Of a DNA stretch of 64,000 bases, positions 1-64,000 are shown piece by piece. Source of the stretch: Apteryx mantelli (Eukaryota; Chordata; Aves; Apterygiformes; Apterygidae); contig NC_089979.1 in the NCBI RefSeq assembly GCF_036417845.1, positions 23,811,958 to 23,875,957 of the forward strand. Direction: 5' to 3'. The notes under the pieces were generated by a model. The model did no database searches. It was given only the letters and a program-made list of their open reading frames with translations, and was not told the origin of the DNA. Position 1 is the stretch's first letter; every line of letters starts with the position of its first letter. A program made the position numbers and the translations under genes.

Positions 1-1701
1 GAACTGCATCCCATCCTTTTTCTTCCTGCTATTATATGTTTGCAACGTCTGTGCAAAGGCGGTGCATGCCATAGCCTGCACCAAGGCTGGTGTGGATGTG
101 TATCTGCAGACAACATGGGATGACAGCTACTAAAAAAGGAAGTAATATCTCTGGTATGGGGAGAGACTGTGGCATGTCAAAAACTGGAGGGAGAAATGAA
201 ATGTATTTGAAACAACGGAAACCAAGCAACATGTCATAGTTTGTCTTTTCTTGCCTTCTAGGTTTAGCACCTGCAAATTCCAGATCCTCAGGGACGCTGT
301 TGCTGGTAACAGCCAGGCGATGGGCAAACTTGAGGACTAGAAAAAGCAAAGGCAAGACAAGGTTTGGAAATGCTAGCAAAGCATGAGAAGAGGTTTTGAG
401 ATCAAAGTCAAGAAAAGAAAAATCGTTGGGGAAGAATAGAAGTTGAAACTGATGCAATTTGTTTGGTTGAAATAAGCAGTCTGTACTGCTAGATAGATTG
501 GCATGTATCTGCTGCTCTCCCTCTGCTTGTCTCCTGACTAATGTACATCTCTTGAAGTTGGCAGAAGATAAAACATCTCCAGTTCTTCAGGTCAAGAACT
601 TACTACTGGCAGAGGGCATGACAGGGACTTTAGTGAAAGACATTGTCTTAGGTTTCAAAGTGAAAACATGCCTTGACTCATTATACCAGCCACAAGGACC
701 CTGGCGTTGTGTAGGTGCTGCTACAACATCAGTCTTTAAAACTTACTGAAGTTTTTATCAAAAACACCTTGAGTGTATCATTTACCTCAAAGTTCCCATC
801 CACCTTCTATTTAAACTCCCTTTTGGGTTGGGTTTTTTTATATATACATCTGAGACACTTCATTTTTATGTCAAGTTCAAATGAAGTTTTTGTTTCCCAC
901 TTGATGAAAATATTCTTTCCTCCATTCTGATAGACATCAAACATGCTAAAATAAGCCAAAGAGTGTCAGCAAGGCTGAGTGTTCAGATCTCAGCAAAGTG
1001 AGTGTGAAATGTAACTTACTACCTCCACAGTTCCATTAGTACAGAAACTCTAGGACAGCAAAAATGTATACAGTTCTGTTTAAAAATATTATAACGCTAT
1101 GAAAATATTCTAAAAGCTGGATCCTCTGGGATTCACCAAGCCAAACCAAAATTTTAGGCTCACCATTCAAATGGTAGAATGTACATGTGCCAGTAAACAG
1201 TCCTCCAGCAAAAACATAGTGTATATTTCAATGCTTACATCAGTATTGGGAGCTAGTACTTGACTTCACATTCTGCTGATGGTGATTAGCATTGTTTTCC
1301 ACTTTTTAAACTTTGCATTGTGTTCCTTGCTGGCCTCTCCTTACGATCACAACTTTGCACAAAGATAGTGCTTGTTGTGTTCACCCTGAACTAGCAAAGT
1401 CCTGAACTTCCTGTCTCTGCAGGAGACCTATAAAAGCATACAGGAAAACAACAATATGAAAAGAATTGGTTGTCGTCTTCATAATGCAGTATTTTCTTGA
1501 GCAGACACTTCTAAAACATATCCATACTGCAGCCAAAGGAATAGCATATCCAGGATACCTGTAAATGTAGTTAGCTTGTATTGTCGATAACAGTGTAGCC
1601 ACAGAAGCACGAAGCTAAATGCAGGCTGTGAAGACTACTTGCGACTTTGTCAGGAGTTTATATGGGTTACACTCCATGCTGCTGTGGCAACACTGTCACT
1701 A

Positions 1702-1724
1702 GGTCACCCAGTTAGTGGGTGACC
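1702..1724. repeat. Perfect 9-bp inverted repeat
   Basis: The arms GGTCACCCA and TGGGTGACC are exactly complementary around a 5-nt loop. The loop sequence partly repeats in the flank. It has no T-tract or gene next to it and could be chance. Confidence 0.5.
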
Positions 1725-4474
1725 CAACTAATCAAAAACTAGCTCAGATGTGTCTACAAGCCATGGAGTTGGCTGTACTACAGCATGCCAGTAGAAACAA
1801 AACACAATATAGAAACTGTGTAGCAGATGATGAGTCTTCTATCTAGGTAATTGTATGCTTGTTTGTATTCTGTACACTTTCGTTACAGATTTTAGTAACC
1901 CTAATCTTAACAAACACGCCATTAACATAAGCACTTTTCATAATCAGTGAAGGTATGCTTTGCTAGTCGGACACACAACATAGGATCTTCTCAATTCCAG
2001 GTTTCTATTGTACTCATTTAAGAGGAATTGCAAATGTAGTTTCTCACTTTAGAACAAAATTTAACATTAGTCCTTATGGATCCATATTGTTCTTAGAAAG
2101 TTCTGATTCAGATTGAAAGCAGCATAGATAAATAAATCAGAACTCTGACTGGATGGTACAAATGCTCTTTGAAAGTCATCAAAATTATTAGACGTCAGCA
2201 TAGGGCATTTAAGCAATGATTTCCTTTTTAATTTTTTAAGTGAGCATCCTTAGTTATGCTGAAAATCAGAGCCATGTTGTTTGTCAGTACTATGAACTTG
2301 ACTGTGACAGTTCTGTTTTAAAGATGAGCTGCATATCATGTCTGGATAAAACCAGGTTAGGTAAGACTCTTTCATCATTTTAAGAAATATGATAGTTGCA
2401 ATATTTTAATAATATTGAGTTTCATTTTCTTCAATCTTACAGACAAATATATAAGACTTCAAAATTAAATGGCAGCCTTGTGTTCAGTTTTGTAATAAAT
2501 ATCTACATCAGTAAACGGAAAGAGACTAAAGTTGTGAGTTAAACCCCATGTTAATTTGCCAGGTTTGTCTTGTTACTATGCACAGCAGAACCTTATTGCA
2601 CTTACAGTATTTGCTTTTATCGTACTTTAAGAGAATAAGACTCTAGCTAATATTTTCCAGGGAAGTTAAATAATATGGGGTTTGGGGGGAGGAGGGAAGA
2701 GGGGTTAAGTGATTTGGGGAAGATGTTCTTTTACTGGCTTTATATAACCCAAGGCACATTAGTTTTCTGTGGATTAGTTTCCTCATCTGTAAAAGGATAC
2801 CCTACTCTGTAAATCAGCAAGATTTTTACAAGGAAGGTAATTTTTTAAAAATTACAGACATTTATATTAAACATATATGTACACTGCTGCAAGCTTTAAA
2901 ATACTGTATTCTTCAAGTTTCAGTTAATCTCTGCATTTAATCTTGGACAGCTCAAACTGGTTCATACTTTCTGACTCTTTTCCATAGGTAGGGTTTTTTT
3001 CTCTTTTCCCCACTGTTCTGTGTGGAAGTATGCTTTGGAGGAAGAATGTGGGATGGAGAACAATGTTTGCCAAGTTCTACATTTTTTTGTTTGGCAAAAA
3101 GAAAAAAAAAAAAGGCCTCTGACCCTGGAAAACTCTAAAGCTGTTTCATTCTCTGAAAAAAACATCCGTTTCTGACATAGATAGATACCTGTTTCTAATC
3201 TCTTGCTTCATCTAGCTGCAGAGTTCACTACCCCTATGTCAGAACTTTCAGTTCTGTTGGGATTCCCACAGTTACTTTTTATTTATAATGAAAAGTTAAC
3301 AGTTGCAAGTTCTGACTTTGATATTTCTTATAAGGTACAGAAATCATAATGGGAATTAAAATGGAAAGGAAAAACTGTCCTTACTCTGTTTTTCTAAAGT
3401 AAAACACTCTGGAAAAATGTGTAATTTTTTTGTGTTTTATCCTTTTCATGTCTCAAATATATTACTAGTGATAATGAAAAGATTAATATGGACTTTCACC
3501 AGCACTGATCTAATGCCAGTTAAAACCAAGGCATATCTATTCCTAGGGTTTTTTAAATCATTTTAAATTGTTCCTTTTATTCTATCTATAAATCAGTACC
3601 TTAAAGTATAATTTGGCAGAAATAACTTTAAAAATCTATTATTATAACAGTTTGTGGTTATAACTTTGTCTTACAAACATTTCACTTATTGCCTAGATCC
3701 ATTGTCCTAAATCACCAGACACTTCCTAAAAACATTACATTAGCACTCTTGACTTTTTTCTAGTCAAATCTCGTGTTCAGTGGTAGGTTTCATAGTGACA
3801 TGCTTCTGAAAGCTTTGTTTTAATGGGCTCTTAGGACAGTGGTCTATTCCGCAGCTAGCTGGTTAGGCATAGGACTCAGTAACTTAGGGGACACAGCTGA
3901 GGCTTGTTCTTTTTAATTTTCTCATAGACATAATAAAGCAGTGAAGAGAAACTGAAGGAAGGAAGTACTACTATCTTACAGATCTGAAAACTCTTTCCGA
4001 AGTCTTTGGACAAACTAGGTATTTATGTAGTTAAATCTAAAAAGGTAGGATTTCTTGCTTTTCTATTTTATTTAGAAAACCTCAAAAATATTAAAAACCT
4101 GTTTTGTGATTCTCAGTGGTATTGGAAAAATAAGTTTATATGATTAAGAGGAATGCAAAGGCTAAAACACTGTCTTTTTAAGTGAGTTCTGTGGAGTCTT
4201 ACCAAATTCTAGTAACTTTTTCCTGAGAGAATTTTAATAAAGGCGTATTGCTTATTAGTTCTTCTTCACAAAACTTTCAAATCAGTTTAAAAGGCAATCA
4301 GTATTATAAAAACAGACCCTGAAGGAGAAGATGTTTCAAGGTTAGCTGCGGTTCTGGCTTCTTTTTCTTCCTGAAGATTGTGTGCTTCTCTAGGCATGTG
4401 GAGTTTTCATGCTGTTCCTTACAGAATGGAAGTCTACAGCAAATAATGAATCTTAGGGATGGCTTTCTTTTCCT

Positions 4475-4486
4475 CCCCCCCCCCCC
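4475..4486. repeat. C12 homopolymer
   Basis: A run of twelve cytosines upstream of the first coding exon of the RING gene. It is length-polymorphism prone and a likely sequencing-error site. Confidence 0.8.
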
Positions 4487-4987
4487 AGTATGAAAGCAAC
4501 ACAAAATACAAAATCTGCTGGCTGAAAGTACCACAGCTGTTATCTGTAAGGATACTATTTTTAAGTTTGTTAGGCATTATATAAAAGGCAATAAAATAGA
4601 AAGCAAGCACTTTCATATGAACATTTTGACGTTTCTACTTCAGGTAGAATTCAGGTAAATAGAAACTGTATGTTTCACAATGGCTATGAGAAACATGTTC
4701 AATAGCAGAGTTCGGAACAAGCAAAGATCATGCATCTGCTAATGTTTTTGCTTTCAGCATTCAGAGAATCTTGATATAAAACTAGGATGCTGAAGTCTAG
4801 CAGTAAAATCCTCGAATTCTCACTGAGATATCAAAGTCTCCAAAATATATAAGTGTTTGCATTCTCACCAGTTAAGTTCTACATGCACCTTAAGTTTCCA
4901 GCTTTCTCTAACTGCTTCCAGGCCCTTTGTGGATTTAGCCCTGTGGATTCAGGACAAATACTTTGTTTCTGTATGTTCTTTTAATAG

Positions 4988-5213
4988 GTTGAAAGTGTGT
5001 GGAAAGCATGGGCTATGATATTGAGCGTTTTGTTGGCTACGTTAATGAAGGACTTTTATGCTCCATCTGCCGAGATGTGTTAGAAGATCCATTACAGGCT
5101 CCATGTGAGCATGCTTTCTGTACTGCTTGTATACATGGATGGCTCATTCATCACAGTAACTGCCCTGAAGACAGACAAACGCTTGATGTATCTTTGCTAC
5201 GACCTCTTTACAG
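4988..5213 (+). CDS. RING gene exon: 5' UTR end plus codons 1-69
   Basis: The acceptor TTAATAG precedes 20 nt of 5' UTR, then the ATG at 5008. The exon encodes the whole RING domain (residues 18-55) and ends with the first two bases of the codon for Arg69 before GTATAC. The upstream non-coding exon was not identified. Confidence 0.9.
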
Positions 5214-6293
5214 GTATACAACCATCACTCTATGTTGAAATTGTATAAATATAGGATTTCTCAACTTTGCCTGCAGAGCTTTATCTCTTCTCATTTACTG
5301 TCACTCAGATTATCCTTATGCAATATGCCTATGGCAGAAACTGATCACTTGGATGAGAACATTAACATTGGATGAGAACACTAACATTTTCTATTTATTC
5401 TAACTGACTTTTGAGGTATTAAAGATTTCAGAATGGATAGAACACTTAGTTTGCTCTCCACCTTTTTATGTTGTGAGTGTTGATTGTAGATGTCTTTCTG
5501 GATATTATTCTGAATCTCTTTTACAGCACCAAAAGACTTTTCCATCTCTTTTAGAAAAACCAGGCAATGCAGCTCTTGACAGCAACAATCACTAAACGTT
5601 ATATATCTTTAGTTTTTCTGCTCAGCCATACTACAGTATCTTTGTAGTTGGGTTTGTAATGAATAGGTTCCTGTAGATATGAATAAGACTTCTTGCTTTC
5701 AAATCCCTTTTAAAAAAAGGTCTTTAGCCATAGGAGTATCTGTGTTGATCCTTGTCACACAAAGCAGCCTGTTTTTGCAAGTCACTTTTCTGCAATTCCT
5801 GCTATTGCCAGCACACACAGTTTTATCAGGAGATACTGCTGGGTCTTTAGCCCCTGTGTTTTCTAATCTTGCTCAAGCAAATTAACAAATTATGTTATGA
5901 TTAATTTAATTCCTGTTACTGAGAGTTTTAACTCTGGTATTTCCATTATTTTTTTCAGTGATGAGATCATACTGTATGGAAAATTGGAGTGTAATGTGGA
6001 CAAAATCCCAAAGTTTAATTTATACTTTGTTTTGTCTGTGCTTATTGTACTCAATTTAGTTTGGCATGTTTGGAAACAAAAAACTTAAATGGTGAATGAC
6101 TATTGATCTGTAGCCTAAGTGTTTATTATTGTTAATATCTGCTGAGCTAATTAAAGGATACAGTTAAAACTTTATTCAGGAATTCATTTGCATAGTTAAT
6201 TTTGGAGAGTAACTTTTTCCATTAATGTTGCTTCTCTCATTTTAAGCCAACGTGGTCTTTCATGTTTTCAATATGGTCACTTGAATGCTAAAA

Positions 6294-6343
<50 letters not shown>

Positions 6344-9300
6344 AAATCAGTTTTCTTCATGGAAATTAAAATTCCACTTTCTCTTCCTGAAATTGGAAAA
6401 TGCAGATTTTCAATAATGTATTCTTCATCCACGATTTGATTTTTTTTTTTTTTCATATAGATATATGAAAAATGATTTAAACCGTCTTCAGCTACATTGC
6501 AAAAACAGAGAGTATGGCTGTGAAATGGTTTGTTCTCTAGAGTCTATAGACAGGCATGAAAGAGAATGTGAATACAGTCAGATACTTTGCTCCAATGCTG
6601 GTGAGTAGTGTTCAAAGAAGTTGAATTGTCTTTATTCAGAGAACATGTATTTGTCATCTTTTGTCCAACAGAATGGCAAAAATGGCCATTCATTTGCTTC
6701 TGGGTTGAACTCCTCACGATCTTCTGAATGCTAGACCAAAATGAGCCAAGAAAATATTCTTTTGGCAGAAACAAGTAGGTACTACCCCTGGTGCCTCTCT
6801 GTATGGACATGATCTCTTGTTCATGAGTGCTACTGTTTAGCAAAGATACAAAAAGAGCTAAACAGAAAGTCAAAGCATTAGTACTCCTTGCAGCAATCTT
6901 TGTACAAAATTTATTCCTAATTTGTGGCAATCCTGATCACGAGCAACAATTTCTTATCCAAAAACTAACTAAATTGAATCAGAAAGATCGACTTCAAATT
7001 TGTCAAAATGTAGTAGTGCATTTCTTTTGCTTTTTGTCAAGTTATGAGTGTGTCTTTCAGCTTTGACTGTTTATTGTTGTGACTGAATCAATGTAATAGC
7101 ATCTACAGAAGTCACATGCTTATAGGTCATTATTTATTTTTAAAACAGCCAGTTGCCTGGGTGTGTATCCTTCATGCGCAGTCACTCACTTTCTCTCAGT
7201 TTTAACAAAAACCTATCTTGTATGTGAGAATTTTTTTGAACTAAAGTTTTGCCAAAATTGATATGTTCATGTCTTTATTTTCAACAAACCTGCATTTCCT
7301 GAGGAAGAAACATACCTTTAAAGTTTCCCAGTCAGCTTTATTCCAAAGGCTATGTTACCAGGCAGATATAATTTCTAATAAATGATACAAAGGGCATAGT
7401 CAAGTCTGCCATTGTAATTAATAATGAGAAGATTAAGGTGCTAGTATTGCTCTACTGGAAGTTAACATTTCTCTCAGCAGTAAGTGACTGTTGTAGATGC
7501 TTTAAATTAACCAGTTTTACTTTCTACCAAAACAGATTAAGTAGCATTTATACAGTTACTACACATTAGCTCTTATGTATCATATTCTGGGGACTGAGGA
7601 TTCTTAAATATCTTGAACTCTTTCTCAAAAGTACGTCAGAGTATTTTCCAAAGTACCTCAATTACTATCATAATATTTATTAGTAAATCTCCATTAGAGA
7701 GCTGTCTTTTGTAATTTTCTGGAATAGTTTGTTGACAAGTTTCATTGTACTATTGTTTCTTTCAGTTTTCTTACATCTCTTTTATCTTTAAATGAAATGC
7801 AAGCTAAAAATATATACTACAGCAAACATTGTCTAAGATTAAAAGACTACAAACTTCAAAGTTTAGTGTGTTAAACATGGCAACAGTTTATGTGGTGTTC
7901 TTTTTTGGTTCTCCATATTTTATTTTTAGTCACTATGGATTTGTAAAGTTTATATCCTATAATTTTTGTGTAAATGCTTCTGGTTTTGCAACTGGTTCTT
8001 CAAGGGTCATAAATAAATGTTCTTGACTATTTATGTGGTCTAGTATGTCATGCTCAAGATCAATGGTCAGGAAAACAAGGTTCCATTCCAGCTCACCCTC
8101 TGGTTTACTATGTGTCCTTACACTTTTTTTCTATTTTTGAGGTCTACTTTTTTTTTTTTTTTTAAACACATTTTCATTCTTCTTCAGTTCAAATCATTGC
8201 AGTCTGTGGTAGAAGTGCAGGCAAGCTGCTATAGTCTCAGCTTGACATCAGCGTTGTCATTACTGAAGTTGCACTAATGCTAGACTAGTGACAGAATAAT
8301 TTACAGAAAATACCTACCACCGGTAAGACTCTTAGAGTCTGTATTATTACTAGTATGTGTGTTTTAATGATCTCAACCCATATTCTAAAGAAATTACTCT
8401 TTTCATTGCTTTACCTTGAGCTAAGCAACTGTCAATCTGTTATTGTGGCTTGCTTGCTTGAGTGTTTTTGTTTGGAATTATTTAAAATGCTTTTGTTGTA
8501 AATGGCTGGCTTATCTTACTGTTCCTTGTTCAGGTTGTACAGTTCAGATTGAACGACGTAACTTAGATGGTCATTTGGCAGTCTGTGAATATCGGAGCCG
8601 TGAATGCCCCAATGGTTGTGGTTACACCATTCTCAGCGCAGAAGACACACAGCATAATTGTGTAGCAGAGCTAAGAACTGAGCTAGAACTACTTCGGTAC
8701 AAATCTTCTGTTCCTTTGATGTTTGTTTTAATCTGGGCCTAAAGTCACCGCGTAGAGAGTTTCAAATACTAGCACTGGATTCTGGTATCTGTTAAATAAC
8801 CCATTAACCAGTTGATGTTAATGGGCCAGAGTATTTTTATATGTCAATGCAGTCTTTAAACTCACTGTTTTGACTTTTTTGCTATTGTTCTTTTGTCCGA
8901 GTCATTACAAATCTTAAAAGATCATTGGCTGCAGTTCGACAAAATTGTGAACTGACAACATAAAACGGCAAAATACCTTCCAGGAACTAAACTGAAGCTA
9001 ACAAACAATTTTATTTTTGCCTTTGTCTGGTATGGAGGCCGAGTGGCATTATTTAATAATTACTTTTTTTTTTTTTAACTCTTGAAAATAAAAATCTCCA
9101 ATCATTTTGGCAGTTAAAGGCAGATACTGGCTGGTAGAGAGTCTGTACTGTAGTCTCTCTCTACTAGATTCTCCCTCTGAGAATCCAGTTTTAAATTTTG
9201 ATTAAAATCATGGTAGGTAGTGAATATGCTGGTTCTTTCCAACTTCCTCTTTTTCTTCTTATATATGTTACTCTAGTTTTTCCTTTCCATAATGTTCCAG

Positions 9301-11395
9301 TTGGACTGTTTTTCCCATGTTCCTTCTTGTTTCTCTCTTTTAACTTGTTCTTTAAGTCCTGTGCTCTTGAACATTGCTGTGAAGTCAGACTCGGATCTTT
9401 TTTTAAGTGCATTGGGACACAAAGGAATTCCGCTAATAAAGATGCTAGCTTGCCTAGTTTCTAAACTCGAAAGGTTAACGTAGTAACAGTTAGTTTTTGG
9501 CTATGAGCAAGTTATAATAGTTTAGTGTATCCTATTATTTAATGTCCACCATAAAAGTGACAAGATTACATGTTTACAGATACTATAATACTCACAGTAC
9601 TCACAGTCAAGATAAAGACTACTTGTGCTTAGTAATATTAACCAAGTGTATACTATAGGTAAAAGGCAATAGATCAGTTAAGGCTCAACATATATGATCC
9701 TGAGCTCTTAGAATTTTTTAAGAAATATGATAGGATTGTCCCTTATATATGTTTTCCATTGTTGTTGCATTTGGGCACCAAACCCTCTTTTTTGATGCTA
9801 GTATTTTTTTGACTGGGGCATTCTGGTTGGGAAAAAGGAGGATACTGAATATTGTATGATGAGCAGCAAGAATGAGAGGTGTCCTGTAGAGTGCAGTGGG
9901 AATTGGTTCAGGCTGTTTGGCTGCAAGAAATCTTTCTGGAATTTGAAAATTTATTTTTGCCATATTTACAAGATTGAAAAGGATAAATGAACTTTTTTTA
10001 GGTCAGAAATGATCTGCAGAGTGGAGGAGGCAAAGCATGAGATGGAGTCAAGATTAGATTCACAGCGAAGACATATGGTCCAGAAAGAGAGTATTCTGCA
10101 AAATGAAATTGAAGAACTAAAGGTAAATATGATCATTTTCTTCTCTCTTTTTTTTTTCCTCCTAATAGTTTTTCTTTTTTTGCTCTTCCCAGTAGAAGTC
10201 TCCATTTTTTATTCTGTGCAAAGAAACTTGCATTTCTTATTACATTTCATAAATGTAGAATTTCATAGAGATAAGCGTTCCCATTAACTGTGGGAAACAG
10301 GACAGCTGCTAGCACAGTGCTTTGCCTAGGCTGATGAGTTCTGTTGAGAAGCAGGCTGAGTGCTGCACTAGTGCAGTTTATCTTCTTCAAATTCATTTGG
10401 AGCTCGCCTGGATAGCCTGGACCGCATTGTTCTGTGTACACATAACGTGTCGGTAAATCAGTCTGAAACTCATTTTCTGTGCCTAAACATAGAGTGTGTT
10501 TCACAGACTGGATGTAGTTAAAAATCCAGCTCCTGTTTTAGTGCTGTCCAAAGTAGCTTAATCCAATACTGACACAGAAGCCCTACTGTAGACAGTGATA
10601 TTTACAGTGTGGTTCAACTGTGGTGAAAGGGTTGGAGACTTGCACAGTAAACTTAATATAGCCTTTGCTTATTATTTGATTATTTTTGTCATTCGTCCAG
10701 TTCTTATTATATCACAGAATAAGTAATGATTTTTAAAGCCCAAAGCACTTGAGATATTGTGTATGTTACATTTTTCTTATGAGATTTGGTTTTAAATCCT
10801 TGAAGAATGTATCTGAACATAACCAAAACCTTATTTTGGTTGGGGTCTTGAAATACAAAATTTAAGCAGCAACCAGGTAAATCTACTGCCAATATTACAC
10901 TTTATAGAAAACTTCTTGTACTTCTTGGGAAAACTCTATTGGAATCTTTGAAACAAGACCATCTCAGAAGGTGAATGCTGGATTGTGTCTCACCTTGTTT
11001 ACATTTGTTCTGCTATCAAAAAACACGCTGGATAATTTCAGTGTTGCCTATTCTTTAGAATCCATTGCCCTATATGCATGGCCATTTCACCTTCATATCA
11101 GCATCACTAGAAAAGAGTTTGGTTTTGTTTCTTGCAGTAGTTTCTATTTGCTTTTCAGAGTCAGATGTCACGCATGATGTCAGATGTACGGTCTTTGATG
11201 GCTGCAGAGAGACAGCATCGTCAAGAGCTGGAGCAGGCAGAGCTAGAGAAGCGGGAATTAATGGAGCTTCTGAAAGGCCTACAGAAAGACTGTCGATTAA
11301 ACACTACAGAAGGAAACAAGAAGTCAACAAACTTCCGCCCTCTGACACGACTAGAAAGTGTAAAACGAAAACCTAGGGAAGTTACGGTTATCTAA
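5008..11395 (+). CDS. RING/TRAF-type zinc finger E3 ubiquitin ligase, NRDP1/RNF151-like
   Basis: Five coding exons (5008-5213, 6461-6600, 8534-8696, 10002-10122, 11159-11395) join in frame to 867 nt, or 288 residues. All four introns are GT-AG (1247, 1933, 1305 and 1036 bp). The ATG has a strong context (A at -3, G at +4), and an in-frame TGA at 4990-4992 in the same exon fixes the start. The protein opens MGYDIERF, like RNF41/NRDP1. The RING ligands are C18, C21, C33, H35, C38, C41 and C52, with Asp55 at the eighth position, as in NRDP1. Three Cys/His units follow: C82/C89/H101/C105, C112/C117/H129/C133 and C140/C144/H156/C158. A charged coiled coil runs from about 159 to 250, then a basic tail ending VTVI. 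The family transfers ubiquitin to substrates with E2 enzymes; the substrate here is unknown. I see no NRDP1-type C-terminal substrate domain. It is clearly family-level NRDP1/RNF151-like, but I cannot name the orthologue. Confidence 0.9.
5350..5387. repeat. 19-bp tandem duplication, two copies
   Basis: Two adjacent 19-bp units (5350-5368 and 5369-5387) differ at a single base (ATTAACAT versus ACTAACAT). They lie in intron 1 of the RING coding region and look like a recent replication-slippage duplication. Confidence 0.8.
6301..6344. repeat. (TA)n microsatellite
   Basis: About 20 TA dinucleotides, interrupted once by an extra A (ATAAAT). It lies 117 bp before the acceptor of the second RING-gene coding exon. 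Confidence 0.92.
6461..6600 (+). CDS. RING gene exon, residues 69-116
   Basis: A T-rich tract and CATATAG acceptor open the exon, which ends GCTG before GTGAGT. It encodes the linker and the first TRAF-type zinc unit (C82, C89, H101, C105) plus C112 of the second. Phase is 2 in and 1 out. Confidence 0.9.
8534..8696 (+). CDS. RING gene exon, residues 116-170
   Basis: The acceptor is TTGTTCAG and the donor is GTACAA, a weaker but legal site. It encodes the rest of the second zinc unit (C117, H129, C133), the third (C140, C144, H156, C158), and the start of the coiled coil (AELRTELELLR). Confidence 0.88.
10002..10122 (+). CDS. RING gene exon, residues 170-210
   Basis: The acceptor is TTTTTTTAG and the donor GTAAAT. 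It is entirely heptad-like and rich in Glu, Lys, Arg and Gln (for example EEAKHEMESRL), so it encodes coiled coil. It ends on a codon boundary. Confidence 0.88.
11159..11395 (+). CDS. RING gene terminal coding exon, residues 211-288
   Basis: The acceptor is TGCTTTTCAG followed by AGTCAG. A second AG two bases later would shift into another open frame, but only the first keeps the coiled coil (ERQHRQELEQAELEKREL). The basic C-terminus ends before TAA at 11393-11395. Confidence 0.88.
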   Translation, partial: SQMSRMMSDVRSLMAAERQHRQELEQAELEKRELMELLKGLQKDCRLNTTEGNKKSTNFRPLTRLESVKRKPREVTVI

Positions 11396-14300
11396 ATAGA
11401 AGTAAGCTCAAAAACATTTTCTTTAATTTCTTTGTCTGGCAAATGTTTCTGCTTTCTATGAATGAATGGTAAACTTCATATCATTTCTGATTTACTTGTT
11501 TTCTTTTTAAAACTAAATTACTACTTTTTCCCTCTTGGGCTATAGAAACTAATGAGGGGAATTTTCTCCTATGGAACATTGGACTTTAAAACCTGTAATT
11601 TTAAAAGACATTTTTAGCTAATGTTTTCATAAGATGGGGGTGAGAGGCTTGATTCATAGCTCTTCAGTGCATCATTTACAGGATTCCTTCAAGCCTGGAA
11701 ATTAGAACTTTTTAAAATAAATGATACATAAAGTTTTTCTCCTTCCTGGTCCTTTAGAGTGCATTTAAGTTTTTATAATCAGTTATGACATTTGGGATGT
11801 AGTTTAATTTTAGGAAAAGTCAGTAATAGAAAGTAAGAGTTTTACTTTAGAGCTGCTCTAATTTCCCAGGCTGATACACATTTGATAAGAGAATAATACC
11901 AAAGATCAAGGTAATGGTGTCATCTAAAATCTTTTATACAGGTGTGTGCGTAACTTGAAGGAGTTTGCAGGAGTGGATCTTGCTTTGTATTCAGAAATTT
12001 GGGGAGGCTGTATTTGAGCAGCACGGCTAGAGAGCTGTTGATGTTCATTCCCATACCTCTGTCACTTTGGTAATATTTCTATTACCTAGTCAGTAATAAT
12101 GCATGTTGAGTTCTGCATGTTTTCACAATTCACAACGCTATTTCCTTGATGTGAAAATATCGGCTATTTCTACAGGGACCTTTGAGCTGAAGACCAACCT
12201 ATGCAGTACTCAATATCTTTAAAGCATATATGAATATCTTAGTATCTTTTTCTTTTGGCAGGTTTAAGACTACTTGAACATCAGTATCCACAGTGGACAA
12301 ACATTTGCACAGTCATATGGACTTCGGACTTTCTTATTAGTACTCAAGCATACTACACAAGAGCTAGGATTTTATAATAGACCCACAAATCCTGAAACAA
12401 GGGGGCATTTGCCTGTAAGGACTGCAGTATGCTTGAGAAATTTGTACAGTTCAAAGAGTTTTCTCTAAACTTCTCACACAGCCTGTTTGTATTGTTTTCA
12501 GTGCTATAATTGAGCCATATTCTGTCCTCTGTTACAGCTCTTCAGTGGAGTAACTAGGGGGAAACCTGGCCTCCTGTTTACCGAATGTGCTAAATCAGTT
12601 CTGAACTTTCAGGAAAACAGTATGCAGGTGCAACAGTCTCAATAAGCTAGTTTTCTAGTTTAGGAAGCAAATTCACTACTGTGTGTGCCTTGCTGCCACT
12701 CAGATCAAAGCTTTCGTGGCTAACAACATAACCAAAGAGAGAGGCAGCAACCTGCCTTAGCACATACACTACATTATAAAGGTGTGTGGTCAGAGCTCTC
12801 TTAATTAAATTTCAGGCATTAATAAATCCTTCTAATTCTCTTTTTTCTTTAGTGCCACTGAAAGGAAACGTACACATGTTCAGCCCTTGTGTGCACTTAG
12901 AAATTGACTGAAATAACTCTCCTGTAAAGGTTTTTTTCTGAAAGAAAATCTTCATAGGAAGAGCTATTTCCAAATGTTTGTTTTTTAGTTCACACTTAAA
13001 TTCTAGATGAAATTACAATTGTTGACAGTATTTAGGTCATTACAGCAGTATGACCCAACTCATGACATAGCACATCTCGTAAGCAGCCATATCTAACAAT
13101 GTGAGACAGTAAAATAGTAGCTAAGATTTAACCTTCATTCACACCAAGCATTCAGTGGTCACTACACATACATCAGTGGACACATTAAAGTTGTAGTTAG
13201 AACCTAAGAATGCTTTTATTATCTTGTGCTCTAAATAAGCGAGCTGTTAGTGTTTGTGGTCTTTGTGGTTCTGTTTCAGCATTCACACTAATTTTGAAGC
13301 TGCTTGGCAATTCCAGATTTCATGCTATTAGAATCAGTGTTTCTTCAGGATGTTTTTCTGTGTACTGTAACTGTGAGGTTCTGTGCTGTAACTTTATCTA
13401 CCTTGCTTAAAGTGAAAGAAGAAAATTCCTTCAAAATCCTATATCCTTCATCCTATCAAGATGAGCTGGATCATCCTTCCTGAATTGGAGGGCAGTAATG
13501 ATCACCTTATCTTTTACATTCTGACCACAAAAAGCACATTATTAGCTCCATGCTTTCTGCCTAATTAGATCTCTGCATTTGTTTTTAGTTATAAATAGGA
13601 GGGTGACATTCCTAATTCTAGTGCAGAAAATAGGGTTTATTTAATATTTACTTAGCATTTGGTCTGCTGTCTGTATCCTAAGGGGACAGACATAAAACTC
13701 CACAAGAAAACAGCTCCTCAGTGTAAAGTAAGCACTTTCTGCTGTGCAGTCTATGTAGCTCCTAGTTGCCAGCTCTGGAGTTTGAACTTTCAGTGTTCAA
13801 AAATGGAAATGCTCTGGGCCCACCTGCAGCTGGAATGACCTGTCAGCTTGGGTTTCCCTTAGCAGAAAGAAAGCACTCACAGAGATATTTTAAATGGAGG
13901 TATATGGAGGTATATTAGCTAATAACACCAGATCTCTCCAGTTACACTGGAAAATCATTCAAATTTGAGCTTAATCAAATTCCTTAGTGATGATAACTGA
14001 TGCACTTAAGACTTTCTTCTACTAATGAACCACTCACACACGGGGTTGTATATGCTTGAACATAGTCATCATTTTACCTATTTCTTAAACTAGAGTGAAA
14101 TTAAATAGCCCATTATGTTAGAATTTTATCTAAATTTAGCTTTTCCAATCTTATGTATTACAACTTTTAATAACAGCTGGCAGAAGCAAAGGATTTTTTT
14201 TTTCAGATAGTCTGTTAGTCCTTTTCATAAAAACTAACGGTCCAAATATCATAGAAGACTTAAAGTAAGTGCAGATGTTCACTTGGAAATGCATAATTCC

Positions 14301-17300
14301 CTAGTTATAATCACATTTTAGGATTACATGAAAAGCTGCTAAAATTGCATTACAGGAAGATTTGAGCATTGAATTACTGGTAACAAGGATCCTAAATATT
14401 CTCAGACAATCACATCTTGATTCTGTTTCCTCACAATGGGGACCATGCTGATAGCGAGTTGAACAGTTACTCAAATGGACCAGTAACCATGCAAGCAGTT
14501 GTATCATTAGTTGCTTCTAATAGCACTTTGCAGCTAGAAAAGGGAGAGCACAAACTGTAGAGCAGGCCCAGATTAATGGAGGGTGGAAAGAAAGAGTAAC
14601 TGCAATTCCATCGACTTCCCTCAGCCTGAGCGCTGCACCAGCCTGTGCACCAGCTCACCGTTATACTTGTTAGCTTGCTAGCTTGCAGCATTACAATTAA
14701 AATAGCATTAGAATTAAAAGGAAATTAAACTTTTATCCACAACCAAGTGGGTACTGAATGTAACAGTACCAAACCTGGGAGATTCTCTAATAAAACTCTG
14801 ATAGCAAACTGTTGAGTAGAGTACACGAAATTATAAGGAGTTGAGCAAATCCTGACAATTACATTAAATGGGGTAAAAAAAAAAAAAAAAAACACTAAGG
14901 ATCTATATAAATTAGCATTTTAAAGTCAGCGGTAAGTTTGTCTTTGAAAGAAAATCAAAATTTACATGTTTATTCTGAAGACATAAGAGGTCAAGTCAGT
15001 TTTATTTAAATTAGTTCCCTTAAACTGACTTCTCCATTTGAGAAGTCAAGTTCAAGACCTGCTTCCTCTGTTTCATTCAGTATTAAAGCTACATGCCCTG
15101 TCCTTCTCTCCTCCCAAAGCAAAATACTGTCAATGGGCCTGGCCAGTATGGACCACTGTGGCTAGGCTTGCATTCTTTAGTGAAAGGTAACAGTAATTTG
15201 GGGGAAGGCTTCTAGGTTTAAAGGAGACTTTCCAAAAGGCTTCTAGAATAGAGAAGCATGCATCTGAGTGAGATGTAAGAGTTTCAAGGTAGAGTTATGC
15301 TGGTCTTACTAATTAAGTGAAGAGTTTTTAGTTAGTATGATTCTAGTACTAGATTAACAGTCATAAGACAGATAAATTAAACAGCACACATATACAATGG
15401 TTTCTTGTCAAGGCAGAAGAGAACAAATTTGTACAGTCAAGCAAAATACATATTACAATAAAGTATTTTAACTGGGGAAAAAAAGTGTTATCTCACTGGT
15501 TTTGATAAGTTCAATGTATTAGTAAATCCCAGGTGGTAAACAGTTCCTGACATATATCAGAGTGGGGAGCCTTGCAAATTAAATTTAAATTTTCCATATG
15601 CTGTTCTCCTTGATGTTTTTGGCATGGTGCTTTTCTATAGCTTTTATTTAGAAGTGCTGGATAATATTTAAATGGAGCAGTACTAGCCTTTTCCTTCCTC
15701 ATGTACTGCTTCTTGGATGAAGAACGGTAGGTCAGGGAGATTTTATCACACAGATAGATGCCTTTACAAAGACCTACAATTCTATGCAACTTTATATTAA
15801 CAAATAAACACTGAACTGTCTTCCAGCATTATGGTTCACTGCCAATCTATTTACATTTTCTACCTTTATATATATAAAAGAAGGATAAAACAGTGGTATC
15901 TTGGACCTTAAACTCTAGTCTGTAAAAGAAACAATAACAGTATTTGTATCAATTTGAAGTACACTTTGTATAGAAGTTGAATTAATAAAGGGTATATATA
16001 ATGATGAATGCAATTTGCTTCACTTCTTTCTGTTAATTTTGAGTATCCTCTTTATCAGATGAAATAGCATACTTCAAGTATACTGGATGCACAGTACAGA
16101 AAGCCATGAATAAACTGTAATAGAGGGTCAATGCACTGAAGTAGGTAAGGCTGTATACCAGTCAGTCATGTAACTTTTTGCCAAGTACAGGGGATATATA
16201 TTTAGTAATAATTAAGGCAAGCGTTTGATCAAACAGAATCTTGCTCAAGGATGTTTTTCCCTGCTTTCCAGATGGGAGTTTCTGAAGGGGATGAGCAGCC
16301 ATTTTGAAGGAGAGAAGAACTAGCAAAGCCGAAAACTAGAATGCAGGAGTATGACGGCCAGTCCTGCAGAGACAGCAGGATAATAAACTGGCAAGAAGGG
16401 AAACCACACTATCCGTCAATTAAAGGGATCTTATCCCTAATGTAGGTTTTCCATAGCCACTATATATCCTACATGTGAGGTAAGAACATGTAAGATCAGG
16501 AAAACAAGAGTCTTTCAAAATTTTCACTTCATAAGTTGTAATCTTGAGGTGCATTTGCTTAAACATTAACAGTCAGGATACAAGGCAAGCCAGAGCATGC
16601 ATCTGCTGCATGCAGCCTGCATTAGCTTTCTCATGCATATTCTTTTACCTGATGGGACTAGTTACTCAGTGAAAAAAAAGGCTAAAAGCTTGCATGTCAC
16701 AACTTTAAAGAGTAGCATATCTTGCAAAGAACCTGTTTATCTGCTTACATACATCATCTACATCTGGCCTGCAGACAGTATAGAATAACAAGCAACAAGC
16801 TGCTGAAGATTTTGAAAATAAAAAAATGCACACAACTTGTCTCACCATTAGCCCATCAACTATGTCTTCTATGCATTTATCTATCCTTTAACTAGGACAT
16901 TAAATTAACCAAGGCAATTCTTACAATTTTAAACCTAAAGAGCAGCTCTTGTTAACATTTTCTCCTTTTCTTAACATACACTGTCAGACACACAGTCTGT
17001 GTACTCAGCCATAGGACTTTAGGAGGAAGAACTGTATTGTATTGTGGAACTGTTCAACATTACTCACTCTTCCCAGGTGCTTTGCTCATCAGGTAAGTGT
17101 ATGATACTAAACAGTATTTTGACATTGGCATTAGCCACTTCCAGTGTTCTGGTGTTCCAGTTAGGAAATGAAACTTAAATTCCTTTTTTGGCATGATATA
17201 AAAAGTGAAATTTAATGATTTAAATGTTATTTGCTCAAGGTAAGAATTAAGAGTCAAACCAAATAACTCAAAATTTTAAACATGGCATTTACAGCATTAT

Positions 17301-19313
17301 TTCAAGTTAAATTTATCCAAGAAAGGAACCACTGTGCAGTAAAGGACCTCAGAACTAAATTATTTTCAAAAATTAGACATATGCTTCTTTTTCAAGTTTG
17401 ACTAAATTTACAGATTGTGTTCATCTTGAACAATGTAACCAACCCTTTATTTCTTTAGTTTGAAAATGACCAGTGTGACATGCCATATTTCATATTTTCA
17501 AGAACCAGTACTGAATATTTACACATTTATTCCATGCTTGATACTTTTCTTCACTTTTCATTTCAAATTCCCTGACTGAAAACAAATCATTCACATCCCT
17601 ACTAGTTTCAAATGCTGTAAAGTTTCTAAAAAAATAAAAAACCTTAAACACATGGCATAAAGGAGCTAGTCAGCTTTAAAAATATTTATGCAGTGCTCCT
17701 TAAAAAAATAGTATTAATACCTGTAATGTCTGAGAGCTCCACCCATTTTAGTCATTACAGTTCATCATTGTAAAATTACATCTTCCTGTTATTTCTACCA
17801 TTCAGAAAGTTTTGACTTCCAAGCAATTTTTGTTCACCCTGTTATCTAAACAATGTTAAAATACATACCTCTGTAAACCAATATTATTCCCTTTAACCAC
17901 ACCCAGTCAACAATAGAAAAATTTACTTTACCACTTTTATAGGTTATGTCAATTGACTTTGTGCAAACTAATCAACTCTCAGAAATTGTGGGACAGTGTG
18001 GCACAGAGTCTCCACACACAGAAGAAAGTACATGCAAGAGGGGGCCTTCTACAGTTCAAATAAAAACCTACTTAATCTAGCCAGTCAGTATAAAGCTGAA
18101 AATTTTCATTTTAAAGTATGCACATACTTTAGGGAACACTTAAAACAGGGTGTTAAAGCTTATGATACTATGCAGACTAGCTGTCCAAAGCAAGATTACT
18201 TAAAACAAGAACAATACAACTAGGTCTTGCTTGAGTAGACAAAGACCCCTTTATAGCACTTTTGTAATGTCAAGAGATCAACTCAGTGAAGTCTAATGGT
18301 GGAGATCATATGTAAAAATTTTATATGGTCTTTCAGAAAAAGCTACCACTGCTCAGCCCATCCAAATATCCAACGCAAGGTTATTGGGAACTGGTTATTT
18401 CTATGAAATCCCATGGAGCTCAAAGGAATGCAGGCATATAAAAAGCTTACTTCAGTCACTGAGTTTAACATGAAAATAAATTTGGAGGTAAATCTAGTGG
18501 TAACATTTCTTTGTGAATTCCTACTTCTCAAGGTTTCTCTTTTTGCAATATATCTCAGTCTAAGAAGAATTATAGAATCACAAATCCAAACCATCTATTC
18601 AAAAGAAAAGTTTGGTGTTAATGCTTCACTCTGAGGTTATTCAGTTCATACATCTATCTCTAGCCCCTCTCCCCAACTACACAAGCCTGCAGCCAAGTAA
18701 GCAACTGATTAACTCCAGACTCTCAAAACAAGAGTATCTTGCCTTCTAACCTTGAAGCATATTCTGTTTTCCAGTGAAAGGATATTTATATTCCTAATAC
18801 ATAAGCTGGAGTGGTAAAGTAAATACTAGGATGTTATCTTATTCTCACTGAAGTCAATGGAAGATTTTCTGTGGATTTCAACAGGTGCAGGATCTTAAGT
18901 GTCTCATCATGGCATCAAGAATGTACAACAAAATTTATATAAATTACATTTATACATTTGTTTTCTTTCACAGATTAAGTCAATCTTCTATTAAATGTTT
19001 CCCCTGCTACTTCAACTATGGGTCAGATATACCTCATTCATTAATTACAGACTGGCTAAAAAAAGGTCTAACGGCTCTAAACCTGAGAGAAAAAACTAAA
19101 ATTGCCTTACACATTTTTTTAATTTTCTTGCAGTAATAAGTCACATACAACACACCTGTACCTTTCTTTTGGCACAATGAGTATTTTAAAAGTCCTTCAA
19201 GTCTTAACTCAAAGAGTTTCTTTACTGAATATTGTCTACCAAAGTCCACAAAAATTAAAACGTTCTTTCAAAAGGAACAAAAAATATACAATTGTACACA
19301 AAAAGTCTTGAAT
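11396..19313. other. Convergent spacer between the RING gene and VIRMA
   Basis: No exon or recognised transposable element was found on either strand. The sequence is AT-rich and holds only short open frames. The left part probably carries the 3' UTR of the RING gene, given several AATAAA hexamers from 11716 to 15989. An A18 run lies at about 14876-14893. The two genes converge here, with the VIRMA cleavage site just above 19280. Confidence 0.6.
11716..11721 (+). terminator. Candidate polyadenylation signal for the RING gene
   Basis: This is the first AATAAA after the stop codon, 321 nt downstream, within TTTAAAATAAATGATA. Further AATAAA hexamers lie at 12821, 14789, 15457 and 15984, so longer 3' UTRs are possible. 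Sequence alone does not choose between them. Confidence 0.4.
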
Positions 19314-19319
19314 TTTATT
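19314..19319 (-). terminator. VIRMA: VIRMA polyadenylation signal (AATAAA)
   Basis: On the minus strand the context is TTTCAATAAAATTC, about 168 nt after the VIRMA stop codon. This predicts a short 3' UTR with cleavage around 19290-19300. It is the first canonical hexamer after the stop. Confidence 0.7.
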
Positions 19320-19486
19320 GAAATTTCAAGTCTTGTATCAAACAAAAACTGTTTTCTTCAGACAAAAATATTCTCTTGGTGTCCTCCAGATACCCAGTAA
19401 CTCCAAATTGGTCCTTTAGTGCCTCCATTTTTCTTTGTCATCTTCACAAGAAGTCCACATGGTTGGCTTTTCCTTTAGCTCTCATT

Positions 19487-19644
19487 TTATCGTGTGAAGG
19501 AACGTACATGACGACCTCTTCCACTGCCTCCACTAACAAACTTCCCTCTTGAGCCACCACTGCTACTACTATTAGCACTTGTCCAAGACGGTCCAATTCC
19601 ACCCCGGCCTCTGGAAGCACGATCGCGAGGACTCGGTCGGTAGC
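19487..19644 (-). CDS. VIRMA: VIRMA terminal coding exon 24, residues 1770-1821
   Basis: It encodes GYRPSPRDRASRGRGGIGPS through GGSGRGRHVRSFTR, then TAA at 19487-19489. One extra serine lies in the SANSSSSGG segment compared with the human sequence I remember. Confidence 0.96.
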
Positions 19645-22600
19645 CTTAAAGCAAAGAAAAGTATACTCAGTTGAAAAAAAAAAAAAAAAAAAAAAGAAAA
19701 AACCCTAGGCGTAGTAGGTGTTCTGAAAACATAAGAAACAAAAACAAGACGAGACACAAACTGGGTCTGTTTTCTCCTTTTAATTTTCACTTTTCTTTTA
19801 GGCAAGCATTTTTGTTTTGACTGGCTCTATAATTACCATGTAGTTACGAAGACAACTGAATTGCAAAAAATCTGAATGCAAAATTAAGATTCTGCGATCA
19901 AGTGTTCAATTCAGCAAGTTTTATGGATTACAGGACAGTTCGTATGAAAGCACGTATTTGACAGTCTCAGTGACAACGGTTCATATATGCTTAAAACATT
20001 TGCTGAATTTCAAGGTGTCTGTAGCATCCTTGCATGGTTTCATTTGTAAAGCAAAAATGAAATTCAAGGAATTTTCTATAGTTCGATGCCCATATGAATA
20101 CCATGTACCTGCTGAACTTAATGGTCTCAGTGGTGGCAGTGGACCCCTGTTAAAATTGCTTTGACCACCTCTACTGTCATTGTAGGTTCCCCTGGGCGTA
20201 CTCTGTGCACTCCAGCTTGAGCCTCGAGCACCTTCACGACGACTGTAATTTCCTAGATATGGAGAAAAAAAAACCCCACACACTACTGAGTAAATCTCAC
20301 ATTTTTTTCATTTTAATCTTTGCAATGCTTAGGGTGAGTAAATGCAGTATTTACATAATTCAAATAAATAAAACTAACTCTGCATCAACATGCCCTTAGT
20401 ATTCTAACTCATCACAGTCTACATGTTATTGTATTACACACAGAATCAGGAGAAAAATATCTATTTTTCAGACATGAACTCCAGTTTTAAAAAATTTCAC
20501 AACATTATCTGCTGTATTAAGATGGACTCCTATATTTTAAGTTTTTATGGTAAAGTAAATCGTGGTATTTATAACTTTATTAAGCGCAAGTATTTTCTGC
20601 TTCTACTGTGCAGGAAATACTTGCCTGAATTAGAAGATGGAAAGTAATGCGACCTTGTCTGTAAATGAAAGAAACTTGATACTCCAGCAGAATCTCCAAG
20701 TTCACTGAAAATTGCATCTCATTCTTGTCAGACTCCTCCATCCTTTCTATTCAAGTCTCATTTAAGTGCAGAGATGTACTGTAATGCCTGATTTTAGGAA
20801 CTACCATATCACAAATGGCAGGGAAGGGTTTTTTTCCCCTCACTACAGCCCTGAAGCACTCCAACACAAGCTATACACAAGACCATTAGATCAAAAGGAA
20901 AACAGCTAACTACTTTTGTAAGATTACCAGAGGGCTAGAGAGAGAGGCAACACGGGAACTTGCAGCTTTGGTTTAATTCCAAAGCACTCTAGAGAACTTT
21001 TCTAGTGCCCAAGAGCTTATCTCCCTCCCAGACACACTGCTCCAGGAACACTTCACGGCAGGGATGATTAATTGTTGTTAGTTAAGTCGGATCCTACCGA
21101 AACATTTTTTAGCATCATTAATTCATTTACTCCAATTCTAATATAAGAGACAACATACCTTTTGAAGCAGGTGGTGTAAAGAACCTGTTCTGACTGTGAA
21201 AAGCTCCCCGTCCTCCACGATTCCCTGAGAACCCACCACGTGAAGATATCTTCTGCGATACTTTTGGTGGCCGTTTGGCTGGTGGTATCCCATCTGGAGC
21301 AACCACTTCTTTGCTCTCTGCAGCAACAAAATCGTCCACGTGCATGGAAGGTGGTCTGCTTGTATTCTGTTTCCTCTGACGAAAGATATCATGTGGTCGA
21401 ATCCCTTGTCCAAATCCTCCCCTGCCTCTTCCTCGTGGTGGTGGCACAACATGAGCTCTCTTTGCGGGCTCTATGTACTCAGATTTTCCACTGTCATGAC
21501 AAATCATGATAATTTAGTTAATATAAAATTTATTCTTACTGAATATCAGGCATTCTCTGTATTGGAGATGCAATTTAAAAGGTAGTCTACATTTTGAGAG
21601 TATACAAAACATTATTTACCAGTCCTCGCAGCAAGAACACATTAACTGTTTACTCATTACATTCGCCTTACCTTGAAGTTATGAAGGTCTCATGCTTGTG
21701 CTTGCCAAGTTTGAACCCTTTTGTGGTTTTTGTACGACCAGGAGATGACGGTTCTGACAAAAATGACCTCTCTAATTCAGCTTGCAAGTCAAAGTCACTG
21801 CAGCCCTTCTCTGACAGTTCAATTAAGTCAACTTTTACCTGCAGTGAGAGAGTTTAACTTTATCACAACAATCGTTACCACTACTTCTGAAAAAGAAAAC
21901 ATGCTGCAGCAGGATAAATAGGATTCAGCTAGGGTCCTAACCTACTCTAGGTCCTCCTTTGAAATAAGAGCACAAAGCCCCATCCTCCCTCTTCTAATGC
22001 ATTAGTGTAGCTCAAAACAAAAAGCAGCAATAACAAAATAAGCAGAGCTGCAGCATTATTGTCTTTACAGTCCTGAATCTCAAGAAAGCAAAGCCTTAGC
22101 TTTCAAATACAAATGGCTGTCTTGTCATTAGATGACCTGCAGTGAGGCCTCCTTTTGCCTAAGCTACAGTCCTATAAATTTATCTTTTCTTTTTCCTGCT
22201 TTTATACAGGAATGAGCAGTTTTGGTTTTGCTGAAGAAGTTACAGAAATTGAAGTAAAAATTTATTTGTGTGTAATCATAAAGAGTAAAGCTAAAAAAAA
22301 AATGAAGGGAATGAAGCCAACAGAAATTGATAACTTTCCACACAGGAAACCAAGATACTGTAACAATTGCTTAGGTAAAAAATAGTAAGGAATAAAATAG
22401 GAACATTATTGTGTATTTTTCAAAATGACATTTTAGGTTATAAAAATCAAGTTACAAGTACAGTGAAAAGTTTTTGTGCAAGTGATTTCATTTACTACTG
22501 CCATTTTTTCCACTTTTGTCACTTTAAAGCGAAGATTTTAAAACACAGAGTGTAGTTACCAGGTTCTTTGGGTATTACTGCAATGACAGAAGGTAAGCAA

Positions 22601-25600
22601 GGAAAAGAGCAAAGATATCATGCTCCTTTTCCACATTTAGTACAAACTGCTGAAAATCCCTAGCAGCAATACAAAAGCAGGCTAGGGCAGATGTACCAAC
22701 TGTTGCTCTAAAGGAGATGACTCCTGCAGTAGGACACTGGGGATGAGGCTAACTTTGTGGATGGGTCCATATGACCTTGAGGCATTTAATAACAAACCAA
22801 AAAATGACAAGCCCTACAAGCTGGGTCAATTTAAAAGGGTGAGCTAAGGAAGACAAATCACTTAGCCAAGTGAATTTCCAATGCTACCAGCTCACATTAA
22901 CCCTCATTTTTAAATACACTTCAGTTACGCTAATGAAGCCTTTTACCATGTCCAGATCAGTGTCAATTTCTTCAGCCTGAAAGGGCGAGAACCACATAGA
23001 CTTCAGCTGGTCATCCATCACGTCTGCCAACACGTATGTAGTCCTGCAATACAGCAATGTCAAATGCCTTTCTGACTACGAACTACAACCAACTGCAAGC
23101 ACACACAGCATCAGAGAATTTGGAGTGCCTACTGCTGCTTTACCCTTGCTATTTAAATGAAATTAAATACACTGTTTTTCAAATACAATTTGTTACCCCC
23201 ATATTTAACAATTTTACCTGTTGTTAAACAAATTCTGAAGAGAGTCTGGTGCAGAAAGAACTGGCTCTGCATCTTGGTCACTTAGCGGACAAGAATCACC
23301 TGCTGATTCCAACATTTGCCTGACACCAACAATGTTGTCCAGTAAGGATTCAAGGCCATCATCTTCTTTAGAATGATCCTAGGTCAACACATGACAAGTC
23401 AGAATTTTTTTCCCCTTCCCAGAGGAGGAAATATGTTTTTGTTGATTAATAAAAGAAAATGTGGCACTAGACAAAACAGTCCCTCTGTCCATAAATAGTG
23501 AAACTGAGACACCTAAAAACACAAACAGCAGAGAGCTCCTCAGTATACTATAAAACAAACCAAGTCACCATATTACACTCTAGGCTTTGCTACTAGTTGA
23601 TGCGACAATCTCTGTAACATAGTCCAGTATGTGGAACCAACTCAGTTTTCAGTTAATGAGTCCTTTGTTATAGTTAATGCTTAGGATGTTGGGAATGGTC
23701 TTTCTCCTTCAGCAGAGCTATGGTTTTGTTTACCATAAATTTAGGAGGCAGAAGAAAGGAGAGGGGAGTATAGCACTGGAAATCATTTGTGGCCAACAGC
23801 TTGTGGAACAGATGCTCTTTGGACTCTTAAATTAACCATCTACTGCACAGCTATCATAAATTATGGAGGATTAGATTCCAGTATTAGGATCACAGAAACA
23901 ATGGATGGAGAAGTTCTGCAGGTCATCTAGTCCAACCTCCAGGCTTGAAGCAGGACTATCAACCAAAACCAGATCAGGTCAGCCATGGCTTTATCTAGCC
24001 AAGTCTAAAAAAACCAAAACAAAACAAAAACCAAAACCCTCCAGTGAAAGAGATTCCACAACCTCCTAGTGAAATTTTTTTTGCTAATGTCCAACCTGAA
24101 CCTCCAAAACCACAATCTGTGGCCACTGCCCTGTTTTATCATCTGGTACTACCAAGACGAGTTTGGTTACATCACCTTTGTAATTACCTTCCAAACAGTT
24201 GTAAGAAGCTATTAGATAGCTCCTTAGCCCTCTTCACCAGAGTAATCAAGCCCAGCTCCCTCAACCCTTCTCCATAGCACATGTGCTCTAGGCCCCAGAT
24301 CACACTGGTAGGACCCTCTCCAGTTTCCCTACATCTCTGTAGAACTAGGGAAAGGACAAAGCCAGCCAAAGCTGGACGCAGCATTCCAAAGGAGAGTTCA
24401 CCAGCCTCCTGTGGAGGGAGGCAATAATATGCCTTGGTTTGCTGCCCACACTTCTTCCAGTATAGCTCAGAGCACAGCCTGCCTTCTTTATAACGAGCAC
24501 GCACTTTTGGCCTATGCTCAACCTGACATCCACCATAACCTCTTTTCAGCTGAGCTCCTACTCAGTGCACAGCTACCCAGTCTGCATCAATGCATGGGTT
24601 TATCCTGCTCCAGGTGAAGAACTTTTCACTTTTTCTAATGCACCACAGTGGGTTCTTGTCAATCCAATTCTCAAAAGTTTATCAAGGCCCCTCTGGATTG
24701 AGGCTCTGCTTTGTCACATTAGCCACTGCCCCAGCTTAGTGTCATCCACAAATTTGCTGAACATGTGTCATCATCCAGGTCTCTGCTGAAAATATCCAAC
24801 AATATGGGTGCCAGTATTGACTCCTTGGGGTTCCACTTGTTACTGGTCACCAGCTGGACATCAAACCATGGATCATATTCAGGTGATTCCTTCCAGCCCT
24901 GTGTGCCTATGACAGTGTTAAGCAACAGGAACCACTGCTTATTACACTAACAATCAGCTCCCCAGTGTTCAGCAGTCCCTATACCTACTGTATACCCTGG
25001 TTGCCTTTCATCACACAGTTAATTACTTATGTTCTTGTGCTGTGCAAGCACTCTCAGCACAAGATGATCCCAACTCTACCTGAAACTTCTTAGCATTAGC
25101 ACAATACAAAGAATAAGGTCAGAATCCATCCTGCATCAGAATGGGTGATTTGGGACATCAGTATTAAAACAATGGCAGCAGCTACTACCAATTCCATAAG
25201 ATATGCCACAGAAATTTGTACCCTTCTTATCAAGAAGGGATAGTCTATATTGTTTAAAAGCAGGTTAATGTACAAGACCGCAACATGAACCTGATTATTC
25301 AAATTCTTTTACCATAACATGTTTCTCCAGCTCAAGCAGTAGGTTTTCTGGAGTTTCTTCTTTGTTCTGCAACAGATGTTTTAACTCTGCTGTGGTTAGA
25401 CCCAGTGTTCTGCCTGGATGAGATCCATCTACCTCCATAAGGTTTCCATCTTCACCACAACATCCCTGAAAAATATGACGAGTGGGAAATAAGTATATTT
25501 AAATACTCATTATACTCCTGGATTGCAACCCCTTAGAATTCAAATGTACATTAGAGCAAATCTAGCAAAATGAGAGTAATTTTTACTGCTTTAAAAACAT

Positions 25601-28600
25601 ACTGTGCAAAGTATCTTTAATAAAGTACAGTCCTATAGACAAGTTCAGCTGCGGTATCAAGATGGATGCAATCCTTTCCCTTATAAGCTGGGGTTTGTAT
25701 CAGAGAACCAATAGATATTTTAGATTCCTTTCTGCACTAAACATTTATGCTATTTTTCTTTAAATTAAAACCCCAGCAGCTCTCTAGCAGGATGACATGA
25801 ATCTAAAACCTGGACACAAGAGCATGCTGTTCACTTCAGACAGTTGATATACCTAATTTACAGTGTTGATAGTTTTAAATATATGCACTTAGATAAAACT
25901 GACATTTCAAAAGCCTTCTTTAAGAATAGGAAATCTACAAAAGCCTTTCCTTCCTCCACAAATATTATGTATTTTACCATCAATTCTCTTACTTTAACTG
26001 AGAAATGAAAATCTACAAGGACCAAAATATTTTGCAACTTTTTCCAGAGTTCCTACCAAGAAATGTAATTGAATTTTGACTTTCAGAAGATGTATTGAAT
26101 TCAGTTTCAACATTATTACAAATATGTTTTCTGCATAGGGTTAGCATGTGGAATGCTTGCTTGGGCCTTTCCCTTTATTCATACTGCTGTGTGACTTTTT
26201 TTAACACCTCATTTCTGGCTTGAAAACAAGTAACTGCACTTTCCTCCTTAAAGAATCACAATGCCATTTCTTCCTACTGAAAGAAACTTTTATTTTTTAA
26301 ATGTATATTCTGCCCAACTTTCACAGATTTTATTAAAAATAAAGATGTCACTAAAAATACTGATGGAAAAGGCTTACATAACAATCTATATAGTCAACTG
26401 CTTTCTGACATAACAGTTCTTGAATGCATCTCACACTGCAGATTTCAAGGAGATGCAGCTGAATTTATCTAAGTATTTAATACATACTCACCAGTGTATC
26501 AGAGTTAAGAATCTGTCGCATAAAATCCAAAAAAGAAGAGGCCAGTTCACCTGTGTCTTTGCTAAAGCTACTTATTACTCGCTTTAATACAGTGTACAGA
26601 GCACTGCTGTGTTTTCTTAAGGAGCTGTTTGCACAATAAAAAAGAGAAAATACTTTATTAATGCATATATTGTGAACACATTCCAGTGCAACTTGCTGTA
26701 AGAAGAAAACAACATATATACAAAACAAGTATGGTAGTTTGATAATTATTAAGTTGGGGTTTGATTATGAAGTTGGAGCTTCATTGTTTTCTCTGTACTA
26801 ACCTGCTGTTCTCACTGGTGGTGTCGACAGATATTTCAGACTGCACATACAGTCATACATACTATAGCAATATCTCTAAAAACTGTAAGAAATGAAATTT
26901 CCAGCTCTGGTGGACATGGGATAGTAGTACAGAAATATTCACTTGCACAAGTGCCTCATGTATACAGCAGCACTATGCTTGTCATTACAATTTCATTGCA
27001 TCCCATGATGCTTAACTACAGGAACAAAACCAGAAAGGTAATCATCAATGTAGAAAGAGCAAGGCCACGTACTGAAGCCGGTAGCTAGACATATGGGAGT
27101 CGCAGAAACAAGAGGAGCTTTAACCTACTTAACTTTCGTTCATGGATAGTGCAGCTTCTTGCAGTCTGAGCAGCACAATTCCACAACATTACCTAGAAGA
27201 GTGGTTGGCACAGCCTTTTATTGGCGAGACTCCAGGTACCACCTTTTTCTCTTCTGGAGCCTCACAACACTTTTGCCCCTCTACACATCACCTTAATAGG
27301 AAGAAATGGGTCCAAACACAGAACAGGGGATAAAGTGTGAAAAGGACACAGTACTGTCCAATGCATGTGTATATTCCATTCAAAATGAAATGGACTCAAC
27401 AAAAGTAGTAACAAAATCCCCATTCCAAAAGGCCCAGTTCTCCATGATTAGGACACCCTGGAGAAGTGAAAGGTGCAAACTGAATCCCCTAAAAGAGAGG
27501 GAATGAGACACAGGTCTCCAACGTCCTGTGAAAGGGCTCTAACTACTAAGTTACTCTCAAAGGGCAGGCCACAAGTGCTATATCTCACTCTAATCCTCTT
27601 GCCTTGGAGTGGAGAAATGGAGGGCACAAATGTTTTTCATTTTTTTGTTTTCTGGGGGTTTTTTTTGAAAGAAAGCACTTCTGTGTGCATACTGCAGAAA
27701 TAATTCACAGTTAAAAAAATTCAAGTGAAGGGAGACCGAAGCACAGAGTAAAACACCAAAGCCCCAAGAAAATGAAAGTTCAGATGACTTATCCTCAGAA
27801 TTTCCTACTAGCCTAAGGCAACACCTTACTCAGTGTGTTGGATGTTGCTGATATTTCACTGTAAGATGCTTCATTTTTCGCACACAAGGTATAAAAGAGC
27901 TTAGGAACTTTTTCTTTATAGCAACCAAATGAAGAACTCTGCAGTGTTTAAAACCCTACCTAGATCAGAAGTGTGTTCATTTGATTATCCTCCCCTGCCC
28001 AAAACACACCAAAAAAAACAAAACAAAACAAAAAAAACACCACATACCCCAAAAAACCACTCACTTCTCAGTGGTCTTCCCAATGTTTTTTTTTTTCCTT
28101 CATTTTAAACTGTAAATCTTGCAGACTCATTAAATACAGTCTTTCTAGCACATCACTATTTCAATTATATTTTGGGCTCTTAGACAAAGTAGTAATTTAC
28201 AAAATTTCTAAAGCTTTCTAAACACATCACTGATTTCACATTACAGAAGTTTTTAAAAATCTTAAGTTCTCAGAGTTATCTTAAAATACCATACCTCTTT
28301 AAGTGATAGAAGCCATAGTCATGCTCTGTAAGGAACATCATTGTTCGGATACACGTCAACAGACAACTGTAACTGCTCTCAGCATTAGTTAATGTTTCCA
28401 TCAGGCAGTCACAAATTAAGGGCATCATCTCTTTGCTTGGTAAGGAATTGGAAAGCTGTTCTAATTCAGAGACAGAACCTTCCGACGAACTTGGTATAAT
28501 GAGTGCAATATCCTGTAAGAAGTGATTATTATATATAGAGTAAAAAATTCATTCAGTATACCAGCAATAAATATAAATCAAACATTAATTCAGAAAACAC

Positions 28601-30485
28601 TAAATTCTCTCGCTACCCCTCTATTGTCTTAATCCTGTATTTGACAGAGTTGATCACTAACCATTAAAACACTAACCCAGTGTATCCTTTTTAATTTGAT
28701 TCTTTTAAGAGTTACAAACAATTATTGTTTTTTAAAAATATAAAAGCTTCAAAGGCTAAAAAGTAAGAGCAAAGCCATAACTAAAAGCCAAACTGTCACT
28801 GAATAATGTCTCATACTTGCATATAGTTTCTTGCTTAGGTAGTCAAACTGTCCCCTTATTTCAAAATATTCATCAAAATTAAGAGGTTGTAAATACCACC
28901 TGGAAAGTTTAAGATCTATTGTCCCCTCCATGTTTTATGCAACATAAAACAAGATTTTACAATGAATTTGCATGGGCAAACAGTTCGTATTTATTTATAC
29001 GCATATGCCTGACTGATCTCTTTACTGGCCAACAATGCCCAAATGTCTTTTGCATAAATGGGTAAGCACTATAGCAAATAAATACATGCAGCTAGTAAGA
29101 CAGACAGTAACATGTAAATCTATGCATGCAACCAATGAGAAACTACCTGGTCTAGTCCATGAATCAATTGTCAGGTAACATTTCTTATTTTGCTATAGTA
29201 ATGATACTTGGTTTTAATGGTGGAATTTTATGGTAACGGCATATCATTCTTATTTTTTGCTTATATCTTTACATTTGGAATAAGTTCTTAAGAGGTTTCA
29301 GCCAGATAGCTAAGAGAGAAACATTTATTCAACTGGGTAAAAGGTAATCATTGCCAATGACCCATGTTCCAAAATCTTCCGACAAAGAGAGATAACATCC
29401 CTCTCAGCTGGAAGGACAGTCAGTCTCTGTGCCATTCAGTTCTTAGTCTTTAATGAGCTAGAATAGTGTGTCTACTGCAAAAGAGATATCACAAATAAAA
29501 GGATTTACATTCAAGAGCAACAAGACCCACAGCAAGTCTGTCAAAGCAGCCAACCATACAAGCTTTCTCTTTTTGTGTTGTAACAATGTTGATGGGGCTT
29601 TTCTTTTGGAAAAAACAGGCACCTAAGAAATAACCTCACTAAACTTGTCGCCTATAATTAAAATTTCCACAGACATTATGCATTAAATATATAAATACCT
29701 GATCACAGAGGGACTGCAAAAGGGAAGCTACACATTCAGCACTCTGTTGATGAACAACATTGTCCCCAGCCGATCGCATTAAAGCCAAGAGCTCCTGGAA
29801 AACTTCTACATATTTTTCATCACCTTTACTATTTCCATTGATTAGATGCAAAATAGATGATTTACAAGCTTTGTGTGAAGCCAGGGCATCCAATAAAGCA
29901 AGTAATCGGGTGGTCTGTCCAGTGTATTGTTTCTCTTTCTCTTCTGTGCTGCTGAAAGGAAGTCAATGCACTTTGAATATGTAGGAAAAGCTGTTTTAAA
30001 GTGATTTTTAAAACTGTAAGAGCAACCATTACAAGAGTCATATAATTCTGCATTTTAAACAAAACACCTAGTTTACGTACTTAAACTTCTAGTTTTAGTA
30101 TTCTTGGAAAACTGCTCAAATTCCACTAGATGACTTTTGGTTGTATTATAAATTAACTAATCTACCATTCATTTTACATACTATACTGCATCTAATTATA
30201 TGTGGCTAAATATGCTTTTAAACAAATGGTACTCTTTGTTTCAATAACTTCTGAAATAGTGGTGGTCAACTTCTTCCTGCTTACAGACATCTACACATTT
30301 TCCAGTTGAGATGCACATCTCAACACAGTAAGTTCTACCCTACTGACAGTAGGCCTACTTTCTCATTTATTTCAAATAGACCCTTTAGAAGTAGTCCACA
30401 GAAACAGAAAAGGTTGTATAGGGCCTTGAAAAACACCTTCCTAAAACACTTACTATAAACTTATAATGTGAAACTGTGTATACTG

Positions 30486-30523
<38 letters not shown>

Positions 30524-33500
30524 CAGACATGGTTGGTTGGCAACATTAAGCAGTATGTACTGGACTGAGAACTCACTCAAGTTCACAAAGGATAAATGAT
30601 ACTTCTGAAGTTAAGTATTTTTCTCCTGATAAACCTACTGCACAGAACAAGGGTGAATTTATAGTTCATTAAAAAAAATCTTTGCAACAGAAAACAAATA
30701 CCTTTGCAGATCTTCTACAATAAGATCCAACACAGTCCTCATGATAAGAAGGGCAGTAGGTGAAGCCAAATCACACAACTGAACACAAATACGTCTCAAC
30801 ATGTGCTGAATAGGCTGGCAAGACGAACCAGAGAAAGATCGAACTATCTCTTGTAGCAGCTTCGCTTGAACATGAAGGTGCATGCTCCACAGCTTCCTGG
30901 TGTTGAGTGCCACTGAAATATCATGTGGCTCGATGACCTGCAGGAATAGAAGAATAGAAGGGTTTTGCTTTCAACATCTATCATAAAACCTGAATTCTAC
31001 CACAAGGCATAAATAAATACAAAATACTGTGTTCATCAAAAACATGCAATGCCATTTTCATTAACATCACTGAATGACAAGGCTGAATTTGATCACAAAA
31101 TAACAAATTAAACAAGTAATTCCAACAAATTAGGTATTCCTTTGGAAACACCTGTAGTCACACATCTTTTATGTCGACTTATTTGTTAAAGATAACAAAT
31201 TCAAGATTCATGACAAAAGAAGGGAGAGTCTTAATACAGCAGGAGTTCAGCATTCAGTGTTAAATTCAAAGGCTTCAGAATCAATCATTTAAGTAATACA
31301 ATGAAATTCTAGAGAACTTGATAAGGGTCAAAAGAACAACATATAACCATTAATTTAAAAAGATGTTCCAAGTAAGAACAGTTTTGTTTCTGATGAAGAA
31401 AGAAATGCATCTCCAACCAATCTGTCCGAACACAACTGCTTTATAGAAACTTTAATTCATCCTTTCATAAATCTGTTTTTTCCACAAGTAAGAATGGTCT
31501 AAAGGGTTATGCATAATTACAAGTCTTCAAAAACTAAATAAATCTGAATTATACCTGAGTTGTCTGCATGGGTAGTGGAAGAGGCAACAATTCTGAAAGC
31601 AGTATAAGTCCAGAGAAAAAGCCTTCAGGAATTCTCAAAATTGAAGAGAGAACTTCTTTCAGCATTAAAGACCAAGTATTATTCGCCAAAGTTTCTTCTG
31701 AAATGGTAAGTTTTTCATTAACACCCTGTGTAAAAGTCAGTAAGATATCAACAATGTCATTCTGAATTTTTTGTTCATCGCTGTCTAAGCGGCCTGAGAG
31801 GGGAATAGAACACAGGAGCATGTGTAAGGAGACAAGCGCTGACGGAACCCGCATGTCTTTGAATTCAAAAGATCCACCCCTCAGCAGTTCCGTGAGCATT
31901 GTTTTGAGGAGAGTAAGTGTACAGCGGGCCATAGAAATAGTAGTAACTCTGTGAAGCGTGGTGCCCATGTTGACATGGAGTCGCCAAGGCTGAATTAGTA
32001 TGCTGTTCAGCTTCTGTAGAACCCGAATGAAGGTGTCCATTCCTTCAGAGGAAAAGAGCTGAATAACTGCAAGATTCCATTTAAGATCTTTCTGTTGACC
32101 TGTGCAGAAAAGAAATAACATTTCTGTACATCAAATTTCTCTTGGGCAATCACAGTTACGCTTCAGACATGGTTAAGAAAGCTGAGATTTCTGTGTTAAG
32201 TGGTACAAATACATCTGTCATACCTTCTACCAGAGGTGGCGGACATGCAACGTGGCAAAGAACACGAAGTGCAGTAGGAAGACCAACTCCATCTGGGGTC
32301 ATCAAACTGTCAATATTCTTAAAACAAAACAAAAAATGAACCTGTATTACAAGAGAGAACTTTATGACAAATATTTCACTAGCTTAGTTTTCTGAACTGG
32401 AATAAATATATAGCTCGGCCATCAGCTCCTCAATCACCAAGACACCTAATTACACAGATGAGCAAATCTAACACAACATAGACAGAACATGGATCTTAGT
32501 GCCACTCATTTCCCACTTTTTGAAAAAGCAGGTCCACTCTGCACTAATTCTCATCACATTCTGATAATCTGCAGCTATACAATGAGCTTTAATAGACATG
32601 GGAACCAACGTATCAAAAACTCCACCAGAACAAAGGGCTTGAAAATTAGTTATGGACCAAGGGCTATTATTGTTTAAAATATGTATTTACATCCATTTAT
32701 CATCCACTGACTAACACGTGCCTCTATGGAAGAGAATGGAGTCTTCAAGAGTCTTCAAGACTCTTTTCCAGAAGGCAGTTAGCCATCTAACAGAATCAAA
32801 AAAAAAATCAGCCTTTATGTTTCAGCTATCTCCAATATGACCACTTTCTTACATTCTTTACTCCCAATAAAAGTATGTTTCAGATGGATTTTCAAGCAAA
32901 AAGGGAAAGTAACAGCTAATGCTAAAACTGTGTTTCAGTGGAGTCCCCTGAAAGGGGAGAATTATCCTCTGGGAGACAGTTTCAGGAGAAACCAGTGGGA
33001 AGCCCCTTTCAGCTTGTCTATTGAAAAAGTAAGTACTCTCTATTTGGCCTTGGGAAGTAACTGAAGCTGCTAGATGGACAACTGCTGTCTGCTCATTACA
33101 GCTGAAAATGGAGCTTGTCTTGTTAATTCCCAAGAACGGGCAGCTGACCACTCAAGCACCTATGCTGACCCCTCTTCAGACTGTTAATACGCATCCCCAT
33201 GCCATAAGTTCCCAACGCACAGGTCCAGGGTACAGGTTTCTATAGTCCAGAGGAACATCTTTATACTCACTGGTTGCATTTACAGAAGTAGTGTACTAAC
33301 AGTTTCACCTCACTTTATGTATAGCCATGACAATATGCAAACTAGTAAGGAAAAAAGAAAAGACTTACAATAGCAAGTCTTTGAGCAAAGATTCAAAAGA
33401 AAGAAGTAGCTACGTAGTTTGGGAACAAGGCCGTGCATAAAACAACATGATCTACCTTATTCTTAACAGGATTTCTCTTTTTTTTTTTCCTCGTTACCAG

Positions 33501-36500
33501 ACTTGAGATACAGTTCTTTGAGTGTTGCAGACAACCACAGCAGGGTGTGCTAACAATCTAGCTTTCAGAAGGCCACCCCAGCTTTAAGAAGCAACCTCAG
33601 TTCTGAATTAATTCCTTTGGCTCCTTGCACACCTGAGATAGACTAGTCTAAGGTTCTTGTCTCTAATGAAGGATTACTGGCTTATCTCTAAGGCACACAC
33701 CTATCCTAAGTCCATTTTGGGTTTCACTTGGTCTTCCAAGAGACCTCTGTATTTGGCTTTGGAAATCCTGTTCCTGTTTAGATGACTAAGGCATATCCTT
33801 TAAAATCCTTCAGGTTTAAAATATTCCATACATCATGTATCTTAGCTCCATTCTGTAAGCCTTTGTGCATTCTCAGATTTTGATAGAGACCCTATGCAGC
33901 TTCTTCAGATGTTATTATGAAGATTAAAAAAAAGCACTAGAGTAACTTGCTTACCCTACATGAGATTAGAATAAACTGCTGCTCCCTTCTATTGCCACCT
34001 TGGAGATTTCTTCATTAGGGAAAAAAAAATCAGTTTAGAATGAAGTCCCATCTGAATAGAGCAAAAATTCTAAGCTCCCGTCTGAATAGAGCAAAAATTC
34101 TAAGCTGAACTAAGCTACGGTATGTGCAATTTTCAAGTTTTGCTGGCGAAAGACTGAAAGTATATTCTTCAAGTCAAATTAACAAAATTAAGCACTGAGC
34201 AAATAACGTATGTGTCATGTCCCATATCTTTAAAAAATTTATTAAAAACACTGAAAAGAATAACATTTTAAGTTCTCATCACCCCTTTTCCAAAAACCTA
34301 CCTAAGGCAAACATATCTTTTTAGAATAACACTTACTCAAGTTTTGGTTTTAGTTACTGTAAGTATTCTCCAAAACTTAAGTTCAATTATTCCACTTTTT
34401 GGTAAGCATTCACAAATATAGCAGAAGAAAAAGAAAAGAGGGTCAAGGTTTGCTTTGTGGTTTTATGGCAAGCTAAAAGATTAAAATGGTTGGATCTTTG
34501 CAGGGATAGAAGAAGAGGAAATTTCAGAACAGGCAAAAAACTTCCAGTAATTTTAGCCAAACCCTTCCAAAATCCAGCAGTTTTAGTGTCTCCGAGACAG
34601 CCACAACAGTTCCACCCAAAAAAAGTTGAGTAGCAGTACAATTTTGAAGAGGACTGAAACAAGCTATTATTTTACAGATTTTTTTTTTATATATATGTTT
34701 TTTCACATGACTGTAGAATGCCTCTTCATCCCCATGACATTGCTGGATGACCTGACAGCTTTTCTAATTAAACTCTTGAAATTCTTTTTTGCACCTTCTG
34801 GTTTTCAGGTCAGCTCCTGCTTACAGTCTTTGTAATATATTAGAACATACCTTTTCTATTTTGATCACAGCAATGAAGTCATTCTCGATCACTGTATAGT
34901 AGCAGATCTAACACTTAAAGTTTTTCAACTAATGAGAACGTACTGTAAACCAAAAATTTGTATCATTTAAATCAAAGTTTTTATATTTTGTTTTGCTACT
35001 TGAGTGTCTGGATTGAAAGACTCAGAATCAGAAACAATAGAGAAAAATGCATATAAAAAAGGATCCTTCATTTTTCCAAATTACATCTTGATAGTTCGCA
35101 TAATGAGATAAACTTTGCATCACTCATTTATCTTAGTTTTGGTTACATTAAGATAAGTAAGGGCAAGAACTGGCCTAGAGCATAAGCTTTAATAAAAACA
35201 TACATTTTGGATAATAATATACATTTTTAAGCAATCATGTTAGTACAAACATGAGAAGATAAATACTAAACTAAAAAAACGTGCAAGATCATAGGGCATC
35301 ACTAAAAGTTAGCACTATCAGTATTTTACTAACCTGTTTAATATATTCAATGAGATTTGGAATACAGTTAATTTCAAATCTAAGATTTTTCAAAGGTTCA
35401 AGCCACTTGCTAAGCTCTGGGGGAAAAAAAAAGAAAAAGTTACTTACATTTAATCAAATATCTTGTCAATGCATTTAGTAACATAAAACTTTCTGAAATA
35501 CAAATACACTTAAATTACACAACAGGTGCTAAGCCCAAATGTGAAATTTGAGGCACACACTGTAGTTATAGCCAGCTGAAAAGCATCACTGAAAAAAATA
35601 AGACTTCAGAACAGTTGATAGATCTCTTGTTCATGGATAAAACTCTGCTCAGATCAAGCTGAACACTCATATAATTTTCAGCTTATTCTTTGTATTATCT
35701 GTGATTAAATGTATTTTATAAAGTACACTAAGGGTCCCACTATCATTAAAGAAAAAGACAAGGACCAAAGCACATTCCCCTTGATGTACATAACAGGTTG
35801 CTACAAACTGATTCCAAACCTTCCGTTAAGCGCCCAAACGGAGCTTGTCCCTGCTAGTAGGACATGTTCTCTCTGAAAGTTCTTATACACTGACATACTC
35901 TTAGTCCAAAACAACCTGAATGTCCTAACCTCTTGGGCAACTTTTCAAAACCCATTGTTCCTAAAAAAATATTCAGAAGAATGTGAAGGTTCGAAGGTCA
36001 AACAGCTGGGAACTGACAACTATTTTCAGTTTGACTTCATGATTTGGTTTAATAAACTAGCCCCTCTTCTCATGAAATGGTCTAATGAGCAGGCAAAGAG
36101 AAAAGAAATAAGAGTCCAGCAGAAGAGGAAATCAAACTAAAACTTCTGAAGAGTTCTGCTTTCTTTTAGTGCATTTAAGCTTTGGAAGAAATTAATGGTA
36201 CCTCTATACCAGTCAGTTAGCAGTGGAGAGAACATCCCTGCACACCACAGCTTCACTGTTCAGGTGCCAGAATGGTCTCCAGCAGCATTTTGTTTGACCA
36301 GATCCATTCCCAATACTCAGACCTGATCTGTGAATCAGCACAAGCCAGGGAATGTCCCCAAGAGGTAATTTGGAGACCAAAAGTTTTAATAATAGGGACC
36401 TAGACCATGCCAGTTGGTCTAGCTGCCACAAAACAGTCCCAGGAACATTCCTTTTCTTAGTATATACACAGCCTACATCGCCAAAGGAAACAACCAAAGT

Positions 36501-39500
36501 CAAGTCAGCTCACTGACTGACTAGTCCATTTCTACTAAAACTTGCTGCCCTAAGTTATTTTCAACACAGAAGTAACTGCAAACTTCCTGTAATCATCCAA
36601 AATTCAGAGTAGTTAATATTACTTGAAAAATATTTTAACTAGAAAGAATTTCCCATTGAACTCTCATTAAAAGAAAAGAATTACACATCTTCTCAGTGAC
36701 TCAACTAAACAGATGCAGCTGGAAAAGGAATTTCATTATATACATTATCCAAACCAGATGATTGTGAAGTACCAATTACCCACATATAAAAGGTTTCTTC
36801 TATACATTCAAACAATTCAGTTGATAATGACACATACTGTACCTTGCAATTTGGTGTTATTTTCGTCTGCCTTACAAAGCTTCAGCAAAGGCGCTGAGTG
36901 CTGTTCCAGCATTTGGACATCACTGGAAGATTGAACCACCAGCAAAACAAGGATGCAGGCATAATTATAAGCAACTGACTTCTTGGACTTTGAGTCCCTG
37001 AAACATGAATAAAGATTTTCTTTAAGTCTCAGCTAACGCAACTGGGATTTCTTAGATTACTCATTCTCTGACCCTTGGTAATCTACCTACAGAACTCTTG
37101 CCTTCACCAAGGCTTGCACCATATAATTATCATCAAAAAAAAAAACCCAACAGTTTTCTCCTATACTATTTGAAAAATGAAAGCTCTTTGATTTACATTT
37201 ACTTCAGCATTCAGAAAGGAGGAGAACTGTGAGCACTCACTAGAATCAAGTAGCAAGCAAATCTTTTTCCGTAACTTTGTCTGCTTTTCAAATCTTGCTC
37301 TAAAAGCAGTGCAACCTAAGTAGTAGCACTGCCTGTCCAGAGAAAAGAATGACTGTGTTTTTAACACTTATAAAAACTTCAAGAACTGAGAGATACCCAC
37401 CTCACCCCAGACAGATCTGCAATGCTCAGTTTCCCCAGGCCTTGTTTCACAGTCAAATGTTATGCTTGAATGAAAACTGTCCTTATTAATCTTTTCTTAT
37501 CAGTCAAAAGTCTGACATATATCATAGCAACTCTCTGGATGACCTACATAATCTCTGGGAATTAGGTACTTGATCACAAATGACAGGCCTGATTTTCTAT
37601 TATGCTGTTCTACTTAAAAGTTTTTATAAAAAGATCATGGTCTAACAGAATGAAAGTTTTTTTAGATTTACTGAACTGTTTTTAGGGGTAGATACTTTTT
37701 AAATGTAAAAACCTAAAGAAGGTAAATAAATATATAAATTACCCTAAGGCTTCTTTGGAATAGTACTCCATTAAAGTTGTAAGACTTTGGAGGTTCTTCT
37801 CCAGACTGAATACGTGAGCCACAGCAGATCGTCCTACAGGGTTAAAGGTAATCAAGTAGAGGTTGTGAAGTGTTCCCAGCAGATCCGAATGGTCAGTTTC
37901 TTCACTGGCTGTGCACCGCTGAAAGTGGCAGAATAATTCAGAAATGCACTGTAAAGTCTGGGTTGAATGCAGGAGCCACAGGGCAAAAGTATCCTCGTTT
38001 GCACCATCTGACTGGAGACCTTCCTCTTGATCTGGATCAGACAACTGACAAAGTGCTCTAACCAACAAGTTTGTTGCTTCGTACTCAGCAAGAAAAAAAA
38101 GAAGACCCTTCTGCGACTGTGCCAGGAAACGCAATACATCTCGTATAGCTGGAAGCACACCTGGATGAGCGCTTGTCACTGGAATAGACAGTAGCAAAGT
38201 AATGCATTCCAAGAAATGGTGACTATGAAGATACCTGCAAAAATGTACAGGAAAAGAATCAGCAATATTACAACCATCTGTCAACACTGTACTACAACAG
38301 AATATAAAATTAAATGCTTCCTAGCTTCAGCATCTATTCTTCTATAGATTGCGAGAAGTAACAACAAATTATGAAGTAGTAAAAAAATTCTAATCATAAA
38401 AAATATAATTGCTATAATAGCTACAAGAGCTAAATCTGACATATAAAGTACTGATTATAAAAAAAACAAACACTGAACCACCTTATCAACGCACAAAAAA
38501 CTTTGTCTTTTATTAAATTCATTAAATTTGAATTATCATTAACACTGGGTTTGTAGTATTTTAATGTGCTAAGAAAACAATCATTAAAGCATATGAAAGG
38601 GGTACTTTGAAGGCTGTTTTCTTTTAGATACTTAGATTCAGCTCTGACCTACACTGCTACTACCAAAGAAACCTGTGAGTGTTAAGAGAAGTACTTTCTA
38701 GACGGAAACTTGCTAACAGAGAATTAACCAATGGTAATTTTTAGATGGCTGAATGCAGACAGGCCTCAGCTCCTCTCCCCATGCTCTGAAACGGCAAGCC
38801 ACGCTGACACAACTACATGACTTCCAACGAGGGCTGGATTACATATCTTGCCAGTTCAGCATACAGACAAAGATGTTGCAGTTTGGTTTTATCCATATGC
38901 ATAGATATGTCCCAAGACCACAAGGTGATAAAACTCCAGATCCATAACAATCCTCAACTATGCACTTGTACAGTACCTAGCCCAGCTGTCCAGGATCTGT
39001 GAATGGGACTGAAGTGATAGCACAGTACCACTAATAACAAGATGTTAACTTTCCATCATGGGCACCATTGACTCAATTGAGAGCCAATAAACTAACAGTT
39101 AACATTAATTGTTGAACTCCCTCAGACTTTTATGAGAAAAATCCAGAATCCTTTGGTAAAGTACAAACTGAAAAAATCTAGAAAAACGTTAGTCAACAAG
39201 GTCATCCCTAACAATTATCTCTAGCAAACTGGGGGGGAAAAACACACCAGAAAGTGAACTTGCAACTGTCATACCTAAACAGGACAGGGTAAGGATCATC
39301 CCTTTCTGGAGGGCCTGTAATGCGTGCCATGGTTGGGAAGGATTTCACAGGTGGCTGAATCATTGTATGAGGAGCAGTTTCCATCAAATGGAAGATTTCT
39401 TCAAGAAGGCTAACAAGCTTTTCCACCTCTCCTTCACTTATATTAGAAGATTCCAAAAGATGATCCATATCCATGGGAGCCTCCACATCGTTTTCATATT

Positions 39501-42500
39501 CTTGGTTGGCTCTGTCAAGTCCCGTCAAGTCTTGGTCCTGCTCTGGCTCAGTGTGATTAGGAAGAGAAGGAGTGTTCTCTGCTAATTGATCAACCACCTT
39601 TTTAATATCTGACAGAATCTCATAAAAGTGACATTTCTGGAGAATTGCAGAACCAGCAGTAACTACTCTCACAGTCTGATCTAACAGTATGAGTTCCAGG
39701 AGTTTCTGATAACCGCTTTTTTCATGTACATCTACACCACCTCTTAGAAACATTTCCATTCCCTCAGTCATACTAATAACACTATCCAAAGCTTTAAAAG
39801 CATTAAGTTTAAGGGAGGATGATACATGATCTGCAAACAACAGTTCAAATAACACATTAATAACTCCTGCCTGCAAGAGTGCCATTATTCCTTGAGTCCC
39901 ACATTCTGCTAATGACGACACCAGTTTTGTCCCAGCCTTCAGCTGTCGGACATTCAAAGCAATGGGCTGTTTGAGAGCTACCTGAAGGCTTAATGCTTGC
40001 AGGGTCCAGTCTACTAGCTGGGTAATATAGCCTTGCTTTGTGTCTTTCATTTGCAGGTAGCTCAATCCTTTTACTATTAAACTCGGAACTTCTTCTAATG
40101 CAGTGACCCACTTTGCACCCCTTTCTTCTTGATACAATTCTAACAGTTCAGTTAACTTCACTGAGACTTCCACTGCCCCTGAATTTTCTTTTTCCGGGTC
40201 TTGGTCCTTTATTTTACCAATTTCATTCTCAAATACAGTCTTGTAAGGGCAGCTGAAGTACAAAAGAGGTCCAAGCTCCCTTTCAAAAGGCTCATATGTC
40301 ACAGGAGGCACAGATGCCAAATCCTCAGGAGTATATTCAATATCAAAGCTTGGATATTTAAATGTTTCACGTTCCAGATCAGCAATTCCATCCTCATCAC
40401 TTGAGATTTGCTCATATCCATCATCTCCTAAGAAAAAGATTCATTTATGAAATAAAATCAGTTATGGATAACTGTGTTCATAAATGCTGAGAACCTGCTG
40501 AAACTAAATTAAAAAAAAAAACAGTTTAGAAAACAATCATACATTAAATGTACAGAAAGCTTTCTCTTTTCAGCTGTAAGTGAAACCCCCTGTTAACAGA
40601 CTTTTTATATAAAAACTGAGACATTTAAAGGTATGTATAAAACCAAAAGTCCATTTAACTGGGATATATAACAAGAGCATTGTCTCATTTTCTTTCTAGG
40701 ATATATCTATCATAAAACTTGTAGTTAGATTTGCACTGGCATGGGTGGGAACTTTAGATAATTCAAGAAAATTACTGACATTCTTACATAAAGATTAACG
40801 CAAATAATACACATTCTTGGTGAGTCAAACAATTTTACTTAATTTTTAATTAAGAAATCGTTTGTTCCACAGCCTTCCACTTTTTCTTAACAAATCAAAT
40901 AACAAGGCTCATTCTCACCTATAAAAGTTGCATCTATTTTATAGAAAGTAACAGGGAGATTTACTATAAAGGAATAAATACTCCACAGCAAAATACTGTT
41001 CTCCTTCAGAGATGTCAGATACAGCATGCAACAGTGCAGCGACCAAGGCAAAATGAGACCTAGCTCTCTTCACTCCTAGTCATCATAACAATACAGCCAT
41101 AAAAATTTTATAAACTGATTGTTTTTTCTTTTATTTTTTACAAGATTACTTACCTTCACCTTCTTCTTCCTCTTCACCCTCTTCTTCTTCATCTTCTTCC
41201 TCCTCTTCCTCTTCCTCCTCAGGAATACTCTCTACTGTATGCCCATCATCATCTTCCTCATCCTCCTCCTCCTCAACATCCACATCCTCTTCTTCATCCT
41301 CTCCTTCTTCTGGTTGATCTTCTTCTACTTCTCCCTCATCAGAATATTGACTTTCTTGATGAATGGATGTCCGATCAGGAGAAATGGGCTCAAAGTAATC
41401 CTCCCTATGGTCAACATCATCTTCTTTTTCCCCAACCACTAAAAAAAGAAAAATACAAATAAGAGTAATGCTCTGAAATCTAATGCTCAATGATAGGTCT
41501 TATGATACTGCATTATGCAGTGGAGATACAGAAAGAACATCTTGAGGAAAATTTCAGATGATTTGACCGAACACTAACAATAATTACTTAGTTCAGTAAA
41601 ACTATAGGAATTATGTAAACAGTTCTTAGTACTTTTAACCCATATGGAGCCCTGAGAACTCAGTAGTTAATGGGAACAGAGGGATGGAGGAGGATAATGA
41701 ATACCAAAGTCAACAGAAATTTTGTATAAAATATGATCAAGCAGCGTATTGGTCAATAGCTGATATTCTCAAATATACTAACTCTTAAATGGATACAACT
41801 TAACATATCCAACAGGTTTTCTTACAAATCTCTTTCCTAAGATTGAATCTGTCCAGCAGCAGTAAAAGCAGACAGGAAATGTACCACAAGGCAGGAACAC
41901 AGAATTCTACTTCCACTAAGCAGTGTTGTGCAGCAGATAAAACAGTCCGCTCTCATTGTACCTGACACTGGCATAGGTTCATCCTCATCATCATCAGGAG
42001 GAGGGGGGCCTGGCGGTGTCCTTGGTCCCCTAGGTTGTGGTCTTGGAGGGCTGCCATTGAATTGGTCTTCTTTCTCCCCATCAACTGTATTTATTGTGAA
42101 AATAAAAATTGCATTTAATGGAATCACAGGAATAGAAATGGTACCTTTTAGTATTTCAGTGCTACTTTTCATTAGAAAAACCCTTTATTTCTCAGCTGTA
42201 TTTCAAAAAAGTAGTATCCGAAGCAGTTTTCTGAAATCATTTCTGACGTAAACAAGAATAGCAAGGTTATTAACACTACAGATGTTTGTTAATATAACAC
42301 TGAGTTAAAATTAAGGTGGATAATTGCCATTTTTAGCTTGAACAATATCTAGCAATATTGTAACTCTACCAGTAATAACTGAAGTTACTTAAAAAAAGAT
42401 TAAATTTTGATCTACAAGTGATTTTTTACAGTATAGAGTATTCACATCTCTGCAGCATGACAGCTCTACCTTGAACAAGACAGTTCTAATTTTAAGTCTA

Positions 42501-45500
42501 AAGACAAAATTAAAGCACAAAAAGAAACTTGCTCATGAATTCATTCACAGCCATTCTAACACCAACACAAGCAAATACTTTTCTGTAATATAGTTACCTA
42601 CGAGTCACGAAAGGAAAGTTAATCACGACTGAAATTTTCTTGTTACGAATTTTTTGAAAAGAGATTTATCATCTAAATTTTAATTAGTTCACAGAAATTA
42701 AAATACTTAATTTTGATCATCGTAGGGAATTCACAACAGATCAGTCAACCCACTCTCAAAAAAAGCACTAGACAAAAACCTACTCAAAACCATTCAACAT
42801 AAGCCTAAAAAAATAGAAAAAATAAAGGACAAAGATATAAAGCTAGAAAAATAAGCTCAGTGAAATCTCAAATGTGAAAGAACTGCTTTTTTTCAGATGC
42901 AATAATGTAATTTTGTTTAAAAAAAACTCCGTCTTCTTCCAGCTAGTGCCAACAGGCTTACCGTGTTTTGGGTTTCTTTTCAAACCAGGCTGTTGCTGGG
43001 GAGGAGGTGGTGGAGGTGGGGGTGGAGGAGGTGATTCTCTGTCATGACTTATTACCCTGTCGACAGAGCCGTATATTGCCAAAGTCAGACAGTTGTACCA
43101 GCCTCTTAGAACCAATCCGTCTGTGTTGACCTGTTTTTTTTTTTAAAAAAGCAGTTGAAAACAACACAAGAGAATTTCAGAAAAGTTATTTAGTTTTAAA
43201 ATCACTGTATCAGTATCTGCATAAAAGCAAGAAAGGAGAGTGGAACACTACAGTATCTCCTTTCCTTGCATTTTGAAAACTGAGAAAACTTTAAATATAT
43301 CAGTCATTACAAGAAATGACTAGTCTTTTTCTAAAAGCATTCAATTCCTTGCAATATATTGCCTAATCTACCACAGGCAATTTATTAAAAAAACAAACAA
43401 ACAAACAAAAACCCACCACATAGCGTGGGTCACACAAACACTGATCGAATGAAATAAACCCAAACAGAACTGAAGAGGATGTGCTTGGTTGTGCCCTGCA
43501 GCTATAACATTCTGATTTAACATTGCTGGTAAGTAATGTATACTCCTGACGGTAATCTCAACAAGAATTGTCAAGCAATCAAATCTTCTAAGACTCAAGC
43601 AAATTACATAGCATCTATAATGCTGTCTTTAAAGTAATAAGTATTAGAACTACAAGCAGGTTTTAGAATAAGGTCTTAAACAGTCTTAAGCAATAAATGC
43701 TTTACACAGTGCTAACACACCATGCACAACCATGCTTGCACTCAGATGACAGACGTAAAAAAGAAGAGGAGGTTTAAATGACATTGCATTACCTTTGCAC
43801 TAGGTCTAAAAATAATTGAAGTATTTTCATCATATTCAAGGCTGTTAAGTAAAATATACAAAGTTATTTTTCCATTAATACAAAGCACGCTTACAGAAAC
43901 GAAACATGGCAGTACTGAACAGGAAAGCTAATAATAGAACACTGAACAATACACACGCTTAAGAGTGCAAAAACATTTATTTTCATAAAATACTTCTCCT
44001 TAACACACATGGGCTCTGAAAGAGTGCTGTCAGTTTAAAAATAACAAAATCTTCTCATCTTTTAAGCAGGAACGTCTGTTTTATCCCAAACAGATTGGAT
44101 GAAAAGGGCAAGAAGAACATATACTAGGAAAAGATAGACCAAACGAGAGGCGCCAGAGACACGCATTTTCTATTGGGCATCTTCTGCACTCAAAAATTCT
44201 CAGGAAGAAAAATAGATAATGAAATCATGAAGTAATTTGGGAACTACATACCTCCCCAGCCTATCAAAAACAGGGGCACTTGGCTTGCTGACATTGTTGA
44301 AAAACAAGTCCAGTTGAAATGTATGTGGAGATGTCTCTCTGGAAACAAAACAAAAGTAGAAGTTAAACCCATCGAGCTCCTTGTCAGAAGACAAGTAGGA
44401 CAAACAAGAAAAAAAAAGCTTGTTTAAGTAACTCCCCAAAATGATTACAAATTCAACACACACATGAATGTAATTTCCTTTTTTCATATAGGAAGTTTTA
44501 TTGAGATACACAAGTTCCAGACAAAATAATAGGAAAGTGTACCTGAGTCAGACACCTCATATCGTTCACTTACCCATAAGCTCTATTGTCAGGCAAACTG
44601 GTGTGAGCTCTTACTCCCGGAGGAATGACACGTACTTCATTTATATAAACGACACATGGAAAACGAACTACATCTATATTGGTACTTTGCTACAAAACAA
44701 AGAACAAAGAAAGCTTAAGAAATATAAAATGGAAACACAACAATGTACTCGTATATTCTTTGTTAAAAGAGAGACAAATTAAGGTGGAATGCTAATAAAT
44801 ATAAAATTCATTTCTGTAAAGAGTATAACTTCTATGACTGTTAAACAAGAAAGAATTTTTTAAAATAAACTAACACTTTTTATATATTTAATATCATTTT
44901 CACAGAAAGTGTTATTGCTTCATTTACATAATCAGTTCCCTTTACTTGCAAGAATCTTTTAAACAGCAATAGATTTTTTTTAGTAGAAAGATATGTTGAT
45001 AAAGATAAAAACTGGAGCATAAATTATTTAAAAAAGGACTTTGAGTATATGTTTCCCTTTTAACAAACCATATCAAATTTATAACCCAAGAAAAAAGAAA
45101 AAGTGTGTGTGTTCATCCTAATTGTAAAGATTAGGGAATGTTATATTATGAACCTAAACGTTAGAAACATTAATGATATTGTAAGTACTGTTTTGTTAGG
45201 CTTATATAAAATTAGGTATGATGTTTATTTCTCTGATTTTGCAACAACACTTGAACGCCTTTTGGAAATAACATCTCCATTTCCAACACAGAAATAGCAA
45301 ATATAAAGACAAATTACATTTTGGCACTCCTGAAAGTTATGTTTGAGCAAACTAGGAAGTAATCAGAAAGTCACATTGACTTCCCATGTAGTAGCCACCA
45401 AGCAGTTAATGCTGAAAGTCTCCTCTCACTAAATTCATTATATTAGATATTGTCATATTTATCATCTCTATCTATAAATTCATAAAATAGGAAAAATATA

Positions 45501-46890
45501 TTAAATATGTCCAACTTTAAGCATATAAAGACTATTTCTTAAACAGAAGCTCAAAAGTACATTTCTCATTGAATGTTTCCAATGTTGTAGTAGCAAAGAA
45601 TGCATTAGCAAAAAAAAACCTCAACCAATATGTGTCTACCAACATAATTAAAAAATTGAAATGAAAAAAAAAGATCTGCAATCAAAAATTATATATCTTT
45701 AACAGAAAACATCTTTCATAGAAAAACATCTTAGAAAGCAAAAAAAACCATAAAATTACCAGAATAAGGCAAGGAGGTACTAAGATTTTTAGAAAGCTAA
45801 TAAATGAGGAAACATGCTGTCCCAGAAGGGAACAGAAATAGCTGAGGTCTCCTACCCACTCCTATTTTAAATTGTAGATTTAAAAATACATTTGAATCTC
45901 CCTGACCCTGGTAGCTAAATAGGAATCCAAAATAACTCCTGGTTTGTTTTTATGGCAGCATTAGTGCAAAACACTTCATTTTCTTTCCCTAACACCTGCC
46001 CACACACAAAACATCTCTCTTGGGTCGAGCTGCATTTCATAATTTCCTCATCTTGGCCATACAGACTACCCTTGTCCGGTCCTGAATGGCACAATGGACA
46101 GAATTCTTGGCAAATCTGCTGTAACGCAAGCAGCTTCGAGGATGCTCAGGATCCCTACAGCCCTCAAGTGGAAAACACATAAGAGCTCCTGCTATTAAAG
46201 GAGGCTTGAAATATTCCTTTTGCTCCCTTTGCTCAAGACTTCTTCTTTGCTCAAGAATCCACATAGGCTGCATAAGTCTAAAGGCATGTCTCACACACAC
46301 ACATCCTCACTAACGGCAGAGGGGCACATGTATCTCACAAGTTCCCAGGATGTAGCCATCTTTCTGACAACTTCCCGTGCAGACATTTCAAATCAGTCCA
46401 GGCCCTTTATTTTCAGCCAGCCTCTCCTCTTTATTTTTCTCTAAGCAAGAGGCAAGCAAAGGGCGCCAAGCTCCCAAAGCCTGAATCTTCGCTCCTTCCC
46501 CATGGACGCACTCCTCTCCAGCCGGCTGCCAGCGACGCCGGGGCTGTCAGGACGCTCAGGGGCAGGGCGCGGCGGGGCCCGGCCGCGGCAAGGCTGCGGG
46601 GGACTTCGGGGGGCGAGGCGGCAGGGCGCCCCCGCAGCGGCCACCCGCGCCCGGCTGCCCGCTGAGGCGAGGGCCGCGCCGGGCCTACGCCAGCCGCCGC
46701 GCCGCTCGGCCCCGCCGGGCTCCGCGGCCCTGCTCGGGGAGCGGGCGGCTGAGGAGGAGGAGGAGGAGGAGGAGGAGGAGGAGGAGGAGGAGGGGAGGGG
46801 GGAAGGAAGGGCACCCCGCCGCGTTACCTCCGCGCTCTGGTGCTTGAACGTGTCTAAAAACAGCAGCTCCGTTGCGGTGTCCACCGCCAT
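19487..46890 (-). CDS. VIRMA: Protein virilizer homologue, m6A methyltransferase complex scaffold
   Basis: VIRMA (KIAA1429) is the large nuclear scaffold of the METTL3/METTL14-WTAP-ZC3H13-HAKAI-RBM15 m6A writer complex and steers methylation toward 3' UTRs and stop codons. The reconstruction gives 24 coding exons, 5466 nt and 1821 residues (human about 1812), with consistent phase at every junction and GT-AG at all 23 introns. In order: virilizer N-terminal domain from MAVDTATELLFL to about 140; an 11-proline tract near 139-149; a PRPQPRGPRTPPGPPPP segment near 180; Asp/Glu-rich tracts about 215-305; a long helical/armadillo-type body about 350-1530; then an Arg/Gly-rich tail (RGRGRGG, GNRGGRG, GGSGRGR) ending RSFTR. 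The start is fixed by homology and a strong context (AAGATGG). Introns range from 124 to 3016 bp. The first exon lies in a CpG island. The body matches human almost throughout; the Pro and Glu tracts and exon 6/7 junction differ. Confidence 0.97.
19674..19695. repeat. A22 run (U22 in VIRMA pre-mRNA)
   Basis: On the transcribed strand this is an unbroken U tract beginning about 30 nt upstream of the VIRMA exon 24 acceptor. It may serve as an unusually strong polypyrimidine tract. Confidence 0.85.
20109..20252 (-). CDS. VIRMA: VIRMA exon 23, residues 1722-1770
   Basis: It encodes NYSRREGARGSSWSAQSTPR, then NDSRGGQSNFNRGPLPPLRP and LSSA. The acceptor is CATATCTAG and the donor GTACAT. Confidence 0.95.
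21159..21490 (-). CDS. VIRMA: VIRMA exon 22, residues 1611-1722, RG-rich
   Basis: It encodes SGKSEYIEPAKRAHVVPPPR, GRGRGGFGQGIRPHDIFRQR and SRGGFSGNRGGRGAFHSQNR, ending FFTPPASK. The Arg/Gly motifs are typical of RNA-binding tails. Confidence 0.96.
21672..21838 (-). CDS. VIRMA: VIRMA exon 21, residues 1556-1611
   Basis: It encodes VKVDLIELSEKGCSDFDLQA, then ERSFLSEPSSPGRTKTTKGF and KLGKHKHETFITS. Acceptor and donor are CACTGCAG and GTAAGG. Confidence 0.94.
22947..23043 (-). CDS. VIRMA: VIRMA exon 20, residues 1523-1555
   Basis: It encodes TTYVLADVMDDQLKSMWFSP then FQAEEIDTDLDM. The donor is GTAAAA. Confidence 0.93.
23218..23378 (-). CDS. VIRMA: VIRMA exon 19, residues 1470-1523
   Basis: It encodes DHSKEDDGLESLLDNIVGVR, PLSDQDAEPVLSAPDSLQN and LFNNR. 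The acceptor GACCTAG has a short pyrimidine tract and may be weak. Confidence 0.93.
23889..24930 (-). mobile_element. CR1-type LINE fragment, 5'-truncated and decayed
   Basis: Read on the minus strand, the element ends with the CR1 tail GGTTGGACTAGATGACCT at about 23920-23945. Before it lie GAGGTTGTGGAATCTC and the conserved segment giving GLEHMCYGEGLRELGL (24240-24300). Around 24725-24755 one frame reads KFVDDTKLG, matching the reverse-transcriptase YxDD-like motif of CR1 (usually FADDTKLG). A neighbouring frame reads SILAPILLDIFSRDLDDD (about 24770-24830), like the preceding RT motif. Frameshifts and stops separate these, so the copy is dead. It lies in VIRMA intron 18, same strand as VIRMA. 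The 5' limit is approximate and I saw no target-site duplication. Confidence 0.88.
25313..25465 (-). CDS. VIRMA: VIRMA exon 18, residues 1419-1469
   Basis: It encodes GCCGEDGNLMEVDGSHPGRT, then LKHLLQNKEETPENLLLELE and KHVM. It precedes the CR1-bearing intron 18. Confidence 0.93.
26492..26624 (-). CDS. VIRMA: VIRMA exon 17, residues 1374-1418
   Basis: It encodes SSLRKHSSALYTVLKRVISS, FSKDTGELASSFLDFMRQIL and NSDTL. The donor is GTGAGT. The open frame continues into the intron on both sides, so homology was needed to set the boundaries. Confidence 0.94.
28012..28038. repeat. (AAAAC)n simple repeat
   Basis: An A-rich run with regularly spaced C residues in VIRMA intron 16. There is no evidence that it belongs to a SINE. 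Confidence 0.7.
28295..28512 (-). CDS. VIRMA: VIRMA exon 16, residues 1302-1374
   Basis: It encodes DIALIIPSSSEGSVSELEQL, then CDCLMETLTNAESSYSCLL and EHDYGFYHLK. The acceptor is CTTCTTACAG and the donor GTATGG. Confidence 0.94.
29699..29951 (-). CDS. VIRMA: VIRMA exon 15, residues 1217-1301
   Basis: It encodes STEEKEKQYTGQTTRLLALL, DALASHKACKSSILHLINGN and ends LLQSLCDQ. The donor is GTATTT. Confidence 0.95.
30486..30521. repeat. A36 homopolymer
   Basis: A run of 36 adenines in VIRMA intron 14 (U36 in the pre-mRNA). It is flanked by GTATACTG and GACAGACATGG. I saw no retrocopy body to its left, so it reads as a simple repeat rather than the tail of an insertion. Confidence 0.9.
30702..30937 (-). 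CDS. VIRMA: VIRMA exon 14, residues 1139-1217
   Basis: It encodes VIEPHDISVALNTRKLWSMH through LIMRTVLDLIVEDLQ. It contains CQPIQHMLRRICVQLCDLAS, again nearly identical to human. Confidence 0.95.
31555..32099 (-). CDS. VIRMA: VIRMA exon 13, residues 957-1138
   Basis: This 545-nt exon encodes GQQKDLKWNLAVIQLFSSEG through LLSELLPLPLPMQTTQ, with RLDSDEQKIQNDIVDILLTF in between. It is one of the most conserved parts of the protein. Confidence 0.96.
32224..32317 (-). CDS. VIRMA: VIRMA exon 12, residues 926-957
   Basis: It encodes NIDSLMTPDGVGLPTALRVL then CHVACPPPLVE. Only 124 bp of intron separate it from exon 13. Confidence 0.94.
32318..35333 (-). other. VIRMA: VIRMA intron 11, largest intron
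   Basis: This is 3016 bp with GT-AG ends and no internal exon or recognised mobile element. It carries the 30-bp tandem duplication at 34047-34106 and T/A-rich simple tracts. Other gene-free VIRMA introns above 1 kb (introns 1, 8, 10, 15, 16, 17, 18, 20) show nothing beyond simple repeats, except for the CR1 copy in intron 18. Confidence 0.75.
34047..34106. repeat. 30-bp tandem duplication, two copies
   Basis: Copies at 34047-34076 and 34077-34106 share TCTGAATAGAGCAAAAATTC and TAAGCT, and differ at one position (CCCA versus CCCG). Near-identity implies a recent event inside VIRMA intron 11. Confidence 0.9.
35334..35416 (-). CDS. VIRMA: VIRMA exon 11, residues 898-925
   Basis: It encodes ELSKWLEPLKNLRFEINCIP then NLIEYIKQ. 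The acceptor is TTTTTCCCCCAG and the donor GTTAGT. It precedes the largest intron (3016 bp). Confidence 0.94.
36843..36997 (-). CDS. VIRMA: VIRMA exon 10, residues 846-898
   Basis: It encodes DSKSKKSVAYNYACILVLLV, QSSSDVQMLEQHSAPLLKLC and ADENNTKLQ. The donor is GTACAG. It has no long open frame of its own and was recovered from homology and splice phase. Confidence 0.94.
37743..38234 (-). CDS. VIRMA: VIRMA exon 9, residues 682-846
   Basis: It encodes YLHSHHFLECITLLLSIPVT, FLAQSQKGLLFF and TASEETDHSDLLGTLHNLY, ending MEYYSKEALG. All are hallmark segments of the VIRMA central region. The donor is GTAATT. Confidence 0.96.
39275..40427 (-). CDS. VIRMA: VIRMA exon 8, residues 298-682
   Basis: At 1153 nt this is the largest exon, over twice the next largest apart from exon 13. 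It encodes YEQISSDEDGIADLE, then the start of the helical body (LNVRQLKAGTKLVSSLAECG, SSLKLNAFKALDSVISMTEG), and ends DDPYPVLFR. The downstream ATG at 40320 is internal. Confidence 0.96.
41154..41438 (-). CDS. VIRMA: VIRMA exon 7, residues 203-298, acidic tract
   Basis: It encodes HREDYFEPISPDRTS and a Glu/Asp-dominated region with runs of nine and five Glu. The reverse strand therefore has a Phe/Leu-rich mirror frame that is not a gene. The junction with exon 6 reads V-V-G-E-K-E-D-D, whereas human reads SGDKEEDA, so this boundary has drifted. Confidence 0.93.
41962..42084 (-). CDS. VIRMA: VIRMA exon 6, residues 162-203
   Basis: It encodes DGEKEDQFNGSPPRPQPRGP followed by RTPPGPPPPDDDEDEPMPVS, a proline- and aspartate-rich disordered segment. 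It opens after AATACAG, with the first codon reading Val where human has Ala. Confidence 0.93.
42962..43130 (-). CDS. VIRMA: VIRMA exon 5, residues 106-162, polyproline
   Basis: It encodes VNTDGLVLRGWYNCLTLAIY, then the linker to SHDRES, eleven prolines and QQQPGLKRNPKH. The proline codons are a CCT/CCA/CCC mixture, so the tract is not a pure repeat at the DNA level. Confidence 0.95.
43387..43412. repeat. (AAAC)n microsatellite
   Basis: About four AAAC units preceded by an A-run, in VIRMA intron 4. Confidence 0.75.
43793..43841 (-). CDS. VIRMA: VIRMA exon 4, residues 89-105
   Basis: This 49-nt exon encodes LEYDENTSIIFRPSAK. The acceptor is CTTAACAG and the donor GTAATG. It is too short to stand out as an open frame and is identified by homology and phase. 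Confidence 0.93.
44252..44338 (-). CDS. VIRMA: VIRMA exon 3, residues 60-89
   Basis: It encodes ETSPHTFQLDLFFNNV and SKPSAPVFDRLG, identical to human as far as I recall. The donor is GTATGTAG. Confidence 0.95.
44574..44689 (-). CDS. VIRMA: VIRMA exon 2, residues 22-60
   Basis: It follows TTTTGTAG and encodes a near-invariant stretch (NIDVVRFPCVVYINEVRVIP). The donor is GTAAGTG. Intron 1 before it (2138 bp) is the longest in the 5' half. Confidence 0.95.
46751..46795. repeat. (GAG)n/(CTC)n trinucleotide repeat
   Basis: About 14 uninterrupted GAG units followed by GGGAGGGG. On the VIRMA transcript it is a CUC repeat starting about 33 nt into intron 1, just past the exon 1 donor. The open frames through it on both strands are by-products of GC content. 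Confidence 0.92.
46828..46890 (-). CDS. VIRMA: VIRMA exon 1, residues 1-21
   Basis: It encodes MAVDTATELLFLDTFKHQ plus SAE and ends on a codon boundary before GTAACG. Human has MAVDSAMELLFLDTFKHPSAE at this position. The exon is short and lies inside the CpG island. Confidence 0.95.
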
Positions 46891-47250
46891 CTTGGCTCGG
46901 CCGAGGGGGAAGGTCTTCCGGGCGGCCGCGCGAGCGCTTCCGGGGCCCGGGGCGGGCGCGGCGCGGCGCTGACCGTTACCCCCCTCCCCCCGCCGCCCTC
47001 AGGCCCGCGGGGCGGCCCGCGGCGGGGCCGCGGCTCTCCGCGCTGCCCGCGGCCGGCAGCCGTCGGGGCCCCTGGCGGCGCTGCGGTGGTGTGGGGAGGG
47101 GGAGCAAGGGGCGTCCGGGGCTTCGCGCCCCCGGGGACCCGCGGACTGAGCGCTGCGGCTGGGCCCCGCGAGAGGCTTGTCGCGCAGGGCGCTTGCCTGC
47201 GCGCCCGGGGGACCGGGATATCCCGCCTTGGGTGTGCGCCAGGGCCTGCT
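46884..47250 (-). promoter_or_regulatory. VIRMA: VIRMA CpG-island promoter with YY1 and ETS-like sites
   Basis: GC-rich, CpG-dense DNA from about 46500 to 47250 surrounds VIRMA exon 1, with no TATA box seen. Upstream on the minus strand are two CCGGAAG motifs (46915-46921, 46937-46943), the ETS/GABPA consensus. Overlapping the start codon is CCAAGATGGCGG (46884-46895), the YY1 consensus. This is the usual pattern of broadly expressed CpG promoters. The transcription start is not visible; it probably lies within about 100 bp of the ATG. Confidence 0.75.
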
Positions 47251-50200
47251 GCCCGCTCCCAGGCTTGCTCGCGTTTGGCTTCACCGGTTTTAGCTCTGGC
47301 TCAACGTTAACTGAAAGTAAATGCAGTCCAGCTTCAGAAATGTATTTTCCAGCCTGTCTTTAACCCTTTCCGGACATAAGAAATTGACACTTATCTTAAA
47401 TACGCGTGGAATGATTCCATACAGCCTTTTCACAGCACTTAATGTTCTATTTTAGTGTCTCCTGCCACCCAGTAACAGCAGCAAAGTTGTACGTGCGTTA
47501 GAGATGCCGAGAAGCCAAAGTCAGCCTGTGCCCATGAGAACGCGGTGGAGCTGACCTTACGCAAACGGTGCGTGGTTATGCAAGTTTTGTGTCCAAGGTC
47601 TGGATCTACAGTGACTGAACGCTGCTCCATGTGTCTTTGAGAGGCAGTCTAGAGCAGGATGCGTAGCACGTCCTCAGAGCTGCCAGCCTGAGCGCCAGCT
47701 GCATCTCTGCACTTTCCTTAATGGTGACGATTATACCTTGTTATCTATGTCTTGTTTTGGAATAGCTTTTTAAAGAAGTAAGCTGTTTTGCGTGTGCCCC
47801 AGGAAATGATGAGTCCCCTTTTTGTTTCTATAGCTAAACTTGCCTCTTTCTCAGCACTCCAGAGATTCACTTGCACCAGGAGCTGTAGTCTTTGGGCTTT
47901 ATACGAAAAAGCTGCATCAGTTCAAACAAGGGTGTGGTTCTACATTCCCATTTTCAGTGGTGAAACTAGTTCAGGAAGTTCCGGTGCCCACACGGTATGT
48001 TGGGAAGCTGGGTCACAATGCACACTTCTACAGTCAGTTTTATTGGCACAAATGAAGATGTGTTTTGCTGCAGTGCAGGGAGCTCCATAAACTTGAATTG
48101 CTTCTAAATCAGCTGAAATCATGGTACTGCCTCCTCATACCATTTCAACAGAGCTAATTAAAATATTGCAAATCTCTTCATGGAAACATTTCAGAATTTG
48201 AGAATCAAGGGGCCTCCTTGGCAACGTTGGCAGAAGATTTGCCAGCTCTCATTCTGGCCCGAAGCTGAGAGCTGCTCTTGCCCTGGTGGGTAACCTGATC
48301 TAAACTTTTGGAGTTATATATACAACTTTTATGTAGAAAAAAAAAAATCTTGAATTTATATATATTTTGCTAAACTAGCTCATCGCCTTACAGACACTAC
48401 TTACACTTGCCATGACTTCTTTTAATTATGCTTATAGCACTCTTTGTAGACTTTTATGCAAGAATAGTTTTTGTAGATCTTCTCCAAACATGGGCATTGT
48501 AGTCCGTACCACTGTGCTGGGGGAGTACACTCCCAGCCGGATGGCTTCTCTCTTGGGACAGCCGGGGACAATACTACAAGCAGGTCAGCTAACACTAGTA
48601 ATTTCAGTAACCAGCAGGGGAATTCCAGCCCTGCGTTCTTGTCTACACGGACTCCCTCACCATCAGTGAGAGCTACAGCTCTGGATGTGAGAAGAATCAG
48701 ATTTGCAGTATTAAATTCAGATGGCTATGAATGTAATGTCATTGACTTCAGTGTTTGGCTGAGCCTACAAGTCAGTGGCATTTCTGTGCTTCAGGGTAAA
48801 GCAGCAGTGTTTCTACGTCACATCCAGTTGCATGATTTCAGGGAATGATTTAGATATCAATAGATATTTATTGACTGATGAAAATGGAGAAAACAATCTG
48901 GTTAGCAGCAGTAACTTTCTTAAATTAAAAAAGCAGTTGGTGGTAACCGTTAACACATTCCAACAAAATGATACAGCTCTGCTGATTCTCCCATTACAGT
49001 TTTAAAATGTTGATATTGTGAAAGAAAACATTAAGTGCTGATGGGGAAGAGTGATACAGGAAGCCATGGTGGGAGATCTGGCATGGAGCAAAGGTCTGCA
49101 CGGGGAAGGATAAGAGAGTCACAGGCTCTGGGGCTTTGGGATGAACAGAAGACTCATACAGAGTAATAAAACAGGTTGGGAGATGCAGAACTCAGGGTTG
49201 TGGGAAAACCTGGAGATGAGATGTGCAGAGCCATGGGTTTGTAGCCAAGAAACCATGAGATGAGGGGTTGAAGGATGAGAGGGAGGAAGCTTCAGGAACA
49301 TGTGGAAGAAATAAATAAGAGGGCACACAGATCTCTTGCTGTGGTGGAGGAGGTGGTGTTAAAATCAACTCCCTGGCGTGAGGGAAGATGTGAATAGTTC
49401 CAGAAATCCCAGAAAGTGGCACAGAAGGAGGTGCAGTGGGAAAGCAGAACAGGTATAAAAGGGGCTGCAAGAAACAGTTACACTGAGATTAGCAAAGAGG
49501 CTGAAGATGAGAAAGACAGATGGAAGAGGGGGAAACAGAAGAACACCTGAGGAGAGACATACAGGTATGTGGTGCTGGGAGCAACTCTGAGAGGTCCCCT
49601 TTCCTCAAAGCGTACTAGTACATTCCGGTCAGTAATAACACTGATGTCCTCTGGAAGATGACACTTCATGCAAAGACTGTGTTTAGTCAGGCCTGGGGAT
49701 ATAACGTACAGCCAGTGAGATGCAACTGGAATGGCAGTACACAAATGCCAGGAGTGTGGGCAGCAAAACACAGGAACCTGAACAACTGGTGCATGTTGTC
49801 AGACCGGATACTGAAGGGATAAAAGAAACAGGGTGGAACGGGAACTGTGATTGGAAAACAGGCATTTTAGGGAATGTGTTACTCAAGAAAGAAAAATAAA
49901 AGGTAATGGCACTACCATAGCAATTAGAGTTGAGTGACTTCAAAAATAAATAAATAAAATACTGCCTAATCAATAACCCAGGTAGCATAATGGGAATTAA
50001 AAACACTTTTAGGGTGCAGTTTAATTTATGAAGGGGGTTAGTATATGCAATGGTAGCCTGCAGCAGCAATAAGCCAGGGAATCTGATGGTCCTAGATAGA
50101 AAAAGACAAGAGGGATAAGGAGGAAAAAAGAAATGCATAAACCAGAACACAAAATATAATCACAAGTAAAGGAACACCTATACATCCAGAAACTGTTCTC

Positions 50201-51470
50201 AGAAAAAAGATAAGAAGGGCTGCATCCAGAAGACTAAGCAGGTGTTGGGAAGGAAACCATCTAGAATAAATGATGAGGTTACACTTGTCCTGAAAGAAGA
50301 CCAACTGAACAAGCACGTATTGTCTGGCATGCTCCAGTGTGAATTCATTTCAGAAACGTACTTCTGGACTATTTTACTATTTCAGGCATAAAATATAATT
50401 AAAAAGAAAGAAGTTGCAAGAAACTAAGACCTGAGGGGGAAACTCTCTCTATTCCATTGAATCCCTCAGCTTCAGGCTAAGCAAAGACCACTAAGCAAAC
50501 ACTCTGTGTGAGGACCAAAGACATCGTGTACCCCACTTCTCAGGTGCTGTGTACAGATCTGTAGTCACTGTTGAAGACACATACATGAAGCAGATCATTG
50601 GGGTATGTTTTGCTCAGTGCAGCAGAAAGTTGGAAAACAAATCCAGCAAGAAAACTAGGGTCTCTGACCTTCCTACAAAAGGGGCAGAATTATCTCGGAT
50701 GTTTTTTGACATCAGATTAATATGGCAGATTTCAGCTGTCTCTTTTAAAAAGTGCAGAATCTCATGTGCCAACTGTACACCTAAAATTACAAGAACTGCT
50801 ATCAGTGAACACCATTATTAGTATCCTGTGCCAAAAAGGGTGAGAGACAACCTCCATAGGTTGAAGCATGTAGACTATCAAGCAGGAATTTGGCAGCAGT
50901 CCATGTGAGGAGAACACACGGCACCAGGCCCAACAAACTGTGGCAGGATGAGGGTACCAGGCAGCAGCTGGAATAGTCAGTGGCTGGTTGGATCCCAGGC
51001 CCCAACACTTATGAAACACATCCTGTTCCTTCCTGCCAAACCAACGAATGTGCATGCATTAATAAAGGATGGTGCAAGCTGCGAACCTGTTCCAACACAA
51101 GGAACAGTGGTGAAGAAAAGGATGACGTGCACAATCATCTCGGTAGAAATTTAGAGAAGAAGCATCACGATGAAGTTGAAAATACATGATGAGGGTCTTA
51201 AAGAACTAGACATACTACAGGATTTCACTGGGGAAAATTAGTGTTACTTGTTTACCTTGTATTCGGTAACCTTTCCAGTTACTTATTTGTAATAAAAAAA
51301 TCACCTTTTGAACAATACATACTTAAACATAAATTTCACAGTGAAAAAAAAGAAAATCGCCAGAAAAGGAGATGTTGTCATGAAGAACACAACAAAATCA
51401 CGACTGCTGCTCTACCCTCGAGGGAAGGCTGTGACAGCCAAACCAACCACCTCCTAAAACACTGAGACCA
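47251..51470. other. Spacer between the VIRMA and ESRP1 promoters
   Basis: There is no supported exon. The DNA returns to ordinary composition outside the two CpG islands. A purine-skewed stretch lies at about 49030-50330. Open frames on both strands are short and show no family I recognise. A non-coding RNA or enhancers could be present, but nothing in the sequence demonstrates them. Confidence 0.55.
49030..50330. other. Purine-skewed block on the plus strand
   Basis: For roughly 1.3 kb the plus strand is dominated by A and G with many GGGA, GAGG and AGAA words, and C and T are scarce. This creates long stop-poor frames on the minus strand (for example 49683-50150) full of Phe, Leu, Ser and Pro. 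These look compositional. I could not assign it to a repeat family. Confidence 0.5.
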
Positions 51471-51993
51471 GAGCCGCCGGGCCCGGGCCTGGGCGACACA
51501 GAAGCTGAGAAGCCTCAGCCGCAAGCAGGACAGCGGGAAAGGCTTAACCGTCCACTCACGCCGCTGCAGGGCCGGTGCTGCCGGAGGCGGCGGGCCCCGC
51601 CGGTGCGCCCCGGCCCGGCTCGGCCCCTGGGGCTGCGGGCGGGCCGCGCCTGCCCGCCCCGAGGGCGGAGAGCCGCCGGGGCAGCCGCGGGCCGCGTGGC
51701 CGCCTCGCCTCGCCTCGCCTCCCCTGCCGTCGAGGCGCAGCGGGCGGGACGGTGCCGGCAGGCCGCGCCGCGGACGCGGGGCCCGTCTGCAAGGCGGCGC
51801 GGCCGCTCGGCGCCGCTGGGGTGCACGAGGGCCCCTCGGAGACCTCGAGCGGCCTCGGACAGCTCCCGCCGCCCCCTCGCCACCCCCGGCGGCAACCGCG
51901 CCCCGGCCCCGCGGCCGCCCGCAATCTCGGCGCCCCGCTCGGCCCCCCCGCGCCGCGCCGCGCCGCGCCGCCGAGGCCAATGGGCGGCGGCGC

Positions 51994-52053
51994 CAGGTGC
52001 GCGCTACCTGCACCACGTGGGGCGGGGGCGGGGCGGGGCGGGCAGGGCAGGTA
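51994..52053 (+). promoter_or_regulatory. ESRP1: E-box cluster in the ESRP1 promoter
   Basis: Within 60 bp are CAGGTG (51994-51999), TACCTG, i.e. CAGGTA reversed (52005-52010), CACGTG (52014-52019) and CAGGTA (52048-52053). CAGGTG/CAGGTA are the preferred targets of ZEB1/ZEB2 and SNAIL. These factors are known to repress ESRP1 during epithelial-mesenchymal transition in mammals. Use of these particular sites is inference. Confidence 0.65.
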
Positions 52054-52199
52054 GCGCCGCGGCCCCGAGCAGAAAAGCCCGCGGCCATTGCGCGTCTCCG
52101 CGCTGCAGCCGGCGTGGAGCGGCCGCCGCCCGCCCGCCCGCCCAGGGGAGCGAGGGGCTCTGGGGCTCCCTGGGAGCGCCTCGGCGCGGAAAGTTTCTG

Positions 52200-52266
52200 G
52201 CCTCTTTCCTACTTTTTCCTCTCCTCTCCTTCCCTCTCTCGCCCCTCTTTCTCTCCCCTCCCTCCG
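52200..52266 (+). promoter_or_regulatory. ESRP1: Polypyrimidine tract just upstream of the ESRP1 ATG
   Basis: About 60 nt almost wholly C and T (TTTCCTCTCCTCTCCTTCCC and similar) ends 14 nt before the start codon. It is probably 5' UTR. A translation-control or triplex-forming role is possible but unproven. Confidence 0.6.
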
Positions 52267-52279
52267 GCCCGGCGGCACC

Positions 52280-64000
<11,721 letters not shown>

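Follow-up and report, generated by a model that had tools for sequence, protein, structure and literature searches.

The RAD54B-VIRMA interval and the gene within it

The window analyzed here is a stretch of 64,000 nucleotides of the Apteryx mantelli genome (C2:23811958-23875957). Near its start, five plus-strand exons join into an 867-nt reading frame, open throughout, that encodes a protein of 288 residues and its stop codon. All four introns start with GT and end with AG, and they interrupt the frame at codon/phase 69/2, 116/1, 170/2, and 210/0. Exon 1 (5008..5213) encodes the N-terminus and a RING of the C3HC3D type (residues 18-56, 5059..5175, delimited by the Pfam match and the ligand positions), and exon 2 (6461..6600) encodes a first zinc unit (residues 82-105) and the start of a second. 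Exon 3 (8534..8696) completes the second unit (residues 112-133) and continues with a third (residues 140-158) and the start of a helical tail, which extends through exon 4 (10002..10122), where a coiled coil is probable, into exon 5 (11159..11395), where it is followed by a basic C-terminus ending in VTVI and the stop codon TAA. The span 5008..11395 comprises the coding part only. The ATG exon probably begins with a short 5′ non-coding part on the same strand (4988..5007), and a possible acceptor (TTTTAATAG) immediately before position 4988 suggests an additional non-coding exon upstream. The first AATAAA 3′ of the stop codon (11716..11721, plus strand) is a candidate poly-A signal. Rfam yielded no matches across the window at gathering thresholds.

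Before the start of the window and on the minus strand lie the first coding exon of RAD54B (C2:23806452-23806589) and FSBP (C2:23789892-23790251), both located with provisional human sequences as queries. On the other side of the RING gene (referred to below as the window gene), the N-terminal exon of VIRMA (41149..41499, minus strand) was recognized by its Pfam VIR_N domain (3.3e-10), the single match among five open frames of the window tested against Pfam, and the first exons of ESRP1 (52280..56209, plus strand) by four matches to a provisional human ESRP1 sequence. The window gene is therefore arranged tail to tail with VIRMA and head-to-head with RAD54B, from which it diverges. A CpG island with a GC content of 0.66-0.77 and an observed/expected ratio of 0.92-1.17 separates it from RAD54B exon 1; this island spans window coordinates of roughly -3000 to -1500, which puts it some 6.5 to 8 kb 5′ of the ATG. 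Because the possible acceptor before position 4988 suggests an upstream non-coding exon, a divergent promoter common to RAD54B and the window gene is likely, and transcription from this shared island would probably be broad.

Domain content and predicted ligase activity

Pfam matched the RING (PF13923, 1.1e-9, residues 18-53) and a zf-TRAF domain (PF02176, 4.2e-7, residues 101-155) above their cut-offs, and a Sina zinc finger under its cut-off. After the RING, three CCHC-like zinc units can be recognized, with Cys or His at residues 82/89/101/105, 112/117/129/133, and 140/144/156/158. The zinc ligands of the RING itself are complete (C18, C21, C33, H35, C38, C41, C52, and D55, the last replacing the usual final Cys), and I20, W45, P53, and R56 are all present, the first three of which we take to be E2 contacts and the fourth the linchpin. 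With its full zinc ligands and E2-contact residues, the protein has the makeup of a RING-type E3, and it is most likely an active C3HC3D RING-type ubiquitin ligase. Its RING would bind the E2 through I20, W45, P53, and linchpin R56, and, by analogy with TRAF6, the three TRAF-type zinc units may serve for spacing and for contacts.

Neither proline nor glycine occurs in residues 146-249. The strongest heptad contrast within the tail, at residue 197, was reached by 16 of 500 shuffles; as this contrast is moderate, we regard a coiled coil as likely, though not strongly so. The helical tail may self-associate, such that the ligase works as a dimer, and it may also hold the substrate, standing in for the C-terminal domain of NRDP1. 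That domain (PF08941) is absent among the 19 Pfam families listed for the protein at E<=1, and PDZ families are likewise absent among those listed at this threshold, which sets the protein apart from PDZRN proteins. The earlier note on this DNA, which had described an intact five-exon gene for a protein of 288 residues with a RING, a triple zinc unit, and a coiled coil, and without the NRDP1 substrate domain, is thus borne out in its account of the gene and its domains, with the coiled coil retained at the lower strength given above.

The PDB relatives of the protein include LNX (1.7e-10) and TRAF6 (2.3e-10) as top matches, both of which have an Asp as the last RING ligand and zinc fingers thereafter; in place of the plain helical tail, they presumably have PDZ or TRAF-C domains. 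The C-terminal VTVI resembles a class I PDZ ligand, a likeness to which we give little weight. We take the C-terminus of human RNF151 to lack a PDZ-ligand-like ending, unlike the VTVI of the window protein and the QSVL of mouse RNF151. The mouse ending is read from a printed primer (PMC3460789).

The overall layout, in which a RING is followed by three TRAF-type zinc units and no USP8_interact domain is present, is that of RNF151. Mouse RNF151 is reported to autoubiquitinate, forming polyubiquitin chains, and to localize to the nucleus of CHO cells (PMC3460789). Dysbindin is the only RNF151 partner entered in one review table, where it carries a question mark (PMC8947704). The gene is described as testis-specific in both mouse and human, and knock-out male mice as fertile (PMC9277888).

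The gene annotated as RNF151 in chicken

In chicken, a gene annotated as RNF151 (XM_015282944.4) is placed at chr2:126,031,779-126,041,077 of GRCg6a, 125 kb beyond CDH17, and it was measured in liver by RNA-seq and RT-qPCR in a QTL study of 2026 (PMC12841298). The forward qPCR primer printed there matches exon 5 of the window gene at 11204..11223 (plus strand) with 1 mismatch in 20, compared with a best of 4 mismatches among 200 base-shuffled windows. The reverse primer matches at 11258..11277 (plus strand) with 4 mismatches in 20, which by itself is at chance level, as the best shuffles do equally well and the primer in the opposite orientation has 3 mismatches at 31877. We count this second match because it follows the forward primer in the correct order, strand, and spacing, and lies in the same exon and frame. 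Five of the 40 primer bases differ between chicken and Apteryx, amounting to three silent codon changes and one residue change, K249R. On this order and spacing, and on the likeness of neighborhood through CDH17, which the human 8q deletion list gives together with RAD54B and VIRMA (PMC6570965), we take the chicken gene as the orthologue of the window gene, with the comparison covering 40 chicken bases only. The neighborhood argument goes by CDH17, as chicken positions for RAD54B and VIRMA are absent from the QTL paper (PMC12841298). The window gene is thus already known, under the name RNF151 in chicken, and the RAD54B/FSBP-VIRMA interval is best explained as the ordinary place in birds of the gene so annotated.

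The same comparison bears on whether the gene model could be dead or artefactual. The PDB relatives LNX and TRAF6, together with a chicken primer match at 1 mismatch in 20, indicate that the gene is not a product of chance, and its frame is open over five exons with canonical splice sites everywhere. Further, its differences from chicken are mostly silent, and the chicken gene gives a liver signal by both RNA-seq and RT-qPCR (PMC12841298). We consider a dead gene or an artefact scarcely credible.

Bird RNF151 also appears in the loon genome paper, where it has a printed omega of 0.0127 with a sequence length of 129 and a faster penguin branch (0.10), a value that corresponds to strong constraint (PMC5921391). 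The RNF151 of that paper is presumably the window gene. In the open-licence PMC literature on RNF151, as far as its text was available, we found no treatment of the place or orthology of the bird gene, which does not imply its absence from print.

Kinship and the two chromosomal slots

By identity over the RING and zinc units, the window protein is closer to RNF41 (NRDP1; 46%, 64/138) than to a provisional RNF151 sequence (36%, 58/162); its identity to PDZRN3 is 34%. Residues common to one relative only number 18 for RNF41, 10 for RNF151 (provisional letters), and 6 for PDZRN3, and RNF41 also has an MGYD N-terminal start like that of the window protein. This identity, the C3HC3D RING found in both, and AU tests that do not reject a grouping with RNF41 (p 0.34, 0.19, and 0.43) would be consistent with the window gene having arisen from RNF41, either by a lineage-specific duplication or as a copy that diverged. 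However, RNF41 is intact in the same genome (contig C33, 317 residues, 97% identical to a provisional human RNF41 sequence), so any split between the two would be far older than birds. None of its four introns (30/0, 121/2, 166/0, and 201/2) coincides in place and phase with those of the window gene, which argues that the latter is not a recent copy. RNF41 also has one zinc unit fewer, and it carries PF08941, whose one match in the genome lies within it and which the window protein does not have. Introns, zinc units, and domain content accordingly led us to reject a recent duplicate or retrocopy of RNF41, and we regard derivation of the window gene from RNF41 as very improbable.

We searched the Apteryx genome (1.504 Gb, 408 contigs) for further copies. 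With the window protein as query, 135 of 203 candidates were scored and at least 17 matched at E<=0.01. These correspond to the five window exons, PDZRN3, PDZRN4, two of RNF41, three LNX-like, and five RING-only matches of about 40-57 residues. With a provisional human RNF151 sequence, 150 of 239 candidates were scored and at least 50 matched at E<=0.1; those listed include the window gene, PDZRN3, PDZRN4, RNF41, TRAF6, and LNX-like genes, which were named from their sequence or their position. Another five hits of this query that reach past its residue 90 were read, and the RNF151 zinc units were found in none of them; we take these hits to be two TOPORS-type RINGs, one SIAH, and two TRIM proteins. 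All other hits of this query stop no later than its residue 86. Among the matches identified, there was no second RNF151-like gene. A hit on contig C4 with internal stops was considered as a broken RNF151-like copy and rejected, as it consists of TRAF6 exons read across introns; we assign the name TRAF6 from its likeness to TRAF6 in the PDB. A search with the zf-TRAF family returned 14 matches, with the window gene and PDZRN3 among these, under the cut-off. Viral and genome contig collections scanned with the window protein contained no relative, as expected for an animal gene.

The best trees join the window gene to mammalian RNF151 (provisional letters), with supports of 76/83 in a seven-row tree without outgroups, 53/78 in an eight-row tree with outgroups, and 42/67 in a ten-row tree with outgroups that includes mouse RNF151. 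Among the quartet columns, five pair the window gene with RNF151, four with RNF41, and one with PDZRN3. A grouping with PDZRN, like that with RNF41, is not rejected by AU tests (p 0.15 and 0.17). PDZRN3 and PDZRN4 resemble the window gene in having a RING and TRAF-type zinc units, all three of which are present in PDZRN3, but the corresponding region of PDZRN3 lies within one open exon, and both proteins presumably have PDZ domains after the zinc units, unlike the window protein. The trees thus lean weakly to RNF151, which shares with the window gene a RING, three TRAF-type zinc units that are spaced alike, and the lack of a USP8-interacting domain, and differs from it in a C3HC4 RING (provisional letters), in its diverged sequence, and in its chromosomal place.

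The mammalian places can be read from printed gene lists. In the list printed for a human 8q deletion, CDH17, GEM, RAD54B, FSBP, and KIAA1429 (VIRMA) are given and no RING gene (PMC6570965). RNF151 instead appears among the genes of a human chromosome 16 duplication, alongside NDUFB10, RPS2, and TBL3 (PMC7272322). In dog it is again listed beside NDUFB10 and TBL3 (PMC7774950), and the gene order in goat is NDUFB10, RNF151, TBL3 (PMC9902602). The Apteryx genome has NDUFB10 (from C16:20295340), RPS2 (about 20297210-20300410, minus strand), and TBL3 (20313105-20314833, by its Utp13 domain) together in the same way. Within C16:20280000-20319999 (40000 bases, no N), queries with RNF151, RNF41, and the window protein gave nothing better than E 0.16. 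This search has power, since the same queries recover the window gene when run on the window's first 40 kb (at 1e-10 with RNF151 and 9e-21 with RNF41). The window gene, on C2, is therefore outside the NDUFB10-TBL3 slot that marks mammalian RNF151, and the two slots are filled reciprocally: human RAD54B-VIRMA holds no RING gene in the printed list, and kiwi NDUFB10-TBL3 holds no RNF151-like match.

These results affect several proposals of the earlier note. Its statement that no RING gene lies between RAD54B/FSBP and VIRMA in human agrees with the printed deletion list (PMC6570965). Its suggestion that the gene was lost in mammals finds no support in that form, as mammals carry an RNF151 beside NDUFB10 and TBL3, where the kiwi slot is empty. 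The other option that it offered, a lineage-specific duplicate, is unlikely at least as a recent event, given the absence of a close second copy among the matches identified and of any intron position common with RNF41. In the trees, where a place within ordinary RNF41 or RNF151 was to count against its proposal, the gene leans weakly toward RNF151, and the AU tests reject no rival tested.

We think it fairly probable that mammalian RNF151, testis-specific and located in the NDUFB10-TBL3 slot, is the same gene as the window gene, relocated. For relocation speak the best trees and the lack of a second RNF151-like gene among the matches identified in the kiwi genome; against it stand the closer identity to RNF41, the residues common to one relative, and the C3HC3D RING. 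Alternatively, the RAD54B-VIRMA gene and mammalian RNF151 may be two old and different genes of the NRDP1/PDZRN group that were reciprocally lost, the former by mammals and the latter by birds, in which case the chicken name would be a best-match label. Such hidden paralogy would fit the two slots, the higher identity to RNF41, the D55 RING, and groupings that AU tests do not separate, as well as expression in chicken liver compared with testis specificity in mouse and human (PMC12841298, PMC9277888). It would require two losses, however, RNF151 is still the partner in the best trees, both with and without outgroups, and fast evolution after a move would account for the low identity too. We hold this alternative to be possible but doubtful, and our confidence is divided in this way because the RNF151 letters are provisional and the branches are long. 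Equally tentative is the idea of an ancient vertebrate ligase that has no mammalian counterpart, is broadly expressed from the RAD54B CpG island, and possibly has a PDZ partner via VTVI.

The window gene is an ordinary one, and the evolutionary question is modest. It does have a bearing on how the bird gene is interpreted. In 2026, chicken RNF151 was named as a candidate of second rank for a QTL for muscle weight, and the authors drew on data for the testis-specific mammalian gene (PMC12841298). The transfer of data from mammalian RNF151 needs care if birds have another gene here, or if theirs represents the state of this gene prior to its testis specificity. RNF151 is also listed in a chicken influenza meta-analysis (PMC8953847).

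RING matches elsewhere in the genome

When the Apteryx mantelli genome was searched with human RNF151 (E<=0.1, 150 of 239 candidates scored), the matches listed included nine RING matches at C9:30392990-30480045, on another contig, all within long open frames of 605-784 residues and with about 8 kb in six of the eight gaps between them. This stretch appears to hold several RING genes arranged in tandem. Exon 1 of PDZRN4 (C1:190138463-190138783) retains a RING and the first zinc unit; where PDZRN3 has later zinc units, PDZRN4 instead has a P/G-rich stretch.

The two ends of the RING gene

A CpG island (C2:23808958-23810457; window coordinates about -3000 to -1500) separates RAD54B exon 1 (minus strand) from the RING gene (plus strand), and is possibly a divergent promoter shared by both. 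The RING protein ends in VTVI (window 11381-11392, plus strand), which has the shape of a class I PDZ ligand. PDZ domains are present in its relatives PDZRN and LNX. Mouse RNF151 ends in QSVL, going by a printed primer (PMC3460789).

The VIRMA exon

In the VIRMA exon at window 41149-41499 (minus strand), a long run of acidic residues adjoins the VIR_N match.
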